The notes under the pieces were generated by a model, which saw only the letters and a program-made list of their open reading frames with translations, was not told where the DNA came from and searched no databases. Source: a virus. From it: DNA of 55,129 nucleotides. Location: positions 1 to 55,129 of the IMG/VR virus record IMGVR_UViG_3300042882_000260. The stretch is one strand, 5' to 3'. A program made the translations under genes and the position numbers. Below are positions 1-55,129 of the stretch, piece after piece; the stretch's first letter is position 1, and each line of letters starts with the position of its first letter.

Positions 1-185
1 AGAACTACGCAGGTATTGGTTACACATACGACAGAGTGCGTGATGCGTTTATACCACCTAAACCTTTCCCTAGCTGGACATTAGTAGAGGACACTTGTCA
101 ATGGCAAGCTCCAGTAGCTATGCCTACCGATGACAAAATATACGTGTGGGATGAGGCAACAACAAACTGGGTAGAAGCTGCATAA
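1..185 (+). CDS. 3' end of the 121-aa fibre-associated protein (partial, contig start)
   Basis: The open frame from base 3 encodes about 60 residues and ends with TAA at 183-185, overlapping the next ATG (TAATG). It is the same C-terminal segment as the protein encoded at 54764-55129, differing by one base: C at 58 against A at 55002, giving Pro instead of His. The start is cut off by the contig edge. It is therefore either the wrapped-around end of that gene in a circular genome or a second copy. Function unknown; the position between two Gly-rich fibre genes suggests a fibre accessory or chaperone role (inference). Confidence 0.8.
   Translation, partial: NYAGIGYTYDRVRDAFIPPKPFPSWTLVEDTCQWQAPVAMPTDDKIYVWDEATTNWVEAA
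1..185. repeat. Terminal direct repeat, left copy
   Basis: It matches 54945-55129 over 185 bases with one mismatch (position 58 against 55002). This is what a circular, circularly permuted or terminally redundant genome gives after assembly. The mismatch suggests population variation, or that the two copies are distinct. Confidence 0.95.
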
Positions 186-1255
186 TGGCAAACCTGCTGA
201 TTAAGGGAGCTACGTCAGGCACGACAACGATGGCCGCTGTGGATAACATCACGGCGACTATAACTCTGCCTGCTACTACAGGTGTTTTCCCAATACAAGA
301 TTCAGCAACAGGTGCCTTGTACCTACCAGCAGGAACTACTGCTCAACGCCCTACCGCAGCAACTGGCCAATGGCGTTACAACACAGACTTAGGTGTACTT
401 GAGTATTACAACGGCGCTGCTTGGTATAGTACAACGGCAACACCAAATGAAGCACCTTCTACAGTTGAGTATTTAGTCGTAGCGGGGGGTGCTGGAGGAG
501 GTTATCGCGGCGGCGGTGGCGGTGCTGGTGGATATAGGACAGCTACTGGGTTTGCCGTTACTGCTGGTTCTGCAATAACAGTTACAGTTGGTAGTGGTGG
601 TGCTGGAAGTTCATCTGATGCAGCCACTGGTTCGGCTGGCGGTAACTCTGTATTCTCATCTATTACCTCAACTGGCGGCGGCGGTGGCGGTTCTGGAAAT
701 TCAAGACCAGGTGCTAATGGTGGTTCAGGCGGCGGGGCAAGAGCATTTAGTAATAATACCTACTCAGGTGGTACAGGAGTATCTGGACAAGGAAATAATG
801 GTGGTTCTGCTTCATCAAATGGTACAACTTATGACAGTACTGGTGGAGGAGCTGGTGCAAGTGCAGTAGGTGGTGATGGTACATCTTCAGGTAACGGGTC
901 AGGTGGAGCAGGTTCTGCATCATCCATATCTGGTTCATCTGCTTACTACGCGGGGGGCGGTGGTGGTGGCAATGGCTCTGGAACTCCATCAGCAGGTACA
1001 GGTGGTTCAGGTGGCGGCGGTAATGGGGCAACTGGGTCATCTACAGGAACTGCAGGTGTGGCTAATACAGGTGGTGGCGGTGGCGGTGGCGGCGTATCTA
1101 ATGGCTTAGGCGGAGCAGGTGGGTCAGGCATCGTTATTGTTCGCTATTCAGATTCATTTAAAGCAGCCACAGCAACCACAGGTTCACCCACAATCACAGT
1201 AGCTGGCGGTTACAGAGTTTACAAATGGACTGGCTCAGGAACAATTACTTTTTAA
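185..1255 (+). CDS. Glycine-rich tail fibre / adhesin protein (356 aa)
   Basis: Residues about 1-45 hold a short fibre-like N-terminus. Next comes a GTTAQRP...RYNTD...EYYNGAAWYS module (about 50-82) shared with four other fibre genes in the window. VEYLVVAGG then opens a glycine-rich region (about 94-310) of GGGG blocks alternating with variable loops. The protein ends GGYRVYKWTGSGTITF. It has the same length and architecture as the protein at 53682-54752, so the two are paralogues. Gly-rich domains of this kind are common at the tips of phage fibres; a polyglycine-helix adhesin like T-even gp38 is a structural inference. The gene overlaps the preceding stop and is followed 9 nt later by the first propeller-like gene. 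Confidence 0.85.
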   Translation: MANLLIKGATSGTTTMAAVDNITATITLPATTGVFPIQDSATGALYLPAGTTAQRPTAATGQWRYNTDLGVLEYYNGAAWYSTTATPNEAPSTVEYLVVAGGAGGGYRGGGGGAGGYRTATGFAVTAGSAITVTVGSGGAGSSSDAATGSAGGNSVFSSITSTGGGGGGSGNSRPGANGGSGGGARAFSNNTYSGGTGVSGQGNNGGSASSNGTTYDSTGGGAGASAVGGDGTSSGNGSGGAGSASSISGSSAYYAGGGGGGNGSGTPSAGTGGSGGGGNGATGSSTGTAGVANTGGGGGGGGVSNGLGGAGGSGIVIVRYSDSFKAATATTGSPTITVAGGYRVYKWTGSGTITF

Positions 1256-1264
1256 GGCTACATA

Positions 1265-2341
1265 ATGGCTATAACACTAGATCCCACCACAGGCATTGTA
1301 ACGACACCAACAGTCACGGCTGATGGTACAACGGCTGTCGTCATGCCAGCAGGCACCACGGCTCAACGCCCAGCATCGCCAACGGCAGGGATGGTTAGGC
1401 TCAACACGACACTAGGCTACCCTGAGTGGTATAGTGCGACTTATAGCAATTGGTTAGCGTTCGGAACAACAGCGTTATATACACAAAAAGCGATATTTGG
1501 GTATGGATATACAACGGTTAACGTTTCGATGACTAACCTAGTTTCTAACACTGGTGTGGTGGCAACAGATACAACGGGAGTTGGAACAGCGCGGGGGTAT
1601 TTAGCAGCTACAGGATACGGAATAGATAAAGCAATCTTTGGGTATGGTATTACCTCAGTCGTTGTTTCAATGTCTAACTTAGTATCAAACACAGGGGTAG
1701 TCGCTACTGATACAACCGGTGTAGGTAGTGCACGAGGATATTTGGCTGCTGCTAGTTATGGTATAGATAAAGCTATATTTGGTTATGGCTATATTGCCTC
1801 ATCAACAGCAATAACAAATCTAGTGTCAAACACAGGGGTAATAGCAACAAATACTGCTGGTGTAGGACAAATACGATTTGGTTTGGCTGCGGCGGGATAT
1901 GGTCTAGATAAAGCAATCTTTGGCTACGGCATTAATGCTTCTCCACTTTCATTAACTAATTTAGTGTCAAACGCCGGCGTAGTTGCTACGGATACAACAG
2001 GCGTTGGAACAGCGAGAGCATATTTAGCTGCTGCAGGATACGGCGGTGATAAAGCAATATTTGGCTATGGTTCAAATAACGCGGGGACATATTATTCATT
2101 GACAAACTTAGTATCTAATACAGGAGTAGTTGCTACTGACACTACGGGTGTAGGTACAGCGAGACATTATTTGGCAGCAGCAGGGTATGGTAGCGATAAA
2201 GCTATATTCGGTTATGGGGCTACAGGGTCTAACCTATCTATGACTAACCTAGTCTCCAGCACTGGTGTTGTTGCTACTGACACAACAGGCGTAGGCACTG
2301 CTAGATATAGTTTAGCCGCAGCAAGTTATTCACTCTCTTAA
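1265..2341 (+). CDS. Six-repeat propeller-like tail fibre protein A (358 aa)
   Basis: After an N-terminal strand domain and the GTTAQRP...RLNTTLGYPEWYS module (about 30-60), the protein consists of six tandem repeats of about 47-49 residues. Each begins KAIFGYG, has a variable loop of 4-8 residues, then TNLVSNTGVVATDTTGVG, an Arg, and LAAAGYG. Repeats of this length and Gly/Tyr pattern recall kelch-like beta-propeller blades, so a six-bladed propeller is likely, but that is inference. The variable loop differs in sequence and length between repeats and would lie on one face. The next gene (2351-3436) is a tandem paralogue. Proposed role: receptor binding at the tail tip. Confidence 0.8.
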   Translation: MAITLDPTTGIVTTPTVTADGTTAVVMPAGTTAQRPASPTAGMVRLNTTLGYPEWYSATYSNWLAFGTTALYTQKAIFGYGYTTVNVSMTNLVSNTGVVATDTTGVGTARGYLAATGYGIDKAIFGYGITSVVVSMSNLVSNTGVVATDTTGVGSARGYLAAASYGIDKAIFGYGYIASSTAITNLVSNTGVIATNTAGVGQIRFGLAAAGYGLDKAIFGYGINASPLSLTNLVSNAGVVATDTTGVGTARAYLAAAGYGGDKAIFGYGSNNAGTYYSLTNLVSNTGVVATDTTGVGTARHYLAAAGYGSDKAIFGYGATGSNLSMTNLVSSTGVVATDTTGVGTARYSLAAASYSLS

Positions 2342-2350
2342 GGACAAGAC

Positions 2351-3436
2351 ATGGCAATTACATTAAACGGCACAACTGGGGTCACAACGCTAACAGTAAC
2401 TTGTACTGGTACAGACGCGATGACGCTTCCAGTAGGGACCACGGCCCAAGAGCCATCAGGCACAACGGGCATGATTCGTTACAACTCCACCCTAGGCTAC
2501 CCTGAGTGGTATAGCACGACATACAGTTCGTGGTTAGCATTTGGTGTGACAGCAGCGTATACACAAAAAGCTATTTTTGGATTTGGTTCAGGAGTGTCAT
2601 ACACGGCAGTAACTAATCTTGTTTCAAGTTCTGGAGTGGTGGCAACTGATACCACAGGTGTTGGTACCGTAAGGGCAGGATTAGCAGCTGCTGGATATGG
2701 ATTAGATAAAGCAATCTTTGGTTATGGAGATGCCAGCGCTGGATGGACAGCAATTACCAACCTAGTTTCAAATACAGGCGTAGTGGCAACAGACACAGCT
2801 GGAGTGGGCACAGTCAGGAATAACCTTGCCGCGGCTACATACGGTCTTGATAAGGCAATTTTTGGGTTTGGAGGAGATACTTCCCCTGCCTTTTATGCAA
2901 TGACCAACTTAGTGTCTAATACAGGTGTTGTTGCTACCGACACTGCAGGTGTTGGTTCCACAAGAGGTATCTTGGCTGCTGCGGGTTACGGTGGAGACAA
3001 GGCCTTATTTGGATATGGTTGGTTAACAGGTGGCGCACTGACTGCCGTAACAAATAAAGTATCTAACACTGGCGTTGTAGCCACCGATACGGCAGGCGTA
3101 GGTACAGCAAGGCGTAATATAACCGCAACAGGATATGGATATGATAAAGCTATCTTTGGATATGGTTACGCTGGTGGCTACGTTTCAATGACAAACCTAG
3201 TATCTAATACTGGCGTAGTGGCTACGGACACAACAGGTGTTGGTGTTGTTGCTCTTAGTAGAGCCGCTGCAAGTTATGGAGGAGATAAAGCTATATTTGG
3301 CTATGGTGCAACTTCATCCGTAAATACGGCTATAACTAATCTAGTTTCAAACACAGGCGTAGTGGCAACAGATACTACGGGTGTAGGCACAGCAAGAGCA
3401 AATTTAGCCGCAGCTAGCTATTCACTTTCAGCATAA
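2351..3436 (+). CDS. Six-repeat propeller-like tail fibre protein B (361 aa)
   Basis: A tandem paralogue of the preceding gene, with the same N-terminal module (GTTAQEP...RYNSTLGYPEWYS) and six repeats starting KA[IL]FG[YF]G. The loop after this motif is again the most variable part. The fifth repeat is degenerate, with the usual GTAR segment replaced by GVVALSR. At DNA level a 23-base stretch around the LGYPEWY codons is identical in both genes (1412-1434 and 2492-2514), consistent with duplication or recombination. A Shine-Dalgarno-like AAGGACAAG precedes the ATG. Receptor binding is inferred from its neighbours. Confidence 0.8.
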   Translation: MAITLNGTTGVTTLTVTCTGTDAMTLPVGTTAQEPSGTTGMIRYNSTLGYPEWYSTTYSSWLAFGVTAAYTQKAIFGFGSGVSYTAVTNLVSSSGVVATDTTGVGTVRAGLAAAGYGLDKAIFGYGDASAGWTAITNLVSNTGVVATDTAGVGTVRNNLAAATYGLDKAIFGFGGDTSPAFYAMTNLVSNTGVVATDTAGVGSTRGILAAAGYGGDKALFGYGWLTGGALTAVTNKVSNTGVVATDTAGVGTARRNITATGYGYDKAIFGYGYAGGYVSMTNLVSNTGVVATDTTGVGVVALSRAAASYGGDKAIFGYGATSSVNTAITNLVSNTGVVATDTTGVGTARANLAAASYSLSA

Positions 3437-3445
3437 GGTAAAACA

Positions 3446-4036
3446 ATGGCATCAAATTTAAACTCAGAGTTCAACTACCGCTACCAAGTAATTGGCAGCA
3501 CCCCCTGGGAAAAGCTTAAGACGCTCAAGGGTTTCTTGGTTGGACGTAAACGCGCAGCCGTGCTTGAAGAGTGCGCCGCATTAAAGTACCAAGCCAAGCT
3601 AGAGGAACTAAAACACCTTAAAGAAGTGCCTGCCTTGCCGCACATCATCCTTAACCTACAGGCTGAGATACTAGAGCTAGAGTCACACCTAGACGATCAA
3701 AAGCATGCGTTTGAATTAAACCGCACAGAGATAGGCATACTAGAGAAGTTGATTGCTGAGATATACGAAGAGGTTGAGCCTACTCGCATACCAGGCTACA
3801 CCGACGATCAGATGTTTGAGGCCAATGCCAATCACGAGTTTACCGTAACCATCGGCCGTGAACTGCAAGCTGAAATCATTGCTAACGGTCGTCCTAGTCC
3901 AGCTAAGCTACTTAACGCAATGAGCAACCCTCACACGCTAGAGGCGCTTAAACAAATCGGCATGGTGCCAAAAGAGACTGTGCTACTAGGCGAGAAAGAA
4001 GTGACGCTACAACTTACCAATCAAGGAGAAGAGTAA
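3446..4036 (+). CDS. Hypothetical protein with central coiled coil (196 aa)
   Basis: Soluble and charged. The stretch about 40-130 is rich in Glu, Lys and Leu in heptad-like order (EECAALKYQAKLEELKHLK, then ILELESHLDDQKHAFELN), pointing to an alpha-helical coiled coil. No signal peptide or known motif is seen. It closes the fibre cassette and its stop overlaps the next ATG (TAATG at 4034-4038), so it is translationally coupled to the membrane protein that follows. A structural or assembly role is possible; the function is unknown. Confidence 0.7.
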   Translation: MASNLNSEFNYRYQVIGSTPWEKLKTLKGFLVGRKRAAVLEECAALKYQAKLEELKHLKEVPALPHIILNLQAEILELESHLDDQKHAFELNRTEIGILEKLIAEIYEEVEPTRIPGYTDDQMFEANANHEFTVTIGRELQAEIIANGRPSPAKLLNAMSNPHTLEALKQIGMVPKETVLLGEKEVTLQLTNQGEE

Positions 4037-4317
4037 TGGAAAAATTCATAGCTAAAGTAAACGAGATACTAAGCAAGTTTTGTATTGTGTGCAAAGTGCC
4101 TTGCGACAAGCAAATGCACTTTATATGTGGCTTTATCATAGCTGCTGTGTTGACACCGTTCATTGGTGCGTACTCTATCTTAGTAGTGGCTATCATCGCT
4201 GCATTAAAAGAGATCTACGACTTCCTACACCCTGAGTCACATACTGCTGACTTTTTGGATTGGGTCGCCACAACCTTAGGTGGCGTGGTAGGTTTTGTTG
4301 TAGTCGCATTATTTTAA
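4036..4317 (+). CDS. Small integral membrane protein (93 aa)
   Basis: Two or three hydrophobic segments are visible: FICGFIIAAVLTPFIGAYSILVVAIIAAL (about 29-57) and VATTLGGVVGFVVVALF at the C-terminus. Between them lie conserved-looking polar residues, DKQMHF...KEIYDFLHPESH.ADFLDW, in the H..G / KE..D / D..D arrangement seen in VanZ-like and DUF2279-type small membrane proteins. Membership is a pattern-based guess. It starts inside the stop of the upstream gene. It lies next to the lysis genes and could help lysis or act as a membrane accessory. Confidence 0.65.
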   Translation: MEKFIAKVNEILSKFCIVCKVPCDKQMHFICGFIIAAVLTPFIGAYSILVVAIIAALKEIYDFLHPESHTADFLDWVATTLGGVVGFVVVALF

Positions 4318-4323
4318 GAGGCA

Positions 4324-4902
4324 ATGATGAGTGAGATCGATGAAACCGCAGCTAGGCTAAACTCTCACGAGGCTTTATGCGCATTCAGGTACGAAACAAT
4401 AAATGCTAGGCTTAAACGTCTTGAGCATATATTGATTGGCGTTGCTGGTTTCATAATTATTTTCTTGCTTTCACAAACGGTGGCGCATGCAGATGAAACA
4501 ACAATCAACTACAAAGGCCAACCTGTCCCCTCTGCCATGGCTCCTTCGATGTCAGCTTTCAGTCAAGATGTTTGCAGCATTGGCATTAGTGGTGCTGTCA
4601 ACGGTGGGATATTTTCTGTAGCAGGGGGCACCATGGTGACTGATAATAACTGTGTTCGTTTGCGCTGGGCTAAATTCCTAAGCGACAGCGGTTTGAAGGT
4701 TGCAGCAGTGTCCCTTGCTTGTGCAGCTAACCATGAGAACTGGATAGCTATGGAAATGAGCGGTTCGCCCTGCCCTATCGGGGGTGCTATTGGTGATGCA
4801 GCAAGAAAGGCATGGTATGATTTACACCCCGATTGGTTTGAGGAGATTTATGGCAAAAACTTTGTCCTTATCACTCCTCTGCCTGATTCTTCTAAGGAGT
4901 AA
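4324..4902 (+). CDS. Membrane-anchored or exported phage protein of unknown function (192 aa)
   Basis: A short cytosolic N-terminus is followed by one hydrophobic helix (ILIGVAGFIIIFLLSQTVAHA, about 38-58), then a soluble domain with Cys residues (SQDVCSIG, NNCVRL, LACAAN, SPCPIG) that could form disulfides outside the membrane. Either of two consecutive ATGs (4324 or 4327) may be the start; the second has better spacing from AAGAGG. The 3' end overlaps the start of the next gene by about 53 nt. No known family is recognised. Its location between two membrane proteins upstream of the holin suggests envelope localisation. Confidence 0.65.
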   Translation: MMSEIDETAARLNSHEALCAFRYETINARLKRLEHILIGVAGFIIIFLLSQTVAHADETTINYKGQPVPSAMAPSMSAFSQDVCSIGISGAVNGGIFSVAGGTMVTDNNCVRLRWAKFLSDSGLKVAAVSLACAANHENWIAMEMSGSPCPIGGAIGDAARKAWYDLHPDWFEEIYGKNFVLITPLPDSSKE

Positions 4903-5893
4903 TTATGTTCAAGCATATTGTTACGCAAATCAGTGGGCTGATTATGGTCCTGTATACTCGAGCCTTGGCGTTGCTCAAGGCACTACTATTCAAGCCTGCC
5001 AACAGCTTGCTTGCCAAATTTATCCTGGCATTCCGGAGTGTAGCCAACCTCCGCCACCGCCACCGCAGCCAACTTGCACTTATAGTGCCGTTACCGAAGA
5101 AAGGCAAACCTGTGGGAATAACCAAATCGGCTCGGTCACGTTTAAAAGAGAACAAAACTGTCCCGACCCCTACGGCTCCCCAGTCGACTCAGGATGGTTT
5201 GAAATCGCAAGGTCGTGCCAAGCGGCACCGCCGACCTGCCGCACAAGTGTCGAAGAAAGGCAAGTAGCATGTCAAGATGGGTTCGTGGGATCTATAACTC
5301 AGCAGCAAATTTTGTCTTGTCCAGATCCTTACGGGCAGCCAGTGGCAGGACCATGGGTAGAAACTCAAAACACTTGCCAGAAGAGCCAAACAAATCCGAC
5401 CAACATGACAAGTCCTGTGAATCCAGCAAGTCCAATAGCACCACCTCCACCTCCTGCTCCAGAGCCACCTGCTCCTGCGCCAGAGCCTCCTACAGAAGTT
5501 GCAGCAGAGCCACCTCCTGCTCCAGCAGCGACGAGCGGAACTACACAATCAACTCCGCCAACCCAAACGATGAATGTTCCTGCTCAGCCTGCAGGAGCTA
5601 CGCCGACTACCTCGCAACCACAGACGCCAAAGGGAAAGGAATTGGTTCCAGGGTTCGGGATAGTGTTGAGCCTAGAGATTTTAAACAAGCCTATGCAGAT
5701 TCAAGAGATTCAATTGAACGATGCACTGGCATACCAGCAGGAGTTACCGTATGAGCTTAAAGGAAACCAAGGAATCTTACTCGAACTACTCAGCGAAAAC
5801 TCTATTAGTCGTGATTTTTGGAGTATTAGCACCGCTAGGTGGGACAGTTTACGTAGGAATAACGACTTACAACCGTGTTATAGCTGCGACTGA
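4850..5893 (+). CDS. Secreted Cys/Pro-rich protein; probable -1 frameshift gene (347 aa in frame 0)
   Basis: The chosen start (4850, with GGAG upstream) gives a clear signal peptide, MAKTLSLSLLCLILLRSNYVQA, with no lipobox. Two homologous Cys modules follow (about 70-125 and 126-175, each ...ERQ.C...G......C.DPYG.PV..GW/PW.....C), then a Pro/Ala-rich linker. Frame 0 runs to 5893 and overlaps the next gene by 143 nt. At 5629-5638 two in-phase slippery heptamers, A AAG GGA and G GGA AAG, overlap. A -1 shift there gives a 301-residue product ending at 5754, whose TGA overlaps the next ATG (ATGA). The shifted tail (VEPRDFKQAYADSRDSIERC) looks more protein-like than the frame-0 tail. Role unknown; probably an envelope or lysis accessory protein. 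Confidence 0.7.
   Translation: MAKTLSLSLLCLILLRSNYVQAYCYANQWADYGPVYSSLGVAQGTTIQACQQLACQIYPGIPECSQPPPPPPQPTCTYSAVTEERQTCGNNQIGSVTFKREQNCPDPYGSPVDSGWFEIARSCQAAPPTCRTSVEERQVACQDGFVGSITQQQILSCPDPYGQPVAGPWVETQNTCQKSQTNPTNMTSPVNPASPIAPPPPPAPEPPAPAPEPPTEVAAEPPPAPAATSGTTQSTPPTQTMNVPAQPAGATPTTSQPQTPKGKELVPGFGIVLSLEILNKPMQIQEIQLNDALAYQQELPYELKGNQGILLELLSENSISRDFWSISTARWDSLRRNNDLQPCYSCD
5629..5638 (+). promoter_or_regulatory. Putative programmed -1 ribosomal frameshift site
   Basis: The decamer AAAGGGAAAG contains both A AAG GGA and G GGA AAG in the zero phase of the 4850 gene. The second is the heptamer used by the lambda G-GT frameshift. A small GGAA/TTCC hairpin can be drawn just downstream, but no strong stimulator is obvious. 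The -1 frame ends at the ATGA junction with the downstream gene. Confidence 0.6.
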
Positions 5894-6221
5894 AGCGATT
5901 GAGGCAGCCAAGCCTTATGACGATGCAGAGTTACGAGCAGAAGTTAACGCACTTAAAGTGCAGTTATCTGCACAGCAAGCTTCAGTAAACGTAGTAAAAG
6001 ACTCTATGGTTACTACATCTAACCAGCTTGTATCGATGCAGGAGAAGGTATCCAACGCTATCGGAACGGCTAATGAGGCTAAGGCTATCACTAACGGTAA
6101 CGTGCGTGAAACAGCGGCGTCTTTACTAGGTGTGCGTGAAGAAATGAAAGCTACCAGAGAAGGCATTGAATCACAACTTAAAGCCCTTAAACGGGCAACA
6201 TCAAATCCATTGGGGAATTAA
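5751..6221 (+). CDS. N-terminally anchored coiled-coil protein, spanin-like (156 aa)
   Basis: ATG at 5751 is preceded by AGGAG with 8-nt spacing and lies inside the TGA of the frameshifted upstream product. A single transmembrane helix (LLVVIFGVLAPLGGTVYVG, about 18-36) is followed by a long helical, coiled-coil-like region (AELRAEVNALKVQLSAQQASV..., to about 145). This N-in, periplasmic coiled-coil topology directly before a holin and endolysin resembles an inner-membrane spanin (Rz type). No overlapping lipoprotein partner is evident, so the assignment is inferential; a virion or holin accessory is the alternative. Confidence 0.6.
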   Translation: MSLKETKESYSNYSAKTLLVVIFGVLAPLGGTVYVGITTYNRVIAATEAIEAAKPYDDAELRAEVNALKVQLSAQQASVNVVKDSMVTTSNQLVSMQEKVSNAIGTANEAKAITNGNVRETAASLLGVREEMKATREGIESQLKALKRATSNPLGN

Positions 6222-6223
6222 TT

Positions 6224-6721
6224 ATGTTATCTATCATATCAGGTCTATTAGGCATAGGCTCATCAGCACTACCAAGCATCTTGGGTTTCTTTCAACAGAA
6301 GGGCGACCAAAAGCACGAGATGGCTATGGCCCGTTTGCAGACAGAGCGTGAGGCCGCTATGGCTGCCGCTGGCTTTGCGTCACAAGAAAAGATTGAAGCC
6401 ATCAAGCTAGAAGAAATTGAAGTGCAGACTTACGCACAAGAGCGCGAGGCTTTGTATGCTCACGACATGAAGATGATGGACAAGGCATCACAAGGCACAG
6501 TAGATTTAAATGCTAAGGTGCGTCCTATAATAGCCTTTACGTTTGTGGGCTTGCTTGTAATAGTAGATCTTGTTGGTCTAGGTTGGGCAATATATACTGG
6601 CGTAGAGTTTGGCACTGCTATGAGCTTAGTATTTTCTGATGATGAAATGGCAATTGTAAGTAGCATAATCGGCTTCTACTTTGGCTCACGTCAGTGGGAA
6701 AAGCACCGTGAAGGCAAGTAA
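6224..6721 (+). CDS. Holin, GTA 3-TM type (165 aa)
   Basis: The N-terminus is hydrophobic (LSIISGLLGIGSSALPSILGFF). A charged amphipathic helix region (about 25-95) follows, then VRPIIAFTFVGLLVIVDLVGLGWAIY and a last hydrophobic stretch (IVSSIIGFYFGSRQWEK). The RP-I-A-F...GFYFG.R..EK signature is typical of the 'holin of 3TMs, for gene-transfer release' family (PF11351). It would form inner-membrane lesions that release the endolysin. The 3' end overlaps the endolysin start by 14 nt. Confidence 0.75.
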   Translation: MLSIISGLLGIGSSALPSILGFFQQKGDQKHEMAMARLQTEREAAMAAAGFASQEKIEAIKLEEIEVQTYAQEREALYAHDMKMMDKASQGTVDLNAKVRPIIAFTFVGLLVIVDLVGLGWAIYTGVEFGTAMSLVFSDDEMAIVSSIIGFYFGSRQWEKHREGK

Positions 6722-7202
6722 AGAACTAATTAAGATGTTGAAACACCATGAGGGCGTTAGGTACAAGCCGTACCAATGCCCTGCTAGGCTGTGGACAATA
6801 GGCGTTGGGAGTGTGCTGTATCCAGAACAAGCTAAGATACCGTCAAGCATAGAGGGTATGGATAGGCGTAAGGCATGGCCACTAAAACCTGAAGATAACC
6901 GTAGATGGAGCGAGGAAGAAGTTGACAAATTATTGGCTAAGGATGTCACCAGATTTGAACGAGGGCTTGCCCGTTATTTACCTATACGACTTTCACAGAA
7001 TGAATACGATGCTATTCTTAGCTTCTGCTTTAATCTTGGTCTTGGTACATTTCAGCGGTCAACCCTCCGTCAAGCGCTTCTACGCGGCGATAAAGCGAGT
7101 GCTATTCAAAGCTTGCTCAAGTATAATAAAGCCGGTGGGAAAGTCTTAAAAGGATTAGATAACCGCCGTAAAGACGAAGCAGCACTGTTCCGTAAAGAGT
7201 AA
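6708..7202 (+). CDS. Endolysin, GH24 lysozyme (muramidase), 164 aa
   Basis: The likely start is GTG at 6708, inside the holin gene; an in-frame TTG at 6681 is the alternative. The catalytic arrangement E15-8aa-C24-5aa-T30 (E in KHHEG, C in YQCPARLWT) is the E-8-D/C-5-T triad of T4/P21-type lysozymes, with Cys instead of Asp. The region NEYDAILSFCFNLG...FQRSTLRQAL matches the C-terminal lobe of GH24 enzymes, followed by GGKVLKGLDNRR. No signal-anchor is seen, so release should depend on the holin. It cleaves the glycan strands of peptidoglycan. Confidence 0.9.
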   Translation: MKASKELIKMLKHHEGVRYKPYQCPARLWTIGVGSVLYPEQAKIPSSIEGMDRRKAWPLKPEDNRRWSEEEVDKLLAKDVTRFERGLARYLPIRLSQNEYDAILSFCFNLGLGTFQRSTLRQALLRGDKASAIQSLLKYNKAGGKVLKGLDNRRKDEAALFRKE

Positions 7203-7203
7203 A

Positions 7204-7238
7204 TAGATGTTTCCATTTGCTTGAATTTAGGGCATAAT
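7204..7238 (+). promoter_or_regulatory. Candidate late promoter (copy 4)
   Basis: The 87-nt gap before the adaptor-like gene contains TAGGGCATAAT followed by an A/T run. The same arrangement, TAGGGCATAAT with ATTTG about 18 nt upstream, occurs at 48540-48574, and related forms occur at 44786-44820 and 37196-37218. CATAAT would be the -10 element; no clear -35 element is seen. Confidence 0.4.
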
Positions 7239-7289
7239 TATTAAAAAATCGACTGCTGTATAAGTGGTCATGTAACTAAGGAATTTTAC

Positions 7290-7934
7290 ATGGCTTATGC
7301 AATGACTTTTGCCAGCCTCCAGGTAGACCTTCGCAGGTACTTGGAACGTGGCTTCACACTAGCAGACGATCCGTACGTTTACGAGCAATTGCCTCGTCTT
7401 ATCAATATGGCTGAGCGCCGTATTGCCCGTGATTTAAAAATCCAAGGTTTCATCGTTGCAGTAACAACACCGCTATCAGTGGGTGTCAGCACGTACGCAA
7501 AGCCTAACCGCTGGCGTGAGACCATCAGCATGACAACCAAAGATGGCAACACAGTCACGCCTGTCTATACTCGATCTTATGAGTACTGCCGCAGTTACTG
7601 GCCAGACGACACTCAGACAGGCCAACCTCAATTCTACGCAGACTACGACTACACCCACTGGCTGTTGGTACCAACACCAAACGACACGTACGACCTTGAG
7701 GTCTTGTACTACGAGTTGCCGGTGTTGCTAGACGACAGCACTCAAACCAATTGGCTGACAGACTACGCCCCTAACTTACTACTCTACGGTGCCCTGCTAG
7801 AGGCAACACCGTTCCTTAAGAATGACGATCGAATTGCCACATGGCAAAACTATTATCAATCCGCAGCCAACGCACTGAACACTGAAGACCTCAAGAAAAT
7901 ACTTGATCGTGACTCTGTTAGGACTGAAGCCTAA
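7290..7934 (+). CDS. Head-tail adaptor / connector-like protein (214 aa)
   Basis: Soluble. The N-terminal segment DLRRYLERGF..DDPYVYEQLPRLINMAERRIARDLKIQG (about 10-55) resembles the helical core of podovirus adaptor (gp4/gp6-like) proteins. A beta-rich region (TPVYTRSYEYCRSYWPD...QPQFYADYDYTHWLLVPTP) and a C-terminal helical part (APNLLLYGALLEATPFL..D) follow. The same order of elements is seen in the protein at 48627-49610, so the phage has two adaptor-like genes. It would sit between portal and nozzle. It heads an operon in which stop and start codons overlap (7934). Confidence 0.65.
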   Translation: MAYAMTFASLQVDLRRYLERGFTLADDPYVYEQLPRLINMAERRIARDLKIQGFIVAVTTPLSVGVSTYAKPNRWRETISMTTKDGNTVTPVYTRSYEYCRSYWPDDTQTGQPQFYADYDYTHWLLVPTPNDTYDLEVLYYELPVLLDDSTQTNWLTDYAPNLLLYGALLEATPFLKNDDRIATWQNYYQSAANALNTEDLKKILDRDSVRTEA

Positions 7935-8992
7935 TGTCATACACCAACGTCTTCACAGGCTCAACCATCTACCCAACCGAGGTAGCACTCACCAAGTTGG
8001 ACATGACAGCCAACGTGGTGCTGTACTGGCCAGTTGAGGCGCCACTTGGTGTGCCGTTGGCGTCAGAGATCGTTGAGATAACAAGCACCACATCGGCCAA
8101 CTGGTCAATTGCAGTGCCAGACGCCATGTTGGTGTCCGTTGGTCAAACCATCCTATTCAATAACCGCACAGCAGAAGCTATCAGCGTTGTTGACTTTGAC
8201 GACACTAGCATTGTTTCCGTTCCAGCTGGCACGCAGTGGCAGATATACCTAGCAACTAACACAACCCAAGCTGGTGTTTGGCGTCAGTACCAGTTCGGTG
8301 CAGCGACATCCACAGCAAACGCGGCAGCTTTGGCAGGACATGGTTTACGCGCAACTGGCTCAGAGCTAGAGACAGCCGTTATTGTTGAGTACGTTACAGC
8401 AAACAGAACACTGACTGAGAACGATCACGCTGGGTTCTTTAACTGGGAAACAGCAGGCACTGGCACGATAACGTTGCCAGACACAACAACACTAAGCGCC
8501 GCGTGGTACGTTTATATACGCAACACTGGCAACGGTACGCTAACTGTAGACACAGACGGTGCCGCAGAGATCAATCACGCCGCGACGTTAGTTTTCTCAC
8601 CTGGCGACTCTGCCATGGTCGCCAACGACGGATCAAACTATTACACAGTCGGCTTTGGTCAAAACGCCATATTTGCATTTGACTACACGGAAATTAACGT
8701 CGGTGGCAGCACAGACTATACGTTGACAGGTAACGAACTAAACCGCATCGCCTATCAATTTACTGGCGTGCTAACAGCAAACATAACCGTGATCGTCCCT
8801 GCTACTGTTCAGCAGTACTGGGTGTTCAATAATACCACTGGCGGTTTTGATTTAAGCGTAGGCACGTCAGCGCAAGTTACACCGCTTATTGTTACACAAA
8901 CACTGCGTACGATTGCTTACTGCGACGGAGCAGACGTAGTGCCAGCAGTGACTTCATTCATAACTGGTACGATTAGCGGAGGCTCATTCTAA
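7934..8992 (+). CDS. Neck/tail structural protein with fibre-like beta domains (352 aa)
   Basis: A Thr/Ala/Val-rich, beta-strand-dense protein without signal or membrane segments. Internal segments such as ENDHAGFFNWETAGTGTITLP...YVYIRNTGNGTLTVD resemble the repeated beta-helix or jelly-roll pieces found in phage appendages. It lies between an adaptor-like protein and a large nozzle-like protein, with overlapping start and stop codons on both sides (7934 and 8992). A minor virion protein at the neck or tail is likely; the exact role is unknown. Confidence 0.65.
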   Translation: MSYTNVFTGSTIYPTEVALTKLDMTANVVLYWPVEAPLGVPLASEIVEITSTTSANWSIAVPDAMLVSVGQTILFNNRTAEAISVVDFDDTSIVSVPAGTQWQIYLATNTTQAGVWRQYQFGAATSTANAAALAGHGLRATGSELETAVIVEYVTANRTLTENDHAGFFNWETAGTGTITLPDTTTLSAAWYVYIRNTGNGTLTVDTDGAAEINHAATLVFSPGDSAMVANDGSNYYTVGFGQNAIFAFDYTEINVGGSTDYTLTGNELNRIAYQFTGVLTANITVIVPATVQQYWVFNNTTGGFDLSVGTSAQVTPLIVTQTLRTIAYCDGADVVPAVTSFITGTISGGSF

Positions 8993-10836
8993 TGGCAGCC
9001 TCTGTTGTTGTTTTAAAGTCAGGAGCAGGCATCAAACGTGACGGCACCATCTTTGAGGGTGACTTTTACGTTGACGGCTCTTGGGTTAGATTCCAACGTG
9101 GATTGCCTCGTAAGATCTGGGGCTATCGTGCAATTTCTCTATATCTACCGCAGATCGTTCGTGGTCTAAACACTTTCGTGCAAAACCAATTGGTTTACAC
9201 GCACGCAGGCTCAGAAGATACAATTAAACGGTTCACCATAAACAGCTCATTTATTCCGTCAGTGGTTAGCGATCGTACGCCAGTTGACGTCAGCGCTACG
9301 GGTACAGTGACTTTAACCGGTGGCGGCGCAGGCTCTGTAGACAGTGTCACCGTTAACGGCGTAACAATCACCTCAGGCGTAGTTGCGTTTAGCGTAGACT
9401 TGCCAACAACCGCGACGGCTGTAGCGGCAAACATTACAGCTTACGCGTCGACACCTAACTACACAGCAGTGGCTGTTGGTTCTGTCATTACAATTACAGC
9501 CGCTACTGCTGGCTCAGCAAGCAATGGCTTTATTGTTGCAACAACACTAACAACCATAACCGCCACAACAACAAACATGGCTGGTGGCTCCAATGGTTTG
9601 ATTGCTGACAACAATAACACCTGGATGTTTGACGTCATGTTTGACTCTGTCTCACTTGATAACCTATTGGTTGCGTCCGTTGCGCCTAATCTAACAGCGA
9701 TTGACTCTTCTGCTGACGGTCAAATATTCACAGGTAACGTGCTAGGCACTGATCCATTGGTTGAGGTTGAGCTACCTGCCAACGCTAACGCCTCTGGTGG
9801 CATGGTCGTCTTGCACCCTTACTTGTTCTACTACGGAACGGCAGGTATTGTCGGATGGTCTGTTCCTGGAGATCCAAGAGATTTGACTGGTTCAGGATCT
9901 GGACAGGCTCGTGTAGCTGGACAAAAGATACTTAAAGGATTGCCATTGCGTGCTGGTGCTGGTTCTGCACCTGCTGGTCTGTTCTGGGCTTACAATGCAC
10001 TTATCCGCTCTACATTCACTGGCGGTGCTACAGTATTTCAGTTTGATACCATATCTGCTGAGACAACCGTTTTAAGTCCTAACAGCATAATTGAGTACGA
10101 CGGTATTTACTACTGGTGTGGTGTAGATCGATTCTTAATGTTTAACGGTGTGGTGCGTGAGTTACCAAACACCATGAACCTCAACTACTTTTTTGATAAT
10201 TTAAACAATGAACAAGCGCAAAAAGTATTCGCCACCAAGGTACCACGTTTCGGAGAGATATGGTGGTGCTTTCCTTTCGGAACCAGCACCGAATGTAATC
10301 ACGCTATTGTTTACAATGTACGTGAAAACACCTGGTACGACACAGAACTCCCAAACTCAGGACGCTCTGCTGGTTCATTCGTCCCCTTCTTTGCGGCACC
10401 ATTGACCACTGGCGTAACCAACCAAAACGGTTTGGGTTATAAGGTTTGGCTGCAAGAGCAAGGCTTGGATGAGATTGATGGCACAACAGTTAACGCGATT
10501 GTCTCTTACTTTGAAACTGCTGACTTATCACTGGCAGTGCTAAACAATCAAAATCGCAAGGTTAAGATTAGCTACATCGAGCCGGACTTCGTGCAAGAGG
10601 GCGACATGACTGTTGAAGTTAAAGGTCGTGCTAACGCTAGGGCACCAACAGTGACTAGTAACGTGGTGACGTTTGTGGCCAACCCAGGTTCTGATCCTGC
10701 TGCGCAGATCGTGCCGTTCAAAGAGCAACGCCGTGAGATGCGTGTAAGGTTCACAAGCAACGCAATTGGTGGCGACTACCAAATGGGCCAAGTGCTAATG
10801 CACATCGAGCCAGGTGACGGAACGATAACAGGATGA
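8992..10836 (+). CDS. Tail nozzle / stabilisation protein, P22 gp10-like (614 aa)
   Basis: The N-terminus GAGIKRDGTIFEGDFYVDGSWVRFQRGLPRKIWGYR, repeated beta-sheet regions, and the later section IIEYDGIYYWCGVDRFLMFNG followed by EIWWCFPFG and NHAIVYNVRENTWYDTELP are characteristic of podovirus propeller-type nozzle and stabilisation proteins (P22 gp10 or T7 gp12-like), which plug and extend the tail tube. A Thr/Ala-rich domain (about 100-200: VTLTGGGAGSVDSVTVNGVTI) appears inserted and resembles an Ig-like or phage repeat module. Its last codons overlap the next small gene (ATGA). Confidence 0.7.
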   Translation: MAASVVVLKSGAGIKRDGTIFEGDFYVDGSWVRFQRGLPRKIWGYRAISLYLPQIVRGLNTFVQNQLVYTHAGSEDTIKRFTINSSFIPSVVSDRTPVDVSATGTVTLTGGGAGSVDSVTVNGVTITSGVVAFSVDLPTTATAVAANITAYASTPNYTAVAVGSVITITAATAGSASNGFIVATTLTTITATTTNMAGGSNGLIADNNNTWMFDVMFDSVSLDNLLVASVAPNLTAIDSSADGQIFTGNVLGTDPLVEVELPANANASGGMVVLHPYLFYYGTAGIVGWSVPGDPRDLTGSGSGQARVAGQKILKGLPLRAGAGSAPAGLFWAYNALIRSTFTGGATVFQFDTISAETTVLSPNSIIEYDGIYYWCGVDRFLMFNGVVRELPNTMNLNYFFDNLNNEQAQKVFATKVPRFGEIWWCFPFGTSTECNHAIVYNVRENTWYDTELPNSGRSAGSFVPFFAAPLTTGVTNQNGLGYKVWLQEQGLDEIDGTTVNAIVSYFETADLSLAVLNNQNRKVKISYIEPDFVQEGDMTVEVKGRANARAPTVTSNVVTFVANPGSDPAAQIVPFKEQRREMRVRFTSNAIGGDYQMGQVLMHIEPGDGTITG

Positions 10837-11072
10837 GTTTTAACATTACACTACCTGTTGGGTTGGAGCTCATGGATTGGGCAGACCAAATTACGTTTGA
10901 TTTAGATAACCAAACATCTCTTTCAAAATTGATGAACGACGATGAGTGGCAAGATTGGGCAGTACAGTTTGTAACAGCAACGGGGTTGTCAGGATATAAT
11001 GTCCCAACTCCGTATGGATTTGATAATTGGCAACCATGGGCAGATAGCTTGTGCAAAGCACTACAGGCATAA
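10833..11072 (+). CDS. Small conserved-looking virion-region protein (79 aa)
   Basis: Acidic, Trp-rich (MDWADQ, DDEWQDWAVQF, FDNWQPWADSL), soluble, with no known motif. It starts within the stop of the nozzle gene (ATGA), so it is translationally coupled to it, and ends 13 nt before the next start. The size and the Trp/Asp pattern suggest a small tail or neck accessory, but the function is unknown. Confidence 0.65.
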   Translation: MSFNITLPVGLELMDWADQITFDLDNQTSLSKLMNDDEWQDWAVQFVTATGLSGYNVPTPYGFDNWQPWADSLCKALQA

Positions 11073-11085
11073 TAGGGGTAATAAA

Positions 11086-12900
11086 ATGGCAAACAAAGAC
11101 AACTTAATTAAACTGGTCGCACAAAAATTGGGACCAGATCAACTTAACCAAATGGTGGATCAAGCTGCGCAAGCGCTTAGTCAAGACCCCGATGTCACGC
11201 CCGACGTTATTAATAAAATCATCGAGATGTTTGAGTTCGTTGCTGAGAACCCTGACGAGTATCAGTCTGTGGTTCAACAAGCCATTCAAACTGGCGCGTT
11301 AGATGAGGGTGACTTGCCTCCAGAGTTTGATCCGGTAGTAATTGCCGTTATTTTGTTAGCCTTCTATGGCCTACGTGATCGCGTTGGTGGCGAAATGCAA
11401 ATGGCCCAAGGTGGCCTTGCTAGCATGGCTCAGCGCGTACAATCTGCTGGTAGAAACGGCGACACAATGCTCGCGCATATCACACCACAAGAGGCCTCAC
11501 TGTTAGAGCGCCGTGGTGGCCTAGGTTCAATGAACCCAAACACCGGCTTGCCTGAGTACGGGTTCATGAAGAAATTAAAGAAAATAGTTAAAGCCGTAGC
11601 GCCAATTGCCGTTTCATTTATTCCAGGTATTGGTCCACTAGCTGCTGCAGCGTTGTCTGCAGGTACCACTGCGGCATTAGGTGGCAACCTTAAGGAAAGC
11701 TTGTTGTCTGGGCTTGGCGGCGCTTTAGGTACAGTAAAGGGCATGAATTTTGCTGGTAACCTTGGTCAAAGTTTAAATCAAGCCGTACCAGGCTTAAGCA
11801 CATTAGGCCTAAGCAACCAAGTACTTGGCTCTGGCATACTAGGTGGTGCGGCAAGTGCTATTGCAGGTAAGAACCCATTAACTGGCGCGCTGACTGCTGG
11901 TCTAACTAGCTACGCCGCGCCTAAGATTGCAGAATCATTAAATGCTAACATAGCAGGTTCGCAAGGTGTTACAGCTGACATGGTACGTGGCGCAAACATC
12001 GCTGCGCAAACTGGTGGCAATCCACTAGTTGGCGCTGGTGCTGCCGGTATTGGTAGTATCGCTGGCAACCTAATGAGCGATGGCTCTTTGTTGGGTCCAC
12101 AAGCGGCTGTAGATAGTATGGGTAATAAATTACCTCCATTGTTAGGTGAAACGCCTAACCCTACAGACTTGGTAACCTTAGACAATGGTATGACAACACA
12201 GTATCAAGATATGGTGCCAGGTTCTAATTATGAGCTTGCTCAAACACCAGTCATCTCTGGTACAGTTGGCGCACCTGCACCTACAACTGGTGCCTTGTCA
12301 CAAGTAGCTCAAGCCGCCGCGCCATCAACCGGCTTCGGCTTTGGTGATATTGCTAAGGTTGGTTTAATTGGCAGCTTGATCGCTGGTAAGACACCACAAC
12401 AAGCGCAACAAAATATTCAAGATTCTGCGTTAACTGCTCAACAAAAAGAGGGCATGCTACGCTCACTAACCAACTACACATTTAGTCCAAACATGACTAC
12501 CTTCCCAACCGAAGGTACGCCAGAGTATGATAAATTGATGTCTGATTTATCAAAAGGCATTGAGCAAACTTACTCTAACCCAACCTTTACAGAAGTCAAA
12601 GCTAAAGGTGGCCGCACTAAACGTCAACCACGAGGCGCATTAAGCCAAATGTCATACGCCGTAGAGGGCCCAGGCACTGGTCGCTCAGACAGCATAGACG
12701 CTAGATTATCTGACGGCGAGTATGTCATTGATGCCGAAACTGTGGCATTATTAGGTAATGGTTCAACACGAGCAGGTGCCGCGATGCTCGATCAAATGAG
12801 ACAAGGTATTAGACAACAAAAGGGTAAGGCTTTAGCTAAGGGCAAGTTTAGTCCTGACGCCAAATCGCCCTTGGCATACATGAAAGGCGGATTACGATAA
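11086..12900 (+). CDS. Large Ala/Gly-rich virion (candidate ejection) protein (604 aa)
   Basis: The start at 11086 is chosen because GGGG precedes it; an upstream in-frame ATG at 10999 lies inside the previous gene. The N-terminus is helical and acidic (about 1-80). A hydrophobic Ala/Gly-rich middle (about 155-330: PIAVSFIPGIGPLAAAALSAGTT...) could associate with membranes. Near the C-terminus is GPGTGRSDSIDARLSDGEYVIDAETVALLGNGSTRAGAAMLDQM (split across about 523-565), a motif I recognise from many phage internal-virion or tape-like proteins. In podoviruses, large proteins at this position are ejected with the DNA; that role is inferred. Confidence 0.65.
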   Translation: MANKDNLIKLVAQKLGPDQLNQMVDQAAQALSQDPDVTPDVINKIIEMFEFVAENPDEYQSVVQQAIQTGALDEGDLPPEFDPVVIAVILLAFYGLRDRVGGEMQMAQGGLASMAQRVQSAGRNGDTMLAHITPQEASLLERRGGLGSMNPNTGLPEYGFMKKLKKIVKAVAPIAVSFIPGIGPLAAAALSAGTTAALGGNLKESLLSGLGGALGTVKGMNFAGNLGQSLNQAVPGLSTLGLSNQVLGSGILGGAASAIAGKNPLTGALTAGLTSYAAPKIAESLNANIAGSQGVTADMVRGANIAAQTGGNPLVGAGAAGIGSIAGNLMSDGSLLGPQAAVDSMGNKLPPLLGETPNPTDLVTLDNGMTTQYQDMVPGSNYELAQTPVISGTVGAPAPTTGALSQVAQAAAPSTGFGFGDIAKVGLIGSLIAGKTPQQAQQNIQDSALTAQQKEGMLRSLTNYTFSPNMTTFPTEGTPEYDKLMSDLSKGIEQTYSNPTFTEVKAKGGRTKRQPRGALSQMSYAVEGPGTGRSDSIDARLSDGEYVIDAETVALLGNGSTRAGAAMLDQMRQGIRQQKGKALAKGKFSPDAKSPLAYMKGGLR

Positions 12901-15900
12901 TGGCATCTTTATTTGCAGGCACCCCACAACAGGCACCTAGCTACGCGGCAACCACGTCGGATGTGCCAAAGTGGTTACAAGACTACACCGTTGACTTGTT
13001 CTCACAACAACGCGCTGTATCAGGTACACCTTTTCAACCGTACGAGTTGCCTAGGATTGCACAACAAACAGCGCCTACCACTGCCGCGTACGACTTAATA
13101 CAAAAGAATATTGGCGCTTATCAGCCAACCGTTCAGAACGCAATCACTGGTACACAAGGCTTAGCTGGGCAATCAGCAGTTAGCAACATTGGCACCTACA
13201 TGAATCCGTACACTCAAAACGTGACGGATCAAATCGCTAAGCTCGGCGCGCGTAACCTATCTGAAAACTTATTGCCGGCTGTTAGCGATCAGTTTATTAA
13301 GGCTGGCCAGTTTGGCTCATCAGGCATGGGTACGTTCGGCAACCGCGCATTGCGTGATACTCAAGAGTCTATATTGGCTAACCAAGCTTCGGCGTTGCAA
13401 TCAGGTTACACTCAAGCGTTGGGCGCAAGCCAAGCGGATCTAACACGTCAACAGGGTGCACTGGCACAGACTGCTGACTTAGCTAAGGCACAACAAGGCT
13501 TGTCTACCGCTGACGCTGCAGCACTACAATCAATCGGTGCTGAGCAACAAGCTCAACAACAAAAAGGCTTAGATGTAGCTTACCAAGATTTTCAAAATCA
13601 AATAAATTACCCGCAAACTCAAATTAATAATATGAGTACAACATTGCGTGGCTTACCTGCAAATGCAACACCCACTACAGGTACAACATCAAGCTATAAA
13701 ACGGAATTTGCACCAAGCACATTAGGCCAAATTGCCGGCGCATATAGTTTATTTCAAGGCGTTAATTCGGCACAGGCGCAAAAAGCACTTGGGGCAGCTA
13801 AAGGTGGCGTGGTTAATGGTTACGCTGAAGGTGGTGCAGTAGGCGCAGACGACTTGCACGGCGCTGTTATGGCTGACTATGGTAAGTACTTTAAACGTGG
13901 TGGCATGGTATCAGGCTATGCTTTTGGGGGAAGAACAATGGCAACAGCCACTGCTCAACCAGGAATGTCTAGTATAGGTAACAAAACTATTCCTGAGCTA
14001 GAGCAGTACATTGCTGATTTAAAAAACAATAGAGTTATGCCTGGTGCAATTCAAGGTCGTAGCTTTGGCATGAGTGGCATGTTTAACAAATTAATGCCTC
14101 AACTTATGATACAAGTTGCAGAAAACCAATTGGCAGATAAACAAGCCGCTAATGCACCAACGTCTACTGCTGATCATTACACACAGACAATAACTGCACC
14201 TAACGTGGCCTTAGCTGCGCCAGTTAATATGCCAGCCAACATTGACGAGCTTAACGCTAAGTACTATCAAGGTGGCGACCCATACGGTAAGTATTTAGGT
14301 CAAGGTTATTCACACGGTGGCATGGTGCCAGGCTACGCTGAAGAGGGTTACGTTGATGCAGAAGATCCTGCACCAATGGTTGATGGTGGCCAAGCGTTTG
14401 CTGATCAGTACGCACAAGGTCAGTTGGAGTACCCAACACAACAAGACGCACCGGTGCGAGTAGCGCCAACGATGTCTTACATGCAAGACCCTGAGGTAAT
14501 GCAGGCTAACGCTGAGCGTAAGGCGTTGCTAAAACAATTACAAACATCTTTGTCTAACGCCCCGGCTGGTCGAGACACTGGTCCTACTGAGTCTGAGATG
14601 TGGTTCAATCGTGCCGCAGCGTTCTTAGACCCAGGCAAGACTGGCTCCTTCGGTGAGGGCTTACAACACCTATCCGCTGTAGAGGCCGCGCATAAGGCTG
14701 AGCAACGCAAGGCTAAGATTGCCAACCAAGCAGCAGACTTACAACGCTTACAGGCACGTTCAGAGTTAGCTCAAAAACAATACGAGATGACAATGGACGA
14801 AGGTAAACGTCGCATGATTGAGCAATACCTAACACCAACACCTCGTTCAACTGATGGTGGTAAAGTTAGCGGTTACGATACAGGTATTCCAGACAATATG
14901 AAGGCCTTGTTGTTATCTTTAGATGCAGATGAAGCTGTAAAAACATTGGTCGAGATGGCTAAAGAAAATAACAAAGCTTCTGATTTAATTAAAGGGGTTA
15001 GGGAATTAGTTAAACTTGGCAAAGTTACCGAAGAAAAAGCTGCTCAAATTCTTGAAGACAACTTACAAGGTAAACTTGAGATGATTGACGTGGCTGTTCC
15101 TGAGTTGGGCGGTACGTTTAAACTTACTGGCCCTGAGGCTCGTAAGTACTATGATTCAGGTGTGTTGCCTAAACGTTTTGCGCCAACGGCTGCACCTGCT
15201 GAAGCAACTACACAAACTACTGCACCTGCTGGGGCACCTGCTCAAGCTGCGCCTAAACAATTACCACTATCACAAGAGCAAATGAAAGCTAAAGAGACTG
15301 GCTTAGTTGAACAGTCTAAAGCCGACATTGCAGCGAGTGGCGACTTGTTAGCTCAAAAATCATTTGCTAAGCAACAAAAAGATGCGGCCAACCTTGTGCT
15401 TGGTTACGCTACAAAAAGCCCTAAATCATTTGGTATCCTTGCCGATCCTACGTTCTCAAACGCACTGGCTAGCCTAGTTGATACTGGTGTTAACACACCG
15501 TGGGGTAGCGTTGGTTTGGCCGTTGAAGAGCCTATCGCTAAGCTTAAGCTAACTGGCCCAGAGGCCTCTGTTCGTCAATTAGCCGCTGCACCTATAGCGT
15601 TGATTGAGGTTGGTTACCGTAAGATGTTCTTAAAAGGCGAAGGCGCCGTGTCTAACATGGAGGGTGCGTTAACCAAGTACATTGGTCCACAGCTTTCTGA
15701 TAACGCTAAGACTGTTCAACTTAAAGCGGGTATGATTACCATTGGTGCTGAGAAGCAAGAAAAAATAATCGATGCCTTTGAAAAATACAAAGAGCAGCAT
15801 CCAGAGGCTGGTCCACGTTCTTTCTATCAAACGCCTGAGTATAAACGTATCAACGATAGCTATGAAACTAAATACCGTGCGTTTGCTGAGAAGAACGGCA

Positions 15901-15989
15901 TACCAGTTGCTGCTAGCACGTCTGGTAGCAGCTTAGCAGAACGGATAAGACAAGAGCGCGTTAATCGTAAAAACAAAGAAGGAAAATAA
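12900..15989 (+). CDS. Very large virion (candidate ejection) protein with GYAxGG motifs (1029 aa)
   Basis: Gln/Ala-rich and largely helical (about 60-240 includes QQAQQQKGLDVAYQDFQNQINYPQTQ). Short Gly motifs recur: KGGVVNGYAEGG, KRGGMVSGYAFGG and SHGGMVPGYAEEG, then GGKVSGYDTG. A Pro/Ala/Thr linker (about 755-785) separates these from a C-terminal helical domain. The start overlaps the previous stop (TAATGG) and the next gene begins 2 nt after its stop. Probably an ejected or internal core protein; the function is inferred from position and composition. Confidence 0.65.
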   Translation: MASLFAGTPQQAPSYAATTSDVPKWLQDYTVDLFSQQRAVSGTPFQPYELPRIAQQTAPTTAAYDLIQKNIGAYQPTVQNAITGTQGLAGQSAVSNIGTYMNPYTQNVTDQIAKLGARNLSENLLPAVSDQFIKAGQFGSSGMGTFGNRALRDTQESILANQASALQSGYTQALGASQADLTRQQGALAQTADLAKAQQGLSTADAAALQSIGAEQQAQQQKGLDVAYQDFQNQINYPQTQINNMSTTLRGLPANATPTTGTTSSYKTEFAPSTLGQIAGAYSLFQGVNSAQAQKALGAAKGGVVNGYAEGGAVGADDLHGAVMADYGKYFKRGGMVSGYAFGGRTMATATAQPGMSSIGNKTIPELEQYIADLKNNRVMPGAIQGRSFGMSGMFNKLMPQLMIQVAENQLADKQAANAPTSTADHYTQTITAPNVALAAPVNMPANIDELNAKYYQGGDPYGKYLGQGYSHGGMVPGYAEEGYVDAEDPAPMVDGGQAFADQYAQGQLEYPTQQDAPVRVAPTMSYMQDPEVMQANAERKALLKQLQTSLSNAPAGRDTGPTESEMWFNRAAAFLDPGKTGSFGEGLQHLSAVEAAHKAEQRKAKIANQAADLQRLQARSELAQKQYEMTMDEGKRRMIEQYLTPTPRSTDGGKVSGYDTGIPDNMKALLLSLDADEAVKTLVEMAKENNKASDLIKGVRELVKLGKVTEEKAAQILEDNLQGKLEMIDVAVPELGGTFKLTGPEARKYYDSGVLPKRFAPTAAPAEATTQTTAPAGAPAQAAPKQLPLSQEQMKAKETGLVEQSKADIAASGDLLAQKSFAKQQKDAANLVLGYATKSPKSFGILADPTFSNALASLVDTGVNTPWGSVGLAVEEPIAKLKLTGPEASVRQLAAAPIALIEVGYRKMFLKGEGAVSNMEGALTKYIGPQLSDNAKTVQLKAGMITIGAEKQEKIIDAFEKYKEQHPEAGPRSFYQTPEYKRINDSYETKYRAFAEKNGIPVAASTSGSSLAERIRQERVNRKNKEGK

Positions 15990-15991
15990 TC

Positions 15992-18900
15992 ATGGCTGAT
16001 AACGTAGAGATCACGCTTAAACCTGTACCTGTCTCGCCTGATAATAAATCATCGATTGATTATGACTCGTTGTCAGAAGATCAAAAGCTTATAGCCAATA
16101 AGATTTTTGATGAGGCAGAAAGACAAGGCGTTGACCCTGATCTTATGTTATCGCTTGCGCACATTGAAAATCGTTTCAACACGGGGCCATCACCCAAGGG
16201 TGCGCTAGGCCCAATGCAATTAATGCCCGGTACGGCTGAAGAGTTAAAAGTCGATCCGAACAACATAGATCAAAACATCTATGGTGGCGTCACTTATTTC
16301 AAGCGCATGCTCGACAAGTACAAAGACCCATACGTTGCAGGTATTGCTTACAACGCTGGCCCTGGTGTTGCCGATAAGTTCTTAGAGACAGACGACATTA
16401 GCGTCATCCCAACTGAGACACTAAACTACGTTGATCAGCTAGACAGACTGTATAAACCAAAAGGCGCTGACGTTGATGTAGACAACGTGCCAGTTATTCA
16501 GCCATTGCCGGAAGAGAAGGCAGCCTTTGAGCGTGACGCTATGGCTGAGGCGGCTGGTGCTGGTGCCGGTGCAACAGCCGGGTTGGCTAGTGGCGCTTAC
16601 ACCGAGGCTAAGATTAAACAAGCAGAGGCTGGTGAAAAGGCCGCTCAACGTCAAGCCGCCTCAGCAGAAAAACGCATCGCCGCTGGTGAGACTCGTGTCG
16701 CTGCCAAAGAGGGTGAGCACACCGGCCGTCTTAAAATACAAACAACTGCCGCTGAGTCATCAATAAAAGAGGCAGCTCGTTTACGCGATGCACAACTGGC
16801 TGCAGAAAAACGCTTGGCTAAGGCCACAGACAACGCTCGCCGCTACGGTGTACTAGAAGAGGCTGTTAAGACTACACCAGGTGGCGTGACACAACAAGGT
16901 GGCCTAGGCTCTGGCGCGATGCGTCACGCTAACGTCATGGGTGAGGTTCACGAGGCTAACGTTGTGCGTAAAGGCACCGAGACTGCCGGTCCAGGTTACT
17001 CACAAAAGTCACGCCTAATTGTCCCTGACAAGTACGCCGGTGCGTCTGTCTATAACCCAGAACAAATTGCTGCTCAAAAAGAGTTGGCTGCCGCTGATGC
17101 AGAGCACCAACGTTTAATCAAGGCAGCAGACAAGGCAGAGAGTGTTGCTCAAAAAGAGGCAGATCGCTTACGCAACCTAACAGAAAAAGGCCCAGCAGGT
17201 AAGACTGCTGCACAAGTCAATTTAGATTTAGCTAAAGCGGATTATGCTAAGGCTGCGGCTAATAAAGCACCTGGTGTTGGCACAAACATTGTTCGATATA
17301 TAAGTAAAATACCTGGCATGTCTATGCTCCCTGGTGCCGGCGCTGGCTTGGATATTGTTGAGGCCCGTGAGCGCTTTAAACAAGGCGACTACCCTGGCGC
17401 AGCAATCAGTGGCGTTGGTGCTGTTGGCGGTGCGTTGTCTATGATCCCACCTATTGGTCCAGTTGGCGCAGGTCTTAAAGTCATCGGTGGCTTAACGTCA
17501 TTGGCCGCACCTGCTCTAAACTATTACCGTGATAGTAGAGAGCCAGAGGCTAAGTACGCAGCTGGTGGCTTAATAAAAGGCTACGCGCAAGGTGGTAAAA
17601 AAGACGACGGCTATTTGATTGCGCCGCCAAAAAGCATGGCGGATGAAGCATTGCGTTGGTCTGGTGACAAGGTTGACTATGCAAGAAAACTTCTTAACGA
17701 GGCGCCAATTCCAAATCCATTTAAGCTATTAAGTGGCGATATAAGCCCAATGGACAGCGTAGGCGACTTGTACTTTGGCGATACAGCTGGGTTATTAAAC
17801 CGTTGGTCTGAAGGTAAAGCGCCTGTCACTTTCCCTGCGTATGGTCCTAAGGTAGTTAACGCTAAGTTTGATCCAGCGATTGTTGACGCTATTGGCGCAG
17901 CGTTTCCAATAGTATCTGCTGCAAAGGCTGGGCTACCTTTAGTTAAAGCTGGCGGCAAAAAATTATTTAACGAACTAGCGTCACAATATGAAGCGGGTAC
18001 TGGTATTGGTAAATACATGGTTGAACCTAGAATGAATATTGTTGAAAAAGATAAAGGTAAAACAATAAGAACAAACGATAGAGGCGCAGAAGTTACTCGC
18101 GCTAGTAGAACAAACAAAAAAACAGGTCAGTATGTTGGCGCACCTCCAGGTATTGATTCGCCACAGGCACTTGGTGCTTTAGTAAATGATTATGTTAAAG
18201 GTATGGAGCAAGGCTTACCAGGTAGAAATTTTTATACCGATTCAAGTAAAGATATTTGGGATCGAACTGGTCACAATATGACAGAAGCTGATTTGTTAGC
18301 TCAAAACATTGCTATTTTAAGTAGAGCAAATAATGTTGGTGGCAATACATCAATGTCCGCTAAAGCGCATATTCAAGCAGCAACCGGCGATCCTATTAAA
18401 ACAGGTCGATTCCCAAGTAAAGATTCGCCACCATTACAAGCAATGTATGACGCAGGGCAAGCAGAATACCTTGGGCATAAACGCGATCCGTTTGCAACAC
18501 AATTAGGTGTTACTTACGCCCCAGAACGAATTGGCCGCGGTGTTAATGATATGCATGAGGCCGAACTAATGGGATATCCGACGAATAAAGTCGCTGGGGC
18601 AACACAACATTCATTTATGGATGAAATACGAGCTCGTGCTATTGATAAAGCAAATCAAACAAACCTTGGTGGGTTTAATGATTGGGGTACTGGCAATGCA
18701 CAAGCAGCGGCATGGTCTGGAAATAAAATAAGACGAGGTGACATTTCTGCCGGAGATGCTGCAAAATCGTATGCTGATTATTTGCCGTTGCACGAAGCAA
18801 ATGCAACATACGAATCAGTAAGCTCGCCAGTGACAGGGCATTTGCAAGGATTACTTGATGCCCCTTTTGAAGAACGTTTAAAATATACATTTGATCCTAG

Positions 18901-19741
18901 TGGGTCGTGGGATACATCGGCATCTGGTAGAGACATTGGATATACTGTGTCTGGTTTATTGCCAGGTGAATCTTCTTATACCGTCGGTAGATTTAAAGAT
19001 TCAGCTAATCCGGCATTTGTTGCACGCCCTGTGATTGGTACTGAAACAACAGCTACTGGTGAACGAGTTATGACACCAGGGTCAGAAGGCGCTTTAAATG
19101 CAGTAGAAGCGTCTAGAGCATACTTTGATGCGCAAGAAGCTGCAGCATGGCATAAACTTATGCCTGCTAAAAATGCCGATGCTTATACTGGCGTGACTAT
19201 TGATTTTGGCAGGGAATTTACAAAATCAGATATGGAAAAAGTAGCACCGTTGTTTGAAAGTAAAGGTTATTACATAGCTAGTGCACCAGACGGTGTAACT
19301 ATTATGACAAACCCTAATACGCCAGTTGGTAAAGAGTTTTCTAATGATATTCGACAAATATTAAAAAATAACAAAAATATTTTTTCTAAGACAAAAACAG
19401 ATTTTGGTGCATTAAAATCTAAGTATATTGATTACGGTGATGCTTGGAGTTCTGGTGCCCCAGGATCAGTAACAAAAGAATTATTAAAATATATAGATGC
19501 TGCTCCAATAACTGGATCTAAATTAGAAGGAAGTCAACTTTATCGTGATACAGTTAAAGCAAGAACTGCTCGCGATTTAGCTGCTGAAAAATCAGGTTTA
19601 GGTAAAGTTAGAGCAGATATGGTTAGAGCAAGGGAAATATTTGCTAAAGACGGCTGGGCTGGATTAAGAAAAGCAGCTGAGGCCGGAATAGTTCCAGCCG
19701 TATTCTTATCACCTAATGCCGTACCGGAAGATTGGCGTTAA
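15992..19741 (+). CDS. Virion-associated lytic transglycosylase fused to a large unknown C-terminal region (1249 aa)
   Basis: Residues about 30-155 form a soluble lytic transglycosylase (SLT) domain: catalytic Glu59 in SLAHIENRFN, then KGALGPMQLMPGTA, AYNAGPG and TLNYVDQLDRLY. A long Ala/Glu/Lys helical part (about 195-420) and a hydrophobic Gly/Ala patch (about 440-510) come next, with one GYAQGG motif (about 530). The C-terminal half (from about 640) is an unrecognised globular region and its DNA is visibly more AT-rich than the first half, suggesting a separate origin. Phage proteins of this plan are ejected to open a path through peptidoglycan. The 3' end overlaps the convergent gene by 4 nt. 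Confidence 0.8.
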   Translation: MADNVEITLKPVPVSPDNKSSIDYDSLSEDQKLIANKIFDEAERQGVDPDLMLSLAHIENRFNTGPSPKGALGPMQLMPGTAEELKVDPNNIDQNIYGGVTYFKRMLDKYKDPYVAGIAYNAGPGVADKFLETDDISVIPTETLNYVDQLDRLYKPKGADVDVDNVPVIQPLPEEKAAFERDAMAEAAGAGAGATAGLASGAYTEAKIKQAEAGEKAAQRQAASAEKRIAAGETRVAAKEGEHTGRLKIQTTAAESSIKEAARLRDAQLAAEKRLAKATDNARRYGVLEEAVKTTPGGVTQQGGLGSGAMRHANVMGEVHEANVVRKGTETAGPGYSQKSRLIVPDKYAGASVYNPEQIAAQKELAAADAEHQRLIKAADKAESVAQKEADRLRNLTEKGPAGKTAAQVNLDLAKADYAKAAANKAPGVGTNIVRYISKIPGMSMLPGAGAGLDIVEARERFKQGDYPGAAISGVGAVGGALSMIPPIGPVGAGLKVIGGLTSLAAPALNYYRDSREPEAKYAAGGLIKGYAQGGKKDDGYLIAPPKSMADEALRWSGDKVDYARKLLNEAPIPNPFKLLSGDISPMDSVGDLYFGDTAGLLNRWSEGKAPVTFPAYGPKVVNAKFDPAIVDAIGAAFPIVSAAKAGLPLVKAGGKKLFNELASQYEAGTGIGKYMVEPRMNIVEKDKGKTIRTNDRGAEVTRASRTNKKTGQYVGAPPGIDSPQALGALVNDYVKGMEQGLPGRNFYTDSSKDIWDRTGHNMTEADLLAQNIAILSRANNVGGNTSMSAKAHIQAATGDPIKTGRFPSKDSPPLQAMYDAGQAEYLGHKRDPFATQLGVTYAPERIGRGVNDMHEAELMGYPTNKVAGATQHSFMDEIRARAIDKANQTNLGGFNDWGTGNAQAAAWSGNKIRRGDISAGDAAKSYADYLPLHEANATYESVSSPVTGHLQGLLDAPFEERLKYTFDPSGSWDTSASGRDIGYTVSGLLPGESSYTVGRFKDSANPAFVARPVIGTETTATGERVMTPGSEGALNAVEASRAYFDAQEAAAWHKLMPAKNADAYTGVTIDFGREFTKSDMEKVAPLFESKGYYIASAPDGVTIMTNPNTPVGKEFSNDIRQILKNNKNIFSKTKTDFGALKSKYIDYGDAWSSGAPGSVTKELLKYIDAAPITGSKLEGSQLYRDTVKARTARDLAAEKSGLGKVRADMVRAREIFAKDGWAGLRKAAEAGIVPAVFLSPNAVPEDWR

Positions 19742-19917
19742 ACCGCTTTACATGAAGCAAGCGCGTTTAAATAAGCAATTTGCCTTGGAAGAATAACGCT
19801 GCGTTTACTGAACTGCCACTCAAGGTATTCAACGCGTTTTTCCCAGCGCTCATCTTGGCGCTCTTTATGCCACTGTATTTCTGCGGGTGTTTGTATTTTT
19901 TTATTAAATATTGTCAT
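19738..19917 (-). CDS. Small basic hypothetical protein (59 aa)
   Basis: The start at 19917 (MTIFNKKIQTPAEIQWHKERQ) is preferred over the upstream ATG because AAGGAG lies directly before it. The sequence is Trp/Arg/Glu-rich and helical (RQDERWEKRVEYLEWQFSKR). It is the last gene of the minus-strand early cluster and its stop overlaps the stop of the convergent structural gene. Function unknown. Confidence 0.65.
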   Translation of the reverse strand: MTIFNKKIQTPAEIQWHKERQDERWEKRVEYLEWQFSKRSVILPRQIAYLNALASCKAV

Positions 19918-19938
19918 ATCTTTCTCCTTTTTCACCCC

Positions 19939-19959
19939 AAATGGCCGTAATGGCCATTT
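19939..19959. other. Perfect hairpin before the last early gene
   Basis: AAATGGCC, a 5-nt loop and GGCCATTT form an 8-bp stem just upstream of the ribosome binding site of the 59-aa gene on the minus strand. No U-tract follows, so it is more likely an mRNA stability or processing element than a terminator. Confidence 0.4.
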
Positions 19960-19978
19960 CTAGCGCGATAGACGTGTT

Positions 19979-20170
19979 TTAAGTTGTTTCTAATGCCGTA
20001 GCATTGCCGGTTAATAAATTATCGCTCGTACAGAGCTGTTTTCTGCCGATTTGTAAGAACACAACTGCCTGAATTGCAAAAAGTACCTCATAATCACTTT
20101 CGCTTAACTTTTCAGGTAATTCCATCCCAACAGATCGGCAGTCTTCGATTAGTTGTTGCAGATTATTCAT
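19979..20170 (-). CDS. Small hypothetical protein (63 aa)
   Basis: Reads MNNLQQLIEDCRSVGMELPEKLSESDYEVLFAIQAVVFLQIGRK. Helical with mixed charge; no known motif. The ATG overlaps the stop of the upstream 50-aa gene (ATGA), consistent with translational coupling. It belongs to the overlapping minus-strand early cluster. Function unknown. Confidence 0.6.
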   Translation of the reverse strand: MNNLQQLIEDCRSVGMELPEKLSESDYEVLFAIQAVVFLQIGRKQLCTSDNLLTGNATALETT

Positions 20171-20319
20171 CCCAGGCTTTTCAGGTACTCGTCCGCTAAC
20201 GCGTTGGCCATATTAATAATACGCTCTGGGTAACGATCCGTTCCGTTGTTTAGCAGCTCAGGGTTACTGGCTAGGCTGTGCATAAAACTTAAAACTAACT
20301 CTTGTCTAGTTTGAGCCAT
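20167..20319 (-). CDS. Tiny hypothetical protein (50 aa)
   Basis: MAQTRQELVLSFMHSLASNP opens this 50-codon frame, which has a perfect AGGAGG nine to ten bases upstream. It ends KSLG with TGA overlapping the next ATG. The 5' end overlaps the upstream 80-aa gene by 14 nt. The strong ribosome binding site plus overlaps on both ends make it a real gene despite its size. It is probably a helical soluble protein of unknown function. Confidence 0.7.
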   Translation of the reverse strand: MAQTRQELVLSFMHSLASNPELLNNGTDRYPERIINMANALADEYLKSLG

Positions 20320-20548
20320 CTTCCGCCTCCTTTGCTAGGTCTTCCTCTAACTCTGCCTTGGCAGCCTGATCTTGCGCTTGCTTGGCCAACACGGCTTGCT
20401 GATGTAACGCTGCCTGCGCTAAGTGCACGGACGTCACCTCACGCTGCACTGACAAGACCGCAAACATCTCGTCTAGGTTAACACCCTCTTGATAAGCCTG
20501 GTGCATCGCGTTGGCGATTAATGTTGCTGCAGTTGTGTATCCACTCAT
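20306..20548 (-). CDS. Small helical protein (80 aa)
   Basis: Gln/Ala/Glu-rich helical sequence (HLAQAALHQQAVLAKQAQDQ...ELEEDLAKEAEDG) likely to form a coiled coil. AAGGAG precedes the ATG. The start overlaps the stop of the upstream gene and the 3' end overlaps the next gene by 14 nt. Function unknown; part of the early cluster. Confidence 0.7.
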   Translation of the reverse strand: MSGYTTAATLIANAMHQAYQEGVNLDEMFAVLSVQREVTSVHLAQAALHQQAVLAKQAQDQAAKAELEEDLAKEAEDGSN

Positions 20549-20829
20549 TTTGTTTCTCCTTGTTTACGTTGTTGGGCTTTCAAAAGTAATTCACGTAGTT
20601 CTTTCATTTGTTCATCAGTCATAATCGTTCTCATGGTTAGTATTTCTTGTCTCAGGTCTAATATTATATGATGGTCCTCCTCCATCCTTTGCTTTAAATT
20701 TATGTCATACATGAGGGCTTGTACGTACTCACGGTTTTGATCTATAATTTTTGTCTGTCGAGCAATATGCGCAGTCATCCATTCTATTTCCTTGTCCTTA
20801 GCGGCACAGATGGGGCAAGGTTCAATCAT
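20545..20829 (-). CDS. Small protein with CPIC motif and helical tail (94 aa)
   Basis: I place the start at 20829 (MIEPCPICAAKDKEIEWM), where ATG overlaps the TGA of the upstream gene. The longer frame from 20886 would overlap that gene by 61 nt. A CPxC pair near the N-terminus could form half of a zinc-binding site; the rest is helical (LDLRQEILTMRTIMTDEQMKELRELLLKAQQRK). Function unknown. Confidence 0.65.
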   Translation of the reverse strand: MIEPCPICAAKDKEIEWMTAHIARQTKIIDQNREYVQALMYDINLKQRMEEDHHIILDLRQEILTMRTIMTDEQMKELRELLLKAQQRKQGETK

Positions 20830-21041
20830 ACCGTAGTCCCTATGTAGGTAGCCTTGCTGTCCTTGAATTGGACCTCCACGCTGCATGGTGACCCCTTAGT
20901 GTTGTTTACTAGTTCAAATATACCGTACGCCAGCGCGCTCAATAAAACAAAAAATAACACGGTGACAACTACAGCCTTGTCTCCACTTCTTGAGCAGTCG
21001 CAGTCACGGCCTTGGTTGCAATCCCCCTTAGTACATGGCAT
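20826..21041 (-). CDS. Cys-rich single-pass membrane protein (71 aa)
   Basis: The N-terminus carries four Cys residues (MPCTKGDCNQGRDCDCSRSG), followed by one transmembrane helix (AVVVTVLFFVLLSALAYGIFEL, about 23-44) and a short polar tail with another Cys. AAGGAG precedes the start. It overlaps its neighbours at both ends. The Cys cluster could bind metal or form disulfides. Host takeover at the membrane is possible but unproven. Confidence 0.65.
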   Translation of the reverse strand: MPCTKGDCNQGRDCDCSRSGDKAVVVTVLFFVLLSALAYGIFELVNNTKGSPCSVEVQFKDSKATYIGTTV

Positions 21042-21220
21042 TATTTATCTCCTTGTTTAGACATTACGTGGCACTCAGGCTGATAGTTTACAATCTGCCA
21101 GTCGGTGCATACCCATTTGCCTGTGTTAGTTGGATTATTGTCGAGTATGGCTGCAATAAGCAGTGCTGTTCCAAGTGCACCCATAATGGCTCCTATTAAA
21201 CATGCATTAAACTCAGACAT
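21041..21220 (-). CDS. Small single-pass membrane protein (59 aa)
   Basis: Starts MSEFNACLIGAIMGALGTALLIAAIL, one transmembrane helix, then a polar domain with two Cys residues (KWVCTDWQIVNYQPECHV). AGGGG lies at good spacing from this ATG; another ATG three bases upstream is possible. It overlaps the end of the preceding 48-aa gene. Function unknown. Confidence 0.65.
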   Translation of the reverse strand: MSEFNACLIGAIMGALGTALLIAAILDNNPTNTGKWVCTDWQIVNYQPECHVMSKQGDK

Positions 21221-21359
21221 CATGCGTCCCCTTGTTTGCGTATATCGCAAGAACCACGTAGTAAGTAGCCACTTGGAAGTTGCCTTTCAGTGCATAGTAA
21301 ACACTGACAGTGATTGCTAGAAAGTCTACTACTGCCCAAATTATTTGATTAGTCTTCAT
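21213..21359 (-). CDS. Tiny membrane protein (48 aa)
   Basis: MKTNQIIWAVVDFLAITVSV opens this 48-codon frame, which has AAAGGAG nine bases upstream. The sequence is mostly hydrophobic, with two possible short membrane helices around a central ALKGNFQ turn. It ends overlapping the next gene's start. Function unknown; the strong SD and cluster position support it. Confidence 0.65.
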   Translation of the reverse strand: MKTNQIIWAVVDFLAITVSVYYALKGNFQVATYYVVLAIYANKGTHDV

Positions 21360-21403
21360 GCGTTCTTCTCCTTTAGGCTAAATTCAATTTTGCCTAGGTG
21401 TTT

Positions 21404-21757
21404 TTATTTAAGGCGTAATATTTCTACGTTGTCGGTATCTAAGTTGGTGTACGTGGTTAATGAACCATTACCCCAGCGCCTTGAGGCACAAGAGCAAGCC
21501 ACACTGCGCACCCGCTCTAGCCCGTAGCCGTTTGCTGGTATTTCTAACGCGTCACCAACATTCATTGATAGTAGGTACGGCTCTACATACTTAGTAACGG
21601 CACCGTATGGGTGGACCAACGGTCTACGCTTAATTTCTTCTTGAATCATCAAGTCGCCATAGCTTGTGCCGTCGGCAAGGATGATTTTGTACTGCGCATC
21701 CACGCCATCTAGAATAGTTAAAAGTTGTTCAATCTTTCTTAGTTGTATTTCTAACAT
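21404..21757 (-). CDS. Hypothetical soluble protein (117 aa)
   Basis: The N-terminal helix (MLEIQLRKIEQLLTILDGVDAQYKI) is followed by a beta-rich region (LADGTSYGDLMIQ..., DALEIPANGYGLERVRSVACSCASRRWG). AAAAGGAAAATAAA precedes the ATG. No known domain is recognised. Early-cluster position; function unknown. Confidence 0.7.
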   Translation of the reverse strand: MLEIQLRKIEQLLTILDGVDAQYKIILADGTSYGDLMIQEEIKRRPLVHPYGAVTKYVEPYLLSMNVGDALEIPANGYGLERVRSVACSCASRRWGNGSLTTYTNLDTDNVEILRLK

Positions 21758-21769
21758 TTTATTTTCCTT

Positions 21770-21901
21770 TTAATTTAATTTACTTTTAAAGTGCCACCGG
21801 TACACGTTTGGGCGACGCCCGTATTGCATCCTAGTACGAAAAACCGTGTACGCTAAGAATCTAACGTTATGTGGTAGGTGATCCCTGCGCATGCTAGTCA
21901 T
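21770..21901 (-). CDS. Possible tiny basic protein (43 aa)
   Basis: An open frame, MTSMRRDHLPHNVRFLAYTV..., rich in Arg and aromatic residues, fills an otherwise empty gap in a tightly packed cluster. The Shine-Dalgarno is weak. The start overlaps a 7-bp perfect hairpin (21887-21905). It may equally be untranslated; hence the low confidence. Confidence 0.3.
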   Translation of the reverse strand: MTSMRRDHLPHNVRFLAYTVFRTRMQYGRRPNVYRWHFKSKLN

Positions 21902-21905
21902 GCGC
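21887..21905. other. Perfect hairpin in the early-cluster gap
   Basis: GCGCATG, loop CTAGT and CATGCGC form a 7-bp GC-rich stem. It lies in a 160-nt stretch (21758-21917) without a strongly supported gene. It could be an RNA processing signal or a protein-binding site; there is no U-tract. Confidence 0.4.
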
Positions 21906-21917
21906 GTCTTGGCATAC

Positions 21918-22097
21918 CTACGTCTGATCTGCATCTTTATCTACCTGGTTAAGCTCGTCGTCTGTCATCTCTAACACGTCAATCCATGTAGGCTCTTCAG
22001 ACTTACGAAAGATTGCGTCAAAGTTATCGTCAAAAGATTTAGACTTCTTCTTGGTGATTATCTTGTCACCAGTAATTGGGTTACGGTTATTGGCCAT
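21918..22097 (-). CDS. Small acidic protein (59 aa)
   Basis: MANNRNPITGDKIITKKKSK begins a frame of 59 codons with a basic N-terminus and acidic C-terminus (VLEMTDDELNQVDKDADQT). The start overlaps the end of the upstream wHTH gene by 11 nt, and AAGGGG lies upstream. Function unknown. Confidence 0.65.
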   Translation of the reverse strand: MANNRNPITGDKIITKKKSKSFDDNFDAIFRKSEEPTWIDVLEMTDDELNQVDKDADQT

Positions 22098-22464
22098 TTA
22101 GTATCCCCTTAATTCTTCTGCCCTTGGGCGGTTCAATGTCTGTGTACCCCATACGAAGGCCAAGCTGCAAGTTGCCAACGTACTGCTCTGGAATGATCAC
22201 CGGATCAATCTTGTTAGAGCGCTCCTTGCTTTCGTCTTTCGTTACAGAGTAGTAGGTGTTCCTACCCACGCCGTACTTAAACACCATCCCCTCGGAAACA
22301 AGCATCTGCATGCTGTATTGAATGTCAGACCGGCTAAAGCCTTGGTCCATTAAACTTCTACCGCTACGGTTAGCTATCAGCAACTCTGCGTAAAGGGCCA
22401 TCCGCACCTTAGCTAGGTCTTCAGACGACGATATAGACTTAATAAACGAGGCTACATTATCCAT
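22087..22464 (-). CDS. Putative winged-helix DNA-binding protein (125 aa)
   Basis: The start at 22464 (MDNVASFIKSISSSEDLAKV) is preferred because the longer frame runs through the upstream 58-aa gene. Residues about 35-75 resemble a winged helix: AELLIANRSGRSLMDQGFSRSDIQYSMQMLVSEGMVFKYG followed by a NTYYSVT wing. This suggests a transcription regulator of the early or middle genes (inference). The start overlaps the previous gene by 13 nt. Confidence 0.65.
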   Translation of the reverse strand: MDNVASFIKSISSSEDLAKVRMALYAELLIANRSGRSLMDQGFSRSDIQYSMQMLVSEGMVFKYGVGRNTYYSVTKDESKERSNKIDPVIIPEQYVGNLQLGLRMGYTDIEPPKGRRIKGILNGQ

Positions 22465-22628
22465 AGCAGCGCGCCCAAGGCGACCAAGCAAACCATAATC
22501 CAGCGGCCGGTGTAAAGGCGTAAGTGATCTGCATCCCAGTGGTCTTCCTCTACGAACGTTGCGCCTGACCACTCGTCCTGGTGGTTGAAGTGGTAGTTGC
22601 TCTTATCCCACGGCTCACGGTAGTTCAT
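22452..22628 (-). CDS. Small C-tail-anchored membrane protein (58 aa)
   Basis: MNYREPWDKSNYHFNHQDEW opens a polar, His/Asp/Trp-rich domain. The C-terminus is a single hydrophobic helix (WIMVCLVALGALLWIM). GAGGAG lies upstream. It overlaps both neighbours (14 nt and 13 nt). Tail-anchored topology is inferred; function unknown. Confidence 0.7.
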   Translation of the reverse strand: MNYREPWDKSNYHFNHQDEWSGATFVEEDHWDADHLRLYTGRWIMVCLVALGALLWIM

Positions 22629-22794
22629 TTAGTTTCTCCTCAAGCGCCTTAACACGGTGATCTAAGTTCTGCACTATGTTAATTAATACGCCAATGTTGT
22701 TGTGTATGCCATTCATTATGGCGTCCTGTTTTTCTTTCTCGGTCATTCCTGCACCTACGTGTTCCATCTGTTTAACGTAATCAATCTGTACCAT
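22615..22794 (-). CDS. Small helical protein (59 aa)
   Basis: MVQIDYVKQMEHVGAGMTEK begins a helical 59-codon frame ending in a coiled-coil-like segment (NLDHRVKALEEKLNELP). AAAGGGA precedes the ATG. It overlaps the genes on both sides by 14 nt. Function unknown. Confidence 0.65.
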   Translation of the reverse strand: MVQIDYVKQMEHVGAGMTEKEKQDAIMNGIHNNIGVLINIVQNLDHRVKALEEKLNELP

Positions 22795-22897
22795 TTTCTT
22801 TGTCCCTTTGCGCCATGCGCATCTCTAGTTGTTCAAACTCTTTACGAGCCTCTTGTATTTGACGGATAATTTCTGCTAACTGTTCGTTAAGATCCAT
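22781..22897 (-). CDS. Tiny coiled-coil protein (38 aa)
   Basis: MDLNEQLAEIIRQIQEARKE continues as a single helix with heptad spacing. AGGTGGG lies upstream. It overlaps the following gene by 14 nt, the same overlap pattern as its neighbours. Function unknown; it might pair with the next coiled-coil protein (inference). Confidence 0.55.
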   Translation of the reverse strand: MDLNEQLAEIIRQIQEARKEFEQLEMRMAQRDKENGTD

Positions 22898-22907
22898 GTC
22901 GGCCCAC

Positions 22908-23225
22908 CTATTGCGTTAAATTATTCATGCTGCGCCAAGCGTTGACGTAAGCAGAAATGTTATTGCTGGTAGCAAGCTCTTCCAATGTTGCTGACTTAAG
23001 TAGTAACTTGCCATTAACAAGTTGCGTTGCGTATGCCCCACTAAATGTTTTTGGGCGATCAGTACGTGCACGATAACTAAATGTGTCAGTCTGTTTGCGT
23101 AATGTTTTAATGCCTTTGATCTTACAAAGCTCTTCAAAGGTAACTTCTTTATACTCTTCAGTTATCTTGCCGTAATAGTCTTCAAAGCGACCAACAAGTA
23201 TTTTAAATTTTGATTTAATTGTCAT
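22908..23225 (-). CDS. Hypothetical soluble protein (105 aa)
   Basis: The start at 23225 (MTIKSKFKILVGRFEDYYGK) has AAGGGG upstream. Lys-rich. The C-terminal part (TFSGAYATQLVNGKLLLKSATLEELATSNNISAYVNAWRSM) could contain a helix-turn-helix-like segment, but nothing is diagnostic. Function unknown; early cluster. Confidence 0.65.
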   Translation of the reverse strand: MTIKSKFKILVGRFEDYYGKITEEYKEVTFEELCKIKGIKTLRKQTDTFSYRARTDRPKTFSGAYATQLVNGKLLLKSATLEELATSNNISAYVNAWRSMNNLTQ

Positions 23226-23235
23226 GTCAATCCCC

Positions 23236-23667
23236 TTACTTAATGTGTACGATTTGAAGTTTACCAAGCTCGCGCAACGCTTTAAACTCTAGCATGTTTT
23301 CCAATAGGTTAACTGCTGTGTTTTTGTAAGGCTTGTCCCAACGGCCGACGTTGATGTCGATATAAAACGCGGTGTTGAAGTAGTCTGTCATTGCGTCTGA
23401 GTTGTCGTACCAGTCGCCGGTATTTTTGATGGTGTTTAGTACGTGGTTTAAGAATAACCTCGCCTTACCAGTATGGTTCTTGTCTATGTGGTAAACATTG
23501 ACTTGTGTGTAATCGGAACCGAAGTCAATGTCACCGGCGGAAATGTTTACAACCAAGGTTGACTTGTTAGAACTGCGAGCGATCGTAGCCTTAACACCGT
23601 AACTTTTAAATATAGGTTTTAATGCTGCACTAATGTTTAATTTTGTTTCGTTTGATACATAAGCCAT
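23236..23667 (-). CDS. Hypothetical early protein, LPD29-like (143 aa)
   Basis: The start at 23667 has AAAAGGAG upstream. The N-terminus MAYVSNETKLNISAALKPIF, then VKATIARSSNKSTLVVNISAGDIDF, resembles domains found in large polyvalent phage and plasmid proteins (LPD29-type), though this is a recollection of the pattern only. It is the first gene after early promoter A (23701-23757). A host-takeover or anti-defence role would be speculation. Confidence 0.65.
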   Translation of the reverse strand: MAYVSNETKLNISAALKPIFKSYGVKATIARSSNKSTLVVNISAGDIDFGSDYTQVNVYHIDKNHTGKARLFLNHVLNTIKNTGDWYDNSDAMTDYFNTAFYIDINVGRWDKPYKNTAVNLLENMLEFKALRELGKLQIVHIK

Positions 23668-23700
23668 TTTTAATTCTCCTTTTACTTTTAACCTTATATT

Positions 23701-23757
23701 GTGTTGCCCAACCACAAAAACGATTATACAGAGTGTTGAGGGAAACGCAACACTTAT
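23701..23757 (-). promoter_or_regulatory. Early promoter/operator copy A
   Basis: On the minus strand, -35 TTGCGT (23745-23750), a 16-nt spacer and -10 TATAAT (23723-23728) face the small-gene cluster. The inverted repeat AGTGTTG-N9-CAACACT (23732-23754) covers the spacer and -35. A second GTTG..CAAC element lies in the leader. Near-identical copies are at 34098-34153 and 34671-34727. Confidence 0.75.
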
Positions 23758-25094
23758 TTTTGTACTTTTAACGCATTTAGTAAATTATTTTGTACGGCAC
23801 CCTTCAAACTCAGTACTGACACCACTCGCTCGTCTATTGTACCGCTAGCGATGATGTGAATAATTCGTACTGGGCGCTGCTGACCTTGCCTGTGCAGCCG
23901 CGCGTTGAACTGCTGGTAGTGCCCAAGTGACCACGTCAAGCCAAACCAAACAGCCAGGCAGCCACCGTCTTGTAAGTTTAGCCCGTGCCCAGCAGACTGC
24001 GGATGCGCAAACATTAGCTTAATCTTACCCTGCTGCCAACGCACGACGGTGTTGGGGTCCTTGTCTAACGCGACGCCACTAGGGAAGCGCTGCTGCAGCT
24101 TGGCTAGGTCGTGCTTAAAGTTGTACGCGACCAGGATGTTCTCACCGCTGTTGTTCTCAATGATCTCGGCTAGGGCGTCAAGCTTAACGTTGTGAATGTT
24201 CGTCCAGTTGTGGTGCTCGTCGGTGTAGATGGCCCCGTTGGCGTACTGCAGTAACTTGCCGGCTAACACGGCCGCATTCATGGCCTCAATCTCTTCGCCG
24301 TCTGGCAGCGTCGCCAGTAGCGTGGTCTCGAAGTCCTTGTACTCACGCAGCGTGGCCGGTGGTAAGTCTACGGCCTCGACCAAACTTATCCGATCAGGCA
24401 GCTCAAGGTAGTCATCACTGCTCATGCTCAACACCTTGTCCCTAAGCAGGGCGTGTATCTTACCGGCGCTACCCTCACGCAGTGTGAAGTTGTAGCCCAT
24501 GTAGTCCTTCTCGAAGAACCGGTCCTTGTAGGATGTCATCGTCCTACCTAGGCGCTCACCGAAGTCAATCAGGTACATCTGCGCCCAGACATCGAGTAGA
24601 CCATTGGGTGACGGGGTACCTGACAGTAAGACCATGTGCGTTGTGTCTGGTAGTACCTTGCGTAGCGCCCTAAAGCGCTTAGAGCTAGCGTTCTTGAACG
24701 AGTCGGACTCGTCGACCACCACGCAATCAAAGCGCCACTTCTTCTGCGACTTGACTAGCCACTCGACGTTCTCACGGTTAATCACGAAGACGTCCGCGTC
24801 TTGCATAAGCGCCGTCAGCCGTTGCCGCTCGTTGCCCGTGCAGACACTAATCTTTAAGTGCTTGGTGTGCTCCCACAGCTCGGCCTCTTGCGCCCAGACA
24901 CTGTTGGCCACCCGCAGTGGTGCGATGATTAGGGTCTTGTGTATCGTGAACGAGTCTATCAAGTCGTTGACGGCCGTCAGCGTTGAGATGGTCTTGCCTA
25001 GACCCATCGAGATGGCTAGCAGGCAGCGCTTCTGCTGCTTGATAAAATTAATCGCGTGTAACTGGTACTGGTGTAGATCACTCAGGGAACGCAT
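23754..25094 (-). CDS. SNF2-family helicase/ATPase (446 aa)
   Basis: The start at 25094 (MRSLSDLHQYQLHAINFI) has GGAG upstream. Motif I GLGKT is at 31-35 and motif II DES(D) at 128-131. The second RecA lobe carries Q..ARLHRQGQQRPV at about 395-410 (motif VI). This is the compact phage SNF2-like helicase often found beside VRR-NUC and DUF2800/DUF2815 genes, probably acting in DNA replication, recombination or repair. The start overlaps the VRR-NUC gene by 17 nt. The 3' end lies within promoter A. Confidence 0.9.
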   Translation of the reverse strand: MRSLSDLHQYQLHAINFIKQQKRCLLAISMGLGKTISTLTAVNDLIDSFTIHKTLIIAPLRVANSVWAQEAELWEHTKHLKISVCTGNERQRLTALMQDADVFVINRENVEWLVKSQKKWRFDCVVVDESDSFKNASSKRFRALRKVLPDTTHMVLLSGTPSPNGLLDVWAQMYLIDFGERLGRTMTSYKDRFFEKDYMGYNFTLREGSAGKIHALLRDKVLSMSSDDYLELPDRISLVEAVDLPPATLREYKDFETTLLATLPDGEEIEAMNAAVLAGKLLQYANGAIYTDEHHNWTNIHNVKLDALAEIIENNSGENILVAYNFKHDLAKLQQRFPSGVALDKDPNTVVRWQQGKIKLMFAHPQSAGHGLNLQDGGCLAVWFGLTWSLGHYQQFNARLHRQGQQRPVRIIHIIASGTIDERVVSVLSLKGAVQNNLLNALKVQK

Positions 25095-25344
25095 CGACCT
25101 GCTCCATAGTAGAGATAACCCTGACGTCGCAACCAAGTGCTCGCCGATTGACATGATCGCGTAACTGAAACGGTGTGGCTAGTGCACCCGGTCGCTTACA
25201 CTCAACAAAGATAATACGACCACCAGGTAGTGTGACAATCCGATCAGGGACACCTCGCTTGTTTGGCGAGGTGAACTTCTCACACGTACCTCCGAGTGAC
25301 TTAACCTTAACCACCAACGCCCTCTCTATGTCACGCTCTAGCAT
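25078..25344 (-). CDS. VRR-NUC domain nuclease (88 aa)
   Basis: Starts MLERDIERALVVKVKSLGGT. The catalytic PD-(D/E)XK core is GVPDRIVTLPGGRIIFVECK, with Asp34, Glu48 and Lys50 as the likely metal-binding and catalytic residues. At under 100 residues it is the standalone VRR-NUC form common in phages and probably cleaves structured DNA, working with the SNF2-like helicase whose start it overlaps. Its first 20-odd bases are duplicated at the start of the inserted nuclease gene upstream. Confidence 0.9.
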   Translation of the reverse strand: MLERDIERALVVKVKSLGGTCEKFTSPNKRGVPDRIVTLPGGRIIFVECKRPGALATPFQLRDHVNRRALGCDVRVISTMEQVDAFPE

Positions 25345-25353
25345 TTTGTAACC
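25328..25353. repeat. Direct repeat flanking the inserted nuclease gene, copy 1
   Basis: 26 bases spanning the leader and first codons (MLERDI) of the VRR-NUC gene match 25919-25944 at 24 of 26 positions. Confidence 0.85.
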
Positions 25354-25359
25354 TTTCAA

Positions 25360-25935
25360 TTAAAATCTGTAACTACGAGCCACGGTTATGGCCTTATCCC
25401 AATCGTTAGGATCAACACCTAATATCTGAAAAGTATTATCAGACCACTGGTCATCAATAACATCTATATAATTTAATTCACCAAATATTAAACATCCCCA
25501 TTTTTGTATATTTAAATTAGCACAGTGTTTATCCAAATATTTTGCTTTTTTTAATCCAACAACATCGTTTGTGTCCCCTTTTACTTCAACAAACCAATCA
25601 TAATTAGGCTTAATTATTTTTATGTTGTCCCATCCCTTTTCATGTAATGCTTCCATCTCATCAAATGAAGCGGTACGTTTTATTTTTTCATATTCTGCAA
25701 CAATTTCTTCAAGTTCTTCAACACTACGCGCTACTGCCATATCTCTATCTCCAAATGCTTTTATTTCAAAATCAGGAAGATACCAACCCAATTCGCCTAA
25801 ATCATATCCTTCATTTTCATATAAATATTTAATACCTAAAGTATCAAAAAAGACAGCCCACCTTGCCTCAAGCCTACTTCTAAAATGATAACCGTTGTAT
25901 TTTGTTTGTATTGCCTTAATATCACGCTCTAGCAT
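25360..25935 (-). CDS. Inserted PD-(D/E)XK nuclease, homing-endonuclease-like (191 aa)
   Basis: Start at 25935. The sequence YHFRSRLEARWAVFFDTLGI, then YENEGYDLG....YLPDFEI (Asp55) and WFVEVKGD (Glu117, Lys119), is a recognisable PD-(D/E)XK family seen as free-standing nucleases in phages. The gene is much more AT-rich than its neighbours. It begins with the same MLERDI codons as the VRR-NUC gene and is flanked by 26-bp near-identical direct repeats, so it looks like a cargo or homing insertion between the polymerase and VRR-NUC genes. Substrate unknown. Confidence 0.75.
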   Translation of the reverse strand: MLERDIKAIQTKYNGYHFRSRLEARWAVFFDTLGIKYLYENEGYDLGELGWYLPDFEIKAFGDRDMAVARSVEELEEIVAEYEKIKRTASFDEMEALHEKGWDNIKIIKPNYDWFVEVKGDTNDVVGLKKAKYLDKHCANLNIQKWGCLIFGELNYIDVIDDQWSDNTFQILGVDPNDWDKAITVARSYRF

Positions 25936-25944
25936 TTTATAACC
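25919..25944. repeat. Direct repeat flanking the inserted nuclease gene, copy 2
   Basis: 26 bases at the polymerase 3' end and nuclease start match 25328-25353 with two differences. Removing the DNA between the copies would rejoin the polymerase stop directly to a VRR-NUC start. Confidence 0.85.
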
Positions 25945-27706
25945 CCACCTCACATAAAAGTTTCTCAGCCTCAACCAGGTAGTAGTTGTAGTCAACGTCC
26001 GTTGGGAACGTGTCTGGCAACTCCATCAATGGTCGCGCACCCGCTGAGTTCGGTACGCGGTTACTGTTACTAGCGTAGTGTATACACTGCGCACTTGGTA
26101 CGGCATTGCTGTGATAGAACCTCACCGCCTTACCTAGGTACTGCCCTTGCCACGTAGCGCCACCCTGGACGCGTCGTATGGTAATGAACTGCGTGATGTC
26201 ACGGCAGTTGCGTATCGTTATCTCTAGCGGGATCTCGTGGGCAACGTACTGGGCCACCGCGTGGGCGATGATCGGGTCGTCTGGGTTCTTAGCTAGGCTA
26301 GTGCTAGCGAAGACGCCCTTGCCCTTGGTCTTGCCGTCTAGCTTAACGGCCACGTAGCTGTTAACGTCACGGCTGGCCAGTGCTCGGTAGTCTGTTCGCT
26401 CTAAATCGAACGAGGTGCGTAGCATCCAGTCGAACGCCACCACCTCAATCTTGTGCTCTAGCTTGCGTGGGCACAGGATCACCACGCCGTCGGTGTTGGC
26501 GCTGACTACCCTGGCGCCCGCTAGCTCTACGGCCTCGATCAGCATAAGCAGCGCAAGCTGGCCGGTGATGGTTGTCTGTATCAGTAGCTCTGGCGCGAAC
26601 AGCGCGCTGTACTTACTGCCAAGCTTACCAAAGCTGCCGTTGACGGCAATCTTAAGCACGTCGGCCGTTACCTTGTCGCCACGGTGCTTGGCCTCTAGGC
26701 GCCTGGTGACTATTGTCTGGTACACGCGCAAGAACGGCGCGCCCATGCTCTTAGGCGCCAACCGCTGCTGCAGGATAATGTTCGGGTAGTAGCTGGCCAC
26801 GTCTAGCTCTAGCAGTATGTTCTCGTCGTCTGCCTTGATGTACTGCGACTTCTCGCAGCTGTGCAGGCCACCGATGCCCATCTGATACTCGGCCGTGCCG
26901 ATCTTAATCTTAGTGTTGCGTAGCCAGTCCGGCATCTGCACCGCGCCGTTCAACCCTAGCGTGAACTTGTGCTCGCACAGGCTGTTGATCAGTAGGTTAA
27001 GCGCCGTGTCGGTGAAGTTAACAATCTTAGGGTCGGTGTAGTTAAAGGTCGTGTTGTCCTTCAGCGTTACCTTACCGTAGCCCTCGTTCGTGATCTTGGT
27101 CAGCTCGCTGATGATCACCGTCTCGGCAATCTGCGCATCGCTCTTACTGCGTAGGTCCATGCCGTACTGCTTGCTCATTGTGACGCGCAGGTCAATCTGC
27201 GGCTTCAGCGCCTTGTACAGCATGGCCGTCGTGTGTAGGTCGTTCTCGCAGTACTGGCGTAGCTCAGCGCGTTGGCTTGGGGATATTCTGCTGCTTGGGT
27301 CAATCGGTAGGTCTTGCATCTTAGGGGCGTTCATGCGGCCGCCGTAGATCTTAAGGCTAGAGCGCCCAGGGGCGACCTCGATTAGGTCAATGTGGTCTGT
27401 CTTTAGTAGCTCAAACTTATGCGCACGCAGTATCGTCCAGCTCGGCTGGTTGCTCTTAATGATACTGTCGGATAGGTCTTTAATCTTTTGGTTGGTGTAG
27501 CCAGCTAGGGCTGCACTGATAATAGGTATGTCGTAGCTGTTGCCGTTGAAGCTGATAACGGTCTCTGTCTTAAACAGTGCCGTGATTTTATTTACATCAA
27601 GCTTGGCGTCTGCGTGAAATTCAAAGTGACGGATCTTGCCATCATCTAAGCGCAGCATCGAGAGTAGAAAATAATCCGAGTAGACCTCGGTATCGATTAT
27701 AAACAT
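25937..27706 (-). CDS. Family B DNA polymerase (589 aa)
   Basis: The 3'-5' exonuclease motifs are visible: Exo I IIDTE (Asp5, Glu7), Exo II SFNGNSYDIP (Asp59) and Exo III YCEND (Tyr152, Asp156). Polymerase motifs follow: A ELDVASYYPNII (Asp302), B KIAVNGSFGKLGSKY (352-366) and C SANTDGV (Asp406). At 589 residues it is compact for family B and no TPR1/TPR2 (protein-priming) insertions are obvious. It replicates the phage genome with the primase-helicase at 30197. Its TAA is one base before the start of the inserted nuclease gene. Confidence 0.92.
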   Translation of the reverse strand: MFIIDTEVYSDYFLLSMLRLDDGKIRHFEFHADAKLDVNKITALFKTETVISFNGNSYDIPIISAALAGYTNQKIKDLSDSIIKSNQPSWTILRAHKFELLKTDHIDLIEVAPGRSSLKIYGGRMNAPKMQDLPIDPSSRISPSQRAELRQYCENDLHTTAMLYKALKPQIDLRVTMSKQYGMDLRSKSDAQIAETVIISELTKITNEGYGKVTLKDNTTFNYTDPKIVNFTDTALNLLINSLCEHKFTLGLNGAVQMPDWLRNTKIKIGTAEYQMGIGGLHSCEKSQYIKADDENILLELDVASYYPNIILQQRLAPKSMGAPFLRVYQTIVTRRLEAKHRGDKVTADVLKIAVNGSFGKLGSKYSALFAPELLIQTTITGQLALLMLIEAVELAGARVVSANTDGVVILCPRKLEHKIEVVAFDWMLRTSFDLERTDYRALASRDVNSYVAVKLDGKTKGKGVFASTSLAKNPDDPIIAHAVAQYVAHEIPLEITIRNCRDITQFITIRRVQGGATWQGQYLGKAVRFYHSNAVPSAQCIHYASNSNRVPNSAGARPLMELPDTFPTDVDYNYYLVEAEKLLCEVGL

Positions 27707-27723
27707 TAAGGGGTGGCCTTTTA

Positions 27724-27752
27724 GTTAAAACGCCCCTCAGCATCGAGGGGCG
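27724..27752 (-). terminator. Intrinsic terminator / attenuator between DUF2815-like and polymerase genes
   Basis: Reading the minus strand, CGCCCCTC, loop GATGCT and GAGGGGCG form an 8-bp GC stem followed by TTTT. It would partly end transcripts coming from the DUF2815 gene, tuning polymerase expression. Confidence 0.65.
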
Positions 27753-27754
27753 GT

Positions 27755-27766
27755 GTTACATGTAAC
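27755..27766. other. 12-bp perfect palindrome
   Basis: GTTACATGTAAC lies between the DUF2815-like stop and the terminator hairpin, immediately followed by the palindrome ACGCGT. It could be a protein-binding site; no function is evident. Confidence 0.35.
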
Positions 27767-27771
27767 GCGTA

Positions 27772-28287
27772 TTAAAAGTCTTCGTCGATCACATCAAAGT
27801 CATCTACTCCAACACTCGTACCGCCGTCACCGAACGGTTCACCGTCACCGGCAAATTGAACGGCCAACAGGTTAGCGTTGATACGCTTACCAAAGCCATT
27901 GTCCTGTGCCCAAAGCTCGATTATTGCGTTGACGTAGCAACCAGCGTAGAAAACATTGTCGTCTTCTGTTACTGGTGACTTGTCCTTGCCGATAACCAAC
28001 GGACGTTTGCCGTTAGCGCCCTTGATACTAAAGTGACCGGCGTACCCGTCGTAGTCAATCTCGTCGCCATCCTTAAGGCAGATCTTGTCGGCGCCAAGCT
28101 TAGCACCTTTTAAGTCTGTCTTAACTTTCTCAGCGATTGCAGACTGAATCTCGGCGATTGTTTCCGCGTGTGTCTTTTTGTTTAGTAGGAAGGTTGCCTC
28201 GTACTTAGTTTCGTTGCCTTGGAAAGACGCCTTGTGAAACAGTGAGGGGAATGATAGTCGTACATTTTTAAGTTTAATTTGAGACAT
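27772..28287 (-). CDS. DUF2815-like ssDNA-binding protein (171 aa)
   Basis: The N-terminus KLKNVRLSFPSLFHKASFQGNETKYEATFLL and the central region YDGYAGHFSIKGANGKRPLVIGKDKSPVTEDDNVFYAGCYVNAIIELWAQDN (split across about 80-135) are typical of DUF2815, an OB-fold family related to phage single-strand binding proteins. The C-terminus is strongly acidic and ends in Phe (VDDFDVIDEDF), as in T7 gp2.5-type SSBs. It would coat ssDNA at the fork and recruit polymerase and nuclease partners. AAAAGGAAAAAG precedes the start. Confidence 0.85.
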   Translation of the reverse strand: MSQIKLKNVRLSFPSLFHKASFQGNETKYEATFLLNKKTHAETIAEIQSAIAEKVKTDLKGAKLGADKICLKDGDEIDYDGYAGHFSIKGANGKRPLVIGKDKSPVTEDDNVFYAGCYVNAIIELWAQDNGFGKRINANLLAVQFAGDGEPFGDGGTSVGVDDFDVIDEDF

Positions 28288-28343
28288 TTTACTTTTTCCT
28301 TTTTACGTTTGAAGTTTATTGTGCCTAGACTGCGCACAAAAAG

Positions 28344-28362
28344 AATATTAGCACAGCTAATT
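28344..28362. promoter_or_regulatory. Operator-like motif, second family
   Basis: AATATTAGCACAGCTAATT, in the 70-nt gap upstream of the DUF2815-like gene, closely matches sites in the divergent promoter at 29903-29936. It probably binds the same regulator, perhaps the 67-aa Cro/YdaS-like protein. Confidence 0.5.
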
Positions 28363-29481
28363 AATTAAGTCAAAGTCATTTTTACTGACGTTGACCGGCG
28401 GACGCTTGTCTGACTCAGGCACTAGCGTTGGTGCGCCCTCTGGCTTGGTGACCAGGTCGTCCAGCAGCTCAGCGCGTGACTTGCCCAGCTCCTTCTCGGC
28501 CTGCGCCGGTGAGATAATCTTGCGCGTGTAGAGCGTGTCCTCGCCTAGCACGTCACGCAGTGCGGCCGCTGTCGCTACCTCGTCACGCCACGCGCGGTTG
28601 GCCCTACCGGCTACCAGCTTGTACCCGTTGAACCCTTGGCCGCTGCTTAGTCGGTCGGTCACCAAGGTCTCGACGGCGTCGAACCATGAGACGATTAGCT
28701 TCTTATTGTCTAGCGCTGTCTTAAGCTGCTCGTCTGTCAGCTGCTCCGGCTTGCTGGTGTCCAGGTTATCGAACGAGGTCATCAGCGTGCTCTCGGTTAG
28801 CTTGGCTAGCGCTGGGCAGGTGGCCTTAGCTCGACACCACTGACACTGTTTCTCACCTGGCACTCTTGGCGCGTTCTCGCTCAAGGCTAGCTCGGCCGCC
28901 TGCTTTAGGCGCTCACCCCAACGGTTAAGCTCGTCGATGCCGATGGTCCACTCTGAGATGTGATCGAGGCGCGGCTGCACAATAACTATATTAATAGTCT
29001 TGATGTTGAACAGCATGCCGTAGTCGTTCACCGCACCGAGGGCGTACAGTATGCCCTGCGTGTTGTTCTCGGCGTCAACGCGCACACCCTTGCCGTACTT
29101 AAGGTCAACGATGGTCATGGTCTCGTCGTTGATCACGATGGCGTCACTGGTGCCGAACCCCTCTGGCGCGATGTGACTGAAGTCCACGCGCTGCTCGATG
29201 AATAGCTCGCCGCTGATTGAGTTGACGTAGCTGACGTAAGTCATAACGTAGTCGTACATGTCTTGGGTGACGACCACGTTGCTCTCTAACAGCGTTTCGC
29301 CAATTACGTTATTCCAACTGTCGCCTCGCAGCAGCATCTCAGCTAGCTCGTGCGCGGCCGTGCCCTCTTCAGCAAAGACCGAGGTTGTGTTGGGGAAGTC
29401 CTTCTCGGCGAACACGCTGCCGGCACAGAGGGACCACTTCGCGCTACCGCTAGCGCTTAGCTTTGCGTGGGCGGTGCTCAT
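28357..29481 (-). CDS. DUF2800-like RecB/Cas4-type nuclease (374 aa)
   Basis: The N-terminus LSASGSAKWSLCAGS contains Cys19; H44 lies in GTAAHELAE. The nuclease core GTSDAIVIND....IVDLKYGKG supplies Asp113, Asp126 and Lys128. A C-terminal CQWCRAKATC cluster (213, 216, 222) together with Cys19 forms the four-Cys set expected for an Fe-S site in Cas4/AddB-like PD-(D/E)XK enzymes. In phages DUF2800 genes pair with DUF2815 SSBs, implying end processing in recombination or replication. The start overlaps the upstream gene (ATGA). Confidence 0.88.
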   Translation of the reverse strand: MSTAHAKLSASGSAKWSLCAGSVFAEKDFPNTTSVFAEEGTAAHELAEMLLRGDSWNNVIGETLLESNVVVTQDMYDYVMTYVSYVNSISGELFIEQRVDFSHIAPEGFGTSDAIVINDETMTIVDLKYGKGVRVDAENNTQGILYALGAVNDYGMLFNIKTINIVIVQPRLDHISEWTIGIDELNRWGERLKQAAELALSENAPRVPGEKQCQWCRAKATCPALAKLTESTLMTSFDNLDTSKPEQLTDEQLKTALDNKKLIVSWFDAVETLVTDRLSSGQGFNGYKLVAGRANRAWRDEVATAAALRDVLGEDTLYTRKIISPAQAEKELGKSRAELLDDLVTKPEGAPTLVPESDKRPPVNVSKNDFDLIN

Positions 29482-29861
29482 GATCCAAGCGCCAATAGTT
29501 GCTTAGCCAATGACGGTAGCTTGTCGGCTGAGACGTCGCTTACCAAAGTGGCGCCGAAGCTAGAGATCACTGCCTTAATCTTGTCTCTGTTCGCTGGGTC
29601 CTTGCGCACTAGGTCCAAGCACAGCGCCTTTAGCTTGTCGTGCGTTTGCTCTGGTGACTCTTCAACCTTCTCGGCTGCCGGCGGATCGTTCTGTACAACC
29701 TTAAGCTCGGCCTTAGGCTTCTTAGGTGCCGGGGCCGTTAGCTCTACCTCGTAGACGGTCTCGGTCGGTGCCGGTGTGACGCTGGCGGTCGTAACGTCTA
29801 GCGCTGCAGTAAGGCGGTGGATGGCTAGGGTTAGCTCTTTGATGTTATCTTCTAGTGACAT
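29478..29861 (-). CDS. Replication-module companion protein (127 aa)
   Basis: Start at 29861 (MSLEDNIKELTLAIHRLTAA) with AAAAGGAAAATC upstream. An N-terminal helix is followed by a Pro/Ala/Lys linker (about 45-75) and a C-terminal helical domain (DKLKALCLDLVRKDPANRDKIKAVISSFGA...LPSLAKQLLAL). Proteins of this plan precede DUF2800 genes in other phages. It overlaps the DUF2800 start. The function is unknown, perhaps an adaptor for the nuclease or SSB. Confidence 0.7.
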   Translation of the reverse strand: MSLEDNIKELTLAIHRLTAALDVTTASVTPAPTETVYEVELTAPAPKKPKAELKVVQNDPPAAEKVEESPEQTHDKLKALCLDLVRKDPANRDKIKAVISSFGATLVSDVSADKLPSLAKQLLALGS

Positions 29862-29892
29862 TTTGATTTTCCTTTTAGTTTTAAGTGATGTG

Positions 29893-29936
29893 TTGCAAAA
29901 TAATATTACCACAGCTAATATTACTTGTGCTAATAT
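29893..29936. promoter_or_regulatory. Divergent promoter-operator region
   Basis: On the plus strand, -35 TTGCAA (29893-29898), a 17-nt spacer and -10 TAATAT (29916-29921) precede the Cro-like gene. On the minus strand a -10 TAATAT (29903-29908) with an upstream TTAGCA faces the replication genes. ATATTACCACAGCTAATATT (29903-29922) and an inverted ATATTAGCACAAGT (29923-29936) look like adjacent operators. Confidence 0.65.
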
Positions 29937-29966
29937 ATTTGCGTATTCAACTAAAGGGTAATCATA

Positions 29967-30170
29967 ATGAGTAAGTTAGTAGAGCTGGTCGCGTACTTCG
30001 GTACGCAGGATAAGATGGCCGACGCGCTAGAGGTAACGCAGGGCGCCGTCAGTCAGTGGATCGCTACGGGTGGCTTGCCTGCCCGTCGAGCGATTGAGAT
30101 TGAACGCATCACTAAGGGCCGCTTTAAGGCGCTGGATATTGTAGCACCTAGCGAGTCAGCGGACCTATAA
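29967..30170 (+). CDS. Cro/YdaS-like HTH regulator (67 aa)
   Basis: The helix-turn-helix DKMADALEVTQGAVSQWIATG (split as DKMADALEV..GAVSQW), followed by LPARRAIEIERITKGRFKALDI, is the typical Cro or YdaS-like pattern. AAAGGG precedes the ATG. It lies in a divergent arrangement against the replication operon, with candidate operators between them, so it probably switches early transcription. Co-transcribed with the primase-helicase. Confidence 0.85.
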   Translation: MSKLVELVAYFGTQDKMADALEVTQGAVSQWIATGGLPARRAIEIERITKGRFKALDIVAPSESADL

Positions 30171-30196
30171 AAACAATTAATAGATTGGACACTCCA

Positions 30197-32644
30197 ATGA
30201 AAACATACAATCTCTCGATTGGTAAGACAGAATCGAGTAACAAGGTCGTCACCGTCGTTCGCGGTTGGCAACATATAATGAAGCAGCTATCGACTCACAC
30301 GGTTGCGGCTAAGAAGGGCGGCAAGTACCTGGTCGGTGGATACTACAGCGGTGACGTGCGCAAGGAAGAGTTCATGGTCGCGCGTACGCTGATGGTGCTA
30401 GACATCGACGGCTACGTTGGCTCGATCGAGGACCTGGCGTTTGACTTAGAGATAAGCATCCCCGGCACCTTCGTCGCCTACTCAAGTCATCGTCACGATA
30501 ACAAGAAGCCCCGCATCCGCGTCGTGCTCCCGCTCAGCCGTGAGGTCACGCCTGACGAGTACCGCGCCTTAGCGATTAACTTCATGCTTAACACGACCAT
30601 CCCGTTCGAGGCCTTCGACAAGTGCTCGTCCGTGCCTAACCAGGCGATGTTCTTGCCGCAGCACCCTGAGGGCGGTGACCACTGGACCATGACGCAGGAG
30701 GGCGACGAGCTGCTCGTGCCTGACGTCATCCCTGGTGTCGAGAGACACGTCACGGTCGACTCTTCCGACGACGGGCTCGATGAGCTCAGCGCCGCGTTAG
30801 CCAACCAGCCGCTCGACATCACACCTGAGATGGTCGACGCCTACCTGTCCGCGCTCGACCCTACCCAGGCCCCGTACGACACTTGGGTCAAGGTAGGGAT
30901 GGCGCTCTTTCATCAGTTCCAGGGCTCGGCCGCAGGCTTTGAGCGTTGGGTCGCCTGGTCCAGCGCCGACAGTGAGCGGTTCGATGACGCAGAGATGGCT
31001 CCCAAGTGGCAGTCGTTCGGTGGCTCCGAGTCACCCATCACGTTCGCCTCTATCATGCACTGGGTCAAAGAGGCCGGCGGCGTCGTGGCTGTGGATAACA
31101 TGTTCGAGTCCTTGCTGCTTGAGGCCTCGAAGGTCGCTACCTTCGACGAGTACCAGCTCTTCAAGGACAAGATCACCGCCATGAGCGACCACGTGCTGCC
31201 ACCGGTCTACCGGTCCGGTGTCGTGAGTGAGCTCGCTGACCACTTCGGTAAGATTAACAAGGTCGCCAAGGGTGCCATCACCAAAGAGATGCAGGCCTCA
31301 CGCGTCGCTAGGGCTAACACCGTCGTGCAGCCAGACTGGCTGGACCCTTGGGTCTACGTCGAGAACACCTGCTCGTTCGCTAACGCTGACGTGGCCGACT
31401 ACATGATCAAGCGCGAGGCCTTCAACGCTAAGTTCGACCGCGAGCCTGAGTGCGTGGCCGCCGAGCGTCAGGCCTCACAGCTTGCGCTGGTTAACTACGA
31501 CCTACAGACCGTGGTGGACGTTATGTTCTTCCCCGCTGCCGGCAAGTTCTTCACGTACGAGCACAAGCGCATGATGAACTCGTACTCACCCAAGGGCGTC
31601 AGCGCGTGTGATGTTATCGACGACGACGGTCAGATGGTGGTCGACATGTTCTTGAAGCACGTCGCCTTCACGCTTGAGTCGCAGTACGAGCAGGACCTCT
31701 TCCTAGACTGGATGGCCTACATCTATCAGAACCCAGGCAAGCGCGTGGGCTGGGCGATGCTGCTGCAGGGCGCACCTGGTACCGGCAAGAGCTACTTCGG
31801 TAACGTCTTCGAGGAGCTGCTCGGCAGCAACGTCCGGTCGCTGGACACGCAGGCCATCTCTGGTCGATTCACCGGCTGGGCTCACGGCTCTATCGTGACG
31901 GTCGTCGAAGAGATCCGCATCGCCGGCACGAACAAGTACGAGATCCTGGACAAGTTGAAGCCGATCATATCGAACTCGACCATACAGATCGAGGAGAAGG
32001 GTCGCGACCATCGGACCGTGCCTAACTTCACGTCGTACTTGCTGCTGACCAACCACAAGGACGCCGTGCCCTTGGGCGATGGTGAGCGCCGCTATTGCGC
32101 TATGTTCTCTAGGATACAGAGCGAGGAGGAGTTGTTCGACGCCTTCGGTGGCCGTGAGAAGGCCCGCGAGTACTTCGACGACCTGTTCGCTAACACGCGT
32201 CGTCGTCCAGACGCTATCGCTAGGTTCTTGCTTAACAGGAAGATTGCCGACAGCTTTGATCCTAGCGGACGTGCGCCGGACACCGGGGCCAAGCGCGAGA
32301 TGAAAGCCTTGAGCGTGTCGCCTGATTGGGATCTAATCGACGACGCTATCAGTAACAACAACTGCGAGGTTATTAACGATAAGATTGTTGATGTTACCTG
32401 GATGAATAAGGTTGTCTTGGGCCAGGGTGGTGAGCTACCTAAGAATAGGACGGCCTCTATTATCTTGTCTGAGATGGGGTACTCACCCATCCCTGGACGC
32501 AAGATTAAGATCTACAACGATGGGCATCATTATGTGTGGATTAGGGGCGCGGTCGATGACCCACGAGTGACGGAGGTAAAAAACATCGTGCGAGACTTTC
32601 ACAGCAACAAAAGTGGTGGATTTTTAGAAAAGGTAGAATTCTAA
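30197..32644 (+). CDS. Primase-helicase (AEP/PriCT-like plus D5-type SF3 ATPase), 815 aa
   Basis: ATG at 30197 is preferred to an in-frame TTG at 30185. The N-terminal region (TLMVLDIDGY, then HRHDNKKPRIRVVLPLSREVTPDEYRAL split across about 95-125) looks like an archaeo-eukaryotic primase-type fold. Residues about 200-295 (YDTWVKVGMALFHQF...ITFASIMHWVKEAGG) fit a PriCT domain. The ATPase domain has Walker A GAPGTGKS at about 525, VVEEIR as Walker B and LLLTNHKDAVPL as sensor 1. It would prime and unwind DNA for the family B polymerase. The gene is noticeably GC-richer than its neighbours. Confidence 0.9.
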   Translation: MKTYNLSIGKTESSNKVVTVVRGWQHIMKQLSTHTVAAKKGGKYLVGGYYSGDVRKEEFMVARTLMVLDIDGYVGSIEDLAFDLEISIPGTFVAYSSHRHDNKKPRIRVVLPLSREVTPDEYRALAINFMLNTTIPFEAFDKCSSVPNQAMFLPQHPEGGDHWTMTQEGDELLVPDVIPGVERHVTVDSSDDGLDELSAALANQPLDITPEMVDAYLSALDPTQAPYDTWVKVGMALFHQFQGSAAGFERWVAWSSADSERFDDAEMAPKWQSFGGSESPITFASIMHWVKEAGGVVAVDNMFESLLLEASKVATFDEYQLFKDKITAMSDHVLPPVYRSGVVSELADHFGKINKVAKGAITKEMQASRVARANTVVQPDWLDPWVYVENTCSFANADVADYMIKREAFNAKFDREPECVAAERQASQLALVNYDLQTVVDVMFFPAAGKFFTYEHKRMMNSYSPKGVSACDVIDDDGQMVVDMFLKHVAFTLESQYEQDLFLDWMAYIYQNPGKRVGWAMLLQGAPGTGKSYFGNVFEELLGSNVRSLDTQAISGRFTGWAHGSIVTVVEEIRIAGTNKYEILDKLKPIISNSTIQIEEKGRDHRTVPNFTSYLLLTNHKDAVPLGDGERRYCAMFSRIQSEEELFDAFGGREKAREYFDDLFANTRRRPDAIARFLLNRKIADSFDPSGRAPDTGAKREMKALSVSPDWDLIDDAISNNNCEVINDKIVDVTWMNKVVLGQGGELPKNRTASIILSEMGYSPIPGRKIKIYNDGHHYVWIRGAVDDPRVTEVKNIVRDFHSNKSGGFLEKVEF

Positions 32645-32645
32645 G

Positions 32646-32676
32646 TAAAAAGGGCGCAGTGACCGCGCCCTTTTTT
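32646..32676 (+). terminator. Bidirectional intrinsic terminator
   Basis: AAAAA, GGGCGC, a 7-nt loop, GCGCCC and TTTTTT just after the primase-helicase stop. The flanking A and T tracts let it act on both strands. Confidence 0.85.
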
Positions 32677-32700
32677 GCAACTGCGCCCCTAACCGCGCCC

Positions 32701-32870
32701 CTATTTAATTCTTTGTTTTTACTATATATTTTTTATTTTAGATATCGGTTATCAGTTAAATAGTAAAAAGTATTCATATGAGAAATGAGTGTGTATATTT
32801 TAGAGTTGGTACACACATAAAACACACACACATTACACATTTAAGTAGTATAAGAATAACCGAGCACCGC
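32701..32870. other. AT-rich intergenic region, possible replication origin
   Basis: About 170 bases of very AT-rich sequence between convergent genes, containing complementary GTGTGTATATT and ACACACA stretches (32790-32835). No open frame with a ribosome binding site is seen. Location beside the primase-helicase makes an origin plausible, but nothing diagnostic is visible. Confidence 0.3.
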
Positions 32871-32874
32871 ACCC

Positions 32875-33078
32875 CTAGTTAAAGTTCTTCTGCTTTAATG
32901 CTTGTTCAATAGCGAGAATAAATTTTGCAAGCAATGGTATTTCAACATGATGCAAGCCATCAAAAACTGCAAGCCTACCTATCTCATCATCCGTTAATCC
33001 TTGCCATTTGCGATTAACTAATTTTTCCCATTGTTCATCTTGCTCTACTCGCATCTTTAATGCTTCGTCTTTGGTCAT
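32875..33078 (-). CDS. Small hypothetical protein (67 aa)
   Basis: Charged helical protein: MTKDEALKMRVEQDEQWEKL, then TDDEIGRLAVFDGLHHVEIPLLAKFILAIEQALKQK. AGGAAA precedes the ATG. The EQDEQWEKLV segment recalls RQDERWEKRV in the 59-aa protein at 19738, a possible distant paralogue. Last gene of the 34.1-kb minus-strand early unit; function unknown. Confidence 0.65.
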   Translation of the reverse strand: MTKDEALKMRVEQDEQWEKLVNRKWQGLTDDEIGRLAVFDGLHHVEIPLLAKFILAIEQALKQKNFN

Positions 33079-33088
33079 GATGTATTTC

Positions 33089-33301
33089 CTAGTGTGTAAG
33101 GGGAGGGGTGATGAATCCGGCCTCGATCAGTTCGTTGGCTGCACGGCCGTACCAACCTTGCAGCTGCCAGCATAGGCCGGTGTCGAGTAGGTACTGCCAG
33201 GCTGAGATGATTGTGTCCTGATCGTGTTCTTCGCCGTCGAAGCCCTCCACGCACGCTGAGGCGTCGTAGGGCGTCCAAGTTGTTTGTGTTGATGTAGTCA
33301 T
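33089..33301 (-). CDS. Conserved-looking phage early protein (70 aa)
   Basis: The central pattern ISAWQYLLDTGLCWQLQGWYGRAANELIEAG is one I recognise as recurrent in small phage proteins of unknown function. AAGGGAG precedes the start. Another frame overlapping this region (33075-33278) lacks protein-like features and was set aside. Function unknown. Confidence 0.75.
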   Translation of the reverse strand: MTTSTQTTWTPYDASACVEGFDGEEHDQDTIISAWQYLLDTGLCWQLQGWYGRAANELIEAGFITPPLTH

Positions 33302-33302
33302 G

Positions 33303-33614
33303 TTAGTTTCTCCCTTGTGAGTTGGATTCTTGTTTTCTTAGTTCAAAGGCTGGGCACCATCCGCCAGCCGTGCTGCGTGTGTCTGTAAAGTAAAGTGTGT
33401 ACTCTGGCTCACCTTCAATTGACAGTGAGCTTGAGCGAATGCCTTTTTTAATTAGATTAAGTTTACGCAAGGCGCTGATCAGTTTCTTGTTGTCTGATAG
33501 TGAGTCGTCACTAAGCACGATGTCTTTCTCAGCCACCCAGGCGTCGTTAACCTCGAAGCCGTCTTTCTTGTTGCCCCAGACGTCGTAAACAACCAATGAA
33601 TAATAATTTGTCAT
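33303..33614 (-). CDS. Hypothetical protein, LXR-box-like composition (103 aa)
   Basis: Reads MTNYYSLVVYDVWGNKKDGF, then a helical Lys/Ser-rich middle (SLSDNKKLISALRKLNLIKKG) and a beta-rich C-terminal part (GEPEYTLYFTDTRSTAGGWCPAFELR). AGGAG precedes the start. No known domain; early unit. Function unknown. Confidence 0.7.
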   Translation of the reverse strand: MTNYYSLVVYDVWGNKKDGFEVNDAWVAEKDIVLSDDSLSDNKKLISALRKLNLIKKGIRSSSLSIEGEPEYTLYFTDTRSTAGGWCPAFELRKQESNSQGRN

Positions 33615-33624
33615 GTCAATTCTC

Positions 33625-33777
33625 CTAAATAATCAGTTCTGTTAAGTTTGTTGGGGTGATTAGCTTCTTAAACGATTCTTTGTCCTCTGGCCACTGCGCA
33701 GCAAGACAAAACGCGTCGTGTTCTTTTTCAGTCAGCTGCAAGACCACGACCTTCTCTGTTTTAGTTTCTTCGTTCAT
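33625..33777 (-). CDS. Tiny hypothetical protein (50 aa)
   Basis: MNEETKTEKVVVLQLTEKEH begins a 50-codon frame preceded by AAGGGG. The LQLTEKEHDAFCLAAQWPEDK segment could be helical. It fills the gap between its neighbours exactly, with the following gene's AGGAG next to its stop. Function unknown. Confidence 0.6.
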   Translation of the reverse strand: MNEETKTEKVVVLQLTEKEHDAFCLAAQWPEDKESFKKLITPTNLTELII

Positions 33778-33787
33778 GTCGATCCCC

Positions 33788-34072
33788 TTAGCGTGAAGTT
33801 ACTTTTAAAGTGATCACTGCTGTTACCTTGGTGTACTTAGCGATTAACTCAGCTGGTACGTCGGCAGCGATGAAGACCGCCTTGTTGTCGACTGTCTTTC
33901 TTTCTGAAAGAGTCACAACACCACGGAAGAGGTCACCCTCGATAACACCTTCGTTTGATTTAAGATCGTTCTTGATGATCTCGGCCTGTGCCTCAAGGTC
34001 AGCGATTTGAGCTAACAAGATGCCTAGTTGGTCAATTTGAGTTGTTGCTTGAAGTTTAGCTAGATTTGTCAT
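33788..34072 (-). CDS. Helical phage protein (94 aa)
   Basis: A coiled-coil N-terminal half (QIDQLGILLAQIADLEAQAEIIKNDLK) is followed by a beta C-terminal half (FRGVVTLSERKTVDNKAVFIAADVPAELIAKYTKVTAVITLKVTSR). The order (coiled coil, TVSE-like strand, IAKYT, VT.R end) is familiar from small early phage proteins of unknown role. First gene after early promoter B. Confidence 0.7.
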   Translation of the reverse strand: MTNLAKLQATTQIDQLGILLAQIADLEAQAEIIKNDLKSNEGVIEGDLFRGVVTLSERKTVDNKAVFIAADVPAELIAKYTKVTAVITLKVTSR

Positions 34073-34097
34073 TTTATTTAGTCCTTTTAGTTTTATT

Positions 34098-34153
34098 GTG
34101 TTGTCCTACCACAGAAGTCATTATACAGAGTGTTGAGAGAAACGCAACACTTA
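34098..34153 (-). promoter_or_regulatory. Early promoter/operator copy B
   Basis: -35 TTGCGT (34142-34147), 16-nt spacer and -10 TATAAT (34120-34125) on the minus strand. The inverted repeat AGTGTTG-N9-CAACACT spans 34129-34151. It drives the 94-aa gene and those downstream of it. Confidence 0.75.
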
Positions 34154-34160
34154 TTTTCAA

Positions 34161-34424
34161 TTAATTTACATAAATTAAAACTGTACCGCTATCGTACCAT
34201 TCAGAGTGTAGGCCTATCTTGTGTAGGTACTCAAACAACTCTGGGTGCACGCCCATCGTGTCACGAAAGCCGTAGTAGTCGAACGCGTAGTTGCCGTTGA
34301 TCTCTGAGCCCTCGCCGGACCATAGCGCGTTCGTGCTGCCATTAAAGTCCTCGCCGTCTTTTAGCCACACGCCAGGGAAACGGTTAGTGATTTGGTTTGC
34401 TTTTCTTTTTAGTTTGCTGTTCAT
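34161..34424 (-). CDS. Small phage protein of unknown function (87 aa)
   Basis: FPGVWLKDGEDFNGSTNALWSGEGSEINGNYAFDYYGFRDTMGVHPEL, read in pieces, shows a recurrent phage pattern (LWSGEGS, FDYY, MGVH.EL, WYDSGT). AAGGAG precedes the ATG. It lies between a UUCG hairpin and promoter B. Function unknown. Confidence 0.75.
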   Translation of the reverse strand: MNSKLKRKANQITNRFPGVWLKDGEDFNGSTNALWSGEGSEINGNYAFDYYGFRDTMGVHPELFEYLHKIGLHSEWYDSGTVLIYVN

Positions 34425-34440
34425 TTTAATCTCCTTGAGT

Positions 34441-34456
34441 AGGGCCCGAAGGCCCT
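34441..34456. other. UUCG-type hairpin
   Basis: AGGGCC-CGAA-GGCCCT. On the minus strand the loop is UUCG, a very stable tetraloop. It separates the 60-aa and 87-aa genes and lacks a U-tract in that direction, so it is probably an RNA stability or processing element. Confidence 0.5.
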
Positions 34457-34462
34457 ATTTAA

Positions 34463-34645
34463 TTAATCGTCGTAATCGTCTTCTGGGTGACCCTGATCTG
34501 GGCCTGTGTAGTGTGGGTTGCGTTCCCAGGTGTCGTACGGTGAAAGAATCCATTGTTGATCAGCTCTTTCGGCGCCGTAAACGTAAGTGTATTGATCCAC
34601 TCGATCTTGTTCGGTACCGTAGTTTGTGTATTCATCTTCGTTCAT
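34463..34645 (-). CDS. Small acidic, Tyr-rich protein (60 aa)
   Basis: Start at 34645 (MNEDEYTNYGTEQDRVDQYT) with AAAAGGAC upstream. Strongly acidic and Tyr/Asp-rich, ending PEDDYDD. Such acidic small proteins are often DNA mimics or inhibitors, but no assignment can be made. First gene after early promoter C. Confidence 0.6.
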   Translation of the reverse strand: MNEDEYTNYGTEQDRVDQYTYVYGAERADQQWILSPYDTWERNPHYTGPDQGHPEDDYDD

Positions 34646-34670
34646 TTTGTTTAGTCCTTTTAGTTTTATT

Positions 34671-34727
34671 GTGTTGCCCAACCACAGAAACGATTATACG
34701 GAGTGTTGAGAAAAACGCAACACTTAT
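34671..34727 (-). promoter_or_regulatory. Early promoter/operator copy C
   Basis: -35 TTGCGT (34715-34720), 16-nt spacer, -10 TATAAT (34693-34698), with the inverted repeat at 34702-34724. The leader that follows is nearly identical to that of copy B. Confidence 0.75.
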
Positions 34728-34805
34728 TTTCAATTATTTTTAATTATTTTTAACGATGACACTATCATTGGGTTTCAAGGCTAATTTTATTTAAAATGCT
34801 TTTGT

Positions 34806-34826
34806 ATGTTGAGTAAAACGCACAAC
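34806..34826. promoter_or_regulatory. Diverged operator copy D before the terminase operon
   Basis: TGTTGAG, TAAAACGCA and CAAC follow the same order as copies A-C but without the TATAAT promoter core. It lies 40 nt upstream of the HTH gene that heads the terminase operon. The same regulator may therefore act on both early and packaging genes. Confidence 0.45.
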
Positions 34827-34866
34827 TAGTTTAGACTACTCGCTGTTGAATATTATTGGAACGCAA

Positions 34867-35121
34867 ATGGGCAACGAAGAGTACAGTCACCTGATGAACA
34901 AAAAGCCGGCGGCCACGGTCCTAGCTAAGTTCAAGAGCAATCGCTCACTGGCCAAGAAGCTTGGTATCAGTCCGAGCACGATCACTCGATGGACTTATCC
35001 TAAGATCATGAAGGGCACAGACGGTCACATCCCGCAGAAGTACTGGATAGAGATTATGCACATCGCAAGGCGAGAAGGGTTTACACTTACGATTGAACAT
35101 TTGTCAGGGTTACGCGCATGA
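34867..35121 (+). CDS. HTH protein, carph-isopro-like (84 aa)
   Basis: ATG at 34867 is chosen over an in-frame TTG at 34846. The helix-turn-helix SNRSLAKKLGISPSTITRW is followed by GHIPQKYWIEIMHIARREGFTLTIEHLSG, the pattern of a small HTH family often encoded next to phage packaging genes. It is a likely regulator of its own operon, given operator D upstream. The stop overlaps the TerS start (ATGA). Confidence 0.75.
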   Translation: MGNEEYSHLMNKKPAATVLAKFKSNRSLAKKLGISPSTITRWTYPKIMKGTDGHIPQKYWIEIMHIARREGFTLTIEHLSGLRA

Positions 35122-35651
35122 GTGAAGTAAGTGAGCCACGTGAGAGAGCATCAACGGCGCTAATGCCGAGCGGTCTAACGGCCCAGGAAGAGATCTTCTG
35201 TCAGAACATAGTGAGGGGCAACAACCAGTCAGACGCTTTCAGAGCGGCCTACGACACTAGTAGCTACAAAGAAGCGTCTATACATCGCTCTGCAAAAGCC
35301 ATCATGGACAAAATCAAGATTAAATCAAGGATCGCGGAGTTGCGCGCTCCTGTGATCAAGAAGGTGCAGATCACGCTCGAAGATCACCTGATTAAGTTGG
35401 GCCAGCTGAGTGACCTCGCTGCAGCCAAGGATCAGTACTCTGCTGCGATTAATGGCGAGATGCTGCGAGGTAAGGTCAGTGGCCTCTACGTTGATAAGAT
35501 CGAGAGCAAGAACATTAACCTGAACGGCTCGCTAGCTAGTGAGATCAAGCTGAGCCGCTTAACTGACGACGAGCTAGCCGAGTACCTCAGACTAACCGCG
35601 AAGGCCTCAGACGAGAGCCTAGACGGTCTTAAGGTGGTGACCGACGTATGA
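35118..35651 (+). CDS. terS: Terminase small subunit (177 aa)
   Basis: LTAQEEIFCQNIVRGNNQSDAFRAAYDTSSYKEASIHRSAKAIM, read as one region (about 20-65), is the N-terminal HTH of Terminase_2-type small subunits, followed by KIKSRIAELR. The middle is a helical oligomerisation part (VQITLEDHLIKLGQLSDLA). It recognises the phage DNA and starts packaging with TerL. Both ends overlap neighbouring genes by ATGA. Confidence 0.88.
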   Translation: MSEVSEPRERASTALMPSGLTAQEEIFCQNIVRGNNQSDAFRAAYDTSSYKEASIHRSAKAIMDKIKIKSRIAELRAPVIKKVQITLEDHLIKLGQLSDLAAAKDQYSAAINGEMLRGKVSGLYVDKIESKNINLNGSLASEIKLSRLTDDELAEYLRLTAKASDESLDGLKVVTDV

Positions 35652-37189
35652 TTGACATGTCCAACGTGATACCGCTGCGAGCTATCCAGCTTGAGCACGA
35701 CAGGCGCCGCGCTGAGCGCTCACTTAGCGAGTTCACTAAGATGGCCTGGCACGTCATCGAGCCTGGCACGCCTTACATCGGCAACTGGCACCTCGATACC
35801 ATCTCTGAGCACCTGGAGGCCGTCACGAAGGGCGAGATACGCAACCTGCTCATCAACGTGCCACCTCGGCACATGAAGTCGATACAGGTCGCTGTGATGT
35901 GGCCGGTGTGGGTGTGGATGACGCAGCCGCAGTTCCGATGGCTGTTCGCCTCGTACGCTATCAGCCTGTCTGTGCGTGACTCACTCAAGTGCCGCCGACT
36001 GATCGAGTCGCCCTGGTTCCAAGAGCGCTGGGGCCACCGGTTCGCGTTGACCGGCGACCAGAACGCTAAGACCTTCTTCGAGAACGACAAGTCCGGCTAC
36101 CGGTTCGCGACCTCGGTCGGCGCGTCGACCACTGGCCACGGCGGTGACGTGCTGGTTGTCGATGACCCGCACAACTCGATGGAGGCGCAGTCAGACACGA
36201 TGCGCGAGTCCACGCTTGAGTGGTGGGACCAGGCGATGAGTACGCGGCTCAACAACCCTAAGACCGGCTGCAAGGTGATCGTGATGCAGCGGCTGCACGA
36301 GAACGACCTCTCTGGTCACGTGCTCAGGCAGGGCGGCTGGGATCACCTCTGCCTGCCGGCTCAGTTCGAGAAGGGCAGACGCAGCAAGACCACGCTGGGC
36401 AACTACGACCCACGCACCGAGGACGGCGAGCTGCTGTGGAAGGGCCGCTTCGGCATGAAAGAGATCGACGAGCTCAAGGTGCAGCTAGGTGAGTACGGCA
36501 CATCGGGCCAGCTGCAGCAACGCCCGTCACCGGCCGCTGGTGGTATCATCAAGCGCGACTGGTTCAAGCTGCTGCCGGCAGACGAGCCGTTGCCTAAGCT
36601 CATGTACGTTGTGCAGTCCTACGACACGGCCTTCACCGAGAAGACACAGAACGACCCAACGGCCTGCAGCACCTGGGGCGTGTTCAATCACGCCAAGGGT
36701 AAGTCGGTCGTGCTGCTTGACTGCTGGAAGGAGCACCTCGGTTACCCTGACCTGCGTAAGAAGATGGGCGACGAGTACCGGTCTAAGTACGGCGACAAGG
36801 ACAAGACGGTCGACGTGGTGCTGATCGAGGAGAAGGGGTCAGGCATTAGCTTGATGCAAGACCTGCGACGCAGCGGCGTGCCCTGTCACCCGTACAACCC
36901 AGGGCGAGCGGACAAGGTCACACGTGTCCACGCGGTCGCGCCCTTGCTTGAGTCTGGCCTCGTGTACTTGCCTGAGTCGAAGAAGAACCCAGGCCGCGCA
37001 CCAGCGTGGACAGACGCGATGATGCACGAGCTGATGATTTTCCCTAACGGCGAGCACGACGACATGGTCGACAGCATGACGCAGGCGCTAATCTACTTGC
37101 GTGACACGCGCATGCTGAGCATCGACGGCAACCAGGTTGAGTACGGACAAGCGCCACCAAAAGAAAGAAGCAATCCGTACGCTGCGTAG
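35648..37189 (+). CDS. terL: Terminase large subunit (513 aa)
   Basis: ATPase: Walker A-like VPPRHMKS (71-78), Walker B VLVVDD (168-173). Nuclease: Asp326 (QSYDTAF), Glu394/395 (LIEEKGSG) and Asp471/472 plus Asp475 (GEHDDMVDS), an RNase H-like active site (Terminase_6C type). It drives DNA translocation through the portal and cuts the concatemer. Length is normal for the family. ATGA overlap with terS. Confidence 0.95.
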   Translation: MIDMSNVIPLRAIQLEHDRRRAERSLSEFTKMAWHVIEPGTPYIGNWHLDTISEHLEAVTKGEIRNLLINVPPRHMKSIQVAVMWPVWVWMTQPQFRWLFASYAISLSVRDSLKCRRLIESPWFQERWGHRFALTGDQNAKTFFENDKSGYRFATSVGASTTGHGGDVLVVDDPHNSMEAQSDTMRESTLEWWDQAMSTRLNNPKTGCKVIVMQRLHENDLSGHVLRQGGWDHLCLPAQFEKGRRSKTTLGNYDPRTEDGELLWKGRFGMKEIDELKVQLGEYGTSGQLQQRPSPAAGGIIKRDWFKLLPADEPLPKLMYVVQSYDTAFTEKTQNDPTACSTWGVFNHAKGKSVVLLDCWKEHLGYPDLRKKMGDEYRSKYGDKDKTVDVVLIEEKGSGISLMQDLRRSGVPCHPYNPGRADKVTRVHAVAPLLESGLVYLPESKKNPGRAPAWTDAMMHELMIFPNGEHDDMVDSMTQALIYLRDTRMLSIDGNQVEYGQAPPKERSNPYAA

Positions 37190-37195
37190 TTGTAT

Positions 37196-37218
37196 TTTAA
37201 TTAATACTGGGTTAAAAT
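37196..37218 (+). promoter_or_regulatory. Candidate late promoter (copy 1)
   Basis: In the 60-nt gap after TerL, ACTGGGTTAAAAT (-10-like TAAAAT, 37213-37218) resembles the TAGGGCATAAT motif found before other structural operons. This is the weakest match of the four. Confidence 0.3.
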
Positions 37219-37249
37219 CGCGCAAAGCCAATCCTTTTTAGGGAATGCT

Positions 37250-40200
37250 ATGCCAAGCCCACTCAGTCTGATTAAGAAAATGTACTCCCCACTTGAGAGG
37301 GCGGTCGTTGCGCATAAGCTAGAGACAATGCCTAGCTCACAGTGGGCTGCGTACATCAAGGCCAACGCGCCCAAGGCCGCGAAGAAGGAAGCACTAGCGA
37401 TTAAGCTAGACGAGCTACTAGCTCGGCAGCCTAAGTTGTCCAAGGCGGACATCGTCAAACACATCCAAGAGAACTCACCCAAGGTCAGCACCAAGAACAT
37501 CCGCGCTGAGGGTTATGGTAGCGACGAGACCCAGTATGGCAAGTACGTGCTGCCAGGCGGCGAGGACTACACCGAGACGCTTATTCACCTGCCGCCAAAC
37601 ACAAGCTCACCCTCAATCAGAATGCAGAAAGTCTTTGAGATTGCCGACGAAAATGGGCAATTGCTAGCTAGTGGCACGGTACCTATGTCGCCACGCACGC
37701 TTGAGAAGCTCAACAACAACCCTAACTGGGTGGTGCGTGAGTACGAGCAGCCTCACCCCGCCGACATACTCCGTGACCCATCTAACTTTACCTCTGGTCA
37801 CTTCGACGAGCCCAACGTCTTGGCTCACCTGCGCACCAACATTAAGCTTACACCTGACAACAAGGACGTGCTCTTCCTAGAGGAGCTGCAGTCAGACTGG
37901 GCGCAGCAGGGTAGGAAGAAAGGGTTCTTAACTCCGGACTTGCATGTAGAGCGCCGTGCGCAAATAAAGGCGGAGATGGATGCCTTGGCTAAAGAAGCCA
38001 CTGCGATGCGTGAGCGTGGAGAGAGCCCCGTTGATATCCGTCAACGTATGCGCCAACTAGACGATGCGTTGCGCGATATCCCTACACCGAAGGGCGTACC
38101 ATCTGGCCCTTACATTGAGGACACAGCCGACTGGACCGCGTTAGGTTTGAAGAAGGCCATCGAGCGAGCGGTTGACGAGGGGCAAAGCCATTTGGCCTGG
38201 ACTACTGGCACGCAGCAGGCTGATCGTTACAACCTGGCTAAGCAGATTGATAGCATAAATCATAGTATGAACCCTGACGGGACCTACAGCTTTTCAGCAA
38301 TAAAGAATGGTGAAGAGGTTCTTTCAAAAGAAGGCCTAACGCAGGACGAGCTTGCTGATCACTTAGGCAAAGACATAGCAGAGAAGATTGTTAAGAGCGA
38401 GGGCGCAGATTCGCCGGCAGGCACTAGCGTAGGTTGGGAGGCAGCGCCATCAATATACGGCGACGTTGCTGCTCCACCACAACCAAGGACTCTGTCTGGC
38501 TTGGATCTACAAGTCGGCGGCGAAGGCATGAGAACCTACTACGATCAGATTGTACCCAGTACAGCCAACGACATTTTAAAATCAATGGGTGTAACGGAGC
38601 GCGTTAAACCTATCGGCGTGCAACTTGGCAACAACGTGTCTGAGCAGATGGGCTTCGACATCACGCCAGAGATACGTGACTACGTGATGAATCAAGGCTT
38701 ACCTGCGTTCGCCGGCGGTGGCGTGGTTAAAGCAACAGCCAAAGAGATGGCGGATCTTTTAAAACTTTATCATGGTGGCCGCAAGTTTGAACAGTGGAAC
38801 CCTAAGATGATTGGTATGGGCGAAGGCGCTGGACGACGTAACCCGTTAATGGCACAAGGTCCCGGCCTTTATGCAGGTGACACAACAGATCTAGCAAAAA
38901 TATATTTAAAGTATGGCGGAGACGACCCTGCGTTAACAGAGCTAAGTGTAGATCCTACCAATATTATTAATTACTATAAAAAAATGCCACCAGAGCATTT
39001 GGAAAAAGTTAAAGAGGCTGAAAGTCGCCTAGATGCTTTAGGTCTTAGAACAAGTAACTACGGCTTACAAAATGCCTGGTTAGGTGGTAGAGAGGCAGAC
39101 CCACAGCGAGTGCGCGACATATTAGTTAACTCTGGCGTAGACGGGTTACAACAATACTTAAACCCTTACTTTGGTACTGAGTTTTCTATATTTAATCCCG
39201 ATATCATTAAACGAGTACGTACAATGGATTCATCTGAGTACGCAGAAGGCGGCCCAGTACACATGGACGAGGGTGGCTTGAACGTTAGAGCGTCAGGTGA
39301 CTACGGCAACTTTGACAGCGAGAGCTCGTCAGGCAGCCACTACAACTTTAGCACCGACGTTGACATCCTAAACAAGTACGGCTTCGGTGTTACCAAAGAG
39401 GGCCAGGTGTTCAAGTTACCTGAGCGCACCTACACCTACGAGGATGGCTACACAGAGACCGTACCAGCACGTAAGATTAAGCGTGACGACATCAGCGAGC
39501 TACGCGCTCGTTACATGACAGACGACGGTGTACAGTATGGCGTTGGTCGCCAGCCACTAGCGAAGGGCTGGTCTGCTTACCGCACCGACCCACGCACTCA
39601 GGCAACGGTAGGGTTTAACGTGTCGCCTCAATACAAGAACTTATCTGTTTACCGTTCCGACCCACGCGATCAGTCAAGCGTTGGCGTTAACGTGTCGCCG
39701 TACTACAAGGGCATCAACTACACCAAGAACTTTGCAGAGGGCGGCGCGGTAGAGACTGATGACGTTGACTACGATGAGCTGTACGAGTTTAGAGACTACG
39801 GCGACCGTGAGACAGGCGAGGCTAAGGACACTGGTGCCTTGGGCGAGATCCGTATGCCTAACGGCCGTGACGTGATGACCGAGTACTCCATCAACGTCGA
39901 CGGCCGCGAGATGCCGAGCATCGTTGAGGGTATGCACCCGGCTGACGTGAACTACATCCGTGAGACCGGTATCGTGCCTGAAGACGCAGTGGCCACGGCC
40001 GTTCGCAGCGCTAACAAGCGTGAGGCGAGTGGGCAGTCACCGTTTTGGAATAAAAAAGATGAGCCCGCATTTGCAGAAGGTGGCGAGGTAGACTATGATG
40101 CGATGTACGAGTTTAAAGATAACGCACCAGGCTTCGCTAAGGGCGGCCCTGTTTTATCAGTAGGCAGAGGCGAGAAGTTGCCGGTGTCACAAGGCGCAGG

Positions 40201-40405
40201 GCTAACAGCCAAGGGCCGCGCAAAGTATAACGCAGCGACGGGCTCTAACTTAAAGGCGCCAGCGCCGCACCCTAAAACAGAGAAAGATGCAGGTAGGCGT
40301 AAGTCATTCTGCGCGCGCATGTCAGGTATGCCAGGACCAATGAAAGACGAGAACGGCAACCCAACACGTAAAGCGGCGTCACTAAAACGTTGGAATTGTA
40401 ACTAA
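37250..40405 (+). CDS. Large multidomain protein: polyvalent domain, ADP-ribosyltransferase-like domain, Gly-motif repeats and DUF6321-like tail (1051 aa)
   Basis: The N-terminal helical part (1-85) is followed by a polyvalent-type domain (about 95-490: GHFDEPNVLAHLR, FLEELQSDWAQQGRKKGF, LAWTTGTQQADRY). About 505-660 has LYHGGRKFEQW and GPGLYAGDTTDLAKIYLKYGG, then FGTEFSIFN, an arrangement like ADP-ribosyltransferases (H...Y...E). Short repeats (YRTDPRTQATVGFNVSPQYK) and five [FY]AxGG motifs come after. The end (GLTAKGRAKYNAATGSNLK...SFCARMSGMP..NPTRKAASLKRWNC) resembles DUF6321. It lies between TerL and portal; a virion or ejected effector is the best guess. The ART-like part is AT-richer than its surroundings. 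Confidence 0.65.
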   Translation: MPSPLSLIKKMYSPLERAVVAHKLETMPSSQWAAYIKANAPKAAKKEALAIKLDELLARQPKLSKADIVKHIQENSPKVSTKNIRAEGYGSDETQYGKYVLPGGEDYTETLIHLPPNTSSPSIRMQKVFEIADENGQLLASGTVPMSPRTLEKLNNNPNWVVREYEQPHPADILRDPSNFTSGHFDEPNVLAHLRTNIKLTPDNKDVLFLEELQSDWAQQGRKKGFLTPDLHVERRAQIKAEMDALAKEATAMRERGESPVDIRQRMRQLDDALRDIPTPKGVPSGPYIEDTADWTALGLKKAIERAVDEGQSHLAWTTGTQQADRYNLAKQIDSINHSMNPDGTYSFSAIKNGEEVLSKEGLTQDELADHLGKDIAEKIVKSEGADSPAGTSVGWEAAPSIYGDVAAPPQPRTLSGLDLQVGGEGMRTYYDQIVPSTANDILKSMGVTERVKPIGVQLGNNVSEQMGFDITPEIRDYVMNQGLPAFAGGGVVKATAKEMADLLKLYHGGRKFEQWNPKMIGMGEGAGRRNPLMAQGPGLYAGDTTDLAKIYLKYGGDDPALTELSVDPTNIINYYKKMPPEHLEKVKEAESRLDALGLRTSNYGLQNAWLGGREADPQRVRDILVNSGVDGLQQYLNPYFGTEFSIFNPDIIKRVRTMDSSEYAEGGPVHMDEGGLNVRASGDYGNFDSESSSGSHYNFSTDVDILNKYGFGVTKEGQVFKLPERTYTYEDGYTETVPARKIKRDDISELRARYMTDDGVQYGVGRQPLAKGWSAYRTDPRTQATVGFNVSPQYKNLSVYRSDPRDQSSVGVNVSPYYKGINYTKNFAEGGAVETDDVDYDELYEFRDYGDRETGEAKDTGALGEIRMPNGRDVMTEYSINVDGREMPSIVEGMHPADVNYIRETGIVPEDAVATAVRSANKREASGQSPFWNKKDEPAFAEGGEVDYDAMYEFKDNAPGFAKGGPVLSVGRGEKLPVSQGAGLTAKGRAKYNAATGSNLKAPAPHPKTEKDAGRRKSFCARMSGMPGPMKDENGNPTRKAASLKRWNCN

Positions 40406-40413
40406 GGATTAAA

Positions 40414-42924
40414 ATGGCTAAAGACATGATGGACGATGAGGAAGAACTCAAGGGCGAGACAGTTGAGCTAGACGAAGAGGTTACGGACATCCGTGACACT
40501 GAAGACGGCGGCGTGATGGTTACGCTTGAGAACGAAGAGGACCATCAAAATCAGAGCGAGCACTTTGCCAACATCGTTGACGACATCGATCCTAAGGTCC
40601 TTAACACAATCGTTGACGACTTGATAGACAAGATTGGCCGAGACAAGGACGCACGTAAGAAAAGGGATGAGCAATATGAAGAGGGCATTCGTCGTACTGG
40701 CCTTGGTGATGACGCTCCAGGTGGTGCGCAATTTACTGGAGCCAACAAGGTTGTTCACCCACTAATGACAGAGGCCTGCGTTGACTTCTCAGCGCGCGCC
40801 ATGAAGGAGCTGTTCCCACCGAACGGCCCAGTGCGTAGCAAGATCATAGGCACACAGAACAAGGCCAAGCTTGAGAAGGCTGAGCGCAAGGCCAAGTACA
40901 TGAACTGGCAGCTCACCGAGCAGATGCCTGAGTTCCGCTCTGAGCTTGAGCAGCTAACGACACAGTTGCCACTAGGCGGCGTGCAGTACATGAAGCTGTT
41001 CTGGAACAAGGACCTTAATCGCACGGAGTCAGTGTTCATTCCAGTGGATGACATCTACCTACCGTTCGCTGCGTCTAACTTCCACACGGCCGAGCGCAAG
41101 ACGCACGTCCAGTACATCACCAAGTTTGAGTACGAGAAACGCGTACGCTCAGGCATGTACCGCGAGGTTGACCTCGGCATGGCTGACGACATCGACTTCT
41201 CTAAGGCCACCAAGGCCAACGATAAGATCGAAGGTCGCGAGGACAACTCTTACAACGAGGATGGCCTACGCACGGTGTTTGAGATCACTACGGCAGCCGA
41301 CCTTGAGGGTGACGAGTTCTTACCGTACGTCATCACAGTAGACAAGGCCACAGAGAAGTGTTTGGCCGTGTACCGTAACTGGGCAGAGAGCGACGCAACA
41401 ATCAAGGAGCCACTGGTCTCTATCGTTGAGTTCCCGTTCGTACCTTGGCGTGGCGCGTACCCAATTGGTCTAACACACATGATTGGCGGCCTATCAGGCG
41501 CTGCGACCGGTGCATTGCGTGCGTTGCTTGACTCTGCGCACATATCTAACATCCCAACGTTGCTTAAGCTTAAGGGTGGCCCTAACGGCCAGAACGTTAA
41601 TCCACAGCCGACTGAGGTTATCGAGCTAGAGGGCGGCATAAACGTCGACGACGTGCGTAAAATCGCCATGCCAATGCCGTTTAACCCACCGAGCCCAGTA
41701 CTTATGCAGTTGCTTGGCTTCTTGGTTGACGCAGGCAAGGGCGTGGTGCAAACTTCGTTCGAAAAACTGTCAGATCAGAACCCAAACATGCCGGTTGGCA
41801 CGACTTTAGCGTTAATTGAGCAGGGAATGGTGGTGTTTTCATCCATCCACTCACGCTTACACAACTCAATGGCGCAGGTTCTTAAGGTAATGCACCGCCT
41901 AAACTCTGCTTATTTGACAGACGAGATGGTAATTGACGAAATCGGCGAAAAAATGGTCGATCCGTCAGACTTTGACGGTCCGATGGACGTTATTCCTGTC
42001 TCAGACCCCAATATTTTCAGTGAAACACAGCGTTTTGCGCAAATTCAAGCGGTTCAACAGCGTGCAATGGCGTTGCCACAGCTGTATGACGTGCGTAAGG
42101 TTGAGGAATTGTTCTTAAAACAGCTTAAAATCCCAGAGGGTTCTGAGCTATTAATACCAAAACCTGAGCCTAAAGACATCGATCCGATACAAGAGAACTT
42201 CGCGGCCTCAGTTGGCAAGCCAATTGGCGCGTTGCCTGAGCAAGAGCACATCGCTCACTTGCGCGTGCACTTGGCGTTCTTACAGTCACCCATGTTTGGT
42301 CAAAATCCAATCATCGCACCGATGTTCGTACCTGCAATAGTGGCGCACATTAAGGACCACTTGTTAATGCACTACATGAAGGTTACCAACCAAGGCCTCA
42401 GAGTAGCTAGTGAGAGCGGCCAGTTGGGCGACGACGACGCGATGATTGAGGCACAAGCAGCGGTTGAGATACAACAAGCGATTGAAAGCGCGATACCGCC
42501 AGAGTTCTTGCAAATTGTTTCAGAGGCGTTCGCTATGGCACAACAAATGCAGCCACAGCAACCACAAGACCCAACGCAAGCTGCGGCAGCCGTACAGCGC
42601 GAGTCAATAGCGCAACGTGCCCAGTCTGATCAGATGAAGATACAGGCGCAAGGTCAGCGTGATCAAATCCAAGCGCAGACACAAGCACAGCGTGACGCGG
42701 TCAAAGCTAGCTTGCAACTTCGCCAGGACGAGCTTGACTTGCAAACCGAGCTGCTTAAACAAGACCGTGAGGACGCACGCAAGCAGGCTGATTTAACAGC
42801 ACGCTTGCAAATGAACCAAGAAGACAACGCTACGGCCAAGGACCTCGCGGCCGCTGAGATACTAAGCGGTAACAAAGTAGACGTGTCAACTGGCACGGGC
42901 ATTAACCCAAATCCTAATTTTTAA
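40414..42924 (+). CDS. Portal protein, P22-like (836 aa)
   Basis: An acidic N-terminus is followed by a helical section (DLIDKIGRDKDARKKRDEQYEEGIRRTGLGD) and APGGAQFTGANKVVHPLMTEACVDFSARAMKELFP. The middle, with the TQLPLGGVQYMKLFWNKDL and FVPWRGAYPIGLTHMIG elements, is typical of large podovirus portals. The C-terminal 150 residues are Gln-rich helices (RDQIQAQTQAQRDAVKASL) likely to form the barrel. It forms the dodecameric DNA channel, docks TerL and connects to the adaptor. Followed by small genes and the head operon. Confidence 0.85.
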   Translation: MAKDMMDDEEELKGETVELDEEVTDIRDTEDGGVMVTLENEEDHQNQSEHFANIVDDIDPKVLNTIVDDLIDKIGRDKDARKKRDEQYEEGIRRTGLGDDAPGGAQFTGANKVVHPLMTEACVDFSARAMKELFPPNGPVRSKIIGTQNKAKLEKAERKAKYMNWQLTEQMPEFRSELEQLTTQLPLGGVQYMKLFWNKDLNRTESVFIPVDDIYLPFAASNFHTAERKTHVQYITKFEYEKRVRSGMYREVDLGMADDIDFSKATKANDKIEGREDNSYNEDGLRTVFEITTAADLEGDEFLPYVITVDKATEKCLAVYRNWAESDATIKEPLVSIVEFPFVPWRGAYPIGLTHMIGGLSGAATGALRALLDSAHISNIPTLLKLKGGPNGQNVNPQPTEVIELEGGINVDDVRKIAMPMPFNPPSPVLMQLLGFLVDAGKGVVQTSFEKLSDQNPNMPVGTTLALIEQGMVVFSSIHSRLHNSMAQVLKVMHRLNSAYLTDEMVIDEIGEKMVDPSDFDGPMDVIPVSDPNIFSETQRFAQIQAVQQRAMALPQLYDVRKVEELFLKQLKIPEGSELLIPKPEPKDIDPIQENFAASVGKPIGALPEQEHIAHLRVHLAFLQSPMFGQNPIIAPMFVPAIVAHIKDHLLMHYMKVTNQGLRVASESGQLGDDDAMIEAQAAVEIQQAIESAIPPEFLQIVSEAFAMAQQMQPQQPQDPTQAAAAVQRESIAQRAQSDQMKIQAQGQRDQIQAQTQAQRDAVKASLQLRQDELDLQTELLKQDREDARKQADLTARLQMNQEDNATAKDLAAAEILSGNKVDVSTGTGINPNPNF

Positions 42925-42935
42925 GGAGAAATAAA

Positions 42936-43070
42936 ATGGCAACAACAGATAAATGCAATTGCAAAGACTCACAAGGCGTATCCCAACATCAACGCTTGGC
43001 AATGGGCGCTAAGTTGGACGGTAAAACATTACCTGGTACACCAGTTAAAACACAATCAATCCCTAAGTAA
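42936..43070 (+). CDS. Tiny hypothetical protein (44 aa)
   Basis: MATTDKCNCKDSQGVSQHQR opens a 44-codon frame with AAGGAG at good spacing just after the portal stop. It holds a CxC pair and is otherwise polar. Position suggests co-expression with portal; function unknown. Confidence 0.6.
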   Translation: MATTDKCNCKDSQGVSQHQRLAMGAKLDGKTLPGTPVKTQSIPK

Positions 43071-43073
43071 CTT

Positions 43074-43262
43074 ATGGATGATGCGGACTTAAGTCAGGAG
43101 CGCCAAGAGCGCGAAGACTTAATTAGAGCTACGTATTCAGTTGATTTGACGATACCGACAAGCAATGTGTGTTTGAATTGCTTAGATAGTACAGTAAATG
43201 GGGCCCGATGGTGTAGCGTCGGGTGCAGACAGGACTATGAGAATCGGACAAACAAGAAATGA
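43074..43262 (+). CDS. Small zinc-finger-like protein (62 aa)
   Basis: The N-terminal helix (DLSQERQEREDLIRATY) is followed by CLNCLDSTVNGARWCSVGC, i.e. CxxC...CxxxC, a four-Cys zinc-binding pattern as in DksA/TraR-like or similar short phage zinc proteins. The 3' end overlaps the next gene (ATGA). Likely DNA- or protein-binding; the role is unknown. Confidence 0.7.
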   Translation: MDDADLSQERQEREDLIRATYSVDLTIPTSNVCLNCLDSTVNGARWCSVGCRQDYENRTNKK

Positions 43263-43444
43263 CGATCGATAAGATTTTAAATTTATTAACGAGCGCGCAG
43301 CAAGAGTTGGCAGTGGCTGCGCTTCGTTCACCGAATTCACATGATGCGTTTGAGTACGGGCGCATGGTGGGGATGTACGCTGGAATTGAGCGTGCTATAG
43401 AGGTAATTTTGTCAACAATTAAAGAGGATAACGATGATGTCTGA
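43259..43444 (+). CDS. Small helical protein (61 aa)
   Basis: MTIDKILNLLTSAQQELAVA continues with DAFEYGRMVGMYAGIERAIEVILSTIKEDND. Helical and soluble; no known motif. Overlaps its neighbours at both ends. Function unknown. Confidence 0.65.
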   Translation: MTIDKILNLLTSAQQELAVAALRSPNSHDAFEYGRMVGMYAGIERAIEVILSTIKEDNDDV

Positions 43445-43835
43445 TCAAACGCTGGATGATGCGTTTCCAAGTGCAGACCCAGGAATAACACCTTTTGGGA
43501 GTTATGTTTTGGTACAAATTAGGGCGCCAAAGCTGAAAACAGCAGGCGGTATTATTTTAAACGCTGAAACTACAGAGACCGAGAAGTGGAACACACAGGT
43601 AGGTAAGGTAGTAACAGTGGGGCCATTGGCCTTCAAGAACCGTAACAGCATGGAGTTATGGCCTGAGGGTGCTTGGTGTGAGAAGGGTGACTTTGTTCGA
43701 GTCGCCAAGTACGGTGGTGATCGTTGGGAAGTGCGCATTGATAAAGACACGACCGCAATGTTCGTAATTTTTAAAGACACGGATCTAATCGGTAAGGTAA
43801 CAGTTGACCCATTAGCGATTCGTGCTTTCTTATAG
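43434..43835 (+). CDS. Phage GroES-like co-chaperonin (133 aa)
   Basis: PFGSYVLVQIRAPKLKTAGGIIL (about 20-45) has the Cpn10 core order, including the AGGI element of the mobile loop that binds GroEL. VGKVVTVGPLAF, KGDFVRVAKYGGDR and MFVIFKDTDLIGKV also fit the 10-kDa chaperonin barrel. Two consecutive ATGs are possible starts. T4 gp31 and a few other phage GroES analogues adapt host GroEL for capsid folding; the location two genes before scaffold and near the major capsid gene supports the same role here. Confidence 0.8.
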   Translation: MMSDQTLDDAFPSADPGITPFGSYVLVQIRAPKLKTAGGIILNAETTETEKWNTQVGKVVTVGPLAFKNRNSMELWPEGAWCEKGDFVRVAKYGGDRWEVRIDKDTTAMFVIFKDTDLIGKVTVDPLAIRAFL

Positions 43836-43853
43836 CTGATAAAGGAGCTAGGC

Positions 43854-44780
43854 ATGGCAAAAGAAAAAGAAGTAGAATCAATCATCGAAGACGATGAGGA
43901 CGAGCTAAAGGATGCGGAGTATGTAGCCGTTGATAATCCGCTTGACGAAGACGATGAAGAAGAGGAAAGTACCTTAAAATCATCCGAAGAAGAGGGCGAC
44001 GCTAGTAGTGAAGACGACCGCGAAGCAATTCGTGAACGCCGTCGACTAGAGAAAAAAGAACGTAAAGAACGCCGCGATAAGGCCATCGGCCGCGATAAAG
44101 TTGAGCTTAACTTTTTGCGTAGTCGTAACGATGAGCTAGAGCGTCGTATCGGTGCTGTTGAAACACACACCCAACAAACAAACTTGAGTCAACTTGATCA
44201 GCAAATCCAGCAGGCTGCTTATGAGGTAGAGACATCACAAAAAATCATTGCCAAGGCAGTAGAAGCTGGCAACGGTGACGATGTCGTGCAGGCGATGCAG
44301 TACCGTGATCAAGCGATGGCTAAGATGCAACAGCTTTCGCAGTACAAGCAACAGCAATCTCAGCAAGCGCCACGTCAGCCACAGGTTGATTCAGAGGTTG
44401 TGCATTATGCTAAGGAGTTCATGGAAGAGCACAGCTGGTATGACCCTCAAGGTAAGGACGAGGACTCAGCCATTGTGTTGGCCATTGACAACAAGCTAGC
44501 GCAAGAAGGCTTTGATCCACGCTCTGAGGAGTACTGGGATGAGTTGCATGATCGCGTTAAGCGTCGTCTGCCAGAGAAGTTTAAGGCAGCACGCAAACCG
44601 ACAGGTGGCCCTGCTGTAGGTTCTGGTCGTGAACACGCGCCAGTGTCGACACGCAAAGAGGTTTACATTAGCCCTGAACGCAAGGCAGCCTTACAAGAGG
44701 CAGGCGTTTGGGATGATCCAGTGTTACGTCAGCGCTACGTTAAAAAGTACGCTGAATACGATCGTGCTAACAAGAGTTAA
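43854..44780 (+). CDS. Scaffolding protein (308 aa)
   Basis: A very acidic N-terminus (about 1-60, Asp/Glu-rich) is followed by a basic helical region (RRRLEKKERKERRDKAIGRDKVE), a long coiled coil (about 85-180: LERRIGAVETHTQQTNLSQLDQQIQQ) and a C-terminal domain. Charged, helical, between portal and capsid genes: the classic podovirus scaffold layout. It would guide procapsid assembly and leave before DNA packaging. Confidence 0.8.
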   Translation: MAKEKEVESIIEDDEDELKDAEYVAVDNPLDEDDEEEESTLKSSEEEGDASSEDDREAIRERRRLEKKERKERRDKAIGRDKVELNFLRSRNDELERRIGAVETHTQQTNLSQLDQQIQQAAYEVETSQKIIAKAVEAGNGDDVVQAMQYRDQAMAKMQQLSQYKQQQSQQAPRQPQVDSEVVHYAKEFMEEHSWYDPQGKDEDSAIVLAIDNKLAQEGFDPRSEEYWDELHDRVKRRLPEKFKAARKPTGGPAVGSGREHAPVSTRKEVYISPERKAALQEAGVWDDPVLRQRYVKKYAEYDRANKS

Positions 44781-44785
44781 AAAAT

Positions 44786-44820
44786 AGTAGTTTTCTTTTT
44801 TTAAAAATTAGAACATAATT
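44786..44820 (+). promoter_or_regulatory. Candidate late promoter (copy 2)
   Basis: TAGTAGTTTT, then about 19 nt later CATAAT (44815-44820). The same TAGTAGTTTT prefix and spacing recur at 48540-48574, which argues for a conserved control element. Confidence 0.45.
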
Positions 44821-44847
44821 CTAATCAATTGCTGAATGGAGCAAGTA

Positions 44848-45390
44848 ATGACAAATACAAATGATGAACGTTTAAAGAAAAGTGTAGGTGATGGTCGTGG
44901 AGATCGCGCGATGGAAAATCGTGCTGTCACGGAGAATCGTGAAATCTCGGATGCAGACCGTCTAGATATATTTCGGCAACAGTTCTTTCAATCTTCACTT
45001 CCTGATCTACCAAAAATACCTGGATACCACGTATGCTGGTTGACCACTACAAACCCACGAGATACGATTAATATGCGTATGCGGTTGGGTTACGAAGCCA
45101 TTAAGCCAGAAGACATTCCTGGCTGGGAATCAACATCTGTTAAAACAGGTGATTGGATTGGCTTTATTGGGGTTAACGAAATGCTCGCATTCAAGCTACC
45201 ACTTTCTCTTTATGAGAAGTACATGCAAGAGGCGCACCACGATGCACCTTTGCGTGAGCTAGAAAAGTTGACGGATACTTCCGAGTTCCTTAAACGCGAC
45301 GCAGAAACTACCGGCAGTCGACTATATGAAGGTGATGGTACGCAGGACTTGAGGAAAAATGCTGGTCGAGCTCAATTTGACTTGACCTAA
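44848..45390 (+). CDS. Head-region structural protein (180 aa)
   Basis: Start at 44848 (MTNTNDERLKKSVGDGRG) with GGAG upstream. The middle (IPGYHVCWLTTTNPRDTINMRMRLGYEAIKPEDIPGW and then GDWIGFIGVNEMLAFKLPLSLYEKYM) is familiar from phage head modules but has no named function. It lies between scaffold and decoration/capsid genes. Possibly a minor head or head-completion protein. Confidence 0.65.
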   Translation: MTNTNDERLKKSVGDGRGDRAMENRAVTENREISDADRLDIFRQQFFQSSLPDLPKIPGYHVCWLTTTNPRDTINMRMRLGYEAIKPEDIPGWESTSVKTGDWIGFIGVNEMLAFKLPLSLYEKYMQEAHHDAPLRELEKLTDTSEFLKRDAETTGSRLYEGDGTQDLRKNAGRAQFDLT

Positions 45391-45416
45391 CTTTATTTTT
45401 TCTAAGGAGTATTAAG

Positions 45417-46022
45417 ATGCCTTCAACAAGCGCACCTTTTGGCTTCCGCCCTTCTTTCCACAACAGTGGTCAGATTCGCCCGAAAGCTTATACAATTACA
45501 TCGACTTATGCAACGAACATTTTTTCAAATGATCCTGTTAAGTTAACAAACGACGGTGTTATCCAATTGGGTACATCAGATGGTTCTCGTACAGGTACAG
45601 TAGCAGGCATAACATTGCTTGGCACTTTAGCTGGCGTTGAGTACCGTGATTCAACCGGCAAGCCTTCTATCTCTCCATACTGGATTGGTGGCAGTACTGC
45701 TACTGAAATCATTGCTTACGTGTTCGATGATCCAGAAACATTGTTTGAAACTCAATACACAAATCCAGGTACTGCTGGTACTGATTCAGTTCAAACTTCC
45801 GTGGGTGAGCAAGCTGACTGGACTGGTTTTACAGCTCCAGGTGGTTCAACTCGTACAGGTCTTTCAGACGCTTATTTAGGCGCCATCGAAGGTTCCGGTA
45901 CTGGTCAGTTCCAAATCACTGGCTTCGCTACTAACATTAACCAATCGCTAACAGATGCTTATGTTGTTGCGTATGTTCGTATCAACGAACACGCTTACAA
46001 GTATCCAACAGCGTCAATCTAA
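45417..46022 (+). CDS. Putative head decoration protein (201 aa)
   Basis: PFGFRPSFHNSGQIRPKAYTITSTYATNIFSNDPVKLTNDGVIQLGT, read in pieces, is beta-rich and typical of small phage head decoration or cement proteins encoded immediately before the major capsid gene. No transmembrane or catalytic motif. AAGGAG precedes the ATG. Role inferred from position and composition. Confidence 0.7.
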   Translation: MPSTSAPFGFRPSFHNSGQIRPKAYTITSTYATNIFSNDPVKLTNDGVIQLGTSDGSRTGTVAGITLLGTLAGVEYRDSTGKPSISPYWIGGSTATEIIAYVFDDPETLFETQYTNPGTAGTDSVQTSVGEQADWTGFTAPGGSTRTGLSDAYLGAIEGSGTGQFQITGFATNINQSLTDAYVVAYVRINEHAYKYPTASI

Positions 46023-46035
46023 GGAGGTCTGACAA

Positions 46036-46950
46036 ATGGCAACCCCAATGAGAAGTACGGACTTTAGGTCCATTGTTGAGCCGATCCTTAACGAAAGTTT
46101 TGACGGTATTTACAGCCAACGTGCTGACGAGTGGAAAGGCGTGTTTGATGAGGTTCAAGGTATCAAACGTAACTACCACGAAGAGCCAGTATTGTATGGC
46201 TTCGGTGCAGCTCCTGAGTTGCCTGATGGTATGGCTGTTACTTACCAATCTGGTGGTGTGTTATTCGCACAACGCTACTGGTACAAAGTATATGGCCTAG
46301 CTTTTGCCTTGACTAAAGTCTTGGTAGAAGATGGTGACCATATCCGTATCGGTCAAACATACGCTCGTCACTTAGCTCAATCTTTGGTTGAGACAAAAGA
46401 AACCTTGGCAGCTAACGTATTGAATAATTCATTCAATAACGCTTACCAAGGTGGCGACGGTGTTTCATTGATCAACGCTTCACATCCAATCGTGAATGGT
46501 ACATTCAGCAATCAGTTAACTACTGCAGCTGCTTTGTCACAAACATCATTGGAACAAATGTTGATTCAAATCCGTCAGGCAGTGGACAACAACGGTAAAC
46601 GTATCCGTTTAGTACCACAAAAACTAGTATTAAGCCCATCTAACGTGTTCCAAGGCGAAGTATTGCTAAACAGCGTATTAAAAGCTGGTACAGCAGACAA
46701 CGACTTGAACCCGATTAAATCAATGGGTCTATTATCTGGTGGTCAAGCTAACATGTCTCGTTTGACTTCAAACACCGCTTGGTGGGTGAAAACAGACGCG
46801 CCAGAAGGCTTGAAAATCGTTATGCGTCGTGGTTTAGAGAAATCTATGGAAGGCGATTTTGAGACTGACTCTATGCGTTACAAAGCAACAGAGCGTTACT
46901 CATTAGGCTGGACAGATCCTCGTGCCGCTTACGGTACAGCTGGTATCTAA
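46036..46950 (+). CDS. Major capsid protein, Mu gpT-like HK97 fold (304 aa)
   Basis: The N-terminal arm (RSTDFRSIVEPILNESFDGI) is followed by VFDEVQGIKRNYHEEPVLYGFG and ELPDGMAVTYQSGGVLFAQRYWYKVYGLAFALTK, then HLAQSLVETKETLAANVLNNSFN, a helix seen in Mu gpT-like capsid proteins. It ends TERYSLGWTDPRAAYGTAGI. The strong AAGGAGG upstream and the terminator hairpin downstream fit a highly expressed gene. Forms the capsid shell. Confidence 0.88.
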   Translation: MATPMRSTDFRSIVEPILNESFDGIYSQRADEWKGVFDEVQGIKRNYHEEPVLYGFGAAPELPDGMAVTYQSGGVLFAQRYWYKVYGLAFALTKVLVEDGDHIRIGQTYARHLAQSLVETKETLAANVLNNSFNNAYQGGDGVSLINASHPIVNGTFSNQLTTAAALSQTSLEQMLIQIRQAVDNNGKRIRLVPQKLVLSPSNVFQGEVLLNSVLKAGTADNDLNPIKSMGLLSGGQANMSRLTSNTAWWVKTDAPEGLKIVMRRGLEKSMEGDFETDSMRYKATERYSLGWTDPRAAYGTAGI

Positions 46951-46962
46951 GTTGTAATGGTC

Positions 46963-46980
46963 AGGGGGCTTCGGCCCCCT
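46963..46980 (+). terminator. UUCG hairpin after the major capsid gene
   Basis: AGGGGGC-TTCG-GCCCCCT, a very stable stem 12 nt after the capsid stop. No strong U-tract follows, so it may act as a 3' stabiliser or partial terminator. Confidence 0.6.
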
Positions 46981-47074
46981 ACCAACTTTCTGGAATTATT
47001 ATTTTAGCTTATTAGACCGTTCCAGCGGACGTTGCACAGACTAATAGGCGACTTGTGCAAAAAGGAAATATATC

Positions 47075-47416
47075 ATGTCATCAACCACCTTCACAGGTCC
47101 AGTCACCAGTTTAAATGGTTTCGTGGGCGCAATCACTGGCAATATCACTGGTAACGTAACTGGTAATCTTACAGGTAACGTAATTGGTAACGTAACTGGT
47201 AACGTAACAGGCAATCTTACAGGTAAAGTATCATCTACAACTGCAACATCAACAACATTGGGCGCAATTGCCAATGCTGTTAATACAACAGGCAAAGTTT
47301 TAGGCACAACACTTTACAACACAACAACTAAGACATTCTATGTGGCGCAAGGTCCATCAACAGCCGCTGTATGGATTGATGCTTCTGACGGTACAACTAC
47401 TATCTCACCAGCATAA
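47075..47416 (+). CDS. Head fibre-like protein with tetrapeptide repeats (113 aa)
   Basis: TG-N-[VIL] tetrapeptides repeat eight to nine times (NITGNVTGNLTGNVIGNV...), the pattern of trimeric beta-solenoid shafts in phage fibres. The C-terminal 60 residues form a small globular head (YNTTTKTFYVAQGPSTAAVWIDAS). It follows the capsid gene, so it is probably a capsid spike or head fibre rather than a tail fibre (inference). Confidence 0.7.
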   Translation: MSSTTFTGPVTSLNGFVGAITGNITGNVTGNLTGNVIGNVTGNVTGNLTGKVSSTTATSTTLGAIANAVNTTGKVLGTTLYNTTTKTFYVAQGPSTAAVWIDASDGTTTISPA

Positions 47417-47429
47417 TTTAATAATGATC

Positions 47430-47445
47430 GGGAGCTTCGGCTCCC
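47430..47445 (+). terminator. UUCG hairpin after the head fibre gene
   Basis: GGGAGC-TTCG-GCTCCC, followed by TTCATCT. Same tetraloop type as at 46963-46980. Confidence 0.6.
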
Positions 47446-47473
47446 TTCATCTCTACTGATTTAGGAGAACGAC

Positions 47474-47893
47474 ATGGCAGATGCAGTAACAACACAAACA
47501 ATCCTTGACGGCGACAGGCTCGTCATTCAAAAATTCACAAACATCTCTGACGGCACAGGCGAAGCGGCTGTTGTCAAGGTAGACGTTTCAACTTTAGCAG
47601 TTAATACCAACGGCAGTGCTTGTACCGGCGTAAAAATTAACAAAATATGGGCACAAACTTACGGCATGGCTGTAGATATTCTTTGGGACGCAGACACAAA
47701 CGTAATCGCTGATACCATTCCGTCAGACGTGATGTACAAGATGTGCTTCTCAGACTTTGGCGGCATTCCAAACAACTCAGGCGATGGAAAGACAGGCGAT
47801 GTATTATTCACGACTGTTGGTGCTGCCGCTGGCGATCGTTACACGATTGTTTTAGAGTGCATTAAAACTTACGCCAACCCAACTACGTTCTAG
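47474..47893 (+). CDS. Small beta-rich structural protein (139 aa)
   Basis: LDGDRLVIQKFTNISDGTGE, then VKVDVSTLAVNTNGSACTGVKINKIWAQTYGMAVDILWDADTN, is a recurrent, beta-rich phage head-module protein. AGGAGA precedes the start. It probably decorates the capsid or joins the head fibre; the function is not established. Confidence 0.65.
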   Translation: MADAVTTQTILDGDRLVIQKFTNISDGTGEAAVVKVDVSTLAVNTNGSACTGVKINKIWAQTYGMAVDILWDADTNVIADTIPSDVMYKMCFSDFGGIPNNSGDGKTGDVLFTTVGAAAGDRYTIVLECIKTYANPTTF

Positions 47894-47903
47894 GAGCAAT
47901 ATC

Positions 47904-48542
47904 ATGGCAGTTAAATATGTAAAAGATTTTAGTTTTGACAAATCATTTGGCTATACAGGCTCAACAGCTACTGGTCCGGTAAGCAATAAAGAACGCGCAA
48001 TGACTGCCTCTGCTAAAGCGGGAGCTAAGATGGGCGCTGGTGCAGTAAGTAACGCAGAAGTTGACACACGTAAAGCAGCCCAAGCAATTGCTAATGCAAA
48101 TAGACTGCCTAAACCACTAGCAGATTCAGTAATAAATAAAACGCCTCGTATTGTTGATGACTCAGAGCCAACAGCAGAAGAAATTAAATTGATGCGCCAA
48201 GCACGTGATTATATGCGTGAGGACAAGGCAACGTCTGACGCAGCTAAAAAAGAAATGGGTTTTAAAAAAGGTGGCTGCGCTACAGCGATTCACAAGCACG
48301 AAAAAGCACAGCACCCAGGTGAACCCCTCACCAAGCTTAAAAAAGGCGGCAGCGTGCTTGAAAAGGCCACTGGTGAGCGTTATGCGTCTAAATCAGCGAT
48401 GATGAAGCATGAAAAGATGGAAACTCCACGCATGCAGCGTGAAGAGATGATCCAGAAACGCGTTGTTAAGGGCCCAGCTATGGCTGCCGGTCGTGACCCA
48501 CGCGTTCCGATGCTTAAATGTGGCGGTAGCTACAAAAAATAG
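47904..48542 (+). CDS. Basic Lys/Gly-motif virion protein (212 aa)
   Basis: Helical, with Ala-rich early part (AMTASAKAGAKMGAGAVSNAEV) and a basic C-terminal half with FKKGGCATAIHKHEKAQHPG and LKKGGSVLEKATGERY, ending LKCGGSYKK. The KKGG elements are related to the FAxGG motifs of the ejection-type proteins. His-Lys-Glu motifs repeat (HKHEKAQH, KHEKME). Possibly a DNA-binding internal virion protein; the function is unknown. Confidence 0.6.
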   Translation: MAVKYVKDFSFDKSFGYTGSTATGPVSNKERAMTASAKAGAKMGAGAVSNAEVDTRKAAQAIANANRLPKPLADSVINKTPRIVDDSEPTAEEIKLMRQARDYMREDKATSDAAKKEMGFKKGGCATAIHKHEKAQHPGEPLTKLKKGGSVLEKATGERYASKSAMMKHEKMETPRMQREEMIQKRVVKGPAMAAGRDPRVPMLKCGGSYKK

Positions 48543-48574
48543 TAGTTTTATTTGTGCCAAATATAGGGCATAAT
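48540..48574 (+). promoter_or_regulatory. Candidate late promoter (copy 3)
   Basis: TAGTAGTTTT followed by ATTTGTGCCAA and TAGGGCATAAT (-10-like CATAAT, 48569-48574). Closely similar to 7204-7238 and 44786-44820. Confidence 0.45.
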
Positions 48575-48626
48575 GTTAAAAAATGGGCACGCTGTAACAG
48601 CTGCCATCAACAATCAGGAGTTTTTG

Positions 48627-49610
48627 ATGGCATTTTCTGGAACAGTGAGCACAACGGTATTTAACACGAACAAGGTGGTTGACCACGCCTATCGTCGTTG
48701 CCGTGTGACTGCCCAGCGCGTCACAGCTGAGATGCAAGGCATTGCAACCGATGCCTTGTATCTTCTTCTGTCTGAACTAGCAAGTACAAAAGCACCGTCT
48801 TGGTGTATCGAAAAAGTAATTCTTCCTTTCTACGAAGGCCAACCTGATGTGACGCTTCCATTAGGCACGGTTGACGTGTTAAACGCAAACTACCGTTACC
48901 TTCAGCCTGTTACAGGCTCAAACGTAGTAACCAGTACTGTCTACCAGGTTAACTTCTCGTCAAGCACAGTTGTTAGCACTGTCGGTATCGAGTGGAGTGC
49001 AGCAGCGGTACCCTTAACTTTCTCAGTATCAACCGACGGAAGCACATGGACTGTAGTTGATACTGTAACTCCTGTCGGCTCTGCTGGCACAATAACTTGG
49101 TTTGACATCTATCCCGCACTTGCTTATCCGTATTTTAAAATTACGGCAACGTCTGGCACACTAAACTATACAACCATTACATTGGGCAACACACCTAACG
49201 AGATACCGTTCGGTGTGCTAAATCGTGACTCTTACGTCTCACAAAGCAATCAAATATTTGCCGGTCGCCCAACCACGTACTGGTTCCAACGCGACATCAA
49301 CCAACCTATTTTGCACCTATGGCCGGCACCAAACCTAGCCGCTGAAGGCGCGCAGCTGATTGTTTGGCGTCATCGTCAGATCATGGACGTGGGTACGTTG
49401 CAGCAAGAGCTAGAGATACCACAGCGTTGGTACGAGGCCATTGTGGCCAAGCTGGCGTCTAAGCTAGCGATGGAGACAGACGCGGTTGACATGAACTTAA
49501 TCCCAATGTTAGACGCAAAAGCAGAAGTTGCATTGCGCGCAGCTTGGGATGGCGACAACGATGGCAGTCCGATTACGATTACGCCTAACATCGGAGTGTA
49601 TACTCGATAA
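48627..49610 (+). CDS. Second adaptor-like connector protein (327 aa)
   Basis: The start at 48627 (CAGGAG upstream) is preferred to an ATG at 48573 that lies just after the promoter-like motif. The plan, an N-terminal helical core (NKVVDHAYRRCRVTAQRVTAEM...ALYLLLSELASTKAP), a beta insert and then QPILHLWPAPNLAAEGAQLIVWRHRQIMDV and QRWYEAIVAKLASKLAME, parallels the 214-aa protein at 7290. Probably part of the head-tail connector. The start of the next gene overlaps its stop. Confidence 0.65.
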   Translation: MAFSGTVSTTVFNTNKVVDHAYRRCRVTAQRVTAEMQGIATDALYLLLSELASTKAPSWCIEKVILPFYEGQPDVTLPLGTVDVLNANYRYLQPVTGSNVVTSTVYQVNFSSSTVVSTVGIEWSAAAVPLTFSVSTDGSTWTVVDTVTPVGSAGTITWFDIYPALAYPYFKITATSGTLNYTTITLGNTPNEIPFGVLNRDSYVSQSNQIFAGRPTTYWFQRDINQPILHLWPAPNLAAEGAQLIVWRHRQIMDVGTLQQELEIPQRWYEAIVAKLASKLAMETDAVDMNLIPMLDAKAEVALRAAWDGDNDGSPITITPNIGVYTR

Positions 49611-49912
49611 TGGCTAAATTTTTAGACACACGTGGTAATTCAACACTAGGCATAGGAATATGTGCTAGGTGCAGTCGTAAGTTCCCTATAGGTGAATTGC
49701 GTTCAGACCCAAATTACCCAAATTTGATGGTTTGCAAAGAAGACAGTGATCAGTACGACCCATACAGATTAGCCCCAAGAGCACCAGACCAGATTGTTTT
49801 ACCGTTTGTTCGTCCTGATTTGCCATTGAACACTAGCCCTGCTGGGGTGGTTAACGAGCTAGACAACATCTTTATTATCACAGAAAACAATGAAGGATAC
49901 CTCGTCCCATGA
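49610..49912 (+). CDS. Small zinc-ribbon-like structural protein (100 aa)
   Basis: ICARCSRKFPIGELRSDPNYPNLMVCKED has a CxxC pair plus a later Cys, suggesting metal binding. DPYRLAPRAPDQIVLPF follows. This is a recurrent small phage protein next to connector genes; the exact role is unknown. Overlaps both neighbours. Confidence 0.7.
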   Translation: MAKFLDTRGNSTLGIGICARCSRKFPIGELRSDPNYPNLMVCKEDSDQYDPYRLAPRAPDQIVLPFVRPDLPLNTSPAGVVNELDNIFIITENNEGYLVP

Positions 49913-52239
49913 GCGTCCCAAGTAATTTAGTACCAACATCCATACTTCAGTTACCTGAAGACCCGTCTCCGTCTGATTTAGGCTGGATGATGTACGTCAA
50001 CAATGGCGTAACCTATAAAGTACAAGTAAATGCAGTATTAAACGTAACCGGCGTACCGTCAACACGTCAAGTTAACGCGGGTACAGGGTTGACTGGCGGC
50101 GGCGATTTAAGCGTTAATAGAACCATCTCTGTTGCTGTTGGTGGCATAGGCTCAACACAGTTAGATAACACGGGTGTCACACCAGGTGTTTACGGTAGTT
50201 CTTCCGAGTTACCTATCCTTACTGTCGACGCTAACGGTCGTATTACCGCAGCGACAACAACGTCATTCTCAGTTTCAGGATACGTTCCTGTCACTCGTCA
50301 AGTTATAGCTGGAACAGGTTTGTCAGGTGGCGGTGCACTAAACAACAACGTAACGTTAAACGCAGTATTTTCAAGCAGCTTGCCATTGGCATTAGGTGCA
50401 GCTGCCGCAGGGGTAGCGAACGTATCGGCTCGTGAAGATCACGTTCACCCTGCAGTCAACTTGGCTAGTACGATACAAACAACGGGTGTACTAGGCATGG
50501 TCAGTGGAGGAACAGGGGTCGCGCATACAGCCCCTGCCGCTGGCGCAATCGCTTACTCTGACGGGTCTGGTATTCAGCTGTCCACAGTCGGTTTAGCAGG
50601 TCAAGTTTTAGTTTCGCAAGGTGCAAGCGCACCTGATTGGGGTTCAGCGCTTATTGTGTCTGATCAGCCTGCTAACTACTTCTACGCTGGTCCAACAGCT
50701 GGTCCAGACGCACCGACAGCGTTCCGCGCAATAGTTAACGCTGACTTGCCTGCCTCTGGTGTATCAGCCAATACTTACGGTACACAGATTAATGTCCCAG
50801 TATTTGCGGTCAATGCTAAGGGCGTTATCACCAGCGCAACCAACACGCTTATTGGTAACTTGCCTAACAGCGCATTAGTTAATAGTTCAATCACCATTAA
50901 CGGTAACTCCGTCAGTCTTGGCGGATCTACCACTGTAACAGCTACAGCGACTAACGCGCTGACCATTGGCACTGGCTTATCAGGCACTAGCTATAACGGC
51001 TCTTCTGCTGTAACTATTGCCATAGCAAGCACTGGCGTAACGGCAGCGTCTGTTGGTTCTGCTAGCAAAACACTAACGGCGACAGTTAACGCGCAAGGTC
51101 AATTAACGGCATTAGCTGATACCAACATTGCCATCTCAAACACACAAGTGTCAGGCTTAGGTTCTGCGGCATTGCTAACAGCTGGTGCAGCTGGTGGTGT
51201 GGCAACCTTAGACGGCGGCGGAACAGTTCCTACCAGCCAGTTACCTGCTGCTGTACTTGGTGCATTGAAGTACCAAGGCACATGGAATGCTACAACCAAT
51301 GTCCCAACATTAACAAGCAGTGTAGGTACTCAAGGTTACTATTATGTCGTGGCCACAGCAGGTACAACCAACCTTGATGGTATCAACTCTTGGGCTATTG
51401 GTGACTGGGCTATCTACAGCGGCACAGCTTGGCAAAAGATTGACAACACCGACGCAGTAACAAGTGTTAACAGTTACACTGGCACGGTTGTTTTAGGTGC
51501 AAGTGATGTTGGTGCACAGCCAGTGTTCACCAGCCAAACAGCTAATTATGTTTATGCTGCCCCTGATGGATCAGCAGGCGTACCATCATTTAGAGCGTTA
51601 GTTTCTGCGGATCTGCCAGGTCTTTCTGGTACATACATACCTTACACTGGTGCTAACGCGGCAATAGATTTGAACGCTAAAACAGTGGTTAACATTGCCA
51701 ACCTTGGTGTCAACACAACAAGTGTACCAACCATTAAAATTAGAGCCATTGGTGATAATGACTCAACCTCTCGCATTGCAATGCGTGGTTATTCAAGTGA
51801 CGCCAACAGCTCATCAATGCGGGTTACTAAATTCAGAGGCACTGCTGGCGCACCTCAAGCGCCACAAAGTGGTGACAGCTTAGGTAAGTTTGAGCTTGCA
51901 GGTTACGGAACAACCTCTTCAGATGGCTACGCGCAAGCATCATTTGAGGGTGTTGCCACAGAGGCGTGGGGTGCTACAGCTAGGGGCGCAAAAACTTTAA
52001 TTAAGGTTACACCCAACACTACAACCACTCAAGTTACAGCGGTTACTGTTGACCAAGATAGCAAGGCAACCTTTGCTGGCGCTATGGCTGTTACAGGACA
52101 CACGACCTTTGAGGGTGTGACTTCTACAGGCGCAACAGGTACAGGGAACTTAGTTTATTCAGCGTCACCCACATTTACAGGAACATTAACCTGCGCTACA
52201 CTGGTAGCAACATCAGGTATATCAGGAGGAACTTTCTAA
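49909..52239 (+). CDS. Large tail fibre protein (776 aa)
   Basis: Repeated beta modules, RQVNAGTGLTGGGDLSVNRTIS and later RQVIAGTGLSGGGALNNNVTL, are the phage tail-fibre repeat (TGLTGGG). ALKYQGTWNATTNVPTLTSSVGTQGYYYVV and YTGTVVLGASDVGAQP are fibre or collar domains. The C-terminal region (KIRAIGDNDSTSRIAMRGYSSDANSS) is beta-helical. Its length fits the shaft that carries the smaller adhesins encoded next. ATGA overlap with the previous gene. Confidence 0.8.
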   Translation: MSVPSNLVPTSILQLPEDPSPSDLGWMMYVNNGVTYKVQVNAVLNVTGVPSTRQVNAGTGLTGGGDLSVNRTISVAVGGIGSTQLDNTGVTPGVYGSSSELPILTVDANGRITAATTTSFSVSGYVPVTRQVIAGTGLSGGGALNNNVTLNAVFSSSLPLALGAAAAGVANVSAREDHVHPAVNLASTIQTTGVLGMVSGGTGVAHTAPAAGAIAYSDGSGIQLSTVGLAGQVLVSQGASAPDWGSALIVSDQPANYFYAGPTAGPDAPTAFRAIVNADLPASGVSANTYGTQINVPVFAVNAKGVITSATNTLIGNLPNSALVNSSITINGNSVSLGGSTTVTATATNALTIGTGLSGTSYNGSSAVTIAIASTGVTAASVGSASKTLTATVNAQGQLTALADTNIAISNTQVSGLGSAALLTAGAAGGVATLDGGGTVPTSQLPAAVLGALKYQGTWNATTNVPTLTSSVGTQGYYYVVATAGTTNLDGINSWAIGDWAIYSGTAWQKIDNTDAVTSVNSYTGTVVLGASDVGAQPVFTSQTANYVYAAPDGSAGVPSFRALVSADLPGLSGTYIPYTGANAAIDLNAKTVVNIANLGVNTTSVPTIKIRAIGDNDSTSRIAMRGYSSDANSSSMRVTKFRGTAGAPQAPQSGDSLGKFELAGYGTTSSDGYAQASFEGVATEAWGATARGAKTLIKVTPNTTTTQVTAVTVDQDSKATFAGAMAVTGHTTFEGVTSTGATGTGNLVYSASPTFTGTLTCATLVATSGISGGTF

Positions 52240-52838
52240 TGCCAGCACCAGGCTCAACGCCCATAATTTTATATCACAGCACGACTGCCTCTGCGGTTCC
52301 ATCCGCAGGCGATCTGTCAGCTGGTGAGTTAGCGGTTAACGTTACCGACAAGAAAATCTATTCTAAAAATGGCGCTGGTGCCGTAGTACAGGTTGCAGCA
52401 GCCCCTGGTGCTAACTCCGACATTACCTCGCTGACTGGTCTAACCACCGCACTAAGCATTGCGCAAGGTGGTACGGCAGCAACAACCGCCGCTGGCGCTA
52501 GAGCGAGTTTGACTGTCGTGGCCTACACAACCACCACGGGCTCGGCAGTGATGCCAACTGGTACAACTGGTGAGCGTGATGGCAGCCCTGCTGCGGGTTA
52601 CTTTAGGTTCAACTCTACTGCTGGCGCCTTTGAAGGTTACAACGGTACAGCTTGGGGCTCTATCGGTGGTGGCGCTACGGGTGGTGGCGGTGATACCGTA
52701 TTCCAAGAGAACAGCTTGATTGTAACTACAAGTTATACATTATCAACAGGCAAGTCTGCCATGAGCGTTGGACCAATTACCATAAACGGTGGCGCTGCGG
52801 TTACGATTCCATCAGGCTACTCTTGGTTGATTTTATAA
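52239..52838 (+). CDS. Tail fibre tip protein (199 aa)
   Basis: The N-terminus PIILYHSTTASAVPSAGDLSAGELAVNVTDKKIYSKNGAGAVVQVA is the common phage fibre head (GELAVN..D.KIY). A GTTGERDGSPAAGYFRFNST...EGYNGTAW module follows, shared with the other fibre genes. It ends DTVFQENSLIVTTSYTLSTGKSAMSVGPITINGGAAVTIPSGYSWLIL, a typical fibre C-terminal fold. Receptor-binding accessory by position. Confidence 0.8.
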   Translation: MPAPGSTPIILYHSTTASAVPSAGDLSAGELAVNVTDKKIYSKNGAGAVVQVAAAPGANSDITSLTGLTTALSIAQGGTAATTAAGARASLTVVAYTTTTGSAVMPTGTTGERDGSPAAGYFRFNSTAGAFEGYNGTAWGSIGGGATGGGGDTVFQENSLIVTTSYTLSTGKSAMSVGPITINGGAAVTIPSGYSWLIL

Positions 52839-52848
52839 AGGAACTATT

Positions 52849-53427
52849 ATGGCTTCATCAATAAACGCAATTACAACTGGTTCGGGTGGTGTCATCACTA
52901 CAGCCGACAATAGCGGTGATTTAAACATACAAAGCGGTGGGTCTACTAAGATTGCTGTAACATCAGCAGGTGTAGCGGTTACTGGATTGAGTAAGGCATC
53001 ATTGCCTACAGGTAGCGTGTTGCAAGTAGTTAATGCTACTTATTCAACACAAACATCTACTACATCTGCAAGTTATGTAGATACAGGCTTAACGGCAACA
53101 ATAACACCAACAAGTGCTACAAGTAAGATTTTTGCAGTAGTTTCTATGCCTAATTGTGATAGAAGTGGGGCTGCTAATGCAATGCTTTATTTAAATTTAT
53201 GTCGTGGTGGCTCTCAAATAGTTGAGGCAGTTAAAGCTATTGGTTATTCAGGGGGGTCAGCTGGGGATTTTTCCTTTTCTACTGGATTTACTTATTATGA
53301 TTCACCAGCAAGCACCTCTGCATTAACTTATAAAGTTCAATTTTATACTTATTCGGGGAATGGTACAGTTATCGTTCAATCAAATTCTGGCGCAAGTGTG
53401 CTAACTTTAATGGAGATAGCAGCATGA
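52849..53427 (+). CDS. Tail fibre / C1q-like structural protein (192 aa)
   Basis: The N-terminus DNSGDLNIQSGGSTKIAVTSAGVAVTG is a fibre-shaft beta repeat. The C-terminal jelly-roll-like domain (YSTQTSTTSASYVDTGLTATITPTSATSKIFAVVSMPN, split) resembles those found on many phage virion appendages. AAGGAAC precedes the ATG. ATGA overlap with the next gene. Confidence 0.75.
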   Translation: MASSINAITTGSGGVITTADNSGDLNIQSGGSTKIAVTSAGVAVTGLSKASLPTGSVLQVVNATYSTQTSTTSASYVDTGLTATITPTSATSKIFAVVSMPNCDRSGAANAMLYLNLCRGGSQIVEAVKAIGYSGGSAGDFSFSTGFTYYDSPASTSALTYKVQFYTYSGNGTVIVQSNSGASVLTLMEIAA

Positions 53428-53681
53428 TACAAGCAATATACAAACTATATCCACAAGTGGTTCGCACAGTTGGCGATGATGCCTTTGATGCTGACGGCAA
53501 TCAAGTCACATACGACCTAGACCTAGTTCAAGCAGAACAAGCAGCAGAAGCCAAGCGTCAAGAGGCACTAGCCTACCTAGCATCTACAGATTACATGATG
53601 ACAGCAGACTACGACAAAGACACAACAGAAGTTCGTGCGTTAAGGGCTGAAGCTCGTAATGTAATAAGAGGAGTTAACTAA
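53424..53681 (+). CDS. Fibre-associated small protein, XkdW-like (85 aa)
   Basis: MIQAIYKLYPQVVRTVGDDA, then QAEQAAEAKRQEALAYLASTDYMMTADYDKDTTEVRALRAEARNVIRG. A short N-terminal beta part, a helix, and the DYM..AD pattern of XkdW-like and tail-fibre accessory proteins. Likely a fibre assembly factor or minor tail part. Confidence 0.7.
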   Translation: MIQAIYKLYPQVVRTVGDDAFDADGNQVTYDLDLVQAEQAAEAKRQEALAYLASTDYMMTADYDKDTTEVRALRAEARNVIRGVN

Positions 53682-54752
53682 ATGCCAGTACTTTTAGCAG
53701 GAGCGACAAGCGGTGTAACGACTGTACAAGCTACAGACACGGTGACTGCTACAATGACCTTGCCATCTGTAACGGGTATTGTACCAACACAAGACAGCAC
53801 AACAGGTGCATTGACATTACCTACTGGCACAACAGCACAACGCCCTACAGCCTCAACAGGTATGGTTAGGTACAACTCAACAACTGGGTATATGGAATAC
53901 TACAACGGCACAGCTTGGTATAGCGTAACACCCATACCTATTACTCCTACTGTGGAGTATTTAGTTGTTGCGGGTGGCGGTGCTGGAGCAGCTGGCGGTG
54001 TAGGTAATGGTGGCGGTGGCGGAGCAGGTGGTTATCGCACAGCAGCAGGATTAGCTGTTTCAACAGGTTCGGCAATTACTGTAACTGTCGGTGCAGGTGG
54101 TACAGGCTTAACAGCAGCAAATACAACTGGAGCAAACGGTTCTAACTCTGTATTTGGTTCTATTACCTCTACTGGCGGTGGCGGTGGCGGTGGATGGAAT
54201 GGTACTCCAAATGCGGGTGGTTCTGGTGGCGGAGCTGGTCAAGCAGGTGCTGTTGCTGGTGGAGCAGCCTCTCCTGCTGGTCAAGGTAATGTTGGTGGTA
54301 CAACAGCAAATAATAATAATGCTGGTTGCGGCGGTGGTGGTGCTAGTGCAGCAGGTGAATCAAAAACAGGACCAAATTTAAACGGTGGATATGGCGGCAA
54401 TGGTTCAGCTTCGTCTATCTCAGGTTCATCAGTAACTTATGCTGGTGGCGGTGGTGGTTCTGTTCATGGCTCTGGCTCATCATCTACTGGCGCAGGTGGT
54501 ACAGGTGGTGGCGGTCAAGGTGGCTTTTCTACATCATCAAGAAATGGTGGCTCTGGTACAGCTAACACAGGTGGTGGTGGTGGTGGTGCAGGTGAGAGCA
54601 TGCTTTCAGGTTCAGGTGGTTCAGGTGTTGTTATTATTCGTTACGCTGATACATACGCTCCCCCTGCTTCAACTACAGGCTCACCTACTATAACAGTCGC
54701 TGGTGGCTACCGTGTCTACAAATGGACTGGTTCAGGTTCAATTACTTTTTAA
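53682..54752 (+). CDS. Glycine-rich tail fibre / adhesin protein (356 aa), paralogue of 185-1255
   Basis: Same length and same layout as the protein at 185-1255: N-terminal strands, GTTAQRPTASTGMVRYNSTTGYMEYYNGTAWYS, VEYLVVAGGGAG, Gly-rich blocks with variable loops, and the end GGYRVYKWTGSGSITF. The loops between GGGG blocks differ most between the two copies. If the contig is circular the two genes are separated only by the 121-aa gene. Receptor binding is inferred. Confidence 0.85.
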   Translation: MPVLLAGATSGVTTVQATDTVTATMTLPSVTGIVPTQDSTTGALTLPTGTTAQRPTASTGMVRYNSTTGYMEYYNGTAWYSVTPIPITPTVEYLVVAGGGAGAAGGVGNGGGGGAGGYRTAAGLAVSTGSAITVTVGAGGTGLTAANTTGANGSNSVFGSITSTGGGGGGGWNGTPNAGGSGGGAGQAGAVAGGAASPAGQGNVGGTTANNNNAGCGGGGASAAGESKTGPNLNGGYGGNGSASSISGSSVTYAGGGGGSVHGSGSSSTGAGGTGGGGQGGFSTSSRNGGSGTANTGGGGGGAGESMLSGSGGSGVVIIRYADTYAPPASTTGSPTITVAGGYRVYKWTGSGSITF

Positions 54753-54763
54753 GGATTTACAAG

Positions 54764-55129
54764 ATGGCTTATTTTTGCAAACTAGATGATAACGATGTCG
54801 TGATTGATGTCCACGCACTTAACAACATTGAGATGCTAACCGCTGAAGGTGTAGAGTCCGAGGATATGGGTAAGGCTTTCTTTATCCGTTGGTCTAACGG
54901 TCACTCTAAGTGGGTGCAAACATCTTACAACGGTACAATCCGTAAGAACTACGCAGGTATTGGTTACACATACGACAGAGTGCGTGATGCGTTTATACCA
55001 CATAAACCTTTCCCTAGCTGGACATTAGTAGAGGACACTTGTCAATGGCAAGCTCCAGTAGCTATGCCTACCGATGACAAAATATACGTGTGGGATGAGG
55101 CAACAACAAACTGGGTAGAAGCTGCATAA
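54764..55129 (+). CDS. Fibre-associated protein (121 aa)
   Basis: The start at 54764 has AAGGATTT upstream; an in-frame ATG at 54722 lies inside the previous gene. MAYFCKLDDNDVVIDVHALN opens a protein with aromatic-rich strands (AFFIRWSNGHSKWVQTSYNGT; KPFPSWTLVEDTCQWQAPVAMP), a pattern seen in phage proteins encoded near fibres. The 3' end is the right copy of the 185-base terminal repeat. Function unknown, perhaps a fibre cap or chaperone. Confidence 0.8.
   Translation: MAYFCKLDDNDVVIDVHALNNIEMLTAEGVESEDMGKAFFIRWSNGHSKWVQTSYNGTIRKNYAGIGYTYDRVRDAFIPHKPFPSWTLVEDTCQWQAPVAMPTDDKIYVWDEATTNWVEAA
54945..55129. repeat. Terminal direct repeat, right copy
   Basis: Matches 1-185 with one difference (A at 55002). 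It ends exactly at the TAA of the 121-aa gene. Confidence 0.95.

Follow-up and report, generated by a model that had tools for sequence, protein, structure and literature searches.

Adjacent phage genes encode probable tail-tip adhesins with a predicted six-bladed kelch-type ring and a diversified face

We analyzed a stretch of viral DNA of 55,129 nucleotides (IMG/VR record IMGVR_UViG_3300042882_000260; hereafter, the window), in which two adjacent genes are, in our judgment, quite likely to encode tail-tip adhesins, each folded as a closed six-bladed ring of kelch type with one face diversified for receptor binding. An initial annotation had placed these genes at positions 1265-3436 and had assigned exactly six repeats of about 48 residues to each protein; both statements were borne out, as each adhesin has an N-terminal part of 72-74 residues followed by C-terminal repeats of 47-49 residues. 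In the arrangement that we propose, the short N-terminal module would mount each adhesin on the tail or on a fibre, and the C-terminal tip would be a closed beta-propeller with six blades and the topology of the kelch type. Each repeat would contribute strands B, C and D of one blade and strand A of the next blade, with the last repeat giving strand A of blade 1, which would close the ring. The B-C loop (after the GYG motif) and the D-A turn (the two residues after a conserved Arg, R+1 and R+2) of all six blades would lie on one face. Strong purifying selection keeps the framework, while selection and changes in loop length diversify the face; paralogous tips of a single phage, like those of separate phages, would thereby recognize distinct receptors on the surface of host bacteria. 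The features are the following:

185 to 1255, + strand: Gly_rich_2 fibre-tip protein, with an N-terminal module of the adhesin kind, in the same gene array
1265 to 2341, + strand: propeller adhesin 1 (358 aa), a putative N-terminal attachment module, then six predicted kelch-type blades
1265 to 1486, + strand: adhesin 1 N-terminal module (residues 1-74), TAQRP...GM.R.N.T.G..E.Y tail-fibre type
1487 to 1627, + strand: adhesin 1 blade unit 1, loop YTTVNV (1508-1525), R+1/R+2 GY (1595-1600)
1628 to 1768, + strand: adhesin 1 blade unit 2, loop ITSVVV, R+1/R+2 GY
1769 to 1909, + strand: adhesin 1 blade unit 3, loop YIASST, R+1/R+2 FG
1910 to 2050, + strand: adhesin 1 blade unit 4, loop INASPL, R+1/R+2 AY
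2051 to 2197, + strand: adhesin 1 blade unit 5, loop SNNAGTYY, R+1/R+2 HY
2198 to 2338, + strand: adhesin 1 blade unit 6, loop ATGSNL, R+1/R+2 YS; its terminal strand LAAASYS would close blade 1
2351 to 3436, + strand: propeller adhesin 2 (361 aa), 71% identical to adhesin 1, fold assigned by homology only
2351 to 2566, + strand: adhesin 2 N-terminal module (residues 1-72), 52/72 identical to adhesin 1
2567 to 2707, + strand: adhesin 2 blade unit 1, loop SGVSYT, R+1/R+2 AG
2708 to 2851, + strand: adhesin 2 blade unit 2, loop DASAGWT, R+1/R+2 NN
2852 to 2998, + strand: adhesin 2 blade unit 3, loop GDTSPAFY, R+1/R+2 GI
2999 to 3145, + strand: adhesin 2 blade unit 4, loop WLTGGALT, R+1/R+2 RN
3146 to 3286, + strand: adhesin 2 blade unit 5, loop YAGGYV, atypical segment VGVVALSRAAAS, conserved Arg missing or displaced
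3287 to 3433, + strand: adhesin 2 blade unit 6, loop ATSSVNT, R+1/R+2 AN
3446 to 4036, + strand: companion gene (196 aa), no Pfam or PHROG match
53682 to 54752, + strand: second Gly-rich fibre-tip gene, same array

The N-terminal module is common to the two adhesins and the two Gly-rich ORFs (185-1255 and 53682-54752). The identity of the twins, measured over 354 aligned residues, is alike in the N-terminal part and in the repeats (200/282). A direct terminal repeat of 185 bases with one mismatch links the ends of the window (1-185 and 54945-55129); thus, the fibre array runs across the record ends, and the record probably represents a whole genome with terminal redundancy. Of 80 loci centred on the companion gene, 64 have it directly next to a propeller gene, and in the others it is often found near Gly-rich fibre genes; our guess is that it encodes an assembly factor. 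The capsid protein (window 46036-46950) is 78% identical to those of Caulobacter phages RW, GB2A, RLK and KcrB, a likeness that hints at an alphaproteobacterial host; Caulobacter phage RW and its relatives gave no propeller match.

The distribution of variability over the repeat is strongly uneven. Per-column entropy, computed over 846 unique blades of the family, was mostly below 1 bit in the framework and 2.3-3.7 bits in the loop after GYG. The contrast proposed initially, between an almost invariant framework and a variable loop of 4-8 residues after KAIFGYG, is therefore real, with loops of 6-8 residues in both adhesins and of 2-14 residues (mode 6) across 768 family blades. That proposal had missed a second hypervariable site, R+1 and R+2, the entropy of which is 3.5-3.6 bits.

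Selection was tested using ten disjoint gene pairs (framework pS 0.085-0.358), which include paralogs and in which recombination is possible. Estimates of dN/dS from blade pairs picked by low framework pS are biased, and were replaced by half-codon conditioning and then by the disjoint pairs. Framework codons had pS of 0.290 and pN of 0.073 (dN/dS 0.21). The corresponding values for R+1/R+2 codons were 0.333 and 0.490, i.e., dN/dS of 2.17 (1.82-2.64 in a bootstrap over pairs), and the synonymous rates of the post-Arg and framework codons did not differ (p = 0.43). Loop codons, in which length changes are numerous, had pS of 0.296 and pN of 0.335 (dN/dS about 1.2), and the loop taken alone did not significantly exceed the synonymous rate of the framework (p = 0.09). 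These results fit selection for diversity at R+1/R+2 and, in the loop, change that is variable in length and at least relaxed. The excess of change expected for loop codons is thus found relative to the framework, but loop pN is close to pS, and positive selection is clearest at the site that had been overlooked.

The role of the proteins is argued from the gene context, the placement of the propeller and its fusion partners. The window neighbours of the adhesin genes are tail genes and Gly-rich fibre tips. The propeller is C-terminal, with 0-4 residues beyond the repeats in all but two ORFs of the family, whereas the N-termini are swapped between modules that resemble fibre or carbohydrate-binding domains and include LamG, RCC1, fn3, Ig-like and Gly-rich modules, as well as a T7 tail-fibre-like domain (in locus L001, a Phage_T7_tail match with E of 2e-5 and 24.8 bits, just below the curated cut-off of 25.2). 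Together, these observations point to a location at the tail tip, and we infer, as the best reading, that the variable face binds host surface receptors. Alternatively, the propeller might be a virion decoration or an enzyme, with an unconstrained face diversified by drift. The similarity of pN and pS in the loop is as expected from relaxed constraint, and some phage kelch proteins are structural, e.g., CBB_552 (PMC5259590). However, drift does not predict the pattern at R+1/R+2, where pN exceeded the framework pS in 10/10 pairs and also the pS of the same codons (p = 0.012). Furthermore, apart from the repeated Arg, the variable face has no set of conserved residues that would be a candidate for catalysis, and the C-terminal position on swapped fibre N-termini suits a tip. 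A decoration or an enzyme is thus unlikely, and we retain the adhesin interpretation.

The next question is how the diversity of the adhesins arose. Where two blades have the same amino acid, their third codon positions match in only about 40% of cases, whether the blades come from one gene or from both; for blades of equal index in the twins, the agreement is barely greater (0.45) than for other blades (0.41). Judging from these codons, the sameness of the framework is not due to recent duplication. The gene duplication is old. A targeted mechanism, either a diversity-generating retroelement or the shuffling of cassettes (blades or loops), is conceivable, given that variation is restricted to fixed positions of a conserved frame and that near-identical blade copies occur inside single genes (in loci L001, L021 and L110). 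Against this, RVT_1 was not found above the cut-off in 31 records (the window and 30 related records, many of them fragments), synonymous change is similar at the two variable sites (0.33 and 0.30) and in the framework (0.29), and close pairs differ solely in loops or at R+1/R+2, with the surrounding codons unchanged. We consider a targeted mechanism highly unlikely; because the synonymous rates of all sites are alike and these records yielded no reverse transcriptase, selection is the likely source of the diversity.

The number of repeats is quantised in sixes, to a degree that goes beyond chance. A repeat HMM was run on all ORFs from 216 fetched loci and the window; among 176 complete unique ORFs, 160 contained six repeats, three contained twelve, two contained eighteen, four contained five, and seven contained two to four. 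The twelve- and eighteen-repeat proteins consist of six-repeat blocks separated by linkers of 23-37 residues. The same number prevails in the companion-fetched loci, a set chosen independently of propeller coverage, in which 67 of 74 ORFs have six repeats; the other seven are two halves of one split gene in locus L153, three five-repeat ORFs and two two-repeat ORFs. Four of the seven short complete ORFs, namely those with two and four repeats in L153 and a pair with three repeats each in L086, resemble six-repeat genes split by frameshifts and were not treated as exceptions. Thus, the exceptions that are not obvious split genes are four five-repeat ORFs, two two-repeat ORFs and one three-repeat ORF.

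Loci L199 (1468-3430) and L110 (from 1586 and 2725 onwards) contain five- and six-blade versions of one gene. The six-blade version includes two near-identical blades (loop FTTVDV), which suggests that blade number shifts by tandem gain or loss (or that an assembly collapsed), while six prevails. Complete ORFs with just two or three blades, divisors of six, start at L104:7816, L039:6957 and L011:4243; they may form rings as oligomers, or may reflect assembly collapse.

The predicted structure agrees with these counts. AlphaFold2 was applied to adhesin 1 using an alignment of 117 sequences, and yielded a model in which residues 71-358 reached pLDDT of about 92, against about 50 for the N-terminal part. 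Across the set of five models, the values spread from 83.5 down to 57.4, and the model of adhesin 2 (80-row alignment) had a mean pLDDT of 48 and was not used; this instability is due to the near-identical repeats. All 50 matches listed by Foldseek for the adhesin 1 model against the PDB are kelch domains or SAKe6 designs. Structural alignment (VIA-align) to SAKe6BC gave Z of 34.1 and 2.2 Å over 272/281 residues, and that to Keap1 gave Z of 33.5; residues 74-355 of the model align to the whole Keap1 and SAKe6 rings (Z about 34). BFVD models of relatives (52-70% identity) have the same fold, and the relative with 70% identity superimposes at 1.3 Å. In addition, the first repeat begins at strand B and the last one ends at strand A, as in the designed closed SAKe6 rings. 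The model, the repeat numbers in sixes and these repeat boundaries together lend good support to a closed six-bladed ring of four-stranded blades for adhesin 1, as anticipated by the initial annotation, with closure predicted to involve strands from both chain ends. By its 71% identity, adhesin 2 would have the same fold. Neither a predicted open solenoid nor loop variation as low as that of the framework, either of which would have contradicted the initial annotation, was observed.

It should be noted that the family is of kelch type by fold and not by sequence family, because the Pfam kelch models do not recognize the sequences: none matches either adhesin, even at E of 10, and none is among the 25 families listed for 117 relatives. 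In the repeat consensus, GYG replaces the kelch GG, and the kelch Trp is missing. Searches of Pfam, NCBIfam and PHROGs assigned no function to the repeats, and there are weak profile matches to the PLL/PHL lectins (PLL2, PHL; E 0.0007-0.015), which have seven blades. It is hardly credible that the repeats form an open solenoid or are kin of these lectins instead of a kelch-type ring: the repeat length is similar and the profile matches to PLL2 and PHL reach E of 0.0007-0.001, but nearly all members have six repeats, not seven, the larger ones are blocks of six, and the adhesin 1 model fits six-bladed kelch rings around the whole ring.

The B-C connection of a propeller blade is on the same side as its D-A connection. 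The strand order of the adhesin 1 model identifies the variable loop as B-C and R+1/R+2 as D-A; therefore, both variable sites are predicted to share one face, as had been suggested for the loops alone. A comparison to Keap1 is instructive, the ligand contacts of which include Ser508, Ser555, Ser602, Tyr525 and Tyr572 (PMC12266349, PMC6891428). These contacts are spaced by 47 residues, with 17 residues between Ser and Tyr; by this spacing, they would be equivalent to R+1 and to the residue after GG in kelch sequences.

The kelch domains of Keap1, KLHL12 and KLHL17 share with the adhesin 1 model the six blades, the chain topology and the 47-residue spacing (Z about 33-34, 2.2-2.5 Å), and the positions of the ligand contacts probably correspond as well. 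However, the identity is 10-15%, the two motif differences noted above separate them, and an E3-ligase adaptor with conserved contacts is compared to a phage fibre tip with diversified contacts. The SAKe6 symmetric rings have similar near-identical repeats of 47 residues, but were designed computationally, whereas the phage frame is natural, near-symmetric and carries different loops on every blade. The PLL/PHL lectins of Photorhabdus resemble the adhesins in repeats of about 48 residues, and differ in blade number; we know of no paired hypervariable sites in them. Propellers are present in phage proteins that recognize the host, or are proposed to do so, namely, phi11 Gp45 (five-bladed), PRD1 P2 and PhiKZ gp131C (PMC4901313). 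These have five or seven blades, in contrast to kelch-type, near-identical repeats with paired hypervariable sites, and the searches made here showed no sequence relationship to the adhesins. Large phages also have kelch-like proteins, which include CBB_550, CBB_552 and CBB_554, of which CBB_552 was found in virions (PMC5259590). These proteins and BcepSaruman A0A4D5ZBY9 (model 22% identical) are also phage propellers of kelch type, but they are recognized by kelch motif annotation and belong to another sequence family. In one fibre protein (L206:937-3264), an RCC1-like propeller is fused N-terminal to a kelch-like propeller.

In IMG/VR, 558 stretches match adhesin 1, whereas tblastn and blastn searches of 50,697 GenBank phage records found no close relative of the repeats. 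In a local test with the low-complexity filter on, a relative was still recovered at E of 2e-63; thus, the absence from the phage records carries weight for close relatives, and cultured collections may lack a widespread design for host recognition. Matches of adhesin 2 to isolate phages are limited to the N-terminal module, and no report of this propeller family was found in the literature. Among 84,980 genomes of bacteria and archaea, one carries the propeller, an Oligoflexia MAG with the propeller and the companion among housekeeping genes; the propeller was not found in 142 other genomes of its class. In this MAG (L217:7749-9555), the chromosomal propeller has a Tat-like signal (SRRKFFV), is followed by the companion, and lies between ABC-transporter and HPF genes, possibly as a domesticated cassette.

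A broader reading, to which we give a modest chance, is that the family is a natural, generic binding platform: a near-symmetric six-bladed ring with 12 freely diversified surface segments that occurs with 6, 12 or 18 blades, is assembled from chains of two or three blades in some phages, and was taken up by a bacterium as a cassette of propeller and companion. Such a platform could be likened to the designed SAKe rings or to an antibody frame. The sequence, predicted fold and evolution of the adhesins are established, and host binding by the variable face is the most probable reading. The adhesins also offer a natural parallel to a scaffold that was designed to bear loops. The hypervariable, positively selected positions are tied to one face of a defined fold, and receptor specificity could therefore be studied from sequence.
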